DNA from: Acetobacter okinawensis JCM 25146
GTDB taxonomy: Bacteria > Pseudomonadota > Alphaproteobacteria > Acetobacterales > Acetobacteraceae
Assembly: GCF_000613865.1 (NCBI RefSeq)
Contig: NZ_BAJU01000011.1
Location: 1 to 64,000 of the forward strand
Length of the DNA: 64,000 bases
Direction of reading: 5' to 3'
The position numbers and the translations under genes are program-made. The notes below the pieces were generated by a model that had not been told where the DNA came from, did not search any database, and saw only the letters and a list, made by a program, of their open reading frames with translations. Positions 1-64,000 of this stretch are shown piece by piece (position 1 is the stretch's first letter; the number at the start of each line of letters is the position of its first letter).

Positions 1-327
1 CTCGGCCCGTGTAACCCCGACAACCGGGCACCCCACACCCACGGCATAGCCCGCAGCCGCAGCGCAGGACGCCCGCAGGCCAGTAAACGACCCCGGCCCC
101 ACAACAACAGCCACCAGATCGGGCGCAGTCCCCTGCGCGCGCGACCAGCCTGCCTGCTGCAAAGCCTCTGCCGCCAGCAGGCTAACCCCTTCTGCTGCCT
201 GTTTACCTGCCTCCCGCTGGAGGGTGAGAACACGCAGCCCGTCCCAGGCATGGACAACACAGGCTGCCGTGCCGCACGCGCTATCGCCCGCCGGGCTGCC
301 GTCAATAACCAGAATACGCTGTGCCAC
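1..327 (-). CDS. tsaB: tRNA threonylcarbamoyladenosine biosynthesis protein TsaB (partial)
   Basis: The reverse strand encodes about 108 residues beginning VAQRILVIDGSPAG and containing VVVGPGSFTGLRAS, the signature of the TsaB/YeaZ family. TsaB is the scaffold partner of TsaD in making the t6A37 modification of ANN-reading tRNAs in the cytoplasm. The gene runs off the left edge, so its C-terminal half is missing. The start is a GTG at 327-325 whose G is shared with the TAG stop of the upstream nitroreductase gene (TAGTG), which implies translational coupling. The family assignment rests on the N-terminal motif, which is clear. Confidence 0.85.
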   Translation of the reverse strand, partial: MAQRILVIDGSPAGDSACGTAACVVHAWDGLRVLTLQREAGKQAAEGVSLLAAEALQQAGWSRAQGTAPDLVAVVVGPGSFTGLRASCAAAAGYAVGVGCPVVGVTRAE

Positions 328-911
328 TAATCGATAATCCGGCAGGCCTGTTCAAACTCAAGCCGTGGAGCGCGCTCGGGCAAATCCGCAAAGTCTCCAT
401 ACCCGAGGCAGAGCAAAAAGTTGGCGCGCCAGCCCTGCTCGACCAAAAAGGCGTCCTCCACCATAGACTGGTCAAACCCTGAAACCGGCAGCACGTCCAG
501 CCCAAGTGCGCGGGCGGCCATAATCATGTACGCACCTTGCAAGGTGCCGTTGCGAAACGCGGTTTCTTCCGACAGGCCAACATCTGCGGCAAACCATGCC
601 CGCAGTTCTTCCCCCGGACTAAGCTTTGGAAGCTGCTCGAAAAAGAGCGGGTCATGGGCCACAATGGCAATAACCGGAGCGCCCATAACCCGGTTGACAT
701 TCCCTGCGGACAGGGCAGGGCGCAGCTTTTCACGCGCGGCGGAACCAACAAGAAAAACCACACGCACAGGGCAGCAGTTGCCAGAGGTCGGGCCCATACG
801 CACCAGATCATATATCTGGCGCAGCAGTTCCTCCTCTACAGGGCGGGTAGTCCAGCGCAGGGGGGTACGCGCCTTTGTAAACAGCAGATCTAACCCACTT
901 GCGTCCAACAT
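327..911 (-). CDS. Nitroreductase family protein, RutE/malonic semialdehyde reductase-like
   Basis: This 194-residue protein starts MLDASGLDLLFTKART and keeps family blocks such as MGPTSGNC near residue 40, EETAFRNGTLQGAYM near 120 and LCLGYGD near the end, all close to what I recall of RutE-type FMN nitroreductases. Such proteins reduce malonic semialdehyde to 3-hydroxypropionate in pyrimidine degradation, but many homologues outside rut operons have unknown substrates. No other rut gene is seen nearby, so the substrate stays open. The start at 911 was chosen because homology begins there although the frame stays open further upstream. It is coupled to tsaB by a one-base overlap. Confidence 0.8.
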   Translation of the reverse strand: MLDASGLDLLFTKARTPLRWTTRPVEEELLRQIYDLVRMGPTSGNCCPVRVVFLVGSAAREKLRPALSAGNVNRVMGAPVIAIVAHDPLFFEQLPKLSPGEELRAWFAADVGLSEETAFRNGTLQGAYMIMAARALGLDVLPVSGFDQSMVEDAFLVEQGWRANFLLCLGYGDFADLPERAPRLEFEQACRIID

Positions 912-1014
912 GTTCCGTCCTGCCTCCAACTGCGCCGGATTACTGTGGCGCGCTCCCTTCTTTAAGCCAAGACTTCCCCCCCGAAAAGAGCATGCTCTGG
1001 TTGCGTGGTTATGC

Positions 1015-1575
1015 TCAGTCCACCTGCTCGACCGAGACAACCTCCGGCACATAGTGCTTGAGCATGTTTTCCACCCCATGCTTGAGCGTTGCGCGCGAGG
1101 ACGGGCAACCAGAGCAGGCACCCTGCATGGTCAGGCGCACAATGCCGTTACGGTAGCCGCGAAAAACAATATCGCCGCCATCCCCCGCCACCGCCGGACG
1201 TACGCGCGTGTCCAGCAGTTCCTTGATCTGGACGACAATCTCCGCATCCTCTGGCGCAATCTCGTCCTCATGAACGGCAACGCCTTCCGCTACAACCGGC
1301 AGGCCCGCCACAAAATGATCCATCAGCGTGGACAGCACCAACGGACGCAGTTCTTCCCAGTCCGCGCTGTCGGCCTTGGTAACAGAGACAAAGTCATTCC
1401 CAAGAAAAACGCGCGCAACGCCGGGCAAGGCAAACAGCGCATCGGCCAGCACCGAACGCCCCGCTACGGCATCGGCATCAATAAAATCTATGGTTCCTGC
1501 ATCGCCCACCACGGCCTGACCGGGCAGGAACTTGAGTGTTGCGGGGTTGGGAGTACCTTCGGTTTCTATGAACAT
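1015..1575 (-). CDS. NifU-family Fe-S cluster scaffold protein (Nfu N-terminal plus C-terminal domains)
   Basis: The 186-residue product begins MFIETEGTPNPATLKFLPG, typical of the Nfu N-terminal domain, and ends in an Nfu/NifU C-terminal domain with GDGGDIVF and the cluster-binding CSGC motif near residue 155. Nfu proteins carry [4Fe-4S] clusters to client enzymes in the cytoplasm. An in-frame ATG lies 14 codons upstream, but the conserved N-terminus favours the start at 1575. It is transcribed in the same direction as the nitroreductase gene, about 100 bases upstream of it. Confidence 0.92.
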   Translation of the reverse strand: MFIETEGTPNPATLKFLPGQAVVGDAGTIDFIDADAVAGRSVLADALFALPGVARVFLGNDFVSVTKADSADWEELRPLVLSTLMDHFVAGLPVVAEGVAVHEDEIAPEDAEIVVQIKELLDTRVRPAVAGDGGDIVFRGYRNGIVRLTMQGACSGCPSSRATLKHGVENMLKHYVPEVVSVEQVD

Positions 1576-1769
1576 GGCGGAAGTGTCCGATCTGTAGGGT
1601 AGCGTATGTCTCTGCATTCAGTTGGCACCAGAATGAGGACAGAACAAGTTCTGTATGAAAATTTTCGTGCAGAAAATGCCTGCTCCCGTGCAAAATCTGG
1701 CGGTTTTATGCGGCGGGCACCTGCTCCACGCACAAAGCTGCCATGTTGGGAGCAGCTTTGGCCTCATCC

Positions 1770-2993
1770 TCAACCCGCCATGCTCCCGCCTTGCAACTGG
1801 CCAAAACGGGCCCGTAGCGCGGGATCATGCGCGTAGATATACAGCCCCCTGACAGCGCGCGTCATAAGCACATTGATCGCATTGAGCATAATCCGCTCCA
1901 TGGTCTGCTCCGGCTGGGCAAGGCCTTTGCGGCCAGCAAAGGCCGCGCTGTCCTCGTACCGGGTCGGGTCCAGCACAAGGGTGTCGGCCTGTGCATCATA
2001 CCGCACTGACGGGCCTAGCAGCAGCCCCACATAGTTCAGGTCAAACCCCTGCACGGTATAGACGGACCCAACCTCGTCTATTGTATCGGCCCGCTCGGCC
2101 CAGGGCAGGCGGGATTCCGGTTTTGCGATGTCCCACTTCAGGTGGAAGCGCCCCTCGGTTACAAAATGCTCGCGGCCATCCAGACGGTAAGGGTAATCAT
2201 ATGTTGCCACCATGCGGGAGAGACCAAATTCCGCATTTTTCTGGCGCACCAGATCATAGAGGTCCTGTGCATCCTCAAAAAACCTGAGATCAAAACATGG
2301 ATCGTAAGGAACGGGCAGAACTGTTTTTTTGAAAAACTGCTCTATCCACTCCAAGGTCTGGACACTGGCCTGCATACGGAACTGGTTTTGAAGATGAAAG
2401 ACCTGGACATGCTTTTGCGCAAGAACGGATTCCAGATCATCTTCCGTCCAGTGGCTTTTAAACTTGAGCACCTGTTTGTCATCAAAAACAATCACGACAA
2501 CCCGAGCACATTTAAGAATTTCTTCAAGATGATTGTCCTGCACAAACCTGTTGTATTTATCAGCTTTTGTTAAAAGCAGATGCGCCTCATCCACCAGAAC
2601 AATATCCGCGACCTGCCCAGTTTTGTGCATGGTATTGATAAAACTTGTTGGCCTTTCATAATCCTTCTTTTTTACGTAACGGGATTTTTCCGCGATATTG
2701 CGGTAAAGCTTCATCATTTCCGGGTGATTGACCAGAAGGTAGTTTTTTGTCCCCGATAACGCATTGGGCTGAGATTTTTCTCGGGACAGTTTTTGTAATT
2801 CATTAAATATCTTATTGATAACAATACTCTTTCCGGTCCCTGCATCTCCTTTTATCACAAAAACTGCATGACCAGATGCAACATTGTCCTGACAGAACTG
2901 CAAAACACGTTCACACAATGCCATCTGTTCATCAGAAAGTGTGCGGTTGGGCGAGAGCTTCTGCAACGCCTGATTATTGTTCCCGTCCGCCAT
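1770..2993 (-). CDS. DUF2075-type P-loop ATPase/helicase-like protein
   Basis: A 407-residue protein with Walker A GDAGTGKS near residue 50, Walker B VLVDEAH near 133, a Gln-rich motif LQNQFRM near 205 and a late VYTVQGFD block near 313, i.e. the core motifs of superfamily 1 helicases as found in DUF2075 proteins. Larger members carry an N-terminal GIY-YIG nuclease domain; this one starts directly with a short region before the ATPase and has none. The biological role is not known to me; some relatives occur in mobile or stress contexts. The codon use in the middle (2300-2900) is visibly more AT-rich than that of its neighbours, suggesting transfer. Confidence 0.75.
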   Translation of the reverse strand: MADGNNNQALQKLSPNRTLSDEQMALCERVLQFCQDNVASGHAVFVIKGDAGTGKSIVINKIFNELQKLSREKSQPNALSGTKNYLLVNHPEMMKLYRNIAEKSRYVKKKDYERPTSFINTMHKTGQVADIVLVDEAHLLLTKADKYNRFVQDNHLEEILKCARVVVIVFDDKQVLKFKSHWTEDDLESVLAQKHVQVFHLQNQFRMQASVQTLEWIEQFFKKTVLPVPYDPCFDLRFFEDAQDLYDLVRQKNAEFGLSRMVATYDYPYRLDGREHFVTEGRFHLKWDIAKPESRLPWAERADTIDEVGSVYTVQGFDLNYVGLLLGPSVRYDAQADTLVLDPTRYEDSAAFAGRKGLAQPEQTMERIMLNAINVLMTRAVRGLYIYAHDPALRARFGQLQGGSMAG

Positions 2994-3011
2994 GCCACGC
3001 TCCCATAACGC

Positions 3012-3050
3012 AATAAAAAAGCCTTTCCCCTATTATGGGGAAAGGCTTTT
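3012..3050 (-). terminator. Rho-independent terminator of the beta-propeller gene
   Basis: A perfect 14-bp inverted repeat (AAAAGCCTTTCCCC at 3017-3030 and its complement at 3037-3050) with a 6-base loop is followed, on the minus strand, by TTTTTTATTG. It lies just downstream of the stop codon of the minus-strand beta-propeller gene that ends at 3077. Confidence 0.9.
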
Positions 3051-3076
3051 CAGCAGTCCATAAACCCTGTGTTTTT

Positions 3077-4291
3077 CTAGCGCAGGATACCTGTATGCCC
3101 AATGGAGTAACGGCCAGGCTGAGGCCATACGGTCAGCCCATGCGGCTCCTGCCCGACCGGAATGCTGATCATGCTCCCGTCATCCGTGTTGATACGATAG
3201 ACAACATCATCAAAACGGCCAGACAGCCACAGGGCCTTACCATCCGCACTGACATTGCCCATGTCGGGGCTACCACCACCGGGAATAGGCCATGTCGCCA
3301 CAACCTTATTGGTTGCAAAATCAATAACCGAAACCCCACCACCCTTGCTGTGGGGGCGACCATGAATCAGGTGGGAACCCCGGTTGGCAACATACATTTT
3401 GGTACCATCGCGGCTGGGATACAGCCCATGAGCCCCAAGACCTGTAGGAATAAAGCCAATCTCACGGAACGTGTCCCCATCGACCAGAAACACGCCGTCG
3501 GCCATCATGTCGGCCACATAAAAGGTCTTGCCATTGGGGGAGACCAGAATGTCCTGCGGCATACCGCCACTGGACAGTTTGAGGTACCCCAGTACCTTTT
3601 TGTTCACCATATCCACCTTGACCAGATGGCCGCCAAATTCACATGTGAAAATGGCGTAACGCCCATCTATGGAAAAATCGGCATGATTGACGCCCTTGCA
3701 CTCCGGCACATCAATAGACTGCTGCAACTGCATACTGTGCGGGTCACGGAAGTCCAGACGTTTACGGGCTTCGGCCACCACAATGGCGGATTTGCCATCG
3801 GGCGTGAAATACATGTTGTACGGGTCATCCACCGCAATGGACGGGCCGGGACGTGCCGTACGCGGGTCAATCGGGGTCAGGCTGCCATGAATGGTACCTT
3901 CGGCATTATTGGTCACCCACAGGGTGCGCAAATCCCATGAAGGCACAACATGCTGGGGGCTTTTACCAACCGAAAAACGGTCCACCACTTTGTTGGTTGC
4001 CGGGTCAATTACATCCACATCATTGGAGCGCAGGTTGGGAACATATACCCGCGCAGGATCCTGCGCGACGTCGGGCGCAATGTGCGTGGCCCCTGTTTCG
4101 CTGTACAAATTATCAGGGTTGGCCACCGCGGGCATACCGGGAATGGTCTGCACGCCAGATGCCGCAGAAGCCACAGGCGGGACTACACCCGTAGCCGACG
4201 GTGCACCAACATCCTGCGCCCAACCGGCCACACTGCCAGCGCTCATGCCTGCAATGGCAACCGCTGCAACCAGATACTGCTTAAAACCCAT
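3077..4291 (-). CDS. Secreted YVTN/YncE-type beta-propeller protein
   Basis: The 404-residue product begins MGFKQYLVAAVAIAGMSAG with a Sec signal peptide ending near WAQDVG, so it is probably periplasmic. The body holds repeated YVTN-like blades such as VYVPNLRSNDVDVIDPATN, LWVTNNAEGTI and MYVANRGSHLI, the pattern of seven-bladed beta-propellers. Such proteins in acetic acid bacteria are poorly characterised; some relatives bind DNA, haem or quinoprotein partners. The start at 4291 places the signal peptide correctly; the open frame extends 18 codons upstream without signal character. A strong terminator follows the gene, so it appears monocistronic. Confidence 0.8.
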   Translation of the reverse strand: MGFKQYLVAAVAIAGMSAGSVAGWAQDVGAPSATGVVPPVASAASGVQTIPGMPAVANPDNLYSETGATHIAPDVAQDPARVYVPNLRSNDVDVIDPATNKVVDRFSVGKSPQHVVPSWDLRTLWVTNNAEGTIHGSLTPIDPRTARPGPSIAVDDPYNMYFTPDGKSAIVVAEARKRLDFRDPHSMQLQQSIDVPECKGVNHADFSIDGRYAIFTCEFGGHLVKVDMVNKKVLGYLKLSSGGMPQDILVSPNGKTFYVADMMADGVFLVDGDTFREIGFIPTGLGAHGLYPSRDGTKMYVANRGSHLIHGRPHSKGGGVSVIDFATNKVVATWPIPGGGSPDMGNVSADGKALWLSGRFDDVVYRINTDDGSMISIPVGQEPHGLTVWPQPGRYSIGHTGILR

Positions 4292-4427
4292 AACCCAGAC
4301 CCCTCTGTGCCTGTTATCATTCGAGACCTTGATGAGGCTTCGCATTTACCACGCGGGGTAAATAACGTCTATTCGGCTGTGGTTAAAATCTTCCATTTAT
4401 TATTATGGCAAAAATTATTTTAAGTAT

Positions 4428-5246
4428 TTATTTGTTCCGTGCATCATCAATGGCCTTAACCGCTGCATTCACCTGCATAGCCAAGCCCGGTTGCCCCAGT
4501 GTGGATGTGGCACGCCGCGGGTCTCCCCCATAAATACCCTGCGCACTGGTCGGGTTAGGGGCATGGCGCAGAGCCTCCTCCCGCACCATGGAAGGGTCAA
4601 CCGCGAGCATAAGTGATGTATCTCCTATATCGGCATGCTGGCCGACATCCAGCCTGTACCCGTTCTGCCGCAACCACTCACTATACTGGTGGGGCAGTAC
4701 ATCATAATAATCGCGCACATACAGCACGCGCGCCCCGGTCGCCTGCCATTTTACCGTAAGCTGGGCCGCCAGTTTTTCCAGCTCCTTCTGGTAACCGCCA
4801 TGATCACCAATCAGCACAACCAGCCTGAACCCCTGCACCCGAAAACTCTCTGCAATGGAGGAGAGCATTTTTGCAAATACGTCAGGTGGTAACGTAATGG
4901 TACCGGGAAAACGCATATGCGATGTACGGGGAGCTGTTCCGCCCTCCGGCACGTAAGCCACGACAGGAGCCACCAGTGTTTTGCCTGACTGATGAGCTAT
5001 TTTTTCTGCCTGATACAGAACCCGGCTGTTATGCTTGCCAACAGCTATGTATGGACCACTCTGCTCCGTACCCCCCACAGGCACAATAATGGTTGTAAAA
5101 CCACATGATATATCCTGTGCAATTTCTGTCCATGTCAGTTTTTCAAACAGAACGCTTTTGGGTAATTGCAGGCACTGTGCCTGCGCAGGCAGGGGGGATA
5201 GTACAGCTACCCCCAAAAATAGACTAAAAATAAAGCATTTTTTCAT
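4428..5246 (-). CDS. Secreted creatininase-family protein
   Basis: This 272-residue protein has a clear signal peptide ([19 protein letters not shown], cleavage near AQA) followed by a creatininase/creatinine amidohydrolase fold: [10 protein letters not shown] near residue 57 and IGDHGGY near 146. The family binds two metal ions and opens amide rings. Here two usual ligand positions look changed: the His of the E-Q-H-G-P motif is Ser, and the Asp normally a few residues on appears as His in VGKHN. It may use another substrate or a different metal site. The ATG overlaps the uvrA stop (TCAT at 5243-5246), so it is probably cotranscribed downstream of uvrA. Confidence 0.75.
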
Positions 5247-8107
5247 GATTTTTGTACCAGAAGGGGCGCAAGAAACTGACCCGTATAGCTTTTTTTACAT
5301 GCGGCAATCGCTTCGGGCGTACCCTCCGCCACAATGGTGCCTCCACCATCGCCCCCTTCCGGTCCAACATCTATAATCCAGTCAGCGGTCTTGATCACTT
5401 CCAGGTTGTGCTCAATAACAATGACCGTATTCCCCTGGTCCACAAGGGTATGCAAAACTTCCAAAAGTTTTCTAACGTCTTCTGTATGTAACCCGGTTGT
5501 GGGTTCGTCCAGAATATAGACGGTCCTGCCCGTTGCCCTACGTGCCAGTTCCTTGGAGAGCTTGATGCGTTGCGCCTCCCCACCAGAGAGCGTGGTGGCC
5601 TGCTGCCCCAACGCCACATAGCCCAGACCCACTTTTTGCAAAATTGCCAGTCGGTCACGTATCCGGTTCTGGGCAGAAAAAAGTGGGTAGGCTTCATCCA
5701 CGCTCATGGCCAGAACATCTGCTATGGTTTTGCCCCTGAAGCGAATATCCAGTGTCTCACGGTTATAGCGCGCACCTTTACAGGCATCGCAGGTCACAAA
5801 CACATCGGGGAGAAAGTGCATTTCTATTTTAAGCACACCATCGCCCTGACAGGCCTCGCACCGCCCCCCTTTGACATTGAAGGAGAAGCGTCCTGCCTTG
5901 TAGCCACGTGCCTTGCTCTCTGGCAGTTCTGCAAACCAGTCGCGGATCGGGGTAAACAGGTCTGTGTAGGTTGCGGGGTTGGATCGGGGTGTACGACCGA
6001 TGGGGGATTGATCAATATCGATAATCTTGTCGAGCTGCTCCATACCTTTTATTTTTTTGTATGGCTCGGGAGAGGTCGCAGCCCCCATAAGCTGGCGCGA
6101 GAGCGCCTTGTAGAGCGTGTCAATCACCAGTGTGGATTTGCCACTGCCTGAAACACCAGTCACGCACGTAAATGTACCAAGGGGAAAATGGGCCGTCACG
6201 TCCTTGAGGTTATGGCCAGAAGCCCCCTCCACGGTCAGCATCCGTTTTTTGTTCACGGGCCTGCGCTGCTGGGGGACCTCAATCCGCTTGCGGCCTGAAA
6301 GGTAAGCCCCTGTCAGACTATCCGGATTTTTGGCAACCTGCTCAGGTGTTCCCTGAGCACAACCTGCCCACCATTCACACCCGCGGCTGGCCCCATGTCC
6401 ACCAGCCAGTCGGCACTCCTTATCGCATCTTCATCATGTTCAACAACAATAAGAGTATTACCAAGGTTTTTTAAACGATCCAGTGTTCCCAACAACCGTT
6501 CGTTATCGCGCTGGTGCAGGCCAATGGAGGGTTCATCCAGCACATAAAGTACACCTGTAAGGCCCGAACCAATCTGGCTGGCCAGACGAATGCGCTGGCT
6601 TTCTCCCCCCGACAGTAGCCGACCCGCGGGAGAGGGTCAGGTAATCCAGCCCTACATCATCCAGAAATTTCAGCCGGTCAAGAATTTCACGCAATATACG
6701 CCGGGCAATTTCCGCACGCTGGGGGGTAAGGGTAGGCATAACCGTGTCAAACCAGTCCAGCGCATGACCAATAGACAGGTCACTGGCCTGTGCAATGGTT
6801 TTGTCCGCCACCCGCACAGACAGGGCCTCCGGACGCAGGCGCGCACCATGGCAGACATGGCAGAATTTTTCTGACTGGTAGCGGGAAAGTTCTTCCTTGA
6901 CCCAAACACTATCCGTATTGGCGAGTCTTTTTTGCAGGCTGGTCAGCACCCCTTCAAACGGACGTTCGACCACATAGCTTTTTTTGCCATCCTGATAGGT
7001 AAAACTTATGTTCTCCTCAACACCATACAGGATTCCGGTCTGGGCCTCCTGCGGTAGGTCACGCCATGGTGTGGTCATGCTGACACCAAAATGCTGTGTC
7101 AGACTTTCCAGCGTTTGCTCAAGCAAGGGTGATTTTGCATCTTTCCATGGTGCAATGGCCCCTTTTGCAAGAGAGAGGGTAATATCAGGCACAACCAGAA
7201 CGGGGTTAAAATACGTCTCTACCCCCAGACCATCACACGCGGGGCAAGCGCCTTGGGGGGCATTGAAGGAAAACAGGCGCGGTTCTATCTCCTCCAGTGT
7301 AAAACCACTGACAGGGCAGGAAAAATGTGAAGAAAACACAAGTTTTTCAGGCTCTCGTGTTTCGTCCTTCAGCACTTCCTCGGCATAGACAATGCCCTCG
7401 CTCAGGGCCAATGCGGTTTCAAAACTGTCAGCCAGGCGGGTTTGTACATCAGGTTTAACCACCACCCGATCCACAACCACCTCGACCGTATGGCGCAGTT
7501 TGCGGTTAAGGCTGGGAACATCTGCAATGTCATACAGCGTGCCGTCCACCCGCACACGGGTAAACCCCTTGCGCTGAAGCTCAGCCAGTTCCTTACGGTA
7601 TTCGCCCTTACGGTCGCGGATCACGGGGGAGAGCAGCATAAGCCGCGTCCCCTCGGCCATGGCCATAATGCGGTCAACCATCTGGGTGACTGTCTGCGCC
7701 TCAATCGGCAGGCCGGTTGCGGGGGAATAGGGTACACCCGCCCGCGCCCAGAGCAGGCGCATGTAGTCATAAATTTCCGTTACCGTGCCAACCGTGGAGC
7801 GTGGATTTTTGGATGTTGTCTTCTGTTCGATGGAAATGGCGGGGGACAGACCTTCTATGGAGTCCACATCCGGTTTGCCCATGAGCTCCAGAAACTGGCG
7901 GGCGTAGGCGGACAGGCTCTCCACGTAGCGGCGCTGCCCCTCGGCATAAATGGTATCAAACGCCAAGGACGATTTGCCCGAGCCTGAAAGCCCGGTCACA
8001 ACCGTCAGCCGGTCACGGGGAATATCGATATCAATATTTTTCAGGTTGTGCACACGTGCCCCACGCACCCGAATGCTGTGCTGACCGGGAAGACCTGATT
8101 TTGCCAT
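5243..8107 (-). CDS. uvrA: Excinuclease ABC subunit A (two apparent frameshifts)
   Basis: UvrA is the damage-recognition ATPase of nucleotide excision repair. Three consecutive minus-strand frames make one protein of about 950 residues. They contain the first Walker [11 protein letters not shown], the signature [16 protein letters not shown] and VVEHDEDAI, then a second Walker A VSGSGKST, the zinc motif RCEACQGDG and the last signature [11 protein letters not shown]. The start at 8107 (MAKSGLPGQ) has GAGAG about 8 bases upstream. The frame breaks near 6608-6632 (just before SGGES) and near 6358 (restoring one G gives [10 protein letters not shown]). Both look like small deletions, probably sequencing errors, because all catalytic motifs are preserved on each side. 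A LexA-like box lies upstream. Confidence 0.93.
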
Positions 8108-8125
8108 GGAGAGCTCTCTGCCACC

Positions 8126-8140
8126 GTTCCTGTTTTGTCC
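8126..8140 (-). promoter_or_regulatory. Possible LexA (SOS) box upstream of uvrA
   Basis: The plus strand reads GTTC-N7-GTCC, one mismatch from the alphaproteobacterial LexA operator GTTC-N7-GTTC. It lies about 20 bases before the uvrA start codon, where a repressor would block transcription. uvrA is a classic SOS gene, so the position makes sense, but a single near-match could arise by chance. Confidence 0.45.
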
Positions 8141-8343
8141 TCTATTATGGCGCTTTAATCCGCTCCTATGCAATCCATGAAACACACCAAAACCCCGGGC
8201 CATGCAAAATGCCCAGTTCCGCCATTCTGGCCATTGCGCTTGCAAACATGATTGACCATTTACTCACACAAGTATGTACTGTGGCCAAAAGCACGGCAGG
8301 CGCCATTTTGCCTGCGTGACAGAAATTTGAGGAACAAAACCAG

Positions 8344-9298
8344 ATGGAGCATCTGATCGGTCAGCCCGCCCCGGCGGCGCACAACAGCTTTGGTGGCTCA
8401 GATGCTGCACCAATCATTACCGATGGCACACAGGCCAGCTTTATGCATGACGTCATGGACGCCAGCCGGGAAGTGCCTGTTCTGGTGGACTTCTGGGCGG
8501 AATGGTGTGGCCCGTGCAAGCAGTTGACCCCCATTTTGGAAAAAGTTGTAACCGCCGCCAAAGGCAAGGTCCGGCTAGTTAAAATCGATATCGAGGCCAA
8601 CCGCGCACTGGCAGGCCAACTGGCACAGGCGGGCCTGCCGCTCCAGTCCATTCCACTGGTGGCTGCCTTCTGGAAAGGGCAGATTCTGGATGTGTTCCAA
8701 GGAGCACTCCCCGAAAGCGAAGTGAAGAAGTTTGTAGAAACCCTGCTCAAGGCCAGCGGTGGCGGCACCCTGCCAGCCACCGAACAACTCCACGAAGCCG
8801 ATGTGGCCATGGAAACCGGACAGCCCGCTCAGGCAGCCGCCATGTATTCTGCCGTCATTGGTGAAGAACCCGAAAACCCCAAAGCCTGGGCAGCTGATCC
8901 GCGCCATGCTGGCCTTGGATGATGAAGAGGCCGCAGATGCTGCTCTGGCCGATGTCCCTGCAAAAATTATTGATAGCCCCGAAGTAGCCGGAGCGCGCGC
9001 AGCCCTTGAACTGAAAAAGGAAGGCCGTCAGGCTGCTCAGGCCATGGAGGGTATTCGCGCACGGCTTGATGCCAACCCCGAGGATTATGACGCCCGCTGC
9101 GAACTGGCCACGGCCCTGAACGCCGCAGGACAGCGTGAAGAAGCCGCAGGCGAGCTGCTCCACATCATCAAAGCGGACCGGGAATGGAAAGACGGCGCAG
9201 CCCGCCAGCAGCTCCTGCGCTTTTTTGAAGCATGGGGGAACGAGGACCCGGCAACGCTTCTGTCCCGCCGCCGTCTTTCCTCCCTTCTGTTTTCCTGA
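8344..9298 (+). CDS. cnoX: CnoX/YbbN-type thioredoxin-TPR co-chaperone (one apparent frameshift)
   Basis: The first 105 residues after a short leader form a thioredoxin domain with the active site FWAEWCGPCKQL; the rest is a helical TPR-like region (e.g. MAMETGQPAQAAAMYSAV-like repeats, then ALELKKEGRQAAQAMEGI). CnoX proteins hold unfolded clients and hand them to GroEL, and the CxxC form found in Caulobacter can also exchange disulfides; the E. coli protein lacks one Cys. Restoring one base near 8890 joins AWA to QLIRAMLAL and gives about 318 residues. The ATG at 8344 follows GAGGAA by about 10 bases. It heads a likely operon with the LON-domain and Trm112-like genes. Confidence 0.85.
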
Positions 9299-9301
9299 CC
9301 C

Positions 9302-10008
9302 TTGCCCCGCTCGACTCTCCCTTTTGTCGAGGATGATGTTCCCCGCCGCATTCCGCGGCTGGGGGACATGACCTTGGCTGATATTCCGCCAGAAATCGGG
9401 CTTTTCCCACTCAGCGGTGTACTGCTGCTGCCCCGGGGCAAGCTGCCACTCAATGTGTTTGAGCCACGCTACATTGCCCTTGTGGAAGATGCTCTGGCAT
9501 CGCACAGGCTGATCGGCTGATCCAGCCCCGCTGGCAGGAAGATGAGGACGAGGAAAACGAGGCCCCGCCCCTTTACTCCATTGGCTGCCTTGGTCGCCTG
9601 ACTTCCATGACCGAGCGGGCCGATGGCACCTACGCCATGACCCTGACCGGCCTGCTCCGCTTCCGCCTGCTCCGCGAGACGGGGTTACGCCGTGGCTACC
9701 GGGTTGCGCGGATAGATGTCTCCTCCTTTGCGGGAGACCTGAACGAAATTCCGTCCGAACCGTTTGACCGCGCCCAGCTTTTGCACTCGCTCAAGCTTTA
9801 TTTTCAAAAAAAAGGGCTGAGTGCGCGCTGGTCCTTGATAGAACAGATGGATGACAGCCTGCTTCTGGTCACTTTACCCATGATCTGTCCTTTCCCTCCG
9901 GCGGAAAAACAGGCATTGCTGGATGCAGAAAATCTGACAGACCGTGTGCGGGTCCTGCAAACACTGCTAGACCTGTCCGGCCCTGAGCAGGAAGGCCCTC
10001 CTTCCTGA
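9302..10008 (+). CDS. LON peptidase N-terminal (substrate-binding) domain protein (one apparent frameshift)
   Basis: The product shows the PUA-like LON substrate-binding domain without a protease: IGLFPLSGVLLLPRGKLP then NVFEPRYIAL near the start, and YSIGCLGRLTSM and LTGLLRFRLL further on. Its function is unknown; such stand-alone domains are common next to ybbN in alphaproteobacteria. The frame breaks near 9514-9516; one added C restores LIGLIQPRWQ. The start is uncertain: a TTG at 9302 lies 3 bases after the previous stop and gives an FVEDD leader seen in relatives as I recall them, while the first ATG is at 9368. Full length is about 235 residues. Confidence 0.8.
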
Positions 10009-10031
10009 TGATATGATGTGGGAACCGTTTT

Positions 10032-10217
10032 ATGTCCGATACAGCACCACTTGACCCGCGCCTTTTGTCCATGCTGGTTTGCCCGGTAACCAAAGGACCG
10101 CTGGTTTTTAATGCCCAAACCAACGAACTGGTCAGCGAAAAAGCGGGGCTGGCCTTCCCCATTCTTGATGGCATTCCCGTTATGCTGCCAGATGAAGCGC
10201 GCCGTATTGAAGGCTGA
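10032..10217 (+). CDS. Trm112/UPF0434 family small protein
   Basis: The 61-residue protein has the Trm112-like pattern [18 protein letters not shown] near the N-terminus and [16 protein letters not shown] near the C-terminus. In eukaryotes and archaea Trm112 activates methyltransferases; bacterial small homologues are mostly uncharacterised zinc-ribbon-like proteins. Only one Cys is visible, so zinc binding is doubtful. It follows the LON-domain gene by 23 bases in what looks like one operon. Confidence 0.85.
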
Positions 10218-10244
10218 CTGACGTTTTTTCCCTCTGCCTCGGAC

Positions 10245-10643
10245 ATGCCCATGCTTTTGGGAAAAAAACAGCACATATCTTGGTAGCCTGCTCCTGCTTG
10301 CTCCTCTCCTAGCAGGCTGCATCATCTGATTGAGGGAGACAATATTGATCTCCCTCCCGAACGACCCGGTCGCTTTTTGCCCGAGGCCGCACAGGCCGAG
10401 GCGCGAGCAGCACAAAGAGATGTTGAACGGCAGGAAAAACTGGAAGCCGCACAGGAAGCGGCAGGCATAAAAAAGCCTGACACCCCACCCAAGCCCGAAG
10501 ACCATTACGAAGTGCTGCCCCCCATGTATGATGGCGGAGGCTCCGCAGGCCCCATGCGCACGGATAACGGGCATACCATTACGCCACAGGCACAGGCTGT
10601 TTATGGCAAACAGGACGACAGCCAACTCCAGAAAACCAAATAA
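10245..10643 (+). CDS. Putative small lipoprotein (reading frame disturbed)
   Basis: The C-terminal frame (10,330-10,643) encodes a charged, Ala/Glu-rich protein (LPPERPGRFLPEA ... DHYEVLPPMYDGGGSAGP) of about 105 residues. Just upstream, in another frame, an LGSLLLLAPLLAGC sequence looks like a lipobox ending in the Cys that would be lipidated. Joining them needs a one-base change in the A-run near 10,261-10,267 and one near 10,318-10,322, giving MPMLLGKNS as N-terminus. If real, it is an outer-membrane or periplasmic lipoprotein of unknown function. I do not recognise a family. The joined structure is inference; the C-terminal frame itself is well supported by its codon use. Confidence 0.5.
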
Positions 10644-10652
10644 GAGGAGCTT

Positions 10653-11884
10653 TTACTCCTCAGCATCATGCTGGTCGGATGTTCTGCGCCGCAGAATATT
10701 GCCTATTGCCATGCCGACCACCCCCGTCATCATCCCCACTGCTGTTGGAATGGCCCCTCCACCGGGGAGCAGACCAACCAGCACGCTGCTGAGTGAACCA
10801 AAGCTGAACTGCATGGTCCCCAGCAGGGCAGAAGCACTGCCAGCATGGTGCCCATGCCGGGAAAAAGACATGACCGTGCCATTGGGGCCAATAAACCTAA
10901 TGCGCCAGTTATGCTCACAATAAAGCCACAGGTCAGCCATGGGTGGGCTGCCCCCACCACACCGGCAAGCGCCAGAGCCACAAAAACACACCCAATGGCA
11001 AAGGCCCACAGAATGGCACCTTCAAGTAGCGCGGGCATAGGCACCCGGTGTATCAGCCATCCGTTGATCTGGGTGCCCAGAATAAAGGAGGCCGCATTGG
11101 CACCAAAGAAAATACCAAATGCGCCAGGCGAAAAATGCAATGTCTGTTCAAACAGGACAGGAGCACTGCCCAGATAGGCAAACATGACAAAAGTAGAAAA
11201 AGTCGTAATCAGCGCATTGGAAAAAAAGACAGGTTCACACAGGATATTCTGGTAACGCCAGAGTATTTCCACCGGGCGGAAGCGGATGCGTTTTGCAACT
11301 GCCAGCGTATCGGGCAGCATAACCAGAACACCCACAATGGCCGCCACAGCGTAGAGCGTACCAATCCAGAATATCCATCTCCAGTCACCAATTTTTAAAA
11401 CAAGACTCCCCAGACCCGGGGCCAGAACAGGCATGACACCAAAGACCAGTGTCAGTTGCGCCATAATATGGCCGCCCTTTTTGCCAGTTGCGACATCACG
11501 CACAATTGCACGTGGAATAACCGCACTGGCCGACCCGCCAAAAGCACCAATAAACCGGAACAGGCAGAACAGGTGATAGTTACTGGCCAGCGCGCACCCG
11601 GCAGAAGCCAGAGCATAAACTCCAAGCCCCACAAGAAGCGGCCCCTTACGCCCGAACCTGTCTGATAGGGGGCCTTGGGAAAACTGACCAAAGGCCAAGC
11701 CTAAAAACCACGCACCCAACGTAAACTGTACAGAACCAGCCCCTCCTCCCAGATCCTGCTCAACATCAGGGAAAGCAGGCAGGTACATATCCGTTGCCAA
11801 CGGGCCAATGGCTGTAACCAGACCCAGAAGAAAAATAAGCCGGAATGGAAAAGGGGATATGGGTGCCGCGGAGGAAACTGTCAT
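10653..11884 (-). CDS. Bcr/CflA family MFS drug-resistance transporter (one apparent frameshift)
   Basis: About 410 residues with twelve predicted hydrophobic segments and MFS motif LSDRFGRKGPLLVG between helices 2 and 3. The N-terminus (LFLLGLVTAIGPLATDMYLP-like) with TDMYLPAFP is the hallmark of the Bcr/CflA subfamily, which exports drugs such as bicyclomycin, chloramphenicol or sulfonamides by proton antiport. The frame breaks in a four-base G run (plus strand 10,884-10,887); a fifth base restores LLAPNGTVMSF and the last two helices. It converges on the lipoprotein gene, separated by a short hairpin. Confidence 0.85.
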
Positions 11885-11985
11885 CTCATGGATTACCGGA
11901 GGAAGAATGCGTTACTCTTCCCCCGCCATCCGGTTTTTGTCCACCACCAAAAACCGGGCACCTCCCGTTCGTTTAACGTATCTTA

Positions 11986-12017
11986 TAAAAAAAGGCTGCC
12001 GGTTATTCCCGGCAGCC
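11986..12017 (-). terminator. Rho-independent terminator of the Spy-like gene
   Basis: GGCTGCCGG (11,994-12,002) pairs with CCGGCAGCC (12,009-12,017) and the minus strand continues into seven Ts. It lies 13 bases past the stop of the minus-strand gene ending at 12,030. Confidence 0.9.
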
Positions 12018-12029
12018 CTGTAAGGTTTT

Positions 12030-12572
12030 TTACCCTTCCTTACCACCCTGTGGTGCTTCGGGCGGAGGGGGCATCTTACCGCCACATGCCGGCGGCGGGC
12101 CCGGCGGATGATCAGGCTGTTCGGCAATCTGCTTGAGCTGCTTGGGGGTCAGGATATCGTGTATCTGGGTTTCAACCTGCAATCTGTGCAGGGCATGCTG
12201 GGTCTGCAAGGCACTGATCTGCTGTTCCAGATCCTGCAACTTGGCCTGATCCACCGGCCCCGGCGTTGTCAGAACCGTGCGAATCTGGCTTTGCAGGGCA
12301 TGGGTCTGCTCCATACCAGCTTTGGGGTCTTCGGGCTTGTTGGCATCGAATACCGCCTTGATCTTCTTTTTCTGCTCGGAGGTCAGCTTGATCCCGTCCA
12401 GTTTGAAGATATGCCCACCAGGCCCCGGCCCATGGTGCATACACCCACATTCAGGCGGCGGAGGGGGAGGGGCACCAACCGTGGAACCAGCCTCAGCAGC
12501 CCGGGCACCAGACCCGGAAAAAGCCGCAAGACCCATAACCAGTGTTGTTGCCAGCAAAGCTTTTTTCATCAT
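12030..12572 (-). CDS. Periplasmic Spy/CpxP-like (LTXXQ) protein
   Basis: The 180-residue product has a signal peptide (MMKKALLATTLVMGLAAF, cleavage near ARAAEA), a Pro-rich linker with GCMHHGPGPGGH, then LTSEQKKKIKAVFD and later LTPKQLKQIAEQ, both matching the LTXXQ motif of Spy/CpxP proteins. These form small helical, cradle-like periplasmic chaperones or stress sensors. The C-terminus is again Pro-rich (PPGPPPACGGKMPPPP). AAGG lies five bases before the ATG. A His/Cys-containing linker could bind metal, which is only a guess. Confidence 0.75.
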   Translation of the reverse strand: MMKKALLATTLVMGLAAFSGSGARAAEAGSTVGAPPPPPPECGCMHHGPGPGGHIFKLDGIKLTSEQKKKIKAVFDANKPEDPKAGMEQTHALQSQIRTVLTTPGPVDQAKLQDLEQQISALQTQHALHRLQVETQIHDILTPKQLKQIAEQPDHPPGPPPACGGKMPPPPEAPQGGKEG

Positions 12573-12942
12573 TTAGCCTTCACATCATCAATATCAAGTG
12601 CAAAGCGACACCTGCCCTGCCTGATATTGGACTGTGGCACCCGGGTATGTCTGAAAAAAGGCAACATCTGTAAAAATACGCGGCAAGACAGTTTACGCCT
12701 GCTTGCAAACACTCTTGCCCTTGCAGATAGACAGACAGGGCATCTGGTTTTCTCAGGCAGACAGTTTGGCAGGGCCTTCTCAGGCGTGACCTAACTAAAA
12801 CCTGTTACTCGCCTTGGAAAACAACAACTCTCCCCCATAGCATGATAGGAGAATGATATTTTGCAATGGAGAGTTTAAAGAGGACTAATGCGTCCAAACT
12901 CTCACAAAAACATTTATTTTTCAGAGGCTTAGGAAGAAGAAC
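12573..12942. other. Intergenic stretch without recognised genes
   Basis: This 370-base gap between the divergently read Spy-like gene and tRNA-Ala contains no convincing ORF, tRNA or terminator. It presumably holds the promoter of the Spy-like gene and the downstream region of the tRNA. Confidence 0.5.
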
Positions 12943-13018
<76 letters not shown>

Positions 13019-13117
13019 ACTGTTCTGTCACACATTCGCAAGTCCTGTTTTGCAACAGCTGCTCTGTGTGTGTTGAGCCTCTTACAACCTCCTCAAAATG
13101 CTGACAACCCCTAATTT

Positions 13118-13732
13118 TCAATCTTGCAGCACTTTCAGGTCTCTCAAGGCAGCAACAAGGGGGAGAAGCGGCAAACCCTGAATGGAAAAGGCATCTCCTT
13201 CTATGGCCGCAAACAATTGTATGCCCGGGCCCTCCAGCCGGTAAGAGCCAACTGAGCCAAGGCAGGCCGCCCCTTCCAGACTTAAATAGTGCTCTACAAA
13301 CTCAAGGGAGAACATGCGCATGGTCAGTCTGGGGCTGCTCACATGGTGCCAGAGAATCTGCCCATTAAAACACAGGACCACGGCGGTATGCAGACTATGC
13401 GTTTTGCCCCTGAGCTGGAGCAGTTGCTGGCGTGCCCCTTCCAGCCCCTCCGGCTTGTCGTACCATACCCCTTCGCAACTGAGCATCTGGTCTGCCCCGA
13501 TCACAATCGTATCCGGCTTTTGAACCGACTGTGCTTTTGCCTCTGCAAGGCGGAGCGCTACAGCATCGGCTGACCAGTTCTGCTGGCGCCCCATCTGCTT
13601 GAGAGGGGTCTCATCCACCGAGGAGGCTTCAACATCAAAGACCAGTCCCGCATTTTCCAGAATACGCCGCCTGGCAGCAGAACCACTGGCCAAAAGCAGT
13701 TTGTCTGCTCTGTTCTGTATTAGAGTCGGCAT
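13118..13732 (-). CDS. maf: Maf-family nucleoside triphosphate pyrophosphatase
   Basis: The 204-residue protein shows the Maf signature LLLASGSAARRRIL near residue 15, SVDETP near 40 and IVIGADQMLSCEG near 80, ending with LEGPGIQLFAAIEGD and GLPLLPLV. Maf enzymes hydrolyse non-canonical or methylated NTPs to monophosphates in the cytoplasm. The start MPTLIQNRADK is preferred to the ATG six codons upstream because it matches family length. In alphaproteobacteria maf commonly lies next to the origin, and here it faces hemE across the candidate origin region. Confidence 0.92.
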   Translation of the reverse strand: MPTLIQNRADKLLLASGSAARRRILENAGLVFDVEASSVDETPLKQMGRQQNWSADAVALRLAEAKAQSVQKPDTIVIGADQMLSCEGVWYDKPEGLEGARQQLLQLRGKTHSLHTAVVLCFNGQILWHHVSSPRLTMRMFSLEFVEHYLSLEGAACLGSVGSYRLEGPGIQLFAAIEGDAFSIQGLPLLPLVAALRDLKVLQD

Positions 13733-14033
13733 TAGTACTAAATCGGTCACGGAAGCGAGTCTCTTTCAGGTACTGGTTGAAAATGGGGCTGTGAGTACTA
13801 TCCTGAGTACCGGGGTACATGTGGATTGTACGGAGTTCAGAACATGGCCTTACCGAGTACCGGGCACAACATGCAACTTCCGTGAACCGGTGAGTTGTAC
13901 ACAGGGGTCTTGGAATGTTTTCTGGATAACCTCAAAAACCCTTTATTTTGCAAGGGTCTTGAAACTGTACACACTGTGGGAAACATGGGGTACATTTTTG
14001 GAATGCCGGGTACCCCGTTATCAACAGTACCCT
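13732..14033. repeat. Cluster of twelve GTAC sites
   Basis: GTAC begins at 13735, 13770, 13795, 13807, 13815, 13828, 13857, 13897, 13967, 13990, 14010 and 14027, against about 1.2 expected in random DNA of that length. Flanks recur: GAGTACCGG twice, GGGGTACAT twice, TGTACACA twice, and TTAGTACTAA is a perfect palindrome. The sites end before hemE. Their meaning is unknown; they may be protein-binding or methylation sites of the origin. Confidence 0.9.
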
Positions 14034-14118
14034 CATATCTCATCAAACCTTTTTCTTTCTTTTTTTATAGGAAGAGGGGCGTGGACAGCGCGGACAAAGA
14101 CGTGCAGGACTTCTGCTC
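13733..14118. other. Candidate chromosomal replication origin (oriC) between maf and hemE
   Basis: This 386-base non-coding gap lies between maf and hemE, and next to hemE is where the origin sits in Caulobacter and some other alphaproteobacteria. Four nonamers match the DnaA consensus TTWTNCACA at 8 of 9 positions: 13,895-13,903 (+), 13,921-13,929 (-), 13,975-13,983 (-) and 14,018-14,026 (+); a weaker one is at 13,820-13,828 (-). A T-rich stretch at 14,048-14,070 could be the unwinding element. Two GANTC sites for CcrM-type methylation start at 13,723 and 13,757. The nearby parA, parB and parS sites support the call. It is an inference from position and motifs. Confidence 0.75.
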
Positions 14119-15198
14119 ATGACAACGCAAACACATATTCCCCCCGCCAAACGCCTGCTCAGAACTCTGAACGGAGAGGCACTGTGGCCCCCTCCGATGT
14201 GGTTGATGAGGCAGGCTGGCAGGTTTTTGCCTGAATTCCGCGCCATGCGGGCACAGGCAGATTTTCTGACCCGTTGCATGACCCCGGATATTGCAACCGA
14301 GTTGACCCTACAGCCTATCCGCCGTTTTGGCATGGATGGAGCTATCCTGTTCTCTGATATTCTGATCCTGCCCTGGGCTATGGGTCAGTCCTTGGAGTTT
14401 GTGGAAGGGACTGGCCCTGTTCTGGGTGCCATTCGCTCCGAACAGGACCTGAAAGCCCTTGATCCTGCAAGGATAGCCGAAGCAACAGCCCCTGTGCTTG
14501 AAACCCTTACGCGCCTGCGCAAAGCTGTAGATGGACCAGACAGCATTGGTGCGGCCAAACCGGGGGCAACAACATTGCTTGGCTTTACCGGAGCGCCCTT
14601 TACCGTGGCCTGTTACATGGTGGAAGGTCGTGGGTCGCGCGAGTTTTCTGTAACGCGGAACATGGCTTTTTCTGAACCAGCGCTTTTTGACAGGCTTATG
14701 GCCCTGCTGACCGAGACAACGGCGACCTATCTGTGCGCCCAGATTGAAGCAGGGGCTGAGGCCGTCATGTTGTTTGATTCATGGGCCGGGCTTCTGCCTC
14801 CTTCGGAATTTCGCCGTCTTGTTATCCAGCCCAGCCGACAGATTGTGCAGACAATCAAGGCCCGTTATCCGCATGTGCGGGTTGTAGGCTTCCCCCGTTT
14901 GGCCGGGGTTATGGCTGCAGAATATGCGCGTGATACGGGGGTTGATGTTCTTGCCCTGGATACCGGAGCAGACATGGCTGCTGTGCGCAACATGGTGCCG
15001 CAGACACTGGGTTTGCAGGGGAATCTGGACCCGCTAGCGGTTCTGGCTGGCGGTGAAGCCATGCGGCGTGAAGCCCTGCATGTGCGTGAAGCCGGTCGTG
15101 GTCGTGCGCATGTGTTTAACCTCGGACATGGCGTTCTGCCACAGACACCTGTTGAACATGTGGCTGACCTTGTGCGGACCGTGCGGGAAACAGCCTGA
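14119..15198 (+). CDS. hemE: Uroporphyrinogen decarboxylase
   Basis: HemE decarboxylates uroporphyrinogen III to coproporphyrinogen III in cytoplasmic haem synthesis. The intact 359-residue protein has the N-terminal signature WLMRQAGRFLPEF, ILFSDILILPWAMG near residue 80, GFTGAPFTVACYM near 155 and the C-terminal GNLDP and VFNLGHGVLPQTP blocks, all typical of the family. It is the first gene of an apparent hemE-HAD-hemJ operon: its TGA overlaps the next ATG by one base. It reads away from the candidate origin. Confidence 0.97.
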   Translation: MTTQTHIPPAKRLLRTLNGEALWPPPMWLMRQAGRFLPEFRAMRAQADFLTRCMTPDIATELTLQPIRRFGMDGAILFSDILILPWAMGQSLEFVEGTGPVLGAIRSEQDLKALDPARIAEATAPVLETLTRLRKAVDGPDSIGAAKPGATTLLGFTGAPFTVACYMVEGRGSREFSVTRNMAFSEPALFDRLMALLTETTATYLCAQIEAGAEAVMLFDSWAGLLPPSEFRRLVIQPSRQIVQTIKARYPHVRVVGFPRLAGVMAAEYARDTGVDVLALDTGADMAAVRNMVPQTLGLQGNLDPLAVLAGGEAMRREALHVREAGRGRAHVFNLGHGVLPQTPVEHVADLVRTVRETA

Positions 15199-15890
15199 TG
15201 ACCCAAGCCCTCTCACAGGTTTTTCGCGGACCACTCAAACTGGTCATTTTTGACTGCGATGGTGTACTGGTTGATAGCGAGGAAACCTGTTGCCGCCTGT
15301 GTGCACAGGCGGCGCGGGAGGCTGGGTGGAATGTACCGGACCATCTGGCTGTACAGACGTTTTCTGGCATGTCTTTGGCGACCATCCAGCCCCTGATTGA
15401 GCATAACGCAGGCAAAACGCTCGGTCCGCAATGGGAGCCAGTAATGCAGCAGCGTTTTGTCGCCGCCATGAAAGAGGGGGTTGAGCCTGTTGCGGGTGTG
15501 CATGCTATGCTCGATTTTGTGCAAAAGCTCGGTATTCCCGTAAGGGTTGCATCCAATTCTTCCTGCGAGGAAATGGATGTAAAATTTGAAAAAACCAGTC
15601 TTTCCCCTTATTTTGACGGGCGTATCCATTCGGCGCGGGATATGGGTGTGCCCAAACCCCGACCCGATGTGTACCTTAAAGCTGCAGAAGCAGAAGGCGT
15701 TCTTCCCTGCGAATGTGTGGTGCTTGAAGACAGTGACCCCGGTGCAAAGGCTGCTGTTGAAGCCGGGATGGCTTGCGTGATGCTCCGCGCAGCGGACAAG
15801 CCAATACCTGATTGGGAAGGTATGGAAAAAATCAATAACCTTTCTGATTTTGCAGATATCGTTTCCAAACTGGTCAAGGTCACACCCTAA
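15198..15890 (+). CDS. HAD-superfamily hydrolase (phosphoglycolate phosphatase/beta-phosphoglucomutase-like)
   Basis: The 230-residue product has all HAD motifs: FDCDGVLVDSE (nucleophile Asp near residue 19), VASNSS (motif II), GVPKPRPDVY (motif III Lys) and LEDSDPGAKA (motif IV acidic pair), with a cap domain between motifs I and II, i.e. the HAD-IA group. The substrate cannot be told from sequence; sugar phosphates or phosphoglycolate are usual. It overlaps hemE by one base and the hemJ start by one base, so all three are probably translated together. Confidence 0.85.
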   Translation: MTQALSQVFRGPLKLVIFDCDGVLVDSEETCCRLCAQAAREAGWNVPDHLAVQTFSGMSLATIQPLIEHNAGKTLGPQWEPVMQQRFVAAMKEGVEPVAGVHAMLDFVQKLGIPVRVASNSSCEEMDVKFEKTSLSPYFDGRIHSARDMGVPKPRPDVYLKAAEAEGVLPCECVVLEDSDPGAKAAVEAGMACVMLRAADKPIPDWEGMEKINNLSDFADIVSKLVKVTP

Positions 15891-16342
15891 TGGTTTTTGA
15901 CATGCTGCTCCCATGGGTCAGGTGGTTTGTTGCTTTCCATATCATGTCTGTCATGGCGTGGATGGCGGGGTTGTTTTATTTGCCAAGACTGTTCGTTTAT
16001 CACTGTCAGGTTGCTGTGGGCTCGGCGGAAAGCGCACGGTTTAAAATTATGGAACGTCGGCTGATCAAGGCAATTATGGTGCCTGCTATGTGTTCCAGTC
16101 TATTGTTTGGGACTTTGCTGGTTTTAACACCAGGTTCGGTCGACTGGAGCGCTGGCTGGTGGCACCTTAAATTGCTGTCGGTTGTGCTTATGTTTGCGTT
16201 TCAGGGGGTTTGTGGCCGGTGGTATAGGGGGTTTGCACAGGATAATAACCAGCATTCCGAAAAATTTTACAGAATAGCCAATGAAGTGCCGACTGTTCTG
16301 ATGATGGTTATTGTGATTATGGTTGTTGTCAGACCGTTTTAG
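15890..16342 (+). CDS. hemJ: Protoporphyrinogen IX oxidase HemJ
   Basis: The 150-residue integral membrane protein has four to five hydrophobic segments and the HemJ pattern: an early His in FVAFHIMSVMAWMAGLFYLPRLFVYH-like sequence (split here as VAFHIMSVMAWM and YLPRLFVYH) and a Lys in WHLKLLSVVLM. HemJ oxidises protoporphyrinogen IX to protoporphyrin IX with haem help and replaces HemG/HemY in many alphaproteobacteria. It closes the hemE operon. Its linkage to hemE is a common alphaproteobacterial arrangement. Confidence 0.88.
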   Translation: MVFDMLLPWVRWFVAFHIMSVMAWMAGLFYLPRLFVYHCQVAVGSAESARFKIMERRLIKAIMVPAMCSSLLFGTLLVLTPGSVDWSAGWWHLKLLSVVLMFAFQGVCGRWYRGFAQDNNQHSEKFYRIANEVPTVLMMVIVIMVVVRPF

Positions 16343-16551
16343 AAAAAGCATGATTGTAAGTCAGTATTTTTATTTTTCTGTTACAGAGAGGCCATAATCG
16401 CATAGACCTGCGACACATATTTGCCTTTTATGTAAAACATTGTAGCCTTATGAGCAGGTTATAAAAAACGGCAAAATATGGATTATTTTTTGCCCATATG
16501 TTTGAATTGCTGAAATTTATAAAAACCAGAACATCAGGGAGAAGACGTTAT

Positions 16552-17136
16552 ATGTCCTTAACCGCACATTCCGTGGCTGTGTTTTGTGGCTCCCGTATGG
16601 GGGATAAACCTGTTTACCGTCAGGTGGCTGAAGAGGTCGGCAAAACATTGGCTGAAAAAAAAATCCGTCTGATTTACGGTGGTGGTGCCAATGGGCTGAT
16701 GGGTGTGGTCGCAGATTCCGTTATCAAATCCGGTGGGGCTGTTACGGGGGTTATTCCTGAATTTTTAAAAACCCGTGAACGTATGCACGATCAGGTATCC
16801 GAACTGATTGTTACGGATTCCATGCATGTGCGGAAGCAGATCATGTTTGCAAGGGCCGATGCATTCTGGATTCTTCCCGGTGGATTTGGTACTTTTGATG
16901 AGACAATGGAAATCCTGACATGGAAGCAGCTGGGCCAGCACAAAAAACCTATTCTGGTGATTAACGTGGATGGCTGGGCAGATGCCATGATTGCCATGCT
17001 GGATGTGGCGGTCAGTCAGGGGTTTGCCTCAGCCGAGGCACGGGCTCTGATCCGGGTTGTCCCCGATGTAGCGGCAGCTCTGGACTGCTCCATTCAGGCC
17101 GATCAGGTGAATGATCTGCCGGTGTCCGCCCTGTAG
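16552..17136 (+). CDS. LOG family protein (nucleotide 5'-monophosphate phosphoribohydrolase)
   Basis: The 194-residue protein carries the LOG hallmark LPGGFGTFDE near residue 105 and a glycine-rich YGGGANGLMGVVAD near 40, with Arg in the HVRKQIMF helix. LOG enzymes cleave cytokinin riboside monophosphates or AMP/IMP to base and ribose 5-phosphate; the bacterial role is often purine salvage. The ATG at 16,552 has GGGAGAAG about 9 bases upstream and fits family length, so the open frame extending 18 codons upstream is not used. It lies alone before tRNA-Pro. Confidence 0.88.
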   Translation: MSLTAHSVAVFCGSRMGDKPVYRQVAEEVGKTLAEKKIRLIYGGGANGLMGVVADSVIKSGGAVTGVIPEFLKTRERMHDQVSELIVTDSMHVRKQIMFARADAFWILPGGFGTFDETMEILTWKQLGQHKKPILVINVDGWADAMIAMLDVAVSQGFASAEARALIRVVPDVAAALDCSIQADQVNDLPVSAL

Positions 17137-17206
17137 GTAAAAAGGACTTATGCATTTCCTCTCTTGCTTATATGGCGGGAGAGATGTATAGCGCATTCAG
17201 CCATTA

Positions 17207-17283
17207 CGGAGTGTAGCTCAGCCTGGTAGAGCACTGTGTTCGGGACGCAGGGGCCGGAGGTTCGAATCCTCTCACTCCGACCA
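17207..17283 (+). tRNA. tRNA-Pro(CGG)
   Basis: A complete 77-base cloverleaf with encoded CCA: acceptor CGGAGTG pairs with CACTCCG, the anticodon stem CTGTG pairs with CGCAG around the loop TTCGGGA (anticodon CGG), and the T loop is TTCGAAT. Confidence 0.97.
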
Positions 17284-17445
17284 TGGCTTTTTTCCCGGAT
17301 TGTTTAAGATAACGCTGGCAGTATTTGTTCTCAATGAACACTGCATAATGCCGCATCAGATGATTCTGGCCCGCATTGCAGCTGCCATAAGGCTTTATGG
17401 CTCTTAATAAACCAACTCCATGCCCCAGCCATACCGAGAGATGAA

Positions 17446-17481
17446 CAAAACCCCCCACGTCCATTAAAGGAGCGTGAGGGG
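17446..17481 (-). terminator. Probable terminator of the small membrane-protein gene
   Basis: A GC-rich hairpin (arms 17,452-17,462 and 17,469-17,481, with two bulged bases) is followed on the minus strand by GTTTTG. It lies just past the stop of the minus-strand gene ending at 17,511. Confidence 0.6.
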
Positions 17482-17510
17482 TATAGCAGATGATGCCGTG
17501 CTTTTAAGGT

Positions 17511-17957
17511 TCAGGCTTGTTTGGCAACCGTATGATACGGGGTGTCCATTGCGGTATTGGCGGCAAAAAGACCTGCGTGTGCGTCATGCACCTGCCCGAC
17601 CAGAAGACTTTCCCAGCGACGCATGTCGGCTTGCCGGTCTTTTTGGATACCCTGATTGAGTTCCTCAAACTGCAAGGCGGCAAACGTGCCCAGAACAATG
17701 CTGGAAATAAAAGCTGCACTGGCAACCAGCCCGGGGAGCGACAGGGCATAGTCGGACCACTGCTTGGATTCAGGTAGGGACTGCCACAGAAAATGAGAAA
17801 GGGCGGAATTGTCGGTAAAATCCTGCCAGTGCACGGCGAGCCCTGCATGGAAAACCGAAAACTTGAGTCCGCACGTTACAAAAATAAAAGTGGAGCAGAT
17901 CGCAAGGCTCAGAGCCGCGAGCCAGAGAGAGACAAATGTTGCTTTTTTCCATGCCAT
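17511..17957 (-). CDS. Hypothetical membrane protein with two transmembrane segments
   Basis: The 148-residue product has a hydrophobic segment near residues 7-30 (VSLWLAALSLAICSTFIFV), a loop likely facing the periplasm, a second segment near 73-95 (GLVASAAFISSIVLGTFAAL) and a charged C-terminal region QKDRQADMRRWESLL facing the cytoplasm. No family is recognised. It is followed by a hairpin terminator and faces tRNA-Pro. The codon use resembles the neighbouring genes, which supports its being real. Confidence 0.65.
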   Translation of the reverse strand: MAWKKATFVSLWLAALSLAICSTFIFVTCGLKFSVFHAGLAVHWQDFTDNSALSHFLWQSLPESKQWSDYALSLPGLVASAAFISSIVLGTFAALQFEELNQGIQKDRQADMRRWESLLVGQVHDAHAGLFAANTAMDTPYHTVAKQA

Positions 17958-18214
17958 GTGTCCGGCCTCCTAATTTTGGGTTTGTTAGGGGGCAAAAGCG
18001 GAACGGTGTGGTGAGTGCACCTCGCTTTCTCCATTGTTTAAACGGTATATCAGGTATTCATAATATGCAAGGTGAATCGTGCAAACCTGACAGTTTTGCG
18101 GCATTGGATAAAGTGATCCAGCCTATGCTGGACAGTGCGGCCCGGCATACCCATTTTTAGACCATGATTTTCCTGTCTGCTAACCAAACAGGCAAGAGCG
18201 AGGACCTTAAGATA

Positions 18215-18849
18215 ATGCAGACGAGCCAGATAAAAAAAGCCGTGTGGGCCATGTTGCTGGCCGCTGGCACAACGCTTTCTTTTCATCCTGCTCATGCCCA
18301 GCGTGGTGGTGGCCATTTTGGTGGTGGTCCGTGGGGCGGTGGTCACTTTGGCGGACCTGGTGGAGGATGGCATGGTGGCGGTCCCGGCGGTTGGGGCGGT
18401 GGCCCATGGGGCTGGGGAGGCGGCTATGGTTGGGGTTGGGGCTACCCCTATGCCTATGGAGCTACGGTGGTTATGGCGGCTGGGGTCCGTATTGGGGGAA
18501 TTCTTACTGGAACCCCTATTGGGCCGGTTGGGGCTGGGGGTGGTCCATGCCTTATGCCTATGGTGGCATGACATACGCACAGAGTTATTCCGGGTCTTAT
18601 CCGCCGCAGTATACTTCGGCCCCACCGCCATCACCTGTGCCCGAAGGGCCTGCGGTACAGCAGGGAGTAGGGCAGAGCAATTACGCTCCGCCATCCTATT
18701 ACGCCAGCCCGAATTATGGGCAATATCCGGCCACACCAAATGAGGAACCACCACCGCAGACGATGCAGGGAAGTGATGGAACCGCGATGTTTAATTGTAA
18801 AACAGGCTATTTTTACAATAACCTGACTCAAAACTGCGATAAGCGATAA
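18215..18849 (+). CDS. Exported Gly/Trp/Tyr-rich protein (one apparent frameshift)
   Basis: A signal peptide (MQTSQIKKAVWAMLLAAG, cleavage after AHA) precedes about 30 residues of GGG-H-F/W repeats (RGGGHFGGGPWGGGHFGG), then a Trp/Tyr/Gly-rich stretch (GYGGWGPYWGN, WAGWGWGWSMPYAYGG) and a Pro/Ser/Tyr linker. The C-terminus GYFYNNLTQNCDKR has two Cys that could pair. The frame shifts near 18,458 where one missing G would give YGSYGGYGG. Such glycine-rich secreted proteins in alphaproteobacteria are of unknown function; an adhesive or envelope role is a guess. Confidence 0.65.
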
Positions 18850-18885
18850 CTGACAGGCGCTGGCAACAGCTCGTAAAGAGTGGTG

Positions 18886-19362
18886 TCAGCGGTCCTGTGC
18901 CTGTTGAGGGGAAAGCTGCACACCTTCGAGTTCAAGCAGCCATATTTTATCGTCCACGCCGCCATCACCAGAATAGCCACCTATGCCGTTGCGGGCGAGC
19001 ACGCGGTGGCAGGGAATAAGAATGGGTATGGGGTTGCGTCCCACAGCCTGCCCTACGGACTGGGGGCTCCCGCCCACTTTTTGTGCCAGTTCGCCGTATG
19101 TGGCGGTTGTTCCTGTAGGAATGCCTTGTAAAAAGGCCCATATCTTTTTCTGGTAAGTTGTACCATAAGGTTCCAGCGGAAAAGGGAATGCGCCTAGCGC
19201 GGTCGGGTCATCAAACCACTGGTCCAGCCAGTCACGCGCCTGCGTGAGCAGGGGTGTTTCGGTCTGGTCCCGCCCCCAGCCCCAATCGAGAGAAATAATT
19301 TTTCCATCCTCTTCAGACAGGGTAAGCGGTCCTAGAGGGGAGTGCAGGGAAAGCTGGGGCAT
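18886..19362 (-). CDS. ogt: Methylated-DNA-[protein]-cysteine S-methyltransferase
   Basis: The 158-residue protein ends with the MGMT core: GTTATYGELAQKVG near residue 90, then ILIPCHRVLARNG, whose Cys accepts the alkyl group from O6-alkylguanine, and GGYSGDGGVDDKIWLLELEG at the end. It is a suicide DNA-repair protein in the cytoplasm, of the Ogt/AdaB type without a DNA-binding AraC domain. The start MPQLSLHSPLG matches family length; an open frame continues 19 codons further upstream. It is divergent from mnmE. Confidence 0.92.
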   Translation of the reverse strand: MPQLSLHSPLGPLTLSEEDGKIISLDWGWGRDQTETPLLTQARDWLDQWFDDPTALGAFPFPLEPYGTTYQKKIWAFLQGIPTGTTATYGELAQKVGGSPQSVGQAVGRNPIPILIPCHRVLARNGIGGYSGDGGVDDKIWLLELEGVQLSPQQAQDR

Positions 19363-19541
19363 GTTGTCCACTTTCTGGATATAGAGCAGCCGGTCGGCAC
19401 GGAACAGGCAGGGGAGCACACGTCAGGGAAGGGCGCGTGACCCATATGTCTGCTTTTATCATCTTTTAAATCTACGTTTGCAGACAAAACTGCATTAAAA
19501 CACTTTGGTGCATCACGCAAAACAGTAAGGAACAGACCGCA

Positions 19542-20861
19542 GTGGGGTATCAGGGGGAAGACATTATTTTTGCTCTTTCTACAGGGGTGGAGCGTGCGGC
19601 CATTGCTGTGATGCGCGTGAGCGGCAAAGGCAGTGCGGACCTGCTGGCAAAACTCTGTGGCCCGCTGCCTCCCCCGCGCAAGGCCGTTCTGCGGCGCGTG
19701 TGGCAACAGGCCGATGTGCAGGACACCTTGTTGGACGAAGCTCTTGTCCTGTGGTTCCCCGGGCCAAAAAGCTACACGGGGGAAGACGGGTTTGAACTGC
19801 ACCTCCACGCAGGGCCTGCCGTTATTCAGGCTGTTGCTCACGCTCTTGTTCTGGGAGGGGCGCGCCCAGCAGAACCGGGCGAGTTTACGCGCAGGGCCTT
19901 TACCAACAACCGGATGGATCTGGTTGAGGCCGAAGGGGTGGCAGACCTTGTTGCGGCCGAAACCGAAAGCCAGCGTAAGCAGGCTCTGGCTCAGGCAGAT
20001 GGTGCATTAAGCCGCGTTTATGCAGGATGGGCCGAGCAGCTTAAAAAACTTCTGGCATTCCAGGAAGCGTTGATCGACTTCCCGGATGAGGATATCCCCC
20101 CCGAAGTGGAGGCTGAAATCCGCGCGGGTATTGCCCAGCTTGTGGAACAGATGCAACGCCATATTCAGGATGGCAAGCGGGGGGAACGTATCCGCCGGGG
20201 TGTAGTTTTTGCCATTGCTGGCCCCCCCAATGCGGGCAAGTCCAGCCTGTTGAACTGGCTAGCCGAACGTGATGCCGCCATTGTTTCTCCTATTGCTGGC
20301 ACCACACGGGATGCGCTGGAGATTGTAGGGAGTCTGGCCGGGATCAAGGTCACATTCGTGGATACGGCAGGCCTGCGCGATACCGAGGATGCTATTGAGG
20401 CCGAGGGGGTAAAGCGCGCATTGTTTCACGTGAAACAGGCAGACTGTGTGGTGCAGATGTTTGCCGCAACGCAGGTGCCGCAAAGTGTTTTCCCCGGTGC
20501 TCTTCTGGTAGGGAACAAGCTTGACTTGGCCCCTCTTCCAGCCGAGGTAGAGGGGGTGGCGGTTATTCCGGTCAGCCTGAAAAACTCTCAGGGGCTGGAT
20601 GCACTGCGCCAGATTCTGGAGCACAAGGTGCAGGCACTCACGGCGTCTTCTACCGGTATGCCGTTGCTGACCCGTGCGCGCCATAGTGCCGGCGTGCAGG
20701 ATGCGTGCAACAGCCTGCAAAGAGCGCTTGAGCAGGACTGGCCGGAAGTGCGGGGTGAGGAACTGCGGCTGGCCATGCGCGCCTTGGGGCGGTTGACCGG
20801 GCACGTAGGGGTGGAAGAACTGCTGGACGCCATTTTCGGGCAGTTCTGTATTGGTAAATAA
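19542..20861 (+). CDS. mnmE: tRNA uridine-5-carboxymethylaminomethyl(34) synthesis GTPase MnmE
   Basis: The 439-residue protein has the folate-binding N-terminal domain ([37 protein letters not shown]), a helical domain, and an inserted G domain with [12 protein letters not shown] (G1), GTTRD (G2), DTAGLRDT (G3) and NKLD (G4), and the terminal CIGK motif. With MnmG it makes the cmnm5 modification at U34 of several tRNAs. The start is a GTG at 19,542. The coding sequence contains a perfect parS site (20,422-20,437) that forces the peptide FHVKQ. mnmG follows at once. Confidence 0.96.
20422..20437. promoter_or_regulatory. parS centromere site inside mnmE
   Basis: TGTTTCACGTGAAACA, the perfect 16-bp palindromic ParB binding site. 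It lies within mnmE, about 6.4 kb from the candidate origin, as expected of origin-proximal parS sites. Confidence 0.97.
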
Positions 20862-20880
20862 AGGTTGTGATGCAGGGTTT

Positions 20881-22767
20881 ATGGGTATGACGGTGTCTTA
20901 TGATGTGATTGTCGTTGGCGGTGGCCATGCAGGGTGCGAGGCCGCCGCCGCCGCCGCGCGCTGCGGTGCCAGAACGCTCCTGCTCACACATAACAAAAAG
21001 ACGGTTGGCGCCATGTCCTGCAACCCGGCCATTGGTGGTATTGGCAAGGGGCATCTGGTGCGTGAGATCGATGCGCTGGATGGGCTTATGGGCCGTGCGG
21101 CAGATCAGGCGGGTATTCACTTCAAGCTGCTTAACCGCTCCAAGGGGCCAGCGGTGCAGGGGCCACGCGCACAGGCAGACCGCATGTTATATCGGCAGGC
21201 CATTCAGGACCTGCTGGCCCAGACTCCGGGGCTGGATATTGTGGAAGGGGCCGTTGCCGACCTGCTGTGCCAGAGCAATGGGCAGGTCAGTGGCGTCGTC
21301 TGCGAAGATGGCAGGCAATGGCAGGCCGGGGCTGTTGTGCTGACAACCGGTACCTTCCTAGATGGGGTCATCCATATTGGCCACACGTCAAAACCGGCCG
21401 GACGTATTGGGGAGCAGCCCGCCATTGCGCTGGCGCAACGCCTGCGCAGCATGGCCCTGCGCATGGGGCGGCTCAAAACCGGTACACCGGCACGGCTTGA
21501 ACGCAAGAGCATAAACTGGAGCGCTTTGGCGGAGGACAGGGGTGACGTTGTGCCTGAACCCTTCAGCCGCATGACGCAGACCATTACCAACCCGCAGATG
21601 GTCTGTGGCATCACCGCGACCACACCGGCAACGCACGATATTATCCGCGAGCACCTGCATCTTTCGGCCGTGTATGGGGGAGGTATTTCCGGTCGGGGGC
21701 CGCGCTATTGCCCCTCCATCGAAGATAAGGTCGTGCGGTTTGCAGATAAAACCAGCCACCAGATTTTTCTGGAACCCGAGGCGCTACCTGAGCACGAAGG
21801 CGGGCATCTGGTGTACCCCAATGGCATTTCCACCAGCCTGCCAGCTCATGTGCAGGACGCCATGATCCGCTCTATCCCCGGCCTCGAACATGCAGTGATC
21901 GCGCAGTATGGTTATGCTGTGGAGTACGATTATGTTGACCCGCGGGAGCTGACAACAGGGTTGGAACTGCGCCAGTGCCCCGGCCTGTTCCTTGCCGGGC
22001 AGATCAACGGGACAACAGGGTATGAGGAGGCCGGAGCACAGGGCCTGCTGGCCGGGGTCAATGCCGCCCGACGCGCTGGTGGGTTACCCTCTGTAAGTCT
22101 GGACCGGGGTAAAGCGTATATTGGTGTCATGGTGGATGACCTGACAACGCAGGGAGTGAGCGAGCCGTACCGCATGTTCACATCGCGCGCGGAATACAGG
22201 CTGACTCTACGGGCAGATAATGCCGACATGCGCCTGACCCGGCTGGGTGTGGAATGGGGGTGTGTTGGAGCGCCTCGTCAGGCCATTTTTGAGCGGGATC
22301 TGGCAGAAATTGATGCTGCAACCGAGCGTGCTGGAGCAGAGGGCTGGCAGCCACAGCAGCTTGCCAGCATGGGGATGAAGGTTGCCCAGGATGGCAGGCG
22401 GCGGACGTTGTTGGAGGTTCTGGGTTATGGTGCAGATAAGAGCGTTGTAGAGCAGGTGGCGCCATGGTTTCTGGCCGTGCCGGAGCGTGTGCGGCAGTAT
22501 GTGACCACGCAGGCCCGTTATAGTGGCTACCTGACCCGCCAGAACAGGGAAATCAAGCAGCTTGAAGCCGAGACGGAAATCCGCTTCCCCGCAAAAATGG
22601 ATTTTGCCAGCATCGGTGGGCTGAGTGCGGAAATGAGGGAGAGGCTGGAACAGGCCCAACCAGAAAGCTTTAGTGCTGCACAGAGAATTCCCGGAATAAC
22701 GCCCTCTGCTCTTATGACTCTGCTGGCGTATTTGCGCAAAGGCCAGGAGCGTGTCCATGCTGATTGA
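20881..22767 (+). CDS. mnmG: tRNA uridine-5-carboxymethylaminomethyl(34) synthesis enzyme MnmG
   Basis: This intact 628-residue FAD protein begins [20 protein letters not shown] with the dinucleotide-binding fold, followed by [15 protein letters not shown] near residue 55, GTFLDG near 160, [17 protein letters not shown] near 430 and the C-terminal helical domain that contacts MnmE. It catalyses U34 modification with MnmE using methylene-THF and NADH. The open frame begins 10 codons upstream but overlaps the mnmE end, so 20,881 (or the ATG six bases on) is preferred. The rsmG start codon lies within its last codons. Confidence 0.97.
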
Positions 22768-23352
22768 AAATGATCATGTTTCACGTGAAACAGAAGAGCG
22801 CCTGCACGCCTATATGGCCCTGCTCCGCAAATGGAACGAGCGGATCAATCTGGTCTCCCCCAAAGATATGGATAACCTGTGGGAGAGGCACATTCTGGAT
22901 AGTCTACAGCTTGTACCTTTGATAAAAGGGCGCAGGCAATTTGTTGATATGGGGTCGGGTGGTGGCTTTCCCGGTATTGTTGTCGGGATTGCAGCAGATA
23001 TTCCGGGTGTGCTGATCGAATCTGATCAGCGTAAATCCGCGTTTCTGCGCGAAGCGGCCAGAGTAACCGGGGCGCGACTGAGTGTTCTGCCCTGCAGGCT
23101 GGACCGTGCAGAGGTGCGCCCGCGCCGGTTGTTACCGCCAGAGCGCTCGCCCCATTGGAGAAGTTGCTGGAATGGGCGCGTCCCTTGCTGGAGCCTGACG
23201 GTGTTGGCCTGTTTTTAAAAGGACGGCAGGCCGAGCAGGAAATTGAGGAAGCCGCACGGACATGGCGGTTTGATGTCCGGTCATGGCCAAGCAAAACAAG
23301 CCCTGATGGTGTTATTCTGGAAGTGAGTAATTTTAATCGTGCAGAAGGCTAA
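22757..23352 (+). CDS. rsmG: 16S rRNA (guanine(527)-N(7))-methyltransferase RsmG (one apparent frameshift)
   Basis: RsmG methylates G527 of 16S rRNA using SAM. The N-terminal frame gives [34 protein letters not shown] and the SAM motif [12 protein letters not shown]; after a break near 23,119-23,121 (a CCC run that should have one more base) the other frame gives [18 protein letters not shown] and the end. Restored length is about 199 residues, normal for the family. A perfect parS site is embedded in codons 7-12, encoding the VSRET seen in many alphaproteobacterial RsmG proteins. The ATG overlaps the mnmG end by 11 bases; a GTG two codons upstream is an alternative start. Confidence 0.92.
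22777..22792. promoter_or_regulatory. parS centromere site at the start of rsmG
   Basis: A second perfect TGTTTCACGTGAAACA, 2.36 kb from the first and 0.6 kb before parA. It is read in a different frame (HVSRET) than the copy in mnmE (FHVKQ), so DNA sequence rather than peptide is what has been conserved. Confidence 0.97.
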
Positions 23353-24129
23353 CAAAAACAGCAAAAGCTGCTGCATCCTTGCAGTAGCAAACCAGAAGGG
23401 TGGGGTCGGCAAAACAACGACCGCCATTAATCTGGCCGCAGCTCTGGCAGCCGATGGCGCTCGTGTTGTGCTGCTGGACCTGGACCCGCAGGGTAATGCC
23501 TCTACCGGGGTGGGTGTCAGCTACGATGCCAGAAAGGGCGGAGCGTATGCGCTGCTCATGCACGAAAAATCCGCACAGGACCTGCTACAACCTACTGAGA
23601 TTGATAACCTGTCCGTTATCGCGGCCAATACGGAGCTGGTAGGCGCTGAAATTGAACTGGTGGAAACGCAGGGTCGTGAATACAGGTTGCGTGAGGCACT
23701 GGAGCCACTGGCCGGGCAGACGGACTACATCATCATCGACTGCCCCCCAGCCTTGGCCTGCTGACCCTGAACGCGCTTGTGGCGGCACATGGTGTTCTAG
23801 CCCCATTGCAGTGCGAGTTCTTCGCGCTTGAAGGGCTTGGGCATCTGGTCAAAACAATTGGTCATGTGACCAAAGACATGAACCCCACCCTAAAGGTGGC
23901 TGGCATTGTGCTGACCATGTATGACAAGCGCAATAATCTGTCCGAACTGGTTGCGGCAGATGCCCGCAGCTTTTTTGGTGATGATGTGCTTGAGACCATT
24001 ATCCCCCGTAATATTCGTATTTCCGAGGCACAGAGCCATGGTTTGCCGGTCATGACATATGACCCCCGTGCAACCGGGGCGACGGCCTATCAGGCGCTTG
24101 CCGCCGAAATTATGAGGAGAACGGCATGA
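23339..24129 (+). CDS. parA: Chromosome partitioning ATPase ParA (one apparent frameshift)
   Basis: The product has the deviant Walker A of ParA/MinD proteins ([17 protein letters not shown]), [10 protein letters not shown] and IIIDCPP near residue 135, then the second half with [21 protein letters not shown] and [14 protein letters not shown]. ParA forms ATP-dependent nucleoid-bound gradients that move ParB-parS complexes. The frame breaks in a run of six Cs at 23,743-23,748; a seventh gives [13 protein letters not shown], the usual family sequence, so a sequencing error is likely in this essential gene. The start is a GTG that overlaps the end of rsmG by 14 bases. It overlaps parB by four bases. 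Confidence 0.94.
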
Positions 24130-25037
24130 GCGCGCCACCACGGAGCAAACCCGCAGCCCGCCCCAAACTGGGGCGGGGGCTTGCCGCATTACTGGGTGAA
24201 CCCGCAGGAGTATCCTCCAACGGGCAAAGTGGTCAATCTGAACAAAAAGGGGGGTCTGTGAGCGTTCTTCCGGTTGAAGCTCTGGTTGCCGGGCCGTTCC
24301 AGCCACGGCAGGATATGGAACCTGCTGCTCTGGAGGAACTGGCCGCATCCATCCGTGAGCGTGGTATATTGCAGCCTATTCTGGTGCGCCCGGACCCGAA
24401 TAAAAAAGGCCAGTACCAGATTGTTGCAGGTGAACGGCGGTGGCGCGCAGCACAGCTTGCCCAGTGCCATGAAGTACCCGTGCACGTGCGTGACCTGAGC
24501 GAAGCCGATGCCATGGCTGCTGCTCTGGTTGAAAACCTCCAACGCGCAGACCTCAACCCAGTGGAAGAGGCCGAGGGCTTTAATCGTCTGATGGATGATT
24601 ACAGCCTGACGCAGGAAGACCTTGCCAAAGCCATTGGCAAATCCCGCCCCCATGTTGCCAACACGCTGCGCCTGCTCAAACTACCTGCTGGCGTGCTAGG
24701 CGCCCTTAAAAAGGGTGCTCTCTCTGCCGGCCATGCCAGAGCCTTGCTCCCGCACCCTGATGCGGTTGCGGCTGCTGCAGAAGTGATTGCCAAAGGTTTG
24801 TCCGTGCGGCAGACAGAGGCATTGGTGCAAAAGGCGCTGGAGCAGCAGGGCAACGCTCCGGTGGTCAAAGAGAAAAAAGCGAGAAATCCCGAAATCGCGG
24901 CCCTTGAGCGGGATTTAGCCAGCAAGTTGGGGCTTAAAGTTGCCGTCAATTTTGATGGGCGCAAAGGTGGTTCGCTGGAAATCCACTATAAAAGCCTTGA
25001 TCAGTTGGACACAGTTCTGGCTTTGTTAAAATCCTGA
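24126..25037 (+). CDS. parB: Chromosome partitioning protein ParB
   Basis: The intact 303-residue protein begins with a basic [10 protein letters not shown] segment that contacts ParA, followed by the CTP-binding domain with GPFQPRQ and the [10 protein letters not shown] box, and the helix-turn-helix [27 protein letters not shown] that recognises parS. The C-terminal part is the dimerisation domain. ParB loads at parS, spreads as a CTP-dependent clamp and directs origin segregation. Two perfect parS sites lie 1.3 and 3.7 kb upstream. The ATG overlaps the parA stop (ATGA). Confidence 0.97.
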
Positions 25038-25104
25038 ATTTTCAGGCTTGTGCTTATTTAAAAGGGGTGGTAAAAGACCCCCACTTCAGCCAAATAGGCT
25101 GTAA

Positions 25105-25207
<103 letters not shown>

Positions 25208-25236
25208 AAGGTTTCAGGCTGGCAGGGTTCTCCTGC

Positions 25237-25265
25237 TTCCGGAGTCAATCCGGAGTCATTTGAAA
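25237..25265 (+). repeat. Left copy of a 29-bp subterminal repeat
   Basis: TTCCGGAGTCAATCCGGAGT followed by CATTTGAAA, itself a tandem pair of TCCGGAGTCA. The same 29 bases occur in the same orientation at 36,495-36,523 near the other end of the element. Confidence 0.9.
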
Positions 25266-25976
25266 CCGCGTTTTCTGAGCTGGCATGGGGCAGGGTTCTT
25301 TCCAGCCACAGATTTTCTCTCTCAAAAACCTGACAGCCTTGGCCCTCCGGCTACCTGTGTGTCTTTTTGTTTCAATTTCGCGGATGCAAAAATTTGCCCA
25401 TGGCGCGGTCCGGGTGCTCATGGCCGCTAGAGATTGGATACCCCCATCCCCATGACAGTCACCAGCGTTTGAAAACTTGATTTTTTTCAAACAGCCGAAA
25501 AAATCCGCGCGTGAGCCTGATGCGGTTGCGGTGCCCAAGGGCATCCCGACTTTCCGATAGCCCCCGGCCTATGAGCCAAGGTTGAGATATGCGCTTTACG
25601 CATGACCTTGGCCGCGTCACACCTTCCCGTTCTTACCACCCCTACCCAAAAAAAGGTGTATCAGGTGTAACAGGTGTATCACTCTGGATAAGTGACTGAT
25701 TTACTTATCTAAAAGTGATACACCTTTTTTGTTCTGGCTGTTACACCTGCCGAAAATAGGTGTATCACTTTGAAAGCATGAATGGCTGTTTTCTGCCATT
25801 CATAGGGATATTGCCGCTCTAAATGGCTGGTTTTCCCTGCTTTTTGCCCCTTAAAATACACATTTTTCGTTATGCTTTTGGTGCATAGCTCGGCCTGTTT
25901 TAGCTCTGAAATGCTCAAAAATCGGAAAAGAAACCCGCGCGCTGCCCGCGCACACCACGCACGCCATGCCCACGGC
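25266..25976. repeat. Left non-coding end of the element with 9-bp GGTGTANCA repeats
   Basis: No convincing gene is seen in this 700-base stretch. It holds three tandem 9-mers GGTGTATCA, GGTGTAACA, GGTGTATCA at 25,655-25,681, inverted copies at 25,716-25,724 and 25,739-25,747, and a further direct copy at 25,759-25,767. A GATAAGT/ACTTATC inverted repeat lies at 25,686-25,708. These look like arm-type integrase sites or replication iterons. The last part (25,770-25,976) is unremarkable. Confidence 0.8.
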
Positions 25977-26537
25977 TCACGCAGGCTCGGCTGCATCCTT
26001 GCAGCGATAAACAGAGGCCCGGCTTATACCAAGACGGCTGGCAATCTCGGTGGCGCTCATACCCTGCTCCATAAGTGCCTGCACTTCGGTGGCCTGATTG
26101 CGGGCTGTAGGCTTTCGTCCTTTATAACGTCCGTCCGCTTTAGCCTTGGCTATGCCTTCCATCTGGCGTTCCCGGCGGAGGTTTGTCTCAAACTCGGCAA
26201 ACACACCCAGCATATCCAGAAAGGCTTTGCCTGCTGCTGTGCTGGTGTCAACGGGCTGTTCTGTGCAGCGCAAGGCTGCACCCTTTGCCTTGAGTTCCAT
26301 CATAATGGTTTGAAGGTCAGCAATAGAGCGGGCCAGCCGGTCTATGCGTGTGACGACCAGCACATCGCCCCGCTGGAGGAAGGCAAGCAGGGTTTGCAGT
26401 TCTTTCCTGCCACTAGTGCTCGACCCTGAAACCTTTTCGGAGCGAATGACCGTGCACCCGGCTGCGGTAAGGGTCTGCTCCTGAATGGTCAGGTCTTGGT
26501 CAGTCGTGCTGACTCGCGCATATCCGTAAATGGTCAT
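25977..26537 (-). CDS. Serine recombinase (resolvase/invertase family)
   Basis: The 186-residue protein begins MTIYGYARVSTTDQD, where the Ser is the catalytic nucleophile, continues with DVLVVTRIDRLARS and FAEFETNLRRERQMEGI, and ends with a Hin-type helix-turn-helix MSATEIASRLGISRASVYR. Small members resolve cointegrates or invert DNA segments. The start at 26,537 was chosen because the motif follows directly. A cluster of GTCTC repeats lies just upstream and could be its recombination and operator site. It may be cargo or may act on replication multimers of the element. Confidence 0.9.
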   Translation of the reverse strand: MTIYGYARVSTTDQDLTIQEQTLTAAGCTVIRSEKVSGSSTSGRKELQTLLAFLQRGDVLVVTRIDRLARSIADLQTIMMELKAKGAALRCTEQPVDTSTAAGKAFLDMLGVFAEFETNLRRERQMEGIAKAKADGRYKGRKPTARNQATEVQALMEQGMSATEIASRLGISRASVYRCKDAAEPA

Positions 26538-26542
26538 TCCGC

Positions 26543-26678
26543 GTCTCGTTTGTCTCAATAGGGTTTAGACTTTCTCTTTTATGTGTCTCAAAATTAAAAA
26601 TCAACCCATTTGAGACGCAGAAAACCGCCAACCCACTGTCTCACAAATTTGTCTCTATGGGGTATACTTCAAAGAGAC
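26543..26678. promoter_or_regulatory. GTCTC/GAGAC repeat cluster upstream of the serine recombinase
   Basis: Five GTCTC (26,543; 26,552; 26,585; 26,638; 26,651) and two GAGAC (26,612; 26,674) pentamers occur in 136 bases, several with the wider form TTTGTCTCWA or its inverse TTTGAGACG. Their place between the divergent start of the recombinase gene and the end of the DUF927 gene suggests a res-like site and promoter operator. Confidence 0.6.
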
Positions 26679-26756
26679 ACGGCGAGTCATGCTGTGGGTG
26701 CATACCGAGCGGAAATAGACCGGAGGGGAGACAGACACGCCCCCTCCGGCCATAAC

Positions 26757-28697
26757 TCACTCATTGCCGGTAGAGAGTGCCAGAATGTTTCCGGCCACCA
26801 CATAAAGCCGAATATTGCCAGCTTGCCCCGGTGGGCGGACAGATTGCGAGAATTTGCCCTCTTTATCCGGTATCAGCACACCACGCTCGGCCAGCACCTT
26901 GGTAGCATCCCGCAGGTTCAGGCCCGCCAGAGCTTCACGCATCCCCGAGGACGTGAGCATGTAACCCCAGCCCCATTGCCCCTCTTGCGTTTTGGCCCAG
27001 CGTCTCCAGCCTGCTTGGTTCTGTGTGCGGTATCTCTCTGGTGGTGGTTTGCCTTCATCCCATGACTGGGGGAATTCTTCCGCTGTTTTGTCCACCCAAT
27101 CCTGAAAGCGTGACGCACCATTGCGGGCAATGAAGTCGCGGAGTTGCTGCACGGCCTGTTCGTCTTCCCTCCGGCCGGAGGTGCCACGCGCCCGTAACCA
27201 GTCACCAAAGCATAGACTGACCAGAGCGTCTGCCGTATCGGCATCCCAGCCGGTCAGGCCAAAGGTGGTTGCCAGCTCACCGCCCACAGCAATCATGGCA
27301 AAGCGCCGGGCAACGGAACGTACCTGTCCGGAGGCGCGGGGCCAGTTTTGCAGGTATCCTGTTGCTATGGCTTCCAGACGCTCCAGCAGGCGTTCCCGTA
27401 GCGGGCGTATGCCTTCCTCCGCCATGAGGGCGGTCAGACGTTCCAGAAAGGTCCGAAAGGGTGCGCCGTAAAACTGCCCGCAGGCATTGCCCAGATAATC
27501 CGCAAACTCTCCAGCGCTATCCAGATGGTGCGTGTTCTCAAACAGGCCCATACCGGCCCCTGCATCGGCTGGCACGTCACAGTAGCGCACCTCCATGCCT
27601 GCTTTGGTGGCCCGGCCAGCCTCGGAGTTTACATCGGAAAGTGTTTTTTCGCCCGTTGACAGGAATAGCACCCGCCAGCGCGCAACAGTACGAGCAGAGC
27701 CGGTGCGACTGGCACGGACTTTGCCTTGCCCGTTGGCAAGCATGTAGCTCACATCGGCAATTTCTCGCGGGTCTAGCTGGCCTATTTCGTCCAGCGGTAG
27801 CAGGGCGTCACAACTTGCCAGCGCAACGCTTTCCAGTCCGTTGGAGGTAGAGCGCCAAGAGCGGGCATAGCCTTTGGCCCCTGCATCTGCCGTGCCACCG
27901 CATACGCTGGAGGCAACCAGCAATGCTGTGGACTTACCGGCCCGGCTGGCACCAAAGAGCGATATACCACCACCATCCAGCCCCAGCAGGCCGAGCAATG
28001 GTGCAGCGAATGAACTCGATACAGCCAGGACAAGACGACTGTTGCCCCGGCACAGCAAACCTATGTGCTGCTGCCATTCTTCCACCGTGCCAGATATGCC
28101 AAACAGATCCGTTTCCGGCTCGGCTGTTTGCAGCACTACCCGTTCGTCCATGTTGCCGTAGGTGGCATCTGGCAGCACATAGGCCCGGCCAGACGGCAGT
28201 GTATGCCAGCCAATGCGCCCGACCGACTGTGCCCGCTCTGGTGTGGAAACGCTGCTGAGCCAGTCTGCAAAGGCTGTCTTGGCTGCTGGGATGGCCGAAA
28301 GTGTAAGCCCACCGTCTGCAAGCTGGCTCCGCAGTTCGCCACAATCGCCACTGAACAGGTTACGCGGAAAAGCCTGTTCATGTTTTTGCCCGTCCCGGTC
28401 TATCCAGCCCAGCAGGATGCCCCAGCCTTTGCCATCTGGCCCGCGTGTTTCGGCTATGGCTTCAATGGGGCCGGACAGTTTCATATCATTTTTGGGGTTG
28501 TCCGCTGCTTTTCGGAACAGGCCATGAGCGTCACAGAAAAAGCGCCCGTCCTCTGTTTCTGTCCGTCTAGCGGAGGGCTTGCTCTTGGTGTCTTTATCCT
28601 TACCGCTTTTCAGTTTGATAACTTTGGCACCCGACAAAGCTGCCCGCACACCTTCACGACCTGTTCCGGCCTGTGTCTGGTTCGTTTCGGAGGACAT
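26757..28697 (-). CDS. DUF927-domain helicase-like replication protein
   Basis: About 646 residues: a charged N-terminus, then a DUF927-type domain and a P-loop ATPase with Walker A FGASRAGKST near residue 245 and Walker B ALLPLDEIGQ near 292, followed by RASRTG and VLFLSTGE, a possible sensor region. DUF927 proteins are fused to or paired with Toprim primases in mobile elements and probably unwind DNA at the element's origin. The ATG at 28,697 is preceded by GGAG about 10 bases upstream; another ATG lies five codons earlier. The 5' end overlaps the primase-like gene by 44 bases. Confidence 0.8.
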   Translation of the reverse strand: MSSETNQTQAGTGREGVRAALSGAKVIKLKSGKDKDTKSKPSARRTETEDGRFFCDAHGLFRKAADNPKNDMKLSGPIEAIAETRGPDGKGWGILLGWIDRDGQKHEQAFPRNLFSGDCGELRSQLADGGLTLSAIPAAKTAFADWLSSVSTPERAQSVGRIGWHTLPSGRAYVLPDATYGNMDERVVLQTAEPETDLFGISGTVEEWQQHIGLLCRGNSRLVLAVSSSFAAPLLGLLGLDGGGISLFGASRAGKSTALLVASSVCGGTADAGAKGYARSWRSTSNGLESVALASCDALLPLDEIGQLDPREIADVSYMLANGQGKVRASRTGSARTVARWRVLFLSTGEKTLSDVNSEAGRATKAGMEVRYCDVPADAGAGMGLFENTHHLDSAGEFADYLGNACGQFYGAPFRTFLERLTALMAEEGIRPLRERLLERLEAIATGYLQNWPRASGQVRSVARRFAMIAVGGELATTFGLTGWDADTADALVSLCFGDWLRARGTSGRREDEQAVQQLRDFIARNGASRFQDWVDKTAEEFPQSWDEGKPPPERYRTQNQAGWRRWAKTQEGQWGWGYMLTSSGMREALAGLNLRDATKVLAERGVLIPDKEGKFSQSVRPPGQAGNIRLYVVAGNILALSTGNE

Positions 28698-29715
28698 CGT
28701 TCCAGTCTCCATGTTCGATTTCTGGCACGGCGAGCCGAACCGTGCGGCCCTGCTGTGCAAATTGGTGAAGGGCAGCTTTCAGCGCCTTACGCGCAGCCGG
28801 ATTTCCGGCATCGTTATCAGCCGCCACAATAATTTCGGTAATGGTGTCAGGCAGTTTGACGGCAGCCATGTTGCTTAGGCTGACAGAGGCCAGAACACGG
28901 TATTCCGGGCAGGCGATGGCACAACTCAGGGCTGTTTCTATGCCCTCCGCCAGAATGGTCACATCACCATCCGGAGCCATGCCAAGGGCTGCACCAGAGG
29001 CACCACGCCATAGGCGGATGCACCCACCTGCAAAGCTACCCAGCACCTTTTTAGCATTTGCCAGTTCAGCTTTGCCCCATGCGCCGGAGGGTGCCTGTGC
29101 CAGCCATGTTCTGTGCACCGCAGCCATTTTCCCTGTTGGCCCAACGATTGCGGCCAGCATGGCAGGCAAAGGACGTTGCACCTCCGCACACCACACGGCG
29201 GGATGGAAGCGCAACGCACCCGGCGCACGACCAAGCAAGCGCAGGTCTATGCCACGGCCTTGCAGGTAGTGTTCGACCGGAGAGCCTGCAATGCCGGGCG
29301 CTGCGTCCTGCCACAGCCGCCGGGCCTTGGCCCTGCGCTGCTGTGCTTCCTTGTCCAGTTCAGGACTATTCAGTTTTTCTTGAACCGGAGGGCGCTGGAC
29401 GGGGGCATGTGGCGCGTTGTTCGACAGCCCCAGCCATGTGTTGGCCCATGCCATTGCGTCTTTGCGGTTATGGCTAAACAGGCAGGCGGCCACAAGATCC
29501 AGAGCATCGCCACGCTCCCCACTGGAGAAGTCACACCACAGCCCCCGCCGTGCACCTGTCAGACGCACAGCAAGGCTTTGCCCCGGCTCTCCAGCTAAAG
29601 ACCCTACGCGCCATTCCGCTCCGTCCTTTTTGCCATGCGGCAGCAGTTCAGGTGCTAGGCGCGTAATGTGGTCCGCCAGAAGCCGGGCCAGTTCGGAGGC
29701 GTTAGGCCGCTGCAT
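28654..29715 (-). CDS. Toprim-domain primase-like protein
   Basis: The 353-residue protein has an N-terminal CHC2-like/DUF7146 region (WCDFSSGERGDALDLVAA) without a clear zinc-finger set, a middle part with AVHRTWLA, and a Toprim domain with ILAEGIETALS (the metal-binding Glu) and IIVAADNDAGN (the DxD pair). Such proteins prime replication of plasmids, satellites and mobile elements. It is translated just before and overlaps the DUF927 gene, and together they form a replication module. The start MQRPNASEL is chosen because the preceding codons look unstructured. Confidence 0.85.
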   Translation of the reverse strand: MQRPNASELARLLADHITRLAPELLPHGKKDGAEWRVGSLAGEPGQSLAVRLTGARRGLWCDFSSGERGDALDLVAACLFSHNRKDAMAWANTWLGLSNNAPHAPVQRPPVQEKLNSPELDKEAQQRRAKARRLWQDAAPGIAGSPVEHYLQGRGIDLRLLGRAPGALRFHPAVWCAEVQRPLPAMLAAIVGPTGKMAAVHRTWLAQAPSGAWGKAELANAKKVLGSFAGGCIRLWRGASGAALGMAPDGDVTILAEGIETALSCAIACPEYRVLASVSLSNMAAVKLPDTITEIIVAADNDAGNPAARKALKAALHQFAQQGRTVRLAVPEIEHGDWNDVLRNEPDTGRNRS

Positions 29716-30308
29716 GGTCACACCAGTCTTTGGGGAGAATGGCAACACCACCCTCCGGCTCACAGAAAGCACGGCCAGTGATTAGTTCACGGGCGGCATG
29801 ATCGCGCTTGTCAGCCAGTTCCAGCAGTTCGCCCCAGCCGATCTGCTCCAACCAAAAAAGTGCCTCAGATGAACGGCTATTGCGGCATAGCGCCGCGCGC
29901 AAACGCACCAGCTGCCCGAATGGGAATAAACTCCAGTGCCGCATGTATGGGTCTGTCTTCGTCCACAAGGAGGCTTGAGAATGTGGCATCTGCCTCCAAA
30001 AGCTCAAGGACATAGCGCCAGACTGTTGCCAGCCCGGCAATGGCCATAGGCGAGGGAACAACGGCAAAATCCGTAATGCCATAAGGCCGGAGGGCTTTGA
30101 TTAAGTTCGGCTGTGACATGCTTTCAGGGAGGTATCCCTCAACACCTGCCAAGAAATTGAGCAGCCTAGCAAGCAGATTAGGACCATGAGCATCATAGTC
30201 CGACCACAGCCATGTGCAGGGTGTTTCCTCATACTGCTTTGCAACCTTGGCCATTTTCACGGTCGAGAGCATGGCGCCATGCGTCCACGTTGGCAGGGCA
30301 GTTCTCAT
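29702..30308 (-). CDS. Uncharacterised element protein with a DYDAHG motif (one apparent frameshift)
   Basis: This protein of about 200 residues starts MRTALPTWTHGAM and has a motif LWSDYDAHGPNLLARLL that resembles the DxD-HG signature of Toprim folds in JetD/TopoVI-like proteins, but it is much shorter than those. It then has FAVVPSPMAIAGLATVW and, after the frame break near 29,922-29,924 (a GGG run that seems one base too long), LVRLRAALCRN and ALFWLEQIGWGELLELAD. The overlap with the BRO-type gene upstream (ATGA) and the primase gene downstream (14 bases) shows it belongs to that operon. No function is assigned. Confidence 0.6.
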
Positions 30309-31054
30309 GCTGCATTCCCTTCCAGCATGATGGTGTCGAGGCGAGCAAGGAGAACCTTAAGTTTGGCAACACCTCGGTCAGTAACGACAACCTGAGAGCG
30401 TTCCTTAAGGTGGCCGTCCTCGTCACGGGTTTCGTGATATTTGTGTGTCAGGCAGCCTGCTTTGATCTTGTCGGCTTTGCCTTGCCAACGCCCGGTGCCA
30501 CCAGAGCGGTATATCCAGCCCATTGCCTCCATTTTGCTGAGGAACTGGTTACGGGTTTGTCCGCATAGCTTGGCCGCGTCCGTCAGGGTATGTAGCCCGT
30601 CCATGCAAGTCAGGCTGTGATATGCCTGTGCTTTAGGCGTCAGCACTCTTACGGCATTTTGGCTGGCGAGAATGGCAGCTTCGGCAACGCCCAAGACATG
30701 GCCAATATCAGGCTGTGCGCCAATGCTGTATGTGCCTGTGCGCCGGAGGGCTGGTAGCACCTCTGCTGTAACCCATTTTTTGAACCGCTTGGCTGCTGCT
30801 TTCCGACTGGTCAGGATAAGGGAATACAGGCCGGACTCGTTGATAATGGTCATTTCCTGTGAACCGCCAAGGGTCGTCATAATATGACGGTCCTTTTCAT
30901 CGCTGTCTAAACGATCAGCGGCACGATGCGGCTGGGCAATTTCCAGTACAGCACACACATCAGCATGAACCCACCACGGTAGACCATCACGGGTTAAGAC
31001 ACGGACGGCGTGGCCTTCAAAATCGAAGGCAAAAGGAGCAAGCGCAGTTCTCAT
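30305..31054 (-). CDS. BRO-N/KilAC-type phage antirepressor
   Basis: The 249-residue protein has an N-terminal BRO-N domain (VRVLTRDGLPWWVHADVC, NESGLYSLILTSRK, FKKWVTAEVLPALRRTG) and a C-terminal KilAC/ANT-like domain (LTDAAKLCGQTRNQFLSKM, GWIYRSGGTGRWQGKADK). In phages such proteins counter repressors to trigger lytic or excision programmes, binding DNA. Here it sits between the AlpA-type regulator and the replication genes, in line with control of element induction. The start MRTALAPFAFDF was chosen for agreement with the domain; the next gene starts with the same four residues. Confidence 0.88.
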   Translation of the reverse strand: MRTALAPFAFDFEGHAVRVLTRDGLPWWVHADVCAVLEIAQPHRAADRLDSDEKDRHIMTTLGGSQEMTIINESGLYSLILTSRKAAAKRFKKWVTAEVLPALRRTGTYSIGAQPDIGHVLGVAEAAILASQNAVRVLTPKAQAYHSLTCMDGLHTLTDAAKLCGQTRNQFLSKMEAMGWIYRSGGTGRWQGKADKIKAGCLTHKYHETRDEDGHLKERSQVVVTDRGVAKLKVLLARLDTIMLEGNAA

Positions 31055-31308
31055 GCCACACCTCCGAGTTTTACCGTGGCGTCTGCTGTGCTCCGCACAG
31101 AACGCGAGACGACCCATGTGCGGAGGGCGGACAGGGTATAGCCCACGCGCCTTTCAGAGATTTTTACAAAGATTGGCCCTCCGCCATCTTTGCGCATGTT
31201 TTGCAGAGTCCTGCTTGATAGCCCGAGAAAATCTGCTGCCCATTTTTCTGAATAGACACGGGTTTCATCCAGAATAGGGGCTGCCGGGAATGGTACGCTC
31301 ACCCTCAT
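31051..31308 (-). CDS. AlpA-type helix-turn-helix regulator (excisionase-like)
   Basis: The 85-residue protein has a MerR/AlpA-like winged helix: VYSEKWAADFLGLSSRTLQNMRKDGGGPIFVKIS followed by RVGYTLSALRTWVVSR, written here as SEKWAADFLGLSSRTLQN and GYTLSALRTW. AlpA proteins in P4-type satellites activate the integrase or act as excisionase. It overlaps the antirepressor start by four bases, heading that operon or joined to it. The start MRVSVPFPAAP is chosen over a possible upstream ATG 21 codons earlier because GGTGGGACAATG places a GTGGGA sequence nearby; this is not decisive. Confidence 0.82.
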   Translation of the reverse strand: MRVSVPFPAAPILDETRVYSEKWAADFLGLSSRTLQNMRKDGGGPIFVKISERRVGYTLSALRTWVVSRSVRSTADATVKLGGVA

Positions 31309-31345
31309 TGTCCCACCTTTTTGTTGGTCTTTTAGGCAAAAGGCA

Positions 31346-31981
31346 TCACTTATGACGCCCCCGTTTTGCAACTGGTGCCTGTTTGAGATTGTTTGTGAGA
31401 ACAGAAGCCATTTTAGCCAACTCTATGACCAAGACGTGGTTATGATTGCCACCCTGTAGGTATGTAGCCATTTTGTCTTTAAGACCATCGAGACCCTCCG
31501 CATAAACCGGGTTAATAATGAGCGGAGGGATGCCTGTTCCTACCCAGCCCTCAACTTCTTTGGGGTTTATTGCTGGGTAAAATTCCTGAATGTCGCGGTT
31601 CTGGAACAGTAGATAAACGCGCTTATCGTCCCTTTCGTATTCTGGGAAAGGTGACGGCGGGTTTTCCATAATTGCTCTGTAACGCGCTTTCAGGCTTTCC
31701 CGTGCATGATAGATAAAGAACCCGGTTGCACCCAAGCCAAGGCCTGAGTCCATAATGGTCAGGGCTACAGCCATGAGGAACACTTGGTCCGGTGTAAAGT
31801 GATTGTCCTGCCCTGCTTGTCCTACCCGTTCCTCTGGTAGCAAAGGGATATTCACGGAAACCAGTTTATCAAACCGCCGTCCGAAAATGGCAGGAGGCCG
31901 CTCGCAGGCACCCGACAGCGCCGGATTGCTCAATGTGCGCCATAAGGCATAAAGAGCTTGGCTTTTCTTATAGGTGGCCAC
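31346..31981 (-). CDS. Uncharacterised protein of the element
   Basis: The roughly 211-residue product starts with a GTG at 31,981 preceded at 5 bases by AAAGGAG, the best ribosome site in the region; an ATG 14 codons upstream lacks one. It has an N-terminal helix SQALYALWRTLSNPAL, a hydrophobic stretch FLMAVALTIMDSGLGLGATGFF that may be membrane-associated or buried, and a C-terminal NHNHVLVIELAKMASVLTNNL. No family is recognised. Its place between the AlpA-type gene and the small exported-protein genes suggests it is part of the element's leftward operon. Confidence 0.6.
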   Translation of the reverse strand: MATYKKSQALYALWRTLSNPALSGACERPPAIFGRRFDKLVSVNIPLLPEERVGQAGQDNHFTPDQVFLMAVALTIMDSGLGLGATGFFIYHARESLKARYRAIMENPPSPFPEYERDDKRVYLLFQNRDIQEFYPAINPKEVEGWVGTGIPPLIINPVYAEGLDGLKDKMATYLQGGNHNHVLVIELAKMASVLTNNLKQAPVAKRGRHK

Positions 31982-32035
31982 GGCGACTCCTTTCTGTTCA
32001 CCGGGGCATAAAAGCACATCCATTTTATTTGTCCA

Positions 32036-32494
32036 TCAAAATTGTTGGTGTTTGGATGTATTGCTATTTTCGACCACCCCCAGCAGGTCACGGCAGAGCG
32101 ACCACGCAAGGTATTCCGGAGCGCCGGGGCTGACTGTGCCGTTGCGGTTAAGGGGCATGGCGGTAAGGGCCAGTCGGGCTTTGGCCTGTAGCCCTGCCAG
32201 CGTATGGGCTTGCAGGCTCCCGGCCTCATCCCATTTATCGGACAGGGCATCTGCTAGAGCGAGTTCCTGAGCTTCCACATGCGGCGGTATATCAACTGTA
32301 TGGCTCCATGCCTCGGATAGCTGGCAAAAGGCTGTATCGGCCTCCAGCCCGGCCTGAACCACCCGCAGCAATTCCGCATCATCTGGCGTGGCATAGGCGG
32401 CCAGAGCGGGGGTAGCACTACCGGCAAGGGCCAGAACCCCGGCCAGTGCTGTGCGGCGGGATAGGCCGGTTTGTGTGGGGTGTGGCTTGCTCAT
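32036..32494 (-). CDS. Putative Tat-exported protein of the element (first of two similar)
   Basis: The 152-residue protein opens with a twin-arginine-like signal: TGLSRRTALAGVLALAGS with cleavage near ALAA. The mature part is helical and Ala/Leu-rich (AELLRVVQAGLEADTAFCQL, EAQELALADALSDKWDEAG). It shares the TGLSRRxALA leader and general layout with the gene immediately upstream, so the two look like diverged tandem paralogues. The ATG overlaps the end of that gene by four bases. No known family is recognised. Confidence 0.6.
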   Translation of the reverse strand: MSKPHPTQTGLSRRTALAGVLALAGSATPALAAYATPDDAELLRVVQAGLEADTAFCQLSEAWSHTVDIPPHVEAQELALADALSDKWDEAGSLQAHTLAGLQAKARLALTAMPLNRNGTVSPGAPEYLAWSLCRDLLGVVENSNTSKHQQF

Positions 32495-32925
32495 GCTGCC
32501 AGCCCTCCGGCCAGATCATCCAGCAGGCTCAGGACCAGCCGGATCTCCTCACATTCTATGCCTAGGTCAAAGTCTGCAAAGGCAGTGGGGAGGATTGCCC
32601 GCAGGATGGCGGCCTTGCCCTGCTGGCCTGCTGGGGTGTTGGCAAGCTGGCTTAGAATATCCACTTCTTGCCCGCACAGCTTGGCTAGATCCGCCTCAAA
32701 CCGTTTTTGCTCTGGCGAGCCGTAGGGTAACTCCGGGTCTGTATCCATTGCCCTAATGCGGTCATGCACCCGCCAGAACGCGGCACAGAGAGCCAGAGCG
32801 GCGCTATCCTCATTGGTAGTAGTAGCACAGGCCATAACGGGCATGGCGGCCACTGTGGCAGCCAATACGGAGGCAAGAGCACCACGGCGGGACAGGCCCG
32901 TGGGGGCAGTCTGCATCTGGTTCAT
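32491..32925 (-). CDS. Putative Tat-exported protein of the element (second of two similar)
   Basis: The 144-residue product begins MNQMQTAPTGLSRRGALAS with a twin-arginine-like leader and a hydrophobic core VLAATVAAMPVMACA; the Cys after VMA could even be a lipobox. The mature region ALCAAFWRVHDRIRAMDTDPEL has YGSPEQKRFEADLAKL helical character and resembles its downstream neighbour in size and composition. Start and stop overlap the neighbours by ATGA on both sides. Function unknown. Confidence 0.6.
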   Translation of the reverse strand: MNQMQTAPTGLSRRGALASVLAATVAAMPVMACATTTNEDSAALALCAAFWRVHDRIRAMDTDPELPYGSPEQKRFEADLAKLCGQEVDILSQLANTPAGQQGKAAILRAILPTAFADFDLGIECEEIRLVLSLLDDLAGGLAA

Positions 32926-33167
32926 TCTGCCACCTCCGGGCTGGGGAGCAGGCAGGCCATGTAAAGCTTGGCGGGTTTGCGTTGGGGCTGCGTGTGGTGT
33001 GCCTGTTGGCCGGAGGGGGCTTGCAGGTGTTCGGGGTGCAGAGCGCCAGCCAGAGCCAGCACACAAAGGCCAGCCGCGCCAATGGCGGCCAGAGCATCGC
33101 CATGCAGGCGAGCAAGGGTAAGCACTGCCAAGCATTTGCCGGGCATGGTATAGGCGTGGTTAGCCAT
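32922..33167 (-). CDS. Small hypothetical protein with one hydrophobic segment
   Basis: The 81-residue frame (MANHAYTMPGKCLAVLTLAR ...) has a hydrophobic segment DALAAIGAAGLCVLALAGAL near residues 24-43 and a polar His/Gln-rich tail. Its ATGA overlap with the next gene and the upstream GGAGACGG sequence before the ATG support expression as the first gene of the leftward small-protein operon. It may be a single-pass membrane protein. The function is unknown. Confidence 0.5.
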   Translation of the reverse strand: MANHAYTMPGKCLAVLTLARLHGDALAAIGAAGLCVLALAGALHPEHLQAPSGQQAHHTQPQRKPAKLYMACLLPSPEVAE

Positions 33168-33200
33168 TACCGTCTCCTGATACGAGCGGTTGTGGTTAGG

Positions 33201-33252
33201 CCGGATGGAAAGGGTGCAAGCTTTTCATCCGGTCGGTTGCCTCACTAGGCAA
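33201..33252. promoter_or_regulatory. Operator-like inverted repeats between divergent genes
   Basis: CCGGATG (33,201-33,207) pairs with CATCCGG (33,226-33,232), and TTGCCT-CACT-AGGCAA (33,237-33,252) is a perfect inverted repeat ending 11 bases before the XRE gene. They lie in the divergent promoter region and are candidate binding sites for that regulator. Confidence 0.5.
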
Positions 33253-33263
33253 GTTAAGCCAAT

Positions 33264-33557
33264 ATGGTTGAATATAACTACGAGATCAACCAAAAAGGCT
33301 ATAGTTTGTCAGGATTGGCTTTAACCCCGGCCCAATGCCGTGCCGCCCGTGCTTTGATTGAATGGAGCCAAGAGGCTCTATCCAACGCGGCGAATGTATC
33401 TCGGCATACGGTCAAGGATTTTGAGCGTGGAGTGCGCACTCCTTATCCGAACAATATGGCGGCTATCCGCTCAGCACTAGAAGGCGCTGGCGTCCAGTTT
33501 ATTCCGGAGAATGGCGGTGGGGTCGGGGTAAGGCTGATAAAGGGGATCAAGGCTTGA
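33264..33557 (+). CDS. XRE-family transcriptional regulator
   Basis: The 97-residue protein has an N-terminal leader and a lambda-repressor-like helix-turn-helix, LTPAQCRAARALIEWSQEAL followed by ANVSRHTVKDFERGVRTPYP, and a C-terminal VQFIPENGGGVGVRL often seen in small XRE regulators of alphaproteobacteria. No Shine-Dalgarno sequence is clear before the ATG, and a perfect inverted repeat lies just upstream, so it may be leaderless and autoregulated. It divides the leftward backbone from the rightward AT-rich cassette. Confidence 0.82.
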   Translation: MVEYNYEINQKGYSLSGLALTPAQCRAARALIEWSQEALSNAANVSRHTVKDFERGVRTPYPNNMAAIRSALEGAGVQFIPENGGGVGVRLIKGIKA

Positions 33558-33620
33558 AAATTCCGGTCGTCGATTTGTACGACTGTGCGTTTTTAAACAG
33601 TAATTTGAGGGATTACAAAG

Positions 33621-34505
33621 GTGAAAATAATAGCATTTAAAGTCCATGAGCGCTCTGATATATCACTGGATGACGTACTCAATTATATAAAAATACTTCC
33701 GTATGAAGAACGCTTTTTTCAAACATCGAATGGTAGCGTACGCCTTGAGAAGGCTGTTTGCAGCCGATCGGGAAATTGGTACCTAGATTTTACAAAAATA
33801 CGCACATCTGGTCCTGGAAAAACACCACTCGCCGCTCCAATAGAAGATTTTGAATTAAATGATGGAGATGGCTTTGGAGAGGAGACCGCTGTATATTATG
33901 ATAAAGAACTGTCAGTCATTATCATGCAATACAATCATTATGGACCGAGATCTCCAAGTATATCATCTTATCTATATGCATTTTCTAGGAAAATATCCAA
34001 AAAGCCGGTGAATATTGATAAAAATGAAGAAAAAGATGGATTTAATTTAGTTCCGATAATGAAGCCTGATGCCCGAGACAAACTACAACATATGAGATTA
34101 GCTAGATCTATTGTGTTTTCTATACATATTCCCGGAATAAACACAGATGAAATCAATCAAAATCAATCGCTAGGCAAAATTCTTGATAACCCCCTAGTAG
34201 CTCAAGCCGAAACTCTAAAAGTTGAAATTAAAGCTTCCAAAAAAAGAGATGCCTCTTTACCGTTACCATTGATAAAGGACGCGGTCAGAAGCTTATTAGG
34301 TGAACGAGCTAATTTAACGGAGCTCAAAATAATTGCTCGTGAAGATGAAGAAGCTCCTGCTGCACCTATAGATTTTCTTGAAGCACGATTGCAAGTGGAT
34401 GTTCCTTTAGTTTTGAATGGCGCGCAACGTTATCCACTTGAAGAAAGATGGGAAGCTCTTCAACGTACCTTTCAGTCTTGGCGTGAGCGTGAGTTATTGA
34501 GGTAG
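33621..34505 (+). CDS. DUF6731-like protein, possible defence component
   Basis: The 294-residue cytoplasmic protein begins MKIIAFKVHERSDISLDDV and has YLDFTKIRTSGPGK, GDGFGEETAVYYD and SVIIMQYNHYGPRSPSIS, a pattern I associate with the DUF6731 family; this is from memory. The family's activity is unknown. The DNA is much more AT-rich than its surroundings (17 G/C in bases 33,961-34,020), a sign of recent transfer. It is followed after four bases by a small membrane protein gene with GAGG before its ATG, so the two form one operon, a layout like two-gene abortive-infection systems. The start could also be nearby, but ATTTGAGGGATT upstream fits. Confidence 0.6.
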   Translation: MKIIAFKVHERSDISLDDVLNYIKILPYEERFFQTSNGSVRLEKAVCSRSGNWYLDFTKIRTSGPGKTPLAAPIEDFELNDGDGFGEETAVYYDKELSVIIMQYNHYGPRSPSISSYLYAFSRKISKKPVNIDKNEEKDGFNLVPIMKPDARDKLQHMRLARSIVFSIHIPGINTDEINQNQSLGKILDNPLVAQAETLKVEIKASKKRDASLPLPLIKDAVRSLLGERANLTELKIIAREDEEAPAAPIDFLEARLQVDVPLVLNGAQRYPLEERWEALQRTFQSWRERELLR

Positions 34506-34509
34506 AATT

Positions 34510-34952
34510 ATGCTAGGTCTATTCTGGGAGCGTTGGGAGGCATGGGTCGTTTCGCTTATTACGGCTACCATATGGTATTATTTTAAAATCAGCTTTCCAC
34601 AAGACCCCTCGGGCTTGTTAGGTGCGTCCGCTACATTAGCTGCTGTTTTTGCAGGTTTCTTGGGTGTTGCTCAGGGGCTAATTTTAACCATGAAAGACAG
34701 CGAAGCTTACAAAATTTTAAAAGAAAATAATCTACTTTCTAGGCTGTTTTCTTATTTAAGAAGCGGGATATCGTCGTCTGTTTTTCTTGCGGTATTATCT
34801 GTTGTTGGTTTTTTTTGGTGACACCAAATTCTGATATAAAATCACAATATAAAACAATTTATGAAGCAATGTGGGCATTTTCTAGTATGTTTTCATTTCT
34901 GTCGTATCATAGAATTACAAAAATAATGTTTAAACTATTGCGTCATGTTTGA
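34510..34952 (+). CDS. Small membrane protein paired with the DUF6731-like gene (one apparent frameshift)
   Basis: The product is about 147 residues: a first hydrophobic helix WVVSLITATIWYYFKI, a second GASATLAAVFAGFLGVAQGL, a polar loop KDSEAYKILKENN, and a third SSVFLAVLSVVGFF. The frame stops at 34,821 just after an eight-T run (34,809-34,816); one more T gives FFLVTPNSDIKSQYKTIYEA and continues to 34,952. Such small multi-pass proteins act as membrane effectors in several defence systems, but nothing here proves that. AT-rich like its partner gene. Confidence 0.55.
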
Positions 34953-34971
34953 TTTTATTTTGTAATTTAAT

Positions 34972-36296
34972 TTACAAATATTTATTCCCTGCCGTGGGTT
35001 CGATTCCTACTCCGGAAGCCACACCCAGCACATGCCCGGCCCACGCATCCAGCGCCGCCGCCCGTTCTGTTAGGAACTCATGGCGCTGGTAAACGGCTGC
35101 AACGCCTTTAATGGTGCCCTCCGTATGGTTCAGCACTCTATCGGCCACATGGGGGCCAATCCCTAACCGGGCCATGACGGTCACACCCGTGCGGCGGAGG
35201 TCATGCAACCGCCACCCCACCGTAGCTTGCAGGGTGGAGGGGCTTTTTTCCCGCTTTTTTTGCCCACTGGTGGCCTGCTCGGCCCGTTCACGCATAATCA
35301 GGCTTCCAGCCGTGCCACGGCAGCCGAGAAGCCGGAAATGGGCGTTCTACCTGTGCAGGTAAACACCAAGGGCGATATGGCCCCGGTCTTTGGGTCGGTC
35401 TGCCGGTGTAACCCTGCCAGCACATGCCGGGCCGGTTCGGACAGGTGGACAATATGGGCTTTGCCGTTTTTGGCCCGTTCGGCCGGAATGGTCCAGGTTG
35501 AAAGGTCGGGGGCTATCTCGCTCCATTGCATCCCCGCTACCTCATTCCTGCGCTGGAGGGTTAATGCCAGCAGGCGAAAGAACGGGCCGAACGGGTAAGG
35601 CAGCAGGCCGGAAGCTCGCCAGAACTCCCCCAACTCCGCATCGGACAACACCCGGTCGCGGGAGACTTCGCGGCCTTCCACAATCGCGGCAGAGAATGGG
35701 TTGTCTGGCACCAGTCCGCGTTTGACCGCCCAGCCATACATGGCGCGGCCATAGGCATGGAGTCGGCGGGCTGTGGTCGGGTGGTCCTCAGCTATTTCAT
35801 CCAACCGGGCCTGCACCTCCGCTTGCGTAATGGCGTGGGCTGCACGGCCAAGCAGGTGGGGCAGGGCGTAGCGTATGCGCTGTGGGGCATCGCGCCGGTA
35901 GCTGGCCGCCCGGTCGCGTAATGCTCCGGCAAGCCAGCGGTCTATCAGCACATCCAGCGTTAAGGCATTGGCGGCAGCTTGTGCGGCCTGCTCGGCCACC
36001 TGCGCCTGATACTCCTGCACCTGTGCCTTTTTATCGCCAGCAGGGTCTCCGCCCGCCATAACGCGGCCCCGTGCGGCTTCGGCCAGTTTGCGGGCCTGTG
36101 CCAGTGTTAAGGCTCCATACTGCCCCAGCACCAGCCGTTTAGGCTTACCGGCAAAGCGGTAGTTGAACAGGAAAGTCTTGGTGCCGGTGGCGTTTACCCG
36201 CACGGCAAAGCCTTTCACCTCGCTATCGGTAAACATCACGTCCCGCTTACCCGGCGGGCAGGTGAGGGCGTCTATTCCCGATTTTGTCAGCTTCAT
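34972..36296 (-). CDS. int: Tyrosine-type integrase of the element (one apparent frameshift)
   Basis: About 441 residues with an N-terminal DUF4102 arm-binding domain (MKLTKSGIDALTCPPGK, GFAVRVNATGTKTFLFNYR), a core-binding domain, and a catalytic domain with LTLQRRNEVAGMQW (first Arg), then HDLRRTGVTVMARLG (HxxR) and LNHTEGTIKGVAAVYQRH (His/Trp position and the Tyr nucleophile). The frame breaks near 35,302; one extra base joins VARLEA to LIMRERAEQ. The 5' end lies 350 bases from attR and its promoter region is full of 9-bp repeats. The 3' end overlaps a tRNA-like fragment at 34,994-35,021. Confidence 0.92.
34994..35021 (+). other. tRNA 3' fragment (T arm, acceptor strand, CCA) within the integrase 3' end
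   Basis: GTGGG-TTCGATT-CCTAC forms a canonical 5-7-5 T arm, followed by exactly seven acceptor bases TCCGGAA, a discriminator G and CCA. The spacing is that of a real tRNA end, yet no tRNA body precedes it. It differs from tRNA-Lys and so may mark another attachment site, for instance for a tRNA-Asn-type gene with discriminator G. Confidence 0.65.
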
Positions 36297-36494
36297 GCGG
36301 CCCCTCCGGGGCATCTGTCACACCTGCTACACCTCACGAACTGGTGAGGTGTAGCAGTCTGAGAGCAAAAAAACTCAATAAAATCAATATAATATATATG
36401 AGTGTTACACCTGATACACCTATTACACCGCATTTGGTGTAACCCGGCCCGAATTTTTGGCACCTGTCCCCCTCCTGCACCCGCTGATGCCGTT
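36297..36494. repeat. Right-end 9-bp repeats and hairpin upstream of int
   Basis: Inverted relative to the left end, TGTTACACC, TGATACACC and TATTACACC stand in tandem at 36,403-36,429; TGTCACACC and TGCTACACC at 36,316-36,333; direct copies GGTGTAGCA at 36,348-36,356 and GGTGTAACC at 36,436-36,444. TGCTACACCTCAC (36,325-36,337) and its complement (36,344-36,356) form a 13-bp hairpin 30 bases before int. An AT-rich stretch 36,367-36,400 may be the int promoter. Confidence 0.8.
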
Positions 36495-36523
36495 TTCCGG
36501 AGTCAATCCGGAGTCATTTGAAA
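36495..36523 (+). repeat. Right copy of the 29-bp subterminal repeat
   Basis: Identical to 25,237-25,265, in direct orientation, 122 bases inside the right attachment repeat. It consists of two TCCGGAGTCA units and ATTTGAAA. Confidence 0.9.
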
Positions 36524-36645
36524 AGGTAATCCGTGCGGCTCGTTGCGTCACCCTGCATCATCGCTTTTTATAGACCCGCCAAAAACAGCCGTTTTTTCGT
36601 CTTCTTGCGGTTCCCTGCGTCTTAACGGTATCTCGGGGTCTGTGT

Positions 36646-36717
36646 CTCTTAATCAGCGGGTCCAAGGTTCGAGTCCTTGTGCACCCACCAAGCTTTTCCT
36701 TAGCTTCTGGTGGTTTT
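36646..36717 (+). repeat. attR, 72-bp direct repeat with tRNA-Lys 3' end
   Basis: A second perfect copy of the 72 bases at 25,136-25,207, containing the tRNA-Lys 3' half without its 5' half. It marks the right border of the element. The 36,524-36,645 stretch before it holds no gene I can recognise. Confidence 0.95.
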
Positions 36718-36945
36718 CAGGCTCCGGTTATTTATTTCTGATCGGGGTCTATATTTCCTTAAAAAATCTATCTTTCAGCGTTGTTTCCTTATGGAAGCAT
36801 AACCGCTGTTGTTTGCCCTATGGGAGAGCATGGTGGCACGTCGTGTGCTGCCCTTGTTTGTTCATGATCCGGTTATAGGATGGCGCATTATCCGGGACAG
36901 CCGCAGGCTCGGGGCTGTTCTTCTGGCAATCAGAGCCCACGAGGT

Positions 36946-37404
36946 ATGAGCATGCGTTTTTCCCTCCTTTTGTTGTCCGCTCTTGGTCTGGCAACACCTG
37001 CACTGGCAGCAGATTTGCCTGTGACAGCGGAATTTGCAGCCAAACCGGAATATGCGCCGGCCTACCATGCCATGAGTACGCTGCCCGCGTGGGTGTCTGA
37101 GCTAAAAGCAACCTCGGTTCCCGTGGAAAAAACCAGCATTGGTGGCAAGCCCTATCTGTTGGGGCATCTGTGCAAACCCCATGATTGCGCGGCTTATCAG
37201 ATGGAAGTGCTGTTTACCCCGGATGGGCATAAGGCTTGGGGGCTACTGTCCGTTGTGACCAACAATACCCTGTACCAGATGCCGCTGGGTGAGCCCTCTG
37301 CTCCTGTGCTGGATGCGCTTCAGTCCGCGTATAATGTCAACAACCCTGATCGTCCCGGTCGTAATGCTGCGGAGACTGGTAAAAAAAGCCCGGCCTCCCC
37401 ATAA
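36946..37404 (+). CDS. ivy: Ivy-type C-type lysozyme inhibitor (periplasmic)
   Basis: The 152-residue protein has a signal peptide (MSMRFSLLLLSALGLATPAL, cleavage near ALAAD) and the inhibitory CKPHDC loop near residue 85, within LGHLCKPHDCAAYQMEVLF, the hallmark of Ivy proteins. Ivy binds and blocks C-type lysozyme of animal hosts and can also limit the cell's own lytic transglycosylases. It lies next to attR but outside the element. Its presence would suit life in an insect gut, which is only a suggestion. The second ATG (36,952) is an alternative start. Confidence 0.85.
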   Translation: MSMRFSLLLLSALGLATPALAADLPVTAEFAAKPEYAPAYHAMSTLPAWVSELKATSVPVEKTSIGGKPYLLGHLCKPHDCAAYQMEVLFTPDGHKAWGLLSVVTNNTLYQMPLGEPSAPVLDALQSAYNVNNPDRPGRNAAETGKKSPASP

Positions 37405-37412
37405 AGTAAGGC

Positions 37413-37829
37413 ATGACGGGTTTTCAGGGCGATCTTTTTGCGCGGCAGGTGGCCGCGCCACGGGTTACTGTGCCCGTGGCGCTATGGGACAGGCTGGCCC
37501 GCTCTGCATTTAGGCAGCGGTTCCACCTGAACGCGCAGGATATGGCATATCTGCTGGAAAAAGGTCTGCCCCTTGTTCTGGAGCACGGGCAGGATTTTAT
37601 TGCCCGCCGTCTGGCCCCGGCTTCACCCCTTAAGGATGGACGGCAGACACCCTGGAAGGGCCACCCCGTATTTGTGGCGCAACATGCGACGGGCACATGC
37701 TGCCGCTCCTGTCTGGCCAAATGGCACGCGCTTCCTTCTGGCCGTCGCCTGAGCGCGGATGAACAGACGTATATCCTTAGCGTGTTGGCACAGTGGCTGG
37801 AAAAAGAGATGGCGCGCGCAGCCCGTTAG
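37413..37829 (+). CDS. DUF4186 family protein
   Basis: The 138-residue protein carries the DUF4186 core TPWKGHPVFVAQHATGTCC followed by RSCLAKWHALPSGR and a C-terminal helix YILSVLAQWLEKEM. The paired Cys (CCRSC) and His residues suggest a metal site; no biochemical role is known to me. It follows the lysozyme-inhibitor gene by 8 bases and may share its transcript. Confidence 0.82.
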   Translation: MTGFQGDLFARQVAAPRVTVPVALWDRLARSAFRQRFHLNAQDMAYLLEKGLPLVLEHGQDFIARRLAPASPLKDGRQTPWKGHPVFVAQHATGTCCRSCLAKWHALPSGRRLSADEQTYILSVLAQWLEKEMARAAR

Positions 37830-37832
37830 GGT

Positions 37833-39026
37833 TCAGGAGGCTGAGGGCTGGCGGTCCATCAGCAGGGATGTGACAGCTTTTTTGAACGGGGAGAACCTGT
37901 CGGCCATGCGCAGGCACCCTTCGCGGATCTGGCGGAATGGTGGGCCGTCATGCGTGTAAAGCGAGGCAATACCATTGGTGCCTGCAAACAGGAGTGCCGT
38001 TGCCTTGCGGTGCTGGTGCTCAAAGGCGCGTAGGGCAGTTGGGGCACCTGCATCTGCCCCATTGGCTACAGCGGCCAGAACGTGCCGGACCAGTGTTTCC
38101 TGCCCTTTAAGGCCGAGGTTGAAGCCGTGGGCCGTAATCGGGTGCATGCCCACGGCTGCATCGCCTACAAGGGCAAGACGGCGTGCGGTAAACCTGTGTG
38201 CATAAACGCCTTTGAGCGGGTACACATGCCGGGTGCTGACAAGCCGCATGGCGCCCAGCCGGTTGCCAACGCGGCGCATGATTTCGGTATTAAATGCTTC
38301 TCGCGGCATGTGAGCCAGTGTGGCGATGTCCTCCGGCGGTAGGGTCAGCACAAGGGAGGACGCCATCCCGTTTACGGGCAGCAGGGCAATTGTCTGCCCC
38401 TCATCAAACCATTGCAGGGCGACGTTATGGTGGGGGGATTCATGCGCCATGCGGCAGACCATCATGGACTTGCCAAAGTCATGGACAATGGCGCCAATGC
38501 CTGCGCGCTGGCGGGTGGGGGAAAAACGCCCATCCGCTCCGACTACCAGTCTGGCATTCACCTGTCCGCCATTATGGTGGACGGCGGCGTAGTCCTGCCC
38601 CTGCCGGATGGTCTGCACAACCGTATCGGACTGCAAGGTAATGTTGGGCATGTGCTGTGCGGCAGCAAACAGCGCGCGGCGAATCTGGTTATTGGAAACC
38701 AGCCAGCCTAGTGCATCTACCCCCTCACCACGCGTATCAAACGTGAGCGGGTGGCGGAAACTGCCTGTTTCAATCCGCGCTTCCTTGAGCGGGCAGATAA
38801 CGGCCTGCGGAATGTGGGACCACGCCCCTGCCTGCTCCAGCAGACGGACGGAGTGGTGGGTCAGAGCAATTTCCCGCCCGTCAAAACCGGGTTCGGACCA
38901 GGTATTAAGCGGCGCGCGCTCCATAACCGTGACCGAAAGGCCGCCCTGCGCCATAAGCAGGGCTGTGGCCAGCCCGACCGGGCCACCACCGATAATGGCA
39001 ACATCTGTCTGCGCAGGATCGGGCAT
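37833..39026 (-). CDS. UbiH/UbiF/COQ6-family FAD monooxygenase
   Basis: The 397-residue flavoprotein begins with VAIIGGGPVGLATALLMA (FAD-binding GxGxxG), has VVGADGRFSPTRQ near residue 165 and LVGDAAVGMHPITAHGFN near 290, the second FAD motif of the ubiquinone hydroxylase group. These enzymes hydroxylate the ubiquinone ring in a membrane-associated complex; which carbon it hydroxylates cannot be told. The usual H-P-x-x-G-Q-G-x-N is here HPITAHGFN, a variant seen in UbiF-like members. It is followed upstream by a nitroreductase gene in the same direction, 5 bases apart. Confidence 0.85.
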   Translation of the reverse strand: MPDPAQTDVAIIGGGPVGLATALLMAQGGLSVTVMERAPLNTWSEPGFDGREIALTHHSVRLLEQAGAWSHIPQAVICPLKEARIETGSFRHPLTFDTRGEGVDALGWLVSNNQIRRALFAAAQHMPNITLQSDTVVQTIRQGQDYAAVHHNGGQVNARLVVGADGRFSPTRQRAGIGAIVHDFGKSMMVCRMAHESPHHNVALQWFDEGQTIALLPVNGMASSLVLTLPPEDIATLAHMPREAFNTEIMRRVGNRLGAMRLVSTRHVYPLKGVYAHRFTARRLALVGDAAVGMHPITAHGFNLGLKGQETLVRHVLAAVANGADAGAPTALRAFEHQHRKATALLFAGTNGIASLYTHDGPPFRQIREGCLRMADRFSPFKKAVTSLLMDRQPSAS

Positions 39027-39031
39027 GGCGG

Positions 39032-39613
39032 TTAGTCCTTGTCAGCGCCAAAGGTTACGGGCTGGCCGTGCCAGTGTGCGGTAAACAGGGCTGGGTCGGC
39101 CCGTTTTGGGGTGTGCTGCGCCCCATCGGGCGTCCCCACGAATAAAAAGCCTGCCAGCTTGGACAGCCCCAGATCGGCCGCCAGAATGGGGTCCTCAACC
39201 AGTGCGCCAGATACCCACACACCGCCAAAACCCGTTGCGTGGAGGGCGTTGAGGATATTCATGGCACCTGCCGCCACGCACATTTCCTGCTCCCAGAGCG
39301 GGATTTTGTGCTCAGGGCGCAAATGCATGCCCAGAGCAATAATCATGGGCATGGTGGAGAACCGGCTGCGCCGTTTTTCAATTTTGGCAGCAGGGGCTTC
39401 TGGCTCCACACGCGCCATGCTGGCCACAATACGCTCGGCCAGTGCTGGGCGGTCCTCCCCTGCAATCACAACATAACGCCATGGCTGGAGTCTGCCATGG
39501 TCGGGCGCACGCATGGCTGTGGCCAGTATATCCATGAGCTGAGCGGGCGCAGGTGCAGGGTCTTGCAACCGGTCGGTGGAGGCTCGGGTAAGCAGCATGT
39601 CCATAGGCGTCAT
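39032..39613 (-). CDS. Nitroreductase family protein (YdjA-like)
   Basis: The 193-residue protein begins MTPMDMLLTRASTDRLQDPAP, has AMRAPDHGRLQPWRYVVI near residue 35, SRFSTMPMIIALGM near 85 and GFGGVWVSGALVED near 140, matching the YdjA group of small FMN nitroreductases. They reduce nitroaromatics or quinone-like substrates with NAD(P)H, but the natural substrate is unknown. The chosen ATG at 39,613 precedes the conserved part; a longer frame exists but lacks similarity. It lies between the HIT and ubi genes. Confidence 0.85.
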   Translation of the reverse strand: MTPMDMLLTRASTDRLQDPAPAPAQLMDILATAMRAPDHGRLQPWRYVVIAGEDRPALAERIVASMARVEPEAPAAKIEKRRSRFSTMPMIIALGMHLRPEHKIPLWEQEMCVAAGAMNILNALHATGFGGVWVSGALVEDPILAADLGLSKLAGFLFVGTPDGAQHTPKRADPALFTAHWHGQPVTFGADKD

Positions 39614-39651
39614 GGTCAGGGCCTTTGTTGCGGCAAGGAGTGTTGTGGACG

Positions 39652-40025
39652 TTACTGGGGGAACGCGGGCAGAGGCCCACCACCCATGAGATGCAGGTGA
39701 AAATGCGGCACTTCCTGCCCCGAGTTCGTGCCTGCGTTGGTGATCAGCCGGTATCCGTCTTCTTCCAGCCCCAGTGTGTGGGCGATCTGGCCTGCGGAGC
39801 GCATGACCTCGGCAATTTCCTCCGCAGGGGCATTCTTGCTGAAGTCCATGAAGGAGACATAGGGCTTTTTGGGGATAATCAGCACATGCACGGGGGCTTT
39901 GGGTGCGATGTCCTTGAACGCCAGAACCCATTCGTTTTCAAAAACAGGTTTGCACGGGATTTCCCCACGCAGAATTTTGCAAAAATATTCTGCGGATCAT
40001 AAGGGCCTTTGCCGGTCACAGCCAT
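39652..40025 (-). CDS. HIT family (HINT-like) nucleotide hydrolase (one apparent frameshift)
   Basis: The protein of about 124 residues reads MAVTGKGPYDPQNIFAK, then after restoring one A in a run of four (39,975-39,978) ILRGEIPCKPVFENEWVLAF, KAPVHVLIIPKKPYVSF, and the HIT motif VPHFHLHLMGG at the end. The His triad is HxHxH as in HINT, which hydrolyses adenosine phosphoramidates. The frameshift is probably a sequencing error. It is 6 bases downstream of hisE, as in many alphaproteobacterial his clusters. Confidence 0.88.
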
Positions 40026-40031
40026 GGTGGT

Positions 40032-40514
40032 TCAGTCCTGTGTTGTGGTGTCTGGCGTGGTTGTATCTGCCGTGTGCGGTGCGGGTTTGGGGCGGGAGGC
40101 TTTTTCGGCAATGCCGCTGGTGCCTTCGCGCCGCGCCAGTTCGGCCCAGACCTCTTCTGGCGTAATGCCTGCGTTCACCCACATGACAATCAGGTGGTAG
40201 AGCACATCCGCACTTTCGCCCACCAGCAGGCTGGTACGGCCTGCTACGGCCTCAATCAGACATTCCACGGCTTCTTCGCCAAATTTCTGGGCGATTTTGT
40301 ATGTCCCGCGTGAGAGCAGGCGGGCCGAATGGCTGACCGAGGGGTCGGCGTTTTTGCGGCTCTGCACAACATCGTACAGCCGGTTCAGAACCGAGCTGTC
40401 TGCCTCGGTGGACAAAGGAGGGTGTTGCGTGGTTTCCGCCGCCTTGGTTTTTTTGGTCTTGGTGGTTTTGGTCTCGGCCTTGATGGTGGCTTTTGACGGA
40501 GCTTTTTTAATCAT
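40032..40514 (-). CDS. hisE: Phosphoribosyl-ATP pyrophosphatase
   Basis: HisE hydrolyses PR-ATP to PR-AMP, step 2 of histidine synthesis. The core [33 protein letters not shown] and [14 protein letters not shown] are typical MazG-fold helices with the EExxE metal site. The protein has unusual tails: a 35-residue Lys/Thr-rich N-terminus ([18 protein letters not shown]) and a Thr/Asp-rich C-terminus, both probably disordered. It overlaps hisF by 8 bases, so it is translated in the same operon. Confidence 0.93.
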
Positions 40515-41298
40515 GCGTCTGACTGACCTGAAAAGGGGCGGGGGAAGGGCGAACCGGCAGTCCGGCATTGCTCAGGGCCTGCTTGACCTGCGCAACGGTA
40601 AACTGCCCAAAATGGAAAACACTGGCGGCCAGCAACCCGGTAGCCCCGGCTTTGGCGCCTTCTACAAAATGCTCCAGCGTGCCAACTCCGCCGGAAGCCA
40701 CAATTGGCAGGCGCACGGCCTGCGTTGCGGCCCGGAGCAGGTCCAGATCAAAGCCGCTGCCCGTTCCGTCACGGTCCATGGAGGTCAGCAGGATTTCTCC
40801 CGCCCCACGCTCTGCGGCCTGCCTGCACCAGTCTATGGCGTCTATGCCTGTGGGGGTGCGCCCGCCGTGGGTAAAGACTTCCCATTTGCCCGGAGCCGTC
40901 TGGCGGGCATCCACCGCCACCACAACGCACTGGCTACCAAACTTGCGTGCGGCTTCGTTAATCAGCTCAGGGCGGGTGACTGCGGCCGAGTTCATGGCGC
41001 ATTTGTCTGCCCCTGCCAGCAGCAGGCGGCGCATGTCGTCTGTTGTGCGCACGCCCCCGCCCACGGTCAGGGGCAGAAAGATTTTTTCCGCCGTCTTGCC
41101 AACCACGTCTAAAATGGTGTCCCGGTTTTCGTGGCTGGCGGTAATGTCGAGGAAGGTCAGCTCATCCGCCCCGGCGGCGTCGTATACTGCCGCCTGCTCC
41201 ACCGGGTCGCCCGCATCACGCAGGGAGACAAAGTTGACCCCCTTGACCACCCGGCCATTTTTGACGTCCAGACAGGGAATAACGCGTAGCTTCAGCAT
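40507..41298 (-). CDS. hisF: Imidazole glycerol phosphate synthase subunit HisF
   Basis: The 263-residue (beta/alpha)8 barrel begins [20 protein letters not shown] with the catalytic Asp of CLDV, has [13 protein letters not shown] near residue 80, VVVAVDARQ with the second Asp near 130 and [15 protein letters not shown] near 200. It makes imidazole glycerol phosphate and AICAR with ammonia from HisH. Its 3' end overlaps hisE and its start overlaps the end of hisA by 7 bases. Confidence 0.97.
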
Positions 41299-42053
41299 CC
41301 GCTCAGTACTCGCAGGGCTTCAGTCGGGGACACGCGCCCATCATACAGCGCGCGGCCAACAATAACACCTTCTATGCCCGGTGTGGTGTTGGCCGCCTGG
41401 CGCAGGGCGGCAAGGTGCTCAATGCCGCCAACGCCCCCGCTAGCAATAACGGGAATGGATACGGTGTTGGCCAATGCCACGGTCTGCTCAATATCCAGCC
41501 CTTCCAGCATGCCGTCACGGCTGATCTCGGTAAAGATGACAGCACTTACCCCCGCGTCCTGCATGCGCAGGGCAAGGTCGGTTGCCTGCATATCGGAGAC
41601 TTCGGCCCAGCCCTCCGTGGCGACATGGCCCGAGCGTGCATCAATCCCCGCAACAACACGACCGGGGAAGGTGCGGCATGCCTCGCGCACCAGTGCGGGA
41701 TTCTTGACCGCGACCGAGCCCAGAATAACGCGGGTAATGCCCGCATCCAGCCATGCTGCAATGGCCTTCATGTCACGCAGGCCGCCACCAAGCTGTACGG
41801 GCACGCGGGCTGCGGCCAGAATGGCACGGACTGCGTCTGTATTGGCTGAAGCACCGGCAAAAGCACCGTTCAGGTCCACCACGTGCAGCCATTCAAAGCC
41901 CGCATCCTGCCATGCCGCTGCCTGTGTGCCGGGGTTGTCGGAATAGACGGTTGCATCGTCCATTTCTCCACGGCGCAGACGTACGCAGGCCCCATCCTTC
42001 AGGTCGATGGCGGGGTAGAGGGTCAGGGGGCGGGGGGATGCGGGTGTATTCAT
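41292..42053 (-). CDS. hisA: Phosphoribosylformimino-5-aminoimidazole carboxamide ribotide isomerase
   Basis: The 253-residue barrel protein has [19 protein letters not shown] near the N-terminus, [15 protein letters not shown] near residue 85, [17 protein letters not shown] near 130 and [15 protein letters not shown] near 200, all HisA motifs with the two catalytic Asp. It performs the ProFAR isomerisation. Between HisH and HisA lies a GNAT gene whose stop overlaps the hisA start (ATGA). Confidence 0.97.
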
Positions 42054-42630
42054 GACGTGTGCGTGGCTTCTTGTTCGTTGCAGGTTCTGGCGGGCTGGTG
42101 GGGCAGGGTATCATCCAGACATTTGGTAAGGAACAGCCCGCAGACCAGTTCGTCCCCCACCCGCGCATAAAACGGATGTTCGCCCCAGATGTGGAACCCG
42201 GTTTTTTTAAACAGGGCAATGGCGGCAGTCTGTGTTTGCAGTACGTCCACGTTCAGCACCCTGAAGCCCATGTTGCGTGCGGCATTTTCTACCTCCTGCA
42301 ACAAGGCGGCTCCCAGTCCGCGCTCGCGCGCATAGGGGGCGACAAACAGATGGGCAAGAGTGACGCACATGGCTTGCAGTTCGTTATTACGCGGGGCGCG
42401 GATAAGCTGGGCCCCGCCCACAATAACCCCGTCAACCTGACGGCGAACAGCATGCGCTCGGGCACCAGCAGCAGCCCCCTAAAATAGCGCTCAAGAACCT
42501 GCCGCCCCTGTGGCTGCAACCAGCCAAAACCGCCACCATCCAGAATGGCGGCATCCACGGCTTCGCACAGCGCCTGAAGGTCATCTTCCTCTAAGGCGAG
42601 AATGCGCTGGACGCGGGCAGTGCGCGACAT
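42050..42630 (-). CDS. GNAT-family N-acetyltransferase inside the his operon (one apparent frameshift)
   Basis: The product starts MSRTARVQRILALEEDDLQAL, continues with FRGLLLVPERMLFAV and, after restoring one base near 42,439, QVDGVIVGGAQLIRAP, VTLAHLFVAPYARERGLGAALL (the acetyl-CoA-binding RGxGxA-like segment) and ALFKKTGFHIWGEHPF. Restored length is about 193 residues. The substrate is unknown. Its ends overlap hisH and hisA by ATGA, so it is locked into the his operon; this could reflect regulation or a tRNA/metabolite link, which is speculation. Confidence 0.85.
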
Positions 42631-43286
42631 CAGAGTGTCTCTTCCGGCTGCCATGCAAGGAAGTTTGCAAGGATCTTCAGCCCCACGGTCTGGCTTTTTT
42701 CCACGTGGAACTGTGTCCCGGCAACATTGCCGCGACCCACTATGGCGGGCACGCTGCCGCCGTAGTCCGCACTGGCAAGTAACACGTCATCCGTTGTGTT
42801 GCGCAGGGCGTAGGAATGGACAAAATAGCCGTGCGGGGCGGGGCCTAAGCCCTGCGTAAGCGGGTGGGGTTTGTGGAGTTCCAGTTCGTTCCAGCCCATC
42901 TGGGGCAGGCGCAGGCCGGGGGCGTCCATGGGGGCAATTTCGCCCTCAATCCAGCCGAAGCCCTCTGTTACACCATGCTCAAGCCCACGCTGGGCCATAA
43001 GCTGCATGCCCACACAGATACCTAGAAAAGGCGTGCCTTTTGCCACGGTCTGCAAAATGGCGTCCTTGAGCCCGGCAATAGACTCAAGCCCTTGGGCACA
43101 GTCGGCAAACGCACCCTGGCCAGGCAGAATAATGCGGTCCGCACGCCGGACTTCTGCGGGTTCGTTGGTAATGATGGCTGTGGCGGCAATGCCTGAAAGC
43201 TCGGCCGCGCGCATGGTGGCGCGGGCGGCGGAGGCCAGATTGCCCCCTTCATAGTCAACAACGGCAATGGAGAGAGGCTGGGCCAT
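42630..43286 (-). CDS. hisH: Imidazole glycerol phosphate synthase glutaminase subunit HisH
   Basis: The 218-residue class I glutamine amidotransferase begins MAQPLSIAVVDYEGGNLAS, has ILPGQGAFADC, the nucleophile elbow LGICVGMQLM near residue 90, GYFVHSY near 150 and the C-terminal His-x-Glu in TQFHVEKSQ. It feeds ammonia to HisF. The gene follows hisB after a 138-base gap and is followed by the GNAT gene with an ATGA overlap. Confidence 0.97.
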   Translation of the reverse strand: MAQPLSIAVVDYEGGNLASAARATMRAAELSGIAATAIITNEPAEVRRADRIILPGQGAFADCAQGLESIAGLKDAILQTVAKGTPFLGICVGMQLMAQRGLEHGVTEGFGWIEGEIAPMDAPGLRLPQMGWNELELHKPHPLTQGLGPAPHGYFVHSYALRNTTDDVLLASADYGGSVPAIVGRGNVAGTQFHVEKSQTVGLKILANFLAWQPEETL

Positions 43287-43424
43287 AAAACCCTCCTGAT
43301 TCTGATCCTGCGGAAAACCCTGCCATTGACCCGCATCGGGGCAAAAAAGCAGGGCTGGTTGTCTGTCTGGTCTGCCGCCATACCCGTGGTGGGCATGGCT
43401 GGATCATCTGCGCAGCCAGCGAGT

Positions 43425-44021
43425 TTATAGCACACCTTTGGTCGAAGGAATGGCTCCCAGTGCGCGCGGGTCTGGCTCTACCGCCATGCGCAGGGCGCGG
43501 GCAAGGGCCTTGAACGCGGCTTCGGCAATATGGTGGCAGTTTTTGCCTGCTCTTTGGTTCAGGTGCAAGGTGAGCATGGCCGACATGGCAAACGCCCGAA
43601 AAAATTCTTCCACCAGTTCCGTGTCCAGCGTGCCAAGGCGGTCGCGGTCAAACGTGGCGTCAAAGGTCAGGAACGGTCGGCCAGACAGGTCCACCACGGC
43701 CTCGCACAGGGCTTCGTCCAGCGGGACAAGGGCCGAGCCAAAGCGGCGCACGCCGCGCTTGTCACCCAGTGCGGTGCGCATGGCCTGCCCCAGCGCAATG
43801 CCGGTATCCTCTACTGTATGGTGCCCATCAATATGCAGGTCACCCTTGACCGTTATGTCCAGATCAAACAGGCCATGCTTGGCCAGAGCGGTCAGCATGT
43901 GGTCAAAAAAGCCGATACCGGTCTCAATCCGAGATTTGCCAGTCCCGTCCAGTGTCAGGGCAATGGCAATATCGGTTTCGCTGGTAACGCGGTGAACTGT
44001 GGCGTGGCGCGGTGTTGTCAT
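43425..44021 (-). CDS. hisB: Imidazoleglycerol-phosphate dehydratase
   Basis: The 198-residue monofunctional HisB has ETGIGFFDHML near residue 35, DGHHTVEDTGIALGQAM near 65, FFRAFAMSAMLTLH near 140 and GKNCHHIAEAAFKALARAL near 160, with the His clusters that bind two Mn ions. It dehydrates IGP to imidazole-acetol phosphate. It is the first gene of the his cluster in transcription order and lies 59 bases from the end of nadE. Confidence 0.97.
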   Translation of the reverse strand: MTTPRHATVHRVTSETDIAIALTLDGTGKSRIETGIGFFDHMLTALAKHGLFDLDITVKGDLHIDGHHTVEDTGIALGQAMRTALGDKRGVRRFGSALVPLDEALCEAVVDLSGRPFLTFDATFDRDRLGTLDTELVEEFFRAFAMSAMLTLHLNQRAGKNCHHIAEAAFKALARALRMAVEPDPRALGAIPSTKGVL

Positions 44022-44080
44022 GGTCTGAGCTTATAGCTCAAGAACGGGCACAATGCCATTCCGCCAGCACTGGTCTGTTT

Positions 44081-46143
44081 TCAGGTCTGGGGCACCTGTT
44101 CGTCCAGTTCCCTCAGCCACAGTGTGGCATTGCCATCGGCCGGGGCGCGCCAGTCCCCACGGGGGGAAAGACTGCCCCCCGCCATGACCTTGGGGCCATT
44201 GGGCATGGCCGAACGCTTGAACTGGCTGGTGGTAAAAAACCGGAACAAAAAGACCCGGAGCCATTTGCGGATGTCTGCCAGCGTATAGCTCGTGCGTTCA
44301 TGCTCCATAAAGCCTGCTGGCCATGCGCCGCGCGCCACATCGGCCCATGCCTGTTCGGCCATAAAGGCAATGCGCGTAGGGCCAAATCCGTGGCGGAGTA
44401 TATAGTAAAGAGTAAAATCATGCAGGGCGTATGGCCCTATGGTGTCTTCCGTGCTCTGGCTGCCCCCTGCGGATTGGGGGATTAACTCGGGCGATATCTC
44501 GGTTGCCAGCACGGTGCGCAGTACGGAGCCGACATCGGCCGGGAAGTGGCCGGAGGCTATGCACCAGCGGATCAGGTGCTGGATCAGGGTTTTGGGGAGT
44601 CCTGCGTTAACGTTGTAATGGGCCATCTGGTCGCCCACGCCATAGGTGCACCACCCCAGAGCCAGCTCGGACAGGTCCCCCGTGCCAATGACAATGCCGT
44701 TGTGCTGGTTGGCCAGCCGGAACAGAAAATCCGTGCGCAGCCCGGCCTGTACATTTTCAAAGGTAATGTCATGCACGGCCTCGCCCCGGGCAAAGGGGTG
44801 GTCGAGTGTCTGGAGCATCAGGGTTGCTGCGGGGCGGATGTCCAGTGTGGCGCGTGTAATGCCCAGGTGTTCCATCAGGCGTTTGCGCTGGCCAGTGTCT
44901 GCTCCGTGGTGCCAAAGCCGGGCATGGTGTACCCGCGCACGGCACTGCGTGGCCAGCCCAGCTCGTCCGCCGTGCGCACGGCCACAAGTAGGGCGTGTGT
45001 GGAGTCCAGCCCGCCCGATACGCCAATGACCATGGTTTTGGCTTTGCAGCTTGTCAGCCGCTGGCGGAGGGCCGAGACCTGAATGGTAAAGGCTTCAAAA
45101 CAGTCCTGTTCCAGCCGCGCGGGGTCCGCAGGCACAAAGGGAAAGCGCGGGAGTGGGCGCAAAAGCCCAAGGTCCGCCATGGGTGGGGCCAGCGTAAAGC
45201 CTATGGAACGCCATGTGCCGTGGCTGGTCTGGGCAGATGTGGCGGTTACGTTTGCACAGTCTGCAAAGGTGCCCATCTGCGTCCGTTCATGGCGGATAAG
45301 GGTCAGGTCCACATCGGCCACGACCGCACATGCACCACTGGGGAAACGCGCACTTTTGGCCAGCAGGGTGCCGTTTTCAAAAATGGCGGTCTGGCCATCC
45401 CACGCCAGATCAGTGGTGGATTCGCCTTCCCCGGCGGCGGCATACAGGTAAGCGGCCACACATCGTGCGGACTGGGAGCGGCAGAGCAGGCTGCGGGTTT
45501 CCGCCTTGCCTACGGTAATATCGCTCGCGGACAGGTTGGCCAGCACGGTAGCCCCCGCCATGGCCTGTGCCGTGGAGGGCGGGCTGGGCACCCACATGTC
45601 CTCGCAGATTTCTACCCCAAGGCAAAAACCGGGTACGTCATGGGCGGCAAAAAGCAGGTCCACACCAAAGGGAACACTCAGCCCCCCCAGTTGCAGGCTT
45701 TGGCCCCGTATGGCCGCACCGGGTGCAAAGTGTCGCCGTTCATAGAATTCGCGGTAATTTGGTAGGTAGCTTTTTGGCACTACGCCCAGAATACGGCCCC
45801 TGTGCAGAACAACGGCGCAATTATACAGGCTGTTCATGTGGCGCAGGGGGGCGCCAACCACCAGCACGGGCAGCAGGTCGGTGGAGGCCTCAGCCAGTGC
45901 GAGGAGCGCGTACTCGACCGCATGCAGCACTGTGCTGTTCTGGAGCAGGTCTTCTATGGAATAACCGCTCAACCCCAGTTCGGGGAAGACGCACAGACCT
46001 GCACCCTGACTGGCGCAGTTGCGGGCGGTGGCTGCAATCTGCTCCATGTTGGCCTGCGGGTCCGCAAGGGTGACAGGCACGGTACAGGCTGCCACGCGCA
46101 CAAATCCCTGATGGTACAGAGATCGGAATAGGGACGTGGTCAC
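44081..46143 (-). CDS. nadE: Glutamine-dependent NAD+ synthetase (one apparent frameshift)
   Basis: This enzyme of about 687 residues joins a nitrilase-type glutaminase ([16 protein letters not shown] with the catalytic Glu, [13 protein letters not shown] with Lys, [14 protein letters not shown] with the Cys) to an ATP-dependent NAD synthetase ([37 protein letters not shown]). It amidates deamido-NAD. The frame ends at a stop near 44,875; one extra base in the GG at 44,878-44,879 gives ASANALMEHLG and the rest. The GTG start at 46,143 follows AAGGAAGG by about 6 bases. Confidence 0.93.
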
Positions 46144-46321
46144 GGCTTTCCTTCCTTGCCGGGGTGCATGGTTCTGTCTAGCAGGTGAGCAAACTGGCCG
46201 CCAAGGGTTGGTAAAGTGCTGTTTTATGACAGATGCGTGCAGGGGCATGAAAAAAAGCGCCTTTTTTACATTTTCCCTCTTGCGCGATCGGGCGTGTGCT
46301 CATAAAAGGAGCCCATCAGAT

Positions 46322-46396
46322 GCGGGCGTAGCTCAGGGGTAGAGCACAACCTTGCCAAGGTTGGGGTCGTGGGTTCGAATCCCATCGCCCGCTCCA
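46322..46396 (+). tRNA. tRNA-Gly(GCC)
   Basis: A full cloverleaf with encoded CCA: acceptor GCGGGCG pairs with CGCCCGC, the anticodon loop reads TTGCCAA giving GCC, and the T loop is TTCGAAT. Confidence 0.97.
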
Positions 46397-46423
46397 GATT
46401 TTCCTTGAAAATTTGGTTCGGTT

Positions 46424-46451
46424 AAAAATGATCCTTCGGGGTCATTTTTTG
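46424..46451 (+). terminator. Terminator after tRNA-Gly
   Basis: AAATGATCC-TTCG-GGGTCATTT hairpin followed by a T run. It lies 28 bases past the tRNA 3' end and would end its transcript. Confidence 0.8.
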
Positions 46452-47160
46452 TTTCTGGCCTATTCTGTACATTCCAGCATAAGAGTCCAGCCCTGTTCTC
46501 CATCAATCTGTTTGGTGGGCGGCACTCTTGCAAACAGGTGCCAGAGGCTCCACTGCATAGCGGCGGACGTGCTTTACCTTAAAATGTAACAGATATTCCA
46601 TATGGAAGAACATTATACTTGGTCATGCTTGTGCACGACTGGGTCATACAGGGCTTGGATGCGCCTTTTATTTTTAATAAGACGTTTGCAATCCAGTCAT
46701 TTTGAAGAAGTAACCTTCTTAAAACAGTAGCATGATACCCTATATCCATGCGTGGCAGGGCATGTTACTAAAAGCCATTATGGAATAGTTGGTTTTTTAA
46801 AAACGTGTCATTTTATACGGGCCGAATGATCCTGCCCGAGCAGGTCTTCCAGTCAGGTCACAGCTTGGCAGATAGGCACGGAGACTGGCTGTGAGGCTCG
46901 CAAAACAGGACTCCCCGTTCCTGAGTGCTGTATGGGAACCCCCTCTGGGACAGAGCAGGGTGTAAGTCGGGAGAGTAGAGTGTGTCCATAAGGACACAGA
47001 TTCCGTTTCTGCTGTTCCCATCGTAAGGAATCGAAAAAGATAATTTTTTTATGTTGGTGATTTTTAAAAAATGTGACTACAAGCCGTTAAAGCCTTTTAG
47101 GCATATCGGTTCAATAATTGTCATGTATAAAATTTTGTCTGAAGGGGAGCCAGTAATTCT
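46452..47160. other. Gene-free stretch with a possible structured RNA
   Basis: No convincing protein gene is found in these 700 bases. From about 46,826 to 47,000 hairpins follow one another: CCTGC-CCGA-GCAGG near 46,831, a GTTCC/GGAAC stem, CTCTG-GGA-CAGAG and a perfect 7-bp TGTGTCC-ATAA-GGACACA at 46,981-46,998. A minus-strand frame of 74 codons crosses it but looks non-protein-like. The last 120 bases are AT-rich and should contain the promoter of the HU gene. Confidence 0.4.
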
Positions 47161-47430
47161 ATGAGCAAGGCCTTTATTGCCGCAGTGATTCAGGATTCAA
47201 TCAACTGCACAGGGGTTGCCGCCAACCAGGCTGCGAATGACCTTATTGACGCCATTGTGGTCGAACTTAAGCGTGAAGGCGGGTTTACCCTGCCGTCCTT
47301 TGGTACGTTTACAGTGCGTAAGACAAAGGCACGCAAAGCACTGAACCCGCGCACGGGCGAGCCGGTCAAGGTCAAGGCAGGCAAGACTGTTCGCTTCAAA
47401 GCCAGCCCCAACCTTAAAAAAGCTGTCTGA
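47161..47430 (+). CDS. HU-family DNA-binding protein
   Basis: The 89-residue protein has the HU/IHF fold: an N-terminal helix pair, then LPSFGTFTVRKTKARKALNP, RTGEPVKVKAGKTVRFKASP and LKKAV at the end; the Pro-containing arm RNPRTGE-like turn intercalates in DNA. It compacts the nucleoid as a dimer. The upstream GAAGGGGAGCC gives a good ribosome site. A strong terminator follows, so it is monocistronic. Confidence 0.95.
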   Translation: MSKAFIAAVIQDSINCTGVAANQAANDLIDAIVVELKREGGFTLPSFGTFTVRKTKARKALNPRTGEPVKVKAGKTVRFKASPNLKKAV

Positions 47431-47475
47431 GAAAAAACTGCTACCCCTGTTCTTTTCGGGCCGGGGTCTGGCGGG

Positions 47476-47505
47476 GCCGCACCATGGTAATGGTGCGGCT
47501 TTTTT
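47476..47505 (+). terminator. Rho-independent terminator of the HU gene
   Basis: GCCGCACCA (47,476-47,484) pairs with TGGTGCGGC (47,491-47,499) followed by six Ts. It is 46 bases past the HU stop codon. Confidence 0.93.
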
Positions 47506-47518
47506 ATGGTGGGCAGGT

Positions 47519-48759
47519 CTAGAGCGTATCGGTTGTAATATCTTCCAGCCTGTCCAGTTTGCGCAGGCCGGGGAACAGGCCCATCCACACCCCGGTTATG
47601 ACCAGCGTGCCAATGCCCCCCAGCACAACAGCGGCAACCGGCCCCATAACGGCCGCCAGCATCCCGCTTTCAAATTCACCCAGCTGGTTAGATGACCCGA
47701 TGAACAGCATGTTCACGGCAGAGACCCGGCCACGCATTTCATCGGGCGTGCCAAGCTGCACCAGTGCGCCGCGCACCATCACGCTGATAACATCCGCCCC
47801 ACCCAGAATGGCCAGCATCAGCACGGATGCGCCAATGGAGCGGGACAGGCCGAACAGAATGGTGGCCACCCCAAAAACGGCCACGGAAGCAAACATCCAC
47901 CGCCCGGCATGGTGGCCGAGTGGATGGCGGGCCAGAATGGCAGCAACAAGCAGGGCACCCACTGCGGGGGCTGCTCGTAAAAGACCCAGTCCCCATGGTC
48001 CGGCATGCAGAATGTCGGTTGCAAACATTGGCAGCATGGCCGTAGCGCCACCAAGCAGCACGGCAAACAGGTCAAGCGAGATCGCCCCCAGCATGGTGGG
48101 TTTGCGCCGTAAAAAGGCAATGCCACCAAAAATGGCTGCCAATGTAGCTTTTTGGCGCGGGCGTACAGGTCTGGTCATGACCATGGACCACGTGGCCAGT
48201 GCGGCAATGGCAAAGCTGAGTGCGCATAGGGAATAGCAGACCCCGGCCCCCAGACCGTACAGCAGCCCACCAAGGATGGTCCGGCAATGCTCGCGACCTG
48301 AAACAGCGAGGACGAAAGTGCCGTGGCACGCGGGAACAGGGCAGGAGGGACAATGGAGGGCAGAAAAGTCTGCTGGGCCGGCATTTCAAACGCCTTGCAA
48401 GTGCCAAATATGGCCACCAGCCCGTAAATCATGCCTGCACTCAATTGGTGTGTAAAAGAGGCATAGGCCATAAGTGCTGCCGCCAGCATGGCAATGCTCT
48501 GGCAGATCACAACAATTCGCTGGCGGTTGTACTGGTCAGCCGCATGCCCAGCGGGGAAGATGCACGCCATCATGGGCAGGAACTGGGCCAGCCCCACAAA
48601 CCCTAGAGCTGCTGCACTGTGGGTGAGCGCATAAATCTGCCAGCCCACGGCTACGGCCTGCACCTGCCCGGCAAAGGAGGACAGGGCCCGCGCCCCAATG
48701 GCGGCCACCAGACCGGGGTGACGCAGGAGGGAGGGAGTGGGGGCGGAGGGATCGGTCAT
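47519..48759 (-). CDS. MFS transporter, EntS-type (one apparent frameshift)
   Basis: The protein of about 413 residues has twelve hydrophobic segments, the N-terminus SFAGQVQAVAVGWQIYAL, AADQYNRQRIVVICQ (the loop-2 MFS motif) and EMRGRVSAVNMLFIG, close to the MFS_3 family of siderophore or drug exporters such as EntS. The frame breaks near 48,270; one base more gives PSLGGLLYGLGAGVCYSL and joins the halves. The substrate is unknown. It faces the HU gene tail to tail across the terminator. Confidence 0.85.
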
Positions 48760-48998
48760 GGCAATGGTTGCGTTTTATCCAAAACAGAAAAAGACGGACA
48801 GAAAGGCACCATCCGTGCGGGCAAGAACACGTGGCGATCAGCCATAACGCCAATCAAAACACCGTATGGACCAGAAACCTTGCCTGCTGCCGCCATGCCA
48901 TGGGGTATGGATCGGGCGGAAAAAACAGCTTTCCCTCCCATGATCACGCTGGGGTGGGTGGACCTGCTGTCATGAGGGAATGGGAGAAAAACAGGTTC

Positions 48999-49073
48999 TG
49001 GCTGGGGCGGGAGGATTCGAACCTCCGCATGGCGGAATCAAAATCCGCTGCCTTACCGCTTGGCTACGCCCCA
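48999..49073 (-). tRNA. tRNA-Gln(TTG)
   Basis: The minus strand forms a complete cloverleaf with encoded CCA: acceptor TGGGGCG pairs with CGCCCCA, the anticodon stem GCGGA/TCCGC holds the loop TTTTGAT (anticodon TTG) and the T loop is TTCGAAT. The unpaired-looking U1-A72 pair is typical of tRNA-Gln. Confidence 0.97.
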
Positions 49074-49142
49074 ATGGCCTGAACTGCCTGCGCCTCTTTT
49101 AAGCCGAACAGGGGTCAGTCGTAAAGGCCGCTTGTTGCAAAA

Positions 49143-49802
49143 TTAGGCGTGTGTGGCCGATATTGTCGTGCTGGCAAAAGCAGCGTCCATGTCCGTTACA
49201 TCTTCCAGATCAGCCAGTCCGTCCTGGTTTGTGTCCGTGTTTCCCCCGGTGGGGAACAGGCCAAACCGCCCGGCCTTGTCCAGCGCCAGATCAAGGGCTG
49301 CCATGGTGCTGCCCATGTCCGGGCTCTCGTCTTTTTCCCATACGCGCAGGGTGTGGGTCCATACCGCCACCAGCATGTTCACACGCACAAAGCCGACAAC
49401 GCCACTGGTGTTGACACCTGCCGCATCGGCTATCCAGCGCATGCTCTCCACCGTAGCCCCTCCGAGCAGTATGGCCAGTGCGGGGTCCATGGGCAGGGTG
49501 CGAAAAACAGACTGTAATCCCCCGCGGTACTGCTGGAACACATCCAGCCTGCGCATGAGCAGGTCAAACAGGCGTTCACGCACATCACCGCAGATCATGT
49601 CGTCCGCCAGCGCCACATCATCGGCCATGCGGCCAAGGCGGAGCAGGATGCTGGCCTTGAGCGGAAAACGCCGCCGTGCCTCGGGCAGGGCCAGCCCTGC
49701 CTGACGGGCTGCTGCCAGCACGGTTACGGAACTCCAGCCCCGATCCTGCGCCAGTGTCAGGGCAGCCGAGACAAGGGCTGTGTCAAAATCGTCATTATCC
49801 AT
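49143..49802 (-). CDS. TetR/COQ9-like helical protein with a C-terminal EF-hand-like loop
   Basis: The 219-residue protein begins with a TetR-type helix-turn-helix (SAALTLAQDRGWSSVTVLAA, RQAGLALPEARRRFPLKAS), then a helical C-domain (LRLGRMADDVA, MDPALAILLGGATVESM, MLVAVWTHTLRVWEKDES). The C-terminal tail has DTNQDGLADLED, a good match to the calcium loop DxNxDGxxDxxD of EF-hand and dockerin modules, which is odd in a cytoplasmic regulator. The layout also resembles bacterial COQ9 relatives that help ubiquinone synthesis; the ubiK gene is 1.5 kb away. The assignment between the two is open. Confidence 0.65.
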   Translation of the reverse strand: MDNDDFDTALVSAALTLAQDRGWSSVTVLAAARQAGLALPEARRRFPLKASILLRLGRMADDVALADDMICGDVRERLFDLLMRRLDVFQQYRGGLQSVFRTLPMDPALAILLGGATVESMRWIADAAGVNTSGVVGFVRVNMLVAVWTHTLRVWEKDESPDMGSTMAALDLALDKAGRFGLFPTGGNTDTNQDGLADLEDVTDMDAAFASTTISATHA

Positions 49803-49876
49803 ATCAAAGACCTGTCGGATGAGCGGTAAGGAGCGGGTGGAGTGGTATTAAAAAACGTGGGAACTCAAAGCATAAC

Positions 49877-50698
49877 CTAGCTGGCCAGCTCCTTGGCGCG
49901 GTGCACGGCAGCGGCAATGGCGGCGGAGGTTGTGGCAGGCCACGCCTGCGGGGCCATCATGATCTTGAGTGCCTCTGCCGTGGTGCCGCCGGGGCTGGTG
50001 ACGTTGCGGCGCAACTCATCGGCATCGGTTGGCAGGGTGTGCAGCATGCAGCCAGCACCGTACAGGGTGCCACGGGCCAGCTTGCGGGCGACCTCGGGGG
50101 GGAGCCCCTGTTCCCCCCCGGCTTTTTCCAGCAGTTCGGCCAGCAGAAAAACATAGGCCGGGCCACTGCCGGAAATAGCGGCAACGGAGTCGATCAGCCC
50201 TTCCTCTTCCACCCACACGGTTTCCCCCACCGCTTGGAGCAGGGCATCGCAATGGGCTTTCTGTTCGGCAGTAGCGTTGGGGGGCGCATACAGTCCGCTC
50301 ATGCCCGCGCCCAGAGCACAGGGTGTGTTGGGCATGGAGCGGATAATCAGCGGGTTGGCCTGCGGATTAGCCTGCACGCAGGTCGCACGCAGGCTGGCAA
50401 TGGTACGCCCCGCCATGACGGAGAGCAGCGTAGCCTGCCCAAAGCGCTGGGCCAGTTCGGCCAGCACCGGGTCCGCCTTTTGGGGTTTGACGGCAACAAT
50501 CACCACGTCAGGGACAAAATCCGCAGGAACGTCCTGTATGGAGCGCACCACCTGATGGGGGGCGGGCAGCTCCGTTATGTGCCGGTCAATAATAACGGAC
50601 GGGGCAAGCCCCGCGCGGAGCCAGCCTTCAAGCATGGCGCCACCCATTTTGCCGCACCCGACAAGCAGGATTGAGGGAAGGGTAAAATGCTCGCTCAT
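49877..50698 (-). CDS. proC: Pyrroline-5-carboxylate reductase
   Basis: The 273-residue enzyme starts MSEHFTLPSILLVGCGKMGGAM with the Rossmann NAD(P) site, has LLSVMAGRTIASL near residue 110, IRSMPNTPCALGAGMS and the signature SGSGPAYVFLLAELLE near 170, ending with VTSPGGTTAEALKIM. It reduces P5C to proline. Its ATG is separated by one base from the end of the ybjN-like gene, so the three genes ubiK, ybjN and proC form an operon. Confidence 0.95.
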   Translation of the reverse strand: MSEHFTLPSILLVGCGKMGGAMLEGWLRAGLAPSVIIDRHITELPAPHQVVRSIQDVPADFVPDVVIVAVKPQKADPVLAELAQRFGQATLLSVMAGRTIASLRATCVQANPQANPLIIRSMPNTPCALGAGMSGLYAPPNATAEQKAHCDALLQAVGETVWVEEEGLIDSVAAISGSGPAYVFLLAELLEKAGGEQGLPPEVARKLARGTLYGAGCMLHTLPTDADELRRNVTSPGGTTAEALKIMMAPQAWPATTSAAIAAAVHRAKELAS

Positions 50699-50699
50699 G

Positions 50700-51200
50700 T
50701 TATGCCTCTCCATGACAGTCCAGCATGGCCGAGGCCAGTGCGTCCGCAGCACTCAGCCCCCCGGTCAGGAAAAAGCGCAGGGCCGGGTAAAAGCGTTCGC
50801 ACTCGGTCAGGGCAATGTCGATCATGTCTTCAAAAATATCGGTGGCGGTTTCTGTCCCCCGCAGCAGCAGGGCGTGGCGGAAGAGCAGCACACCATCCTC
50901 CGTATCCACACTGAAGTGGCCAACCCACACCTGCTCGTTGGCAAGCCCGATCAGCTCGTACAGGGCCAGCCGCATATCCGGGCTTACGCGCAGGTCAAAG
51001 GCGCAGGTGAACAGGATGGTACCCAGCTCGGCCGACCACGAAAAAAACAGTCCGTAGTCGCACCATCTGGCCGGGGCTTCGGCCGCCATTTCGGTCGGGG
51101 TGCAGCGATCAAAAGTCCACCCATGCCCGACAATGACCTGTTCCATCAGGTCCAGCGGGTTGGTGGGTGGGGTGGTGGAGCCGGTTGTCAGGGCTGGCAT
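50700..51200 (-). CDS. YbjN domain-containing protein
   Basis: The 166-residue protein has a YbjN-type sensor-like fold: DLMEQVIVGHGWTFDR near the N-terminus, DYGLFFSWSAELGTILFTCAFD, VGHFSVDTEDGVLLFRHAL and an FEDMIDIALTECERFYPAL helix at the end. Such proteins act as stress-linked cofactors of unknown mechanism. In alphaproteobacteria the ybjN-proC pair is a common arrangement. The start MPALTTGSTTP is tentative; homology begins at about residue 17. Confidence 0.82.
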   Translation of the reverse strand: MPALTTGSTTPPTNPLDLMEQVIVGHGWTFDRCTPTEMAAEAPARWCDYGLFFSWSAELGTILFTCAFDLRVSPDMRLALYELIGLANEQVWVGHFSVDTEDGVLLFRHALLLRGTETATDIFEDMIDIALTECERFYPALRFFLTGGLSAADALASAMLDCHGEA

Positions 51201-51263
51201 GGCATGACTCCCGTGCCTGCGGTCAAAAACAAAAACGGGACGCAAGTAATGGGTGCAGCAGCC

Positions 51264-51554
51264 TTAGTGTGCGCTGTCTGTGCGCGCACTGGTCAGGTGC
51301 TGTTCCAGTGCGTCCACCCGTGCTTCCAGTGCGGCTACGCGGCGTGCGGCTTCTTCCTGCCCGATGCGGGCCTGTGCCGCCAGTTCGCGCATGACCTCAA
51401 ATTCCTCGCGGCGGACAACCTGCAGGCTGGTCAGCACCTCGTCCACCCGGCTGCGGACAATGGCGTTCATTTCCTCACGCACACCCGTCAGTGCGGACAC
51501 GGCACCTCCGGCAACACCTGCAAGATCATCAAAAAAGCGCGGTTTGTCAGCCAT
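51264..51554 (-). CDS. ubiK: Ubiquinone biosynthesis accessory factor UbiK
   Basis: The 96-residue protein (MADKPRFFDDLAGVAGGAVS) belongs to the BMFP/YqiC group: an amphipathic N-terminal helix and a long coiled coil (QEEAARRVAALEARVDALEQHL). UbiK helps ubiquinone synthesis in the soluble Ubi complex and binds membranes. It precedes ybjN and proC in the same direction. The start at 51,554 fits the family length. Confidence 0.88.
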   Translation of the reverse strand: MADKPRFFDDLAGVAGGAVSALTGVREEMNAIVRSRVDEVLTSLQVVRREEFEVMRELAAQARIGQEEAARRVAALEARVDALEQHLTSARTDSAH

Positions 51555-51978
51555 GCGGGGGTCTCCAATCAATCCGTTATGAGCGCCTAGCAGCCTGTTG
51601 CTCTCTGGCCTGGCACGCGTATGGTTCTGACTTTATAAAGAATAAAGGCCCGCACGGACAGAGGCCATGACCCGGTTTCCATTTTTGCTGCCCGGTTTAT
51701 CCGCATGACGCACATGCGGCTTTCGCGCACGCTCCATTGACCGTTCGGGGTCTCGTTCCCATTATCAATACAAATATGTTGAAAAAACGATGCCCTACGT
51801 GACCATGGTTCGTATGGGCAGATGCGGTATGTATGGAGAACAGCATTCTAATGACAACAGTCTTGGCGGAGGGTTTTGGCCCGCTCCGCCTGAACGCCCA
51901 TGTCGGGGTTATGGCTGGGTGTGGGTGGTGCGCGGCGCTGCCAGATGGGGGTAACACGATGGGGAAGGGGACGGCAGC
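51555..51978. other. Intergenic stretch between ubiK and the DnaJ-type gene
   Basis: These 424 bases contain no ORF with coding character, no tRNA and no clear terminator. They hold the divergent promoters of ubiK and the DnaJ-type gene. I see no further motif that I could name. Confidence 0.5.
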
Positions 51979-52905
51979 ATGAGTGAGCGCGATCCGTATT
52001 CAGTATTAGGTATTGCCAAAACCGCCAGTCAGGATGACATCCGCAAGGCGTACCGCAAGCTGGCCAAAAAATATCATCCCGACCTCAACCCCGGCGATAA
52101 AAAGGCCGAGGAGGAGTTCAAGGCCCTTAATCAGGCCAATGACCTTCTGTCCGATGCAGACAAGCGCGCGCGTTTTGACCGGGGGGAAATTGATGCCTCC
52201 GGGCAGGAACGCCACCCCGGCTTTGGCGGTGGGGGTTTTGGCGGTGGTGCCGGGGGTTTCGGTGGTGGTTTTGGCGGCGGCTTCCGCCCCGGCGGGGCTG
52301 GCATGGGTGGCTTTCAGGAAGAAGACCTGAATGACCTGTTCGGCGGCATGTTCGGCGGTGGCGCACGGGCGCGCCGTGCTGGCCCGCGCAAGGGGGTCGA
52401 CCGCTCCTTTGCGCTCAATGTCAGTTTTCTGGATGCGGTGAACGGGGCAACCTCACGGGTTAATCTGCCAGATGGTGCCACGCTGGATGTGCGTATTCCA
52501 CCGGGGATGGAGGACGGCAAGGTCCTGCGCCTGCGCGGCAAGGGCATGCCCGGTGTGCAGGGTGGCCCCGCCGGTGATGCGCTGATTACAGTTACCGTTC
52601 TGCCAGACGCCACCTTTACGCGTGAAGGCTCCGACCTGCGTGAAACATTGTCGGTAGACCTGAAAACAGCAGTACTGGGTGGCCCCATTATGGTGCCCAC
52701 GCCCACTGGTACGGTTAAAATGAACGTACCCGCAGGCTCGGATACAGGCACCGTGCTGCGTCTGCGCGGCAAAGGCGTGCAGGCGCACGGGGGTAAGGAG
52801 GCAGGGAACCTTTACGTCCGGCTGGAGGTCAAGGTGGGCAAGGCCGACCCGGCTCTGGAGGCGTTTCTCAAGGACTGGACACCACAGGAAGCTGTGGGCG
52901 CCTGA
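51979..52905 (+). CDS. DnaJ/CbpA-type co-chaperone
   Basis: The 308-residue protein opens with a J domain (MSERDPYSVLGIAKTAS, RKLAKKYHPDLNPGD with the HPD that stimulates DnaK), a Gly/Phe-rich linker (residues ~75-110, GGGFGGGAGGFGGG), and goes straight to two C-terminal substrate domains (IPPGMEDGKVLRLRGKGMPG and VPAGSDTGTVLRLRGKG). The zinc-finger region of DnaJ is absent, so it is a CbpA-type co-chaperone. It has a GGCAGC sequence before its ATG, a weak ribosome site. Confidence 0.92.
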   Translation: MSERDPYSVLGIAKTASQDDIRKAYRKLAKKYHPDLNPGDKKAEEEFKALNQANDLLSDADKRARFDRGEIDASGQERHPGFGGGGFGGGAGGFGGGFGGGFRPGGAGMGGFQEEDLNDLFGGMFGGGARARRAGPRKGVDRSFALNVSFLDAVNGATSRVNLPDGATLDVRIPPGMEDGKVLRLRGKGMPGVQGGPAGDALITVTVLPDATFTREGSDLRETLSVDLKTAVLGGPIMVPTPTGTVKMNVPAGSDTGTVLRLRGKGVQAHGGKEAGNLYVRLEVKVGKADPALEAFLKDWTPQEAVGA

Positions 52906-52984
52906 TAGCCCTACCTCCCTGCGCCCACCCCTTACACTCGGTAGGGGGCGGATGCGGGGGGCCGGGCCAAGTGGAACAGGTGGC

Positions 52985-53392
52985 TTAGGGGTCGTTGCGG
53001 TAGAGGGGGACGTCCACCTTGTGTCCGTTTGTGTTGGTAATGACAATCTGCCCTGCATTGGCAGAGACCAGCGTCATGGTCAGGGTGGTGTCATGCTGGG
53101 TGCCAGACCAGGAGTTCCCGTTTTTTCTGGCAAGGCTGAAGCGGTTTTCGCCAATGGTTGCGGCAAAAACTTCGGGCACATTGACCAAAAGCCGTGCGGC
53201 AGGCCCCATGGCCTTGTTGGCCGCTACCGTAAAGGGCGGCACCTCAGCCCGTACGCTCCACGTGCCTGTAAAGCTGGCCGTGGGGTAAGTGGTTTCCGCC
53301 TTTGCTGGAGCAGTTGCTGGTGTGTGCGGTGCGGCGAAGGCCGGGGCCGCAGCCAGCCCCAGCATGGCGGAAAAAAGAAGAACGTGTTTCAT
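52985..53392 (-). CDS. Periplasmic hypothetical protein
   Basis: The 135-residue product has a signal peptide (MKHVLLFSAMLGLAAAPAFA, cleavage near AAPH) and a mature part of beta-strand character: TASFTGTWSVRAEVPPFTV, LLVNVPEVFAATIG, GTQHDTTLTMTLV and IVITNTNGHKVDVPL. No family is recognised; it might be a small lipocalin-like or beta-sandwich protein. It is convergent with the DnaJ-type gene. Confidence 0.6.
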   Translation of the reverse strand: MKHVLLFSAMLGLAAAPAFAAPHTPATAPAKAETTYPTASFTGTWSVRAEVPPFTVAANKAMGPAARLLVNVPEVFAATIGENRFSLARKNGNSWSGTQHDTTLTMTLVSANAGQIVITNTNGHKVDVPLYRNDP

Positions 53393-53567
53393 ATCAGCTT
53401 CCGTAACAAAAAATTGGCTCTGCCCCATGTGGCGCGTTTGGTAGTACCCCGTCTAGTGCTGCCAGCGTGGGGCAGATGCCCCGGGTGCTTGACGAACACC
53501 CATGACAGGACCAAAAAAACCAGTACCCTTTATGGGGCTGCATGATAACCGCGTGGAGGAGAGCATT

Positions 53568-53912
53568 ATGAGTGAGCACCAGACACAAGACCGTGTTGAC
53601 GCAACCGCTCCCATGCACGAAGGGCAGCCCACGCAGGCACAGCCTGCCGTAGGTGTGGAGGAAAACTCCACGCTTGATTCATCCGCTACGGCTGCGGTGC
53701 AGACACAGACGCAACAGGCATTGGCCGAGCCGGTGCACGTATTGCCTGCCACCCGTGCGGACAGCCCCGCTCCGGTCCAGCACCCTGTTGCCCCTCCCGC
53801 GCGGGAGGAGAGTATGTCGTTCAAGGAATTTTCGCAGATGGCCGGGGCCATGGCTTTTGTCATCTGCTTTGTGGTGCTGGGGCTGCACGCCATTTCTGTC
53901 GCCGGGTATTAA
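53568..53912 (+). CDS. Small C-tail-anchored membrane protein
   Basis: The 114-residue frame starts MSEHQTQDRVDATAPMHEG with GGAGGAG 6 bases upstream, has a Gln/Thr/Pro-rich, probably disordered middle and ends in one hydrophobic helix FAQMAGAMAFVICFVVLGL-like (MAGAMAFVICFVVLGLHAI), so it is anchored by its C-terminus. No family is recognised. The high-quality ribosome site and the membrane anchor support its being real. Confidence 0.55.
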   Translation: MSEHQTQDRVDATAPMHEGQPTQAQPAVGVEENSTLDSSATAAVQTQTQQALAEPVHVLPATRADSPAPVQHPVAPPAREESMSFKEFSQMAGAMAFVICFVVLGLHAISVAGY

Positions 53913-53975
53913 AGTGCTACCGGCTGCGGCCCCTTTGCGCCTTGCCGGTGGGTCTATGGCCCGGTGGTGCGGTGC

Positions 53976-54728
53976 CTATTCGTGGCGGAGGGTCACGACC
54001 AGAACGTCGCGGTAAGCGGGTCGGTCCGGGTCTACGGGTTGTACGGGGGTTACGCCGTGGTACACCCTGTTGTCATTGACAATGGCCGTATCCATTGGGT
54101 TGGTCAGGGTAAAGCTCCCAACCTGTTTGTGGTTGAGATCGTGGATGGATGTTTCTCCCCGTGCCACGTTTTCGCGCCGGACCATCACCACAAAAACCCA
54201 GTCCACGCCATCACGGTGCAGTCCTTCGGGTGTGGGGCAGCCTGCTGCGTCAGGGCGGGCCTCAATACGGAACTGATGTATTTCCGTATGCCATGAGCGT
54301 GGCCTGCGCTGGGGTGGGGTCATGTCCGTAATCACACGCAGGGCCAGACGGAGTATGGCCATCAGGGCCGGGTGTTCGCCAATGGCGGGCAGAACGGGTT
54401 TAAACCAGCGTTCTATGCCACCATTCAGGGTATTGTAGTCCCGGCTCTGGTAGTGGGGTTGGTGGGGCTTGCGGGTTATGGTCTCATCCGTAAGCGAGAA
54501 CGTGGCGTAACGCCTGCGCCGGTAGCGCCCGCCATCGGCCATGTAGCGGTCCACGCCCAGATCGTTCCAGCTTGCGGCAAACGTGTCCCACCCGATTAGA
54601 CCCGCACATTCCAGAACACTCTGCATGGACTGGGCCTGAAGGAAGGCAAAGCCTTCCTCCTCCAGAGGTTTTTCAACGTCCTGAATAATGGTGTCTGCAA
54701 GCGGGGATGCAAAAATAGGCTCGACCAT
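53976..54728 (-). CDS. 2OG-Fe dioxygenase family protein (PF10014-like)
   Basis: The 250-residue protein has the metal motif GLHRDGVDWVF (His-x-Asp) near residue 170 and a distal VYHGVTPVQP (His) near 225, with Arg in YRDVLVVTLRH for 2-oxoglutarate. The family includes amino acid hydroxylases such as L-isoleucine 4-hydroxylase. The substrate here is unknown; a free amino acid is plausible. It shares an operon direction with the upstream MscS gene, separated by 11 bases. Confidence 0.78.
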   Translation of the reverse strand: MVEPIFASPLADTIIQDVEKPLEEEGFAFLQAQSMQSVLECAGLIGWDTFAASWNDLGVDRYMADGGRYRRRRYATFSLTDETITRKPHQPHYQSRDYNTLNGGIERWFKPVLPAIGEHPALMAILRLALRVITDMTPPQRRPRSWHTEIHQFRIEARPDAAGCPTPEGLHRDGVDWVFVVMVRRENVARGETSIHDLNHKQVGSFTLTNPMDTAIVNDNRVYHGVTPVQPVDPDRPAYRDVLVVTLRHE

Positions 54729-54739
54729 GGCGGTGTCTC

Positions 54740-57232
54740 TTATGCGTGGGACGGAGGCGGTGGAGCCTGCGGCCGGTTGGGAGCGGAGGTGGGCTGGGCA
54801 GGCGGTGCGCTGGGCTGTGCCGGGGCGTCTGCCTCGGTTTCCGCCTCTGTCTGGGGTGGCGTGGGCATGGCATCAAGCGCCATGTGCAGGGGCACGCCGG
54901 GGGGCGTGGTGGAGTAGCTTGTGGGAGTGTAGAATTTGACCCCGGCTGCAGCCATGCTCAGGGCAATACGGCGGTAGAACTCGCGCTGGACCTTCCACTT
55001 CATCATCGGCGCGGTCTTGATGATCCCGACCAGCACTGCGCCGTTGCCATCGGAACTGTCCACGCCCAGATCGGTGTAGTCCGAGAAGATCATGGCGCGG
55101 AAGGCGTCTTCCTTGCGCATGTCGGCAATGGTCTTTTGCATGATCTTGACCACTTTGCCCGTGTCTTCGCTCAGGTCCAGCGTCTGGCGCACGATAATCT
55201 GGTTAAAGCCACGTGCGGTATTGGCAATGGAGGTCACGGAGGAGAAGGGAATGATGTGCAGGTCACCATCAAACGAGCGCACACGCAGGGTGCGGATGGA
55301 AAGATGTTCTACCGTACCGGCAATACCCCCGGTTGTAACCCAGTCCCCCACCTGGATGGCGTCTTCAGCCAGCATGAAAAAGCCGGTGATCACGTCCTTG
55401 ACAAGGCTTTGTGACCCAAAGGACAGACCAACACCCAAAATACCAGCGCCCGTAAGCAGCGGCGTAACATTGATCCCGATCTGGGAGAGGGTGGTCACTG
55501 CCACAAAGATGATGATGACAGTCAGCAGCACGGTGCGGATAATGGGCAGCACCGTGCGCAGGCGTGCTGCCCGTGCCTCCTGTGCGCTGGCGGAATAGCG
55601 CGAGATCTGCTTGTTCAGAATACTGTTGACCGTCTCCCACGCGACAGCGGCAATGCTCATGCCCACCAGCAGGCAGGCTGCGGCCCCAACCAGCCGCAGA
55701 CCAAGGGCTGAGTGGAGGAAAAAGTCAAAGGTGGGAATGCTCCAGCTTTGCGCAATGCAGATTGCAGTGGTCAGGATAATGGCGATTGTCATGATCTTGC
55801 GTACGAACGGATAGTAAAAATCCGCCCGTTTTTGCAGGTCCGGGTACTGGGCCTGCAACTCCGGCCCGACGCGGAACAGGTGGTCCTGCAAGCCATAAAC
55901 CAGCAGCGCCAGCACGCGGGAGACAATCAGGCACAAAAAGGTCAGCAGCGTGCCATGCAGAATCCATTGGTAGCCGCCCTTCAGATGGGCCGCCCACACA
56001 AACCACAGTGCTAAGTCCAGAAAGATGATGGGCACCCACCACAGCTTGGCCAGCGAGCCTGCAAACGCTCCTAGAGCATTTTTGCGCATGCCGGGCGAGG
56101 GCTGGAGCGCACGGGCCACAATATGGCGGATACGCCAGATAAAGGCGGCAATCAGCAGGTGTTCAATCAGCACCACGCCGCGCATCATGGCCTCCACCCC
56201 TCGTGTATCCAGGTCAAACTCGCGACCAAGGATGGACAGGCAGATCACAATGGAGGGGGCGGCCACCAGCACGTTCCACCACCGGGTTAGCAGTCTGGCG
56301 GTATCATCTGGCATGGGCACCAGACGGATGGCGGGGGAGCGGGGGACCAGCACGGTCTCAATAACCAGATACAGGCCACGGGCTATGGCGTAGGCATTGA
56401 CCAGTGTGAGTGCCACCGTACGCGCCTGCTCGGTGGATGTCAGGAATTCCGCGCCAAGGTAGCCAAGCAGCAGGCACACCCCCACAGGCAGCAGCTTGAG
56501 CAGGAAGTGCATGAGATTATACGGAACCCGCACAAGGTAGCGCAGCACTTCGTTCCCGCGGCGCTGGTCTTTTTCGCGCGTTTGGGTCGTGTCGGGGTCG
56601 GCGGGAGTGTCCGCATCAACGTCCGTGCTCGACTGGGGGGGCGTCTCCTGGAGCTGGTTTGCGGTCTGCCGCGCCTCGCGGGCTTCAGCCAGCTTTTTTA
56701 CGGCGGTCAGGGGGCTGCGCAGGCCAATGCTGGCGGCACGCTCCGCAACCAGTGCCAGTGCTATGATCAGCAGCGCACGGCCAAAGGAATCCAGCAAGGA
56801 CTTGCGGGACTGCGGGTTCTGCACCTCGTGGCGGAACCACGATGCAACAGACCCCAGATCCTTGAACAGGCTGGTAAAGTTGTTCACGTATTCTGTGGCA
56901 GTATTGCCCAGATCATCCAGTTCGGAATGAACGGAATTGTCTATGACCGCAGGTGAGGCCGCAGTAGCTGTGGCCGCCTTGGGCGCGTCGGGCAGCCCTT
57001 TGGCCATGAGCGAGAGGGTTTTTGTAAATTCCGCACGCTTTTGCGGATCATTGAGCACATTCAGGAGCTGCTGGGCATCCTGCTGGCTAAGCCCCCCCGC
57101 AGGTGCGCTGGCCTGCGCATCCGCAAAAGCGGGGCTTTGCGGGAGCATGAGCCCCAGCCCAAGCAAGAGCACACAACAGCTTTTGCATATCCAGGAAAAT
57201 AAAAAATACCGGTCCCGGCTGTGTGCTGTCAT
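54740..57232 (-). CDS. Large MscS-family mechanosensitive channel
   Basis: The 830-residue inner-membrane protein has a signal peptide (cleavage near AFADAQ), a periplasmic domain with a coiled stretch, about ten hydrophobic segments, and the MscS pore: NVTPLLTGAGILGVGLSFG, SLVKDVITGFFMLAEDAIQV and GDWVTTGGIAGTVEHLSIRT, with a beta domain and a Pro-rich C-terminus (PAQPSAPPAQPTSAPN). It resembles YbiO/YnaI-type large channels, which open at hypoosmotic shock. The start MTAHSRDRYF lies 12 codons ahead of the signal core. Confidence 0.9.
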   Translation of the reverse strand: MTAHSRDRYFLFSWICKSCCVLLLGLGLMLPQSPAFADAQASAPAGGLSQQDAQQLLNVLNDPQKRAEFTKTLSLMAKGLPDAPKAATATAASPAVIDNSVHSELDDLGNTATEYVNNFTSLFKDLGSVASWFRHEVQNPQSRKSLLDSFGRALLIIALALVAERAASIGLRSPLTAVKKLAEAREARQTANQLQETPPQSSTDVDADTPADPDTTQTREKDQRRGNEVLRYLVRVPYNLMHFLLKLLPVGVCLLLGYLGAEFLTSTEQARTVALTLVNAYAIARGLYLVIETVLVPRSPAIRLVPMPDDTARLLTRWWNVLVAAPSIVICLSILGREFDLDTRGVEAMMRGVVLIEHLLIAAFIWRIRHIVARALQPSPGMRKNALGAFAGSLAKLWWVPIIFLDLALWFVWAAHLKGGYQWILHGTLLTFLCLIVSRVLALLVYGLQDHLFRVGPELQAQYPDLQKRADFYYPFVRKIMTIAIILTTAICIAQSWSIPTFDFFLHSALGLRLVGAAACLLVGMSIAAVAWETVNSILNKQISRYSASAQEARAARLRTVLPIIRTVLLTVIIIFVAVTTLSQIGINVTPLLTGAGILGVGLSFGSQSLVKDVITGFFMLAEDAIQVGDWVTTGGIAGTVEHLSIRTLRVRSFDGDLHIIPFSSVTSIANTARGFNQIIVRQTLDLSEDTGKVVKIMQKTIADMRKEDAFRAMIFSDYTDLGVDSSDGNGAVLVGIIKTAPMMKWKVQREFYRRIALSMAAAGVKFYTPTSYSTTPPGVPLHMALDAMPTPPQTEAETEADAPAQPSAPPAQPTSAPNRPQAPPPPSHA

Positions 57233-57367
57233 GACCTGCCATGTCCTTTGCTGAACGCTCTGGGGGTTTTGCGCTACGCGCCTGATGTTGGTCTCAGGGT
57301 AGGAGCCAAATCAGGCGGTATCAAGACCACCAGCCGGTTCAACTGTTATTCGGGCAGGGGCAAGGGG

Positions 57368-58027
57368 TCAGTCGTGGGGGGTAAACGGCACAATCTCGGC
57401 TGGTTTGGTGTGGCGCAGCACCAATGTGCCTGCAATCATGTCATGCAGGCCCTGCTTGCGCTGGGTAAAGGCGACCATCAACACCCCGATATAAAAAAGC
57501 GGGAAGGACAAAAATGCCTTGATGACAAACCGGAGCAGTGCGCGCAGGTGCGAGATACGCTCCCCGGTGAGTGACACAACTTCCATCCGGAACAGCCGCT
57601 TGCCCGGCGTTGCCCGGAAGGAGGAGGCCTCGAACAGCACAAAATACAGCATGGGCAGCAGGCTGAGCATAATGCCGAAGGTATGCCAGTCCGACCCCGC
57701 ATGCAGGTGTGGTACCAGAATGGAAACAGGGTGCGCCTGTGGGAGCGATGTGGCGGCGATGTTGACCACATCCACTGTTTGGCCTGAGCCATCGGGGATG
57801 GGCAGTTCCTCCCAGTCCACATTGATCTTGGGGCCAAAAAACAGGCTGAGGACGCCCTCGACCGTGGTCAGGATGATCGCGTCAATCAAAAAAGCCCATA
57901 CACGCCACCAGAATCCCGCATAAATCCAGACGTCAGACTGGTGTTGTGGCGTACCCCATGGGGCAGGTCCACCCACGGAGGGCTGCGGTGCAGCGCCCCA
58001 GCCGGGCGGAGGCGTAATGCTGGACAT
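57368..58027 (-). CDS. RDD family membrane protein
   Basis: The 219-residue protein has a Pro-rich N-terminus (MSSITPPPGWGAAPQPS), a first hydrophobic helix with WAFLIDAIILTTVEGVLSL carrying the paired R-x-x-A-F-x-x-D of RDD proteins (FWWRVWAFLID), two further helices and a C-terminal GKRLFRMEVVSL box. RDD proteins are thought to act in ion exchange or as assembly factors; the precise role is unknown. It is 56 bases upstream of argJ's end in the same direction. Confidence 0.8.
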   Translation of the reverse strand: MSSITPPPGWGAAPQPSVGGPAPWGTPQHQSDVWIYAGFWWRVWAFLIDAIILTTVEGVLSLFFGPKINVDWEELPIPDGSGQTVDVVNIAATSLPQAHPVSILVPHLHAGSDWHTFGIMLSLLPMLYFVLFEASSFRATPGKRLFRMEVVSLTGERISHLRALLRFVIKAFLSFPLFYIGVLMVAFTQRKQGLHDMIAGTLVLRHTKPAEIVPFTPHD

Positions 58028-58083
58028 GGTCAGGCTCCCTGATGTGCCGCGAACAGGTAGGTCATCCGTAAAAAACGGAACAC

Positions 58084-59330
58084 TCAGCTACGGTATGAGC
58101 CGTTGATGTCGATATAGCCATGCGTCAGGTCACAGCTCCATGCGCGGGCCGTACCGTTGCCCAGACCCAGATCCACGGCAATATCAATGTCCTGCCCCTT
58201 CATGTGGGCGACAACCGGGGTTTCATCATACCCTTCGGTTACGGTGCCGTTGCGGGCAATGCACACACCGCCAATGGACACGCTCAGCGTATCTCTGTCG
58301 GCGGGTTCGCCACATTTGCCCACAGCCATGACCACGCGGCCCCAGTTGGCATCTTCCCCCGCAATGGCGGTTTTGACCAACGGGGAGTTGCCAATGGCCA
58401 TGGCCACACGCCATGCGGACTCGTCCGAGACAGCGCCACTGACCGTAATGGTCATGAGCTTGGTCGCCCCCTCACCATCGCGGATGACCAGCAAGGCCAG
58501 TTCACGCAGCAGGTCGTCCAGTGCTGTTTTGAATTCCGCCAGAGCCGGGTCGGTCAGGGCGTCCACCGTGTCGGCCACGGGAGCATTGCCCGCAGCCCCG
58601 GTGGCAAATAGCAGCACCATGTCGGAAGTGGAGGTGTCGGAATCAACCGTAATGCAGTTGAAGGTGGTTTTGACCCCAACCCGCAGCAGGGTTTGCAGGA
58701 CGGAGGCAGGCAGGGCGGCATCTGTTGCGACAAAGGACAGCATGGTGGCCATGTCTGGCGCAATCATGCCGCTGCCTTTGGCAATACCCTGAATAACCAC
58801 GTCCGTGCCGTTGATCCGCGTTTTGCGGACGGCTGCCTTGGGGAAGGTGTCCGTGGTCATGATCCGCGTGCGGCTGCGTCCCACCCCGTATCGGACAGGG
58901 CTGCATGCAGGGCAGGCAGGGTGGTGGTAATGCGCTCGGCGGGCAGAATTTCGCCAATCACCCCGGTGGAGGCCAGATAAACTTCTTCCGGTGTACAACC
59001 TGCTACTTCGGCTGCGGCCTGCGCGGTTGCGGCACATGTCTGCCGACCTGCACGGCCGGTGAACACATTGGCGTTACCAGCATTGACCACCAGAGCACGG
59101 GCCTGCCCGGTAGGCAGCACGGCACGGCACCAGTCCACAGGTGCTCCGGGGCATTTGGACTGGGTAAACACCCCGGCAACCGTGGTGCCGGGTGTGAATT
59201 CGGCCAGAACCAGATCGGTCCGGCCCTTGTAGCGGATGCCCGCCGCAGCGGCGCCAAGCCTTACCCCACGGACAATGCCAAGCTCAGGCATTGGCCGGGC
59301 AAGGGGAGAAACGGGGAGAGGCTGCGCCAT
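58084..59330 (-). CDS. argJ: Bifunctional ornithine acetyltransferase/N-acetylglutamate synthase (one apparent frameshift)
   Basis: ArgJ transfers the acetyl group from acetylornithine to glutamate, closing the cyclic arginine pathway. The 414-residue protein begins MAQPLPVSPLARPMPELG, has VNAGNANVFTGRAG near residue 80, ASTGVIGEILP near 120 and, after the frame break near 58,864 (CC one base short), GIAKGSGMIAPDMATML with the Thr at which the precursor cleaves itself into alpha and beta chains. The second half has TVDSDTSTSDMVLLFA and GYIDINGSYRS at the end. The gene is essential for arginine prototrophy and was probably intact. Confidence 0.93.
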
Positions 59331-59413
59331 CTGGCGGTATCCTTGGCAGGTATCAGACCCGCGTGCGCAGGCAGGGCCAAGGCACGCGGCGTCTGGTGTT
59401 GGGGTGGAGTATT

Positions 59414-60349
59414 TTACTTTTTGGGTGCGGTTGCGCCAGCGCCAGCAGCAGGTGCATCTGGCAGCGGCTTGCCGGTGGTGGGGTCAAAGCGCACGATTTT
59501 TACACCGGCTGCGGCTTTTTCCACGGCTTCACGCACGTATTTCTGGATCAGGGCCTGACGGATCTTGTCATGCACGGCGTCCAGTGTGGGGGTCGGGTCT
59601 GTGCGCGTGTCCAGCACCTGAATGACGTGGTAGCCATACTGGCTCTGCACCGGCTTGGAGCTGATTTCCCCCTTTTTCATGGCGAAGGCGGCGTCGGAGA
59701 ATGCGGGGATCATGTCACCCTTTTTGAACCAGCCAAGGTCGCCACCGTTCTGTGTAGCACTGCCCTTGTCGGTCGAGACTGTGGCTGCCAGCTTGGCAAA
59801 GTCCGCACCGCCCTTGAGCTTTTTGATAACGTCGTTGGCTTCGGCTTCGGTCTTGACCAGAATATGGCGTGCGTGAACTTCCTGCTCGGCAGGTTTGCCC
59901 ACGTAGTTCTCATTATAATACTGTTTGATGGACTCATCAGACAGATGCGGCATCACCTGCTGGGACAGCCATGCGTTCTGCAGGGCATTGTCTGCTGCGG
60001 TCTGCATCAGCTTCTGGGTATCGGGCTTTTTGTTCAGCCCTTCTTTCTGCGCCGTAATCAGGATGGCTTTCTGGTCTGCCAGCTGGTTGATCAGCATGGG
60101 GTAGACCAGGGTCGGGGGGAGCTGGCGCATCTGCGGCGGCATGGTGCCCATGGCGTTCTGCACATCGGCAACAGTGATTTTTTCACCATTAACGGTGGCG
60201 ACAACCGTATTCGGGTCAGTGGGCTGGGCCGGTGCCGCGGAGGCCGCTGGTGCCGGAGCCGCTGCAAAGGAGGGAGCACACAGCATGGAGGAACCGAGCA
60301 GGGCAGTGGCTGCCAACCGAACGCGTAGGGAATAAACCGCATAGGACAA
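59414..60349 (-). CDS. Periplasmic parvulin-type peptidyl-prolyl isomerase
   Basis: The 311-residue protein has a signal peptide (cleavage near SFAAAPA), a SurA/PrsA-like helical N-terminal chaperone domain (NGEKITVADVQNAMGTMPP) and a PpiC/rotamase domain (VHARHILVKTEAEANDVIKK, GGDLGWFKKGDMIPAF, YGYHVIQVLD), ending with a Pro/Ala-rich tail. It helps fold outer-membrane or exported proteins. It is read towards argJ and divergent from secA, a neighbouring secretion gene, which fits its role. Confidence 0.9.
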   Translation of the reverse strand: MSYAVYSLRVRLAATALLGSSMLCAPSFAAAPAPAASAAPAQPTDPNTVVATVNGEKITVADVQNAMGTMPPQMRQLPPTLVYPMLINQLADQKAILITAQKEGLNKKPDTQKLMQTAADNALQNAWLSQQVMPHLSDESIKQYYNENYVGKPAEQEVHARHILVKTEAEANDVIKKLKGGADFAKLAATVSTDKGSATQNGGDLGWFKKGDMIPAFSDAAFAMKKGEISSKPVQSQYGYHVIQVLDTRTDPTPTLDAVHDKIRQALIQKYVREAVEKAAAGVKIVRFDPTTGKPLPDAPAAGAGATAPKK

Positions 60350-60585
60350 AACCTTAAAGTCGGTAAAAACAGTCCGATATGTATGAAGGAGGCTACCCGC
60401 CCCGGCAACCCCTGTTTCGTCCGGATATGGGGTCGAGGTAGCAAGCTTGGTTGACCGAACCCCTGCCCGGTCCTATTTTGCAGGGCAAGCCACGCAAAAC
60501 GCCTGTGTCTTTCGCCCTGTCCCGCTCTATTTTTGCGGGGGATGCAGGGTGGGGGACAAGGCCGCACTGTTCTGGAAAGGTGTTC

Positions 60586-63308
60586 ATGCTTTCTCGCTTC
60601 GTCCGCGCCCTGTTCGGCACAGCCAATGACCGGACGCTCAAGGCTTTCCAGCGCCGTGTGTCGGAAATTAACGCCCTGGAGCCTGAGATACAGGCTCTGG
60701 ATGATGCTGCTCTTGCAGCCAAAACCACGGAATTCAGGGACCGGCTGGCCAAAGGTGCCACGCTTGATGACCTGCTGCCCGAGGCCTTTGCCGTTACGCG
60801 TGAGGCCTCGCGCCGTGTGCTGGGTATGCGCCATTTTGACGTGCAGCTCATTGGCGGCATGGTTCTGCACTCCGGCCGTATTGCGGAAATGCGCACGGGG
60901 GAAGGCAAAACGCTGGTGGCAACGCTGGCTGTGTATCTGAGCGGCCTTTCGGGCAAGGGCGTGCATGTGGTCACGGTCAATGACTACCTTGCCTCGCGCG
61001 ATGCGGCGGAAATGGGGCAGCTTTACAGTTTTCTTGGCCTGACTACGGGTGTGATCGTGCCCAACATGCCCGACGAACAGCGCCGTCTGGCCTATGCTGC
61101 GGATATTACCTACGGCACGAACAACGAGTTCGGGTTCGATTATCTGCGCGACAACATGAAGTACCAGCTGGGCGAAATGGTCCAGCGCCCCTTCCACCAC
61201 GCCATTGTGGACGAGGTGGACTCGATCCTGATTGACGAGGCGCGGACCCCGCTCATTATTTCCGGTCCGGCGGAGGATAGCTCCGACCTGTACCGGGCGG
61301 TGGACAGCGTGGTGGCCCTGCTTGTGCAGGATGAGACCACTTATGAAAAAGACGAAAAATTCCGTACCGTCATCCTGACCGACGCAGGCTCGGACAGGGT
61401 CGAGGACCTGCTGCGCACGGAAGGCGTTCTGGATGAGGGCGGGCTGTACGACCTGCACCACGTGGCTGTTGTGCACCACGTCCAGCAGTCCCTGCGGGCG
61501 CACACCCTGTTCTCGCGCGATGTGGATTACATCGTGCGTGACGGCAAGGTCGTGATTATTGACGAATTCACGGGTCGCATGATGGAAGGCCGCCGGTATT
61601 CCGATGGTCTGCATCAGGCGCTCGAAGCCAAGGAACACGTGGACGTCCAGCAGGAAAACCAGACGCTGGCCTCCATTACCTTCCAGAACTTTTTCCGCCT
61701 CTACCCCCGCCTTTCGGGCATGACCGGCACGGCCATGACCGAGGCCGATGAATTTGCGGAAATCTATAATCTGGACGTGGTGGCCATCCCCACCAACCGC
61801 CCCGTGGCGCGTAAGGACGAGGATGACGAGATATACCTGACGGAGGCGGAAAATTTGCCGCTGTCGTCAAGCTCATCCACGAGGTGCACCAGCGCCAGCA
61901 GCCCATTCTGGTCGGCACCACCTCGATTGAAAAGAGCGAGGCCCTGTCCGCCCTGCTCAAGAGCGAGAACATTCCCCACCACGTGCTCAATGCCCGCTTC
62001 CATGAGATGGAGGCCAAGATTGTGGCGCAGGCCGGGGCACCGGGGTCCATTACCATTGCCACCAACATGGCTGGCCGTGGGACGGACATCAAACTGGGCG
62101 GTAATGTGGACATGCTGATCGGCCAGCAGCTGGGCGATGTGGAGGATACTCCCGAGCGCGCCGCTGCCGAGCAGGAAATCCGTGACCGCGTAGCCCGTGA
62201 CCATGCCATTGTGCGTGAGGCAGGCGGGCTGTACGTCATCGGCACCGAACGGCATGAAAGCCGCCGGATTGACAACCAGCTGCGCGGCCGCGCCGGGCGG
62301 CAGGGTGATCCGGGTAACTCCAAGTTCTTCATCTCGCTTCAGGACGATCTGATGCGGATCTTCGGGTCTGATCGTATGGGCGGCATGTTCCAGAAAATGG
62401 GCATGCAGGAGGGCGAGGCCATTGTTCACCCCTGGCTGAGCAAGGCGCTGGAGCGCGCGCAGAAAAAGGTCGAAGCCCGTAACTTCGACATGCGCAAGAA
62501 CACGCTCAAGTATGATGATGTGATGAACGACCAGCGCAAGGAAGTTTACGCCCACCGGCGTGAGTTCATGGCGCAGGATGACGTGTCCGCCATTGTGGCC
62601 GAAGCGCAGGACGATGTGACCGATACGCTGGTCGCCCGCCATATCCCTGAAAAATCCTTTGCGGAACAGTGGGATGTAGAGGGGCTGACCCAGCAGGTCC
62701 ACAAGGTGTTCGGCCTTGACCTGCCCATTGCTGACTGGGCGCGTGAGGACGGTATGGACGCCGAGGGCGTGGCCGAGCGGATCAGTCAGGCGGTCACCCA
62801 GTCTCACGCCGCGCGGGCTGCCAATATTGGCCCGGATTTGATGCGGTTCATTGAAAAGCAGATCCTGCTGACAACGTATGATGCGGTGTGGAAAGAGCAC
62901 CTGCACGCGCTCGACCAGCTCCGTCAGGGCATTGGCCTGCGCGCCTACGGGCAGAAAGATCCGCTGAACGAATATAAGCATGAAGCCTTCCAGCTCTTTA
63001 CCTTCATGCTAGAAGAAATGCGCCAGCGCGTTGTGTCGCTTATGGCGCATGTGGAGGTCTCCCCCCCTCCCATGGAGGACCCCTTTGCGGATACGGCAGC
63101 CATTCATGCCGACCCAGAGGTCGCAGGGTATGCCTCCGAACCCGGTACCGGGCTTACGCCGGGTGCCGCGCCGGAAATGGCCGTGCCCATCGGGGGTAGC
63201 GCCATTATGCCGGATGATCCGTCAAGCTGGGGAGAAACCCCCCGCAACGCGCCATGCCCATGCGGATCGGGTAAAAAATACAAGCATTGCCACGGGCAGC
63301 TAGGCTGA
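60586..63308 (+). CDS. secA: Preprotein translocase ATPase SecA (one apparent frameshift)
   Basis: SecA drives post-translational export through SecYEG. The protein of about 907 residues begins [19 protein letters not shown] and has Walker [48 protein letters not shown], then after the frame break (A run 61,850-61,853 one base short) [24 protein letters not shown] and [18 protein letters not shown]. The C-terminal zinc domain [14 protein letters not shown] binds SecB or ribosomes. The ATG has GGAAAGG 7 bases upstream. As secA is essential, the frameshift is almost surely an assembly error. Confidence 0.96.
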
Positions 63309-63348
63309 ATACGGCCCGCCAGATGGCAGGACAGGTAAGGTAAGGAAT

Positions 63349-64000
63349 ATGGCTGGTCATTCCCAGTTCAAGAATATTATGCACCGCAAGGGTGCGCAGG
63401 ACGCCAAGCGCGCCAAGCAGTTTGGCAAGATCATCCGTGAGCTGACCGTGGCCACGCGCTCCGGCCTGCCCGACCCCAACTCCAACCCGCGCCTGCGTGC
63501 GGCCATTGTGGCTGCGCGTGAGGTCAACATGCCCAAAGACACCATCGAACGTGCCATTAAAAAAGCATCCGGTGGCGCTGGCGGCGATGATTATGTGGAA
63601 ATGCGCTACGAGGGGTACGGCCCCGCAGGCGTTGCGGTGATTGTGGAAGCCCTGACGGACAACCGCAACCGCACTGCATCCGAGGTGCGGGCGGCATTTT
63701 CCAAATCCGGTGGTTCCATGGGGGAGACCAATTCCGTCTCCTTCATGTTCCGCAGGCTTGGGGTGATTGCCTACCCTGCATCCGTCGCTTCCGAAGATGA
63801 CATGCTCGAAGCCGCGATTGAGGCCGGGGCAGAAAACGTGGTCTCTACGGACACCACGCACGAAGTCACGTGTGAGGTGGAATCTTTCTTTGCCGTTAAG
63901 GACGCGCTGGAAGCCCGCTTTGGTGAGGCAGAAAGCGCAAAGCTGGACTGGCGGCCCGAAAACACCGTGACCTTGGATGAGGAAAAGGCCCGCAGCCTGT
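63349..64000 (+). CDS. YebC/PmpR family regulator (partial)
   Basis: The frame begins [20 protein letters not shown], followed by [19 protein letters not shown], the N-terminal signature of YebC/TACO1 proteins, with [16 protein letters not shown] and [15 protein letters not shown]. Members act as translation factors at Pro-stalled ribosomes or as transcriptional regulators. About 217 residues are present and the last 30 or so lie beyond the right edge. It follows secA by 40 bases; AAGGTAAGGAAT precedes the ATG. ruvC commonly follows yebC but lies outside the window. Confidence 0.95.

Follow-up and report, generated by a model that had tools for sequence, protein, structure and literature searches.

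A conserved GTAC array at the chromosomal replication origin of acetic acid bacteria and an orphan methyltransferase as its candidate writer

Why should the short gap between two divergent genes, maf and hemE, be crowded with copies of a single four-base palindrome? Within the 64-kb stretch of DNA analysed here (the window), a preliminary description had reported twelve GTAC tetranucleotides in 13732..14033 of a candidate replication origin, and a direct count confirmed every position it named. Its estimate of about ten times the chance rate has to be split in two, being too low against the window as a whole (about 22-fold) and too high against local composition (about 6-fold). Across the window GTAC is an ordinary word, given a total of 117 copies vs a shuffle mean of 114.8. 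Per 300-bp window, 0.55 copies were expected and at most 12 were found (Poisson 9e-13); the cluster was the most extreme among the 252 non-homopolymer tetramers scanned at this window size, and elsewhere the richest 300-bp windows carry 4. Dinucleotide-preserving shuffles of the local 302 bp (n=3,000) gave a mean of 2.1 GTAC and a maximum of 7. The longer flanks said to be common to several sites were borne out as well, with GAGTACCGGG, GGGGTACAT and TGTACACA each occurring twice. With maf read on the minus strand from the ATG at 13732 and hemE starting at 14119, all twelve sites are intergenic; an alternative, longer maf start (GTG at 13750) would place site 1 within maf.

The features of the region are given below in window coordinates, with a strand where one is assigned and, in brackets, the basis of each call or the number of aligned loci that keep the GTAC.

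13121..13732, minus strand: maf (Pfam Maf, 1.4e-41)
13733..14118: assigned oriC, the maf-hemE intergenic region with the GTAC array (GC-skew turn; blocks conserved in 15 representatives)
13735..13738: GTAC site 1, adjoining the maf ATG (52/72 aligned loci)
13770..13773: GTAC site 2 (44/72)
13795..13798: GTAC site 3, GTGAGTACT (29/72)
13807..13810: GTAC site 4, GAGTACCGGGG (60/72)
13815..13818: GTAC site 5, GGGGTACATG (71/72)
13820..13827, minus strand: AATCCACA, half site similar to a DnaA box, flanked by GTAC sites 5 and 6 (named on resemblance only)
13828..13831: GTAC site 6 (68/72)
13857..13860: GTAC site 7, CGAGTACCG (67/72)
13895..13903, plus strand: TTGTACACA, DnaA-box-like 9-mer enclosing GTAC site 8 at 13897 (72/72)
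13921..13929, minus strand: TTATCCAGA, DnaA box with one mismatch (sequence match)
13965..13973, plus strand: CTGTACACA, DnaA-box-like 9-mer enclosing GTAC site 9 at 13967 (68/72)
13967..14013, plus strand: strict core GTAC-N19-GTAC-N16-GTAC, sites 9, 10 and 11 (107/397 Acetobacteraceae genomes)
13990..13993: GTAC site 10, GGGGTACATTTT (72/72)
14008..14016, plus strand: GGGTACCCC with GTAC site 11 at 14010 (72/72)
14018..14026, plus strand: TTATCAACA, DnaA-box-like, close to the T-rich element (alignment; TCATCCACA in many relatives)
14027..14030: GTAC site 12 (21/72)
14050..14069, plus strand: T-rich stretch, on sequence grounds a probable DNA unwinding element (T-rich block in alignments)
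14119..15198, plus strand: hemE (Pfam URO-D, 1.2e-112)
20422..20437, plus strand: parS-like TGTTTCACGTGAAACA (perfect match to the parS consensus)
22777..22792, plus strand: parS-like TGTTTCACGTGAAACA (perfect match to the same consensus)
24126..25037, plus strand: gene for a ParB-like protein (ORF of 303 aa, presumably ParB by its sequence)

Conservation of the array and of the bare word

The preliminary description had named two outcomes that would speak against the cluster, namely its absence from the same gap in related species and the presence of many similar clusters elsewhere; neither was observed. Among 110 loci related by hemE (sets of 30 and 80, with genomes partly overlapping), nearly all the acetic acid bacteria examined have 8 to 15 GTAC between maf and hemE, across Acetobacter, Gluconobacter, Komagataeibacter, Gluconacetobacter, Novacetimonas, Asaia, Neokomagataea, Acidomonas, Tanticharoenia and Brytella. 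Endobacter and three metagenome-assembled genomes have 6-7, nine loci of the Bombella/Saccharibacter type have 0-1, and one locus (L034) stops at hemE, with no gap visible. As to similar clusters elsewhere, a scan of the whole assembly (3.16 Mb, 127 contigs) for triple GTAC separated by no more than 30 bases each returned 26 forward places, 6 of them inside this single cluster, and no comparable second cluster.

The order and spacing of the array are fixed in an alignment of fifteen representatives. Over 72 loci (81 minus the nine of Bombella/Saccharibacter type, and with many close relatives among them), identity to the window is 0.865 in the GTAC columns vs 0.584 in the remaining columns of the span, and two regions of low G+C content (29-33%; L158 and L185) still hold 11 and 8 sites. 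Many relatives have an additional GTAC 7 bp upstream of site 7. Helical phasing was not apparent when the array spacings were compared by inspection with a 10.5-bp turn, and a search of plasmid sequences with the maf-hemE region gave no match.

To follow the element through the family, the strict core formed by sites 9 to 11 was searched in 397 Acetobacteraceae genomes from 102 genera. It was found in 107 genomes and 24 genera, about once per genome: there were 109 matches, two of which (the second matches in G406 and G419) were judged by eye not to be the element, and a reversed control pattern, as a measure of the chance background, matched 0-5 times per genome. Some arrays lack the strict core, as in the Acetobacter metagenome-assembled genomes from goat and sheep (8 GTAC, G011 included) and in L093 (6 GTAC). 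Deeper Acetobacteraceae carry 0-3 GTAC in the region (counts that leave out one 71-bp stretch, L140), often as a single GGTACCCC beside a ATCCACAGG-like box, and G160 has 6; the GGTACCCC sites of several of these array-less relatives are similar to GGGTACCCC. Fourteen genomes from other families of the class have 0-1 GTAC, counted in twelve of them on the 450 bp upstream of hemE because maf was not recognised.

Besides the fixed places, the word itself is enriched. Off the ten commonest positions, 27 representatives contain 66 GTAC vs 26 expected from base composition, the commonest of all 24 permutations of A, C, G and T there (the next-best reaches 35), although these extra sites are partly non-independent, since some places are common to a few genera and the representatives are related. 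Flanks differ among the 60 of these 66 sites that were compared. Selection thus acts on the palindrome itself in addition to particular positions. The flanks of the fixed sites are also conserved, as expected of a binding site.

That the cluster arose by chance or through composition, a reading whose one argument is the shortness of the word, has practically no probability left: it is ruled out by the Poisson value in the window, by local shuffles that never pass seven copies, and by conservation over 24 genera.

The array, the origin and DnaA

It is well supported that the GTAC array forms the core of the chromosomal oriC in acetic acid bacteria. The preliminary description had called the region a candidate origin, and GC skew in three genomes backs this. 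In the window, skew stays below zero until about 13.5 kb and is above zero past 14.5 kb. In G085, whose large contig of 3.41 Mb was sampled at 20 places of 8 kb, skew is negative from 0.72 to 1.74 Mb and otherwise positive, and the array, at 1.874 Mb, lies within the interval of the sole minus-to-plus switch (between 1.74 and 1.90 Mb). The strongest test was provided by a natural rearrangement in the third genome, G177. The array is adjacent to hemE in the window and in most relatives, but not in G092 (L110, Bombella dulcis), G177 (L111, Acetobacteraceae bacterium B3987, placed with Bombella by the hemE tree) and G161 (L118, Saccharibacter sp.). These have 0, 1 and 1 GTAC in the maf-hemE gap, respectively, and carry the array, its core spacing intact, on the contig of hemE but 20-26 kb away from that gene. 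In G177 and G161 the genes on either side of it presumably encode the small subunit of a dehydrogenase and a GMC oxidoreductase. Cumulative G-C, computed in 2-kb bins along 160 kb of G177, traces a V whose lowest point, 887.0 kb, is at the array (887.2-887.4 kb) and away from hemE (912.1 kb). In this genome the origin signal follows the array, not hemE.

The same relocations bear on the idea that the array regulates transcription of maf or hemE and sits at the origin only incidentally. Its position between these divergent genes in most acetic acid genomes examined would suit such a role; yet the three displaced arrays kept their spacing 20-26 kb from hemE, two of them have other genes on both sides, and the skew minimum of G177 went with the array. 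The relocated arrays in the main rule this reading out, and we give it very little credence.

The surroundings of the window's array fit a chromosomal origin in that two perfect parS-like sites and the ParB-like ORF at 24126 lie near it; ORFs within 11 kb of the array presumably correspond to mnmE, mnmG and parB. The parS-like site at 20422-20437 sits inside the frame that reads as mnmE. Beyond the origin, GC skew drops below zero once more over about 6 kb (24001-30000). This stretch, which contains an ORF on the minus strand (25977-26558) that we take for a serine recombinase, may be inserted DNA, given that ORF. The dnaA gene lies far from the origin in G100, G073, G126, G176, G089 and G085, and nearly opposite to it in several genomes, if the contigs are circular; it is at 1,964,963 with hemE at 611,160 on 2,701,842 in G073, at 1,660 with hemE at 949,066 on 1,945,806 in G126, and near the plus-to-minus skew switch in G085. 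In G122 and G160, dnaA is within about 35 and 187 kb of hemE.

Is the array, then, a matter of an altered DnaA? The DnaA recognition helix RDHTTVMHA is identical in 14 of 14 genomes, so that a new DnaA word does not explain the array and a changed DnaA specificity is not favoured. The preceding stretch, SLPEIGRKFGN, is the same in all seven array-bearing genomes and in three of the seven others (G127, G122 and G160); it differs by a single change in G148 and by several in the array-less G126, G176 and G089. Near the T-rich element, the predicted DnaA sites are one-mismatch boxes and TTGTACACA, the latter present in 29 of 29 array-bearing representatives. Exact TTATCCACA boxes occur in 2 of these 29 (mean 0.07) vs a mean of 0.43 in 37 deep relatives, and one-mismatch boxes are equally frequent in both sets (1.31 vs 1.30), the counts spanning regions of unequal length (320, 420 and 700 bp). 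Since the deep relatives are poor in exact boxes too, their scarcity is not special to the array; the set found in G126 (L159) is, with 14 exact TTATCCACA boxes in 700 bp of the maf-hemE region of a genome from which the array and the orphan methyltransferase introduced below are both absent. G176 and G089 have 1 and 2 exact boxes.

One might still suppose that DnaA reads TTGTACACA together with weaker relatives of it, and that the array is simply this clade's DnaA template. The constancy of TTGTACACA, the few exact boxes of array-bearing representatives set against the 14 of array-less G126, and the DnaA changes just before the recognition helix in three array-less acetic acid genomes all lean that way. 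Most GTAC sites (GGGGTACAT, GAGTACCG, GGGTACCCC) are, however, unlike a DnaA box, and neither the recognition helix nor the stretch before it separates array-bearing genomes from all others. Few exact boxes are likewise no mark of the array, as the deep relatives and the array-less G176 and G089 illustrate. On balance, we consider variant DnaA sites an unlikely explanation of the array.

Co-occurrence of the array with an orphan methyltransferase

When 21 genomes were scanned for PF01555, each proved to have a high-scoring enzyme (201-225 bits), which is probably CcrM, and 16 to have a second enzyme, about 270-300 residues long in the copies whose start is clear. This second protein, the orphan methyltransferase, retains TSPPYN and DPFxGxG in all 16 cases. 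A Tim44-domain gene lies upstream of it in 14 of the 16 loci, and genes for cytochrome c peroxidase, Smr or SecB are neighbours in many; G160 has none of these neighbours, and G073 has the peroxidase alone. In the window's assembly, the neighbourhood comprises Tim44, cytochrome c peroxidase, SecB, HemD, Smr and one ORF without a Pfam match. No restriction or nuclease gene was recognised beside the enzyme in this assembly, where a scan of three flanking proteins matched no defence model, the other 15 loci having been examined only for Tim44, cytochrome c peroxidase, SecB, HemD and Smr neighbours.

At a threshold of E below 1e-60, the enzyme was found in 171 of the 397 family genomes and in 3 of 289 genomes of the class, all three of them Acetobacteraceae. 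It is not wholly confined to the family, as a Paracoccus plasmid carries a 53% identical copy. Synechococcus phages have relatives at 44-47% that are annotated as DNA adenine methylase (e.g. GU071106.1 136558-137292). All 107 genomes with the strict core have the enzyme and none of the 226 enzyme-less genomes has the core, in counts that ignore common descent; 64 of the 397 have the enzyme without the core. The figure of 107 out of 107 is one that any gene universal in acetic acid bacteria would reach. Among 41 genomes that lack the core and have the region, those with the enzyme (n=9) average 2.33 GTAC vs 0.72 in those without (n=32; Mann-Whitney p 0.0009, kinship ignored), with a fixed 450-bp region used where maf was not found, the weak 35% match in G143 counted as absence, and G161 left out, its array being elsewhere. 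Several enzyme-less deep relatives keep one to three GTAC.

Both the core and the enzyme are absent from G126, G089 and G176. In the hemE tree these nest inside the acetic acid clade beside G130 (support 0.92), a genome with 8 GTAC and the orphan methyltransferase, and from this nesting array and enzyme were apparently lost together once. This is a single event, read from a single-gene tree with long branches, and the DnaA tree places the three genomes outside the acetic acid clade with weak support.

As for what the enzyme might modify, its nearest solved structures are 8urk and 9c3s-9c3u (phmmer E about 5e-22), which we take to be M.BceJIV, and N4-cytosine enzymes (8s9m-8s9o) match at about 3e-20. 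The former are too distant for a target to be transferred, and between the two sets the mark could be m6A or m4C. A methyltransferase gene linked to rnhB (yhdJ) appears as a thermotolerance gene in PMC5158111; judging from its rnhB neighbour, this would be CcrM rather than the orphan enzyme. GcrA is encoded by one gene per genome in 15 of 15 genomes (an extra match in G085 is a broken fragment, and where matches are paired, in G092, G126 and G160, they are neighbouring parts of a single frame), and the GcrA family therefore offers no second reader.

A possible methylation-gated origin and known systems

The preliminary description had proposed an undescribed origin-binding motif or a methylation target, and the conserved cluster together with the GC skew supports this pair of options. 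The company of the orphan methyltransferase makes the methylation target the better, if unproven, bet. In the mechanism that we propose, bare GTAC palindromes in an ordered array, between and inside DnaA-box-like sites and beside the probable unwinding element, would be the target of this beta-class enzyme, nearly confined to Acetobacteraceae and encoded elsewhere behind its Tim44-domain gene. Replication would convert fully methylated GTAC to the hemimethylated form, which might be sensed by DnaA directly or by another reader protein, and the hemimethylated state would then delay or permit renewed loading of DnaA. An oriC core whose methylation state gates DnaA loading in this manner has, in our judgement, an even chance of being correct, and a methylation-gated origin is the most economical account of the array. 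The wider proposal, that the clade runs a methylation-gated clock of its own with an orphan GTAC methyltransferase and, as reader, either DnaA or some protein that is not SeqA, that the rule of one initiation per cycle was hence invented again, and that array and enzyme were lost jointly, with canonical boxes instead in G126, is tentative and falls somewhat short of even.

The rival that carries most weight holds that a sequence-specific origin protein, be it a repressor or an orisome scaffold, binds sites centred on GTAC, methylation being irrelevant and the methyltransferase merely conserved in the clade. Fixed spacings and partly conserved flanks are what such a protein would leave behind, and enzyme-less genomes fit it too, in that some retain 2-3 GTAC and deep relatives such as G122 have GGTACCCC beside the last DnaA-like box. 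Against this, the less widely shared sites differ in their flanks (in the 60 of 66 compared) with GTAC still over-represented, four base pairs hold little information for a protein acting alone, and no candidate protein was found among the families examined. We regard such a binding site as a genuine, if rather doubtful, possibility.

Either way, the array defines a replication origin from sequence for a clade of industrial and insect-gut bacteria, and its signature allows oriC to be located even in rearranged genomes. Methylation of GTAC, if it occurs, would make this an independent case of methylation-based origin control, testable by the deletion of one gene, and would bear on how often Dam/SeqA logic was invented. 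Should GTAC be unmethylated, there is a strongly conserved origin-binding protein still to be discovered. For acetic acid bacteria, plasmids built on this origin and tools for synchronisation could follow. The earlier remark that no described GTAC-based system was known at an alphaproteobacterial origin stands in so far as open-access PubMed Central full text is concerned (subscription papers and REBASE lie outside that scope): among the matches listed, none dealt with GTAC at these origins and none presented a methylome of acetic acid bacteria.

Compared with known systems, the locus is unlike a Type II restriction-modification system, with no restriction gene recognised beside the methyltransferase in the window's assembly. 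The likeness to the GATC cluster and SeqA of E. coli, raised in the preliminary description, holds only as an analogy. In E. coli, a cluster of Dam targets also lies in the dnaA promoter. No such GTAC cluster was seen before dnaA in six array-bearing genomes (0-1 GTAC in 252-400 bp upstream), the seventh, G100, offering no sequence there. With the dnaA start guessed as the first M and 60 bp of gene subtracted, 12 of 14 genomes had 30-400 bp of upstream sequence that could be read, G100 and G126 being the exceptions. What the two origins have in common is a four-base palindrome clustered over a few hundred bases, partly in or beside DnaA-like sites (for E. coli, in part after PMC13076061). By analogy with Dam, the orphan methyltransferase would be the candidate writer of the acetic acid bacterial array; the word is GTAC, not GATC, and the candidate, of the beta class (PF01555), belongs to a class other than Dam.

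The origin neighbourhood is of the same kind as that of Caulobacter-type origins, and of the CcrM/GcrA/CtrA system a probable CcrM is present in 21 of 21 genomes and GcrA in 15 of 15. Unlike there, the clustered word is GTAC, not GANTC (GTAC being the most extreme tetramer in a scan of tetramers only, which GANTC lies outside), and the second PF01555 enzyme is a different protein, found almost only in this family. Another bacterial class offers a further parallel in Burkholderia cenocepacia, whose word is GTWWAC. Burkholderia proteins that match the orphan methyltransferase are about 29% identical to it, and we do not equate them with BCAM0992. According to PMC7364216, CACAG and GTWWAC are methylated at the B. 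cenocepacia origins through BCAL3494 and BCAM0992, and the orphan BCAM0992 methylates GTWWAC at sites between DnaA boxes. The two systems are alike in having an orphan enzyme, a word of the form GT...AC and sites among the DnaA boxes of the origin.
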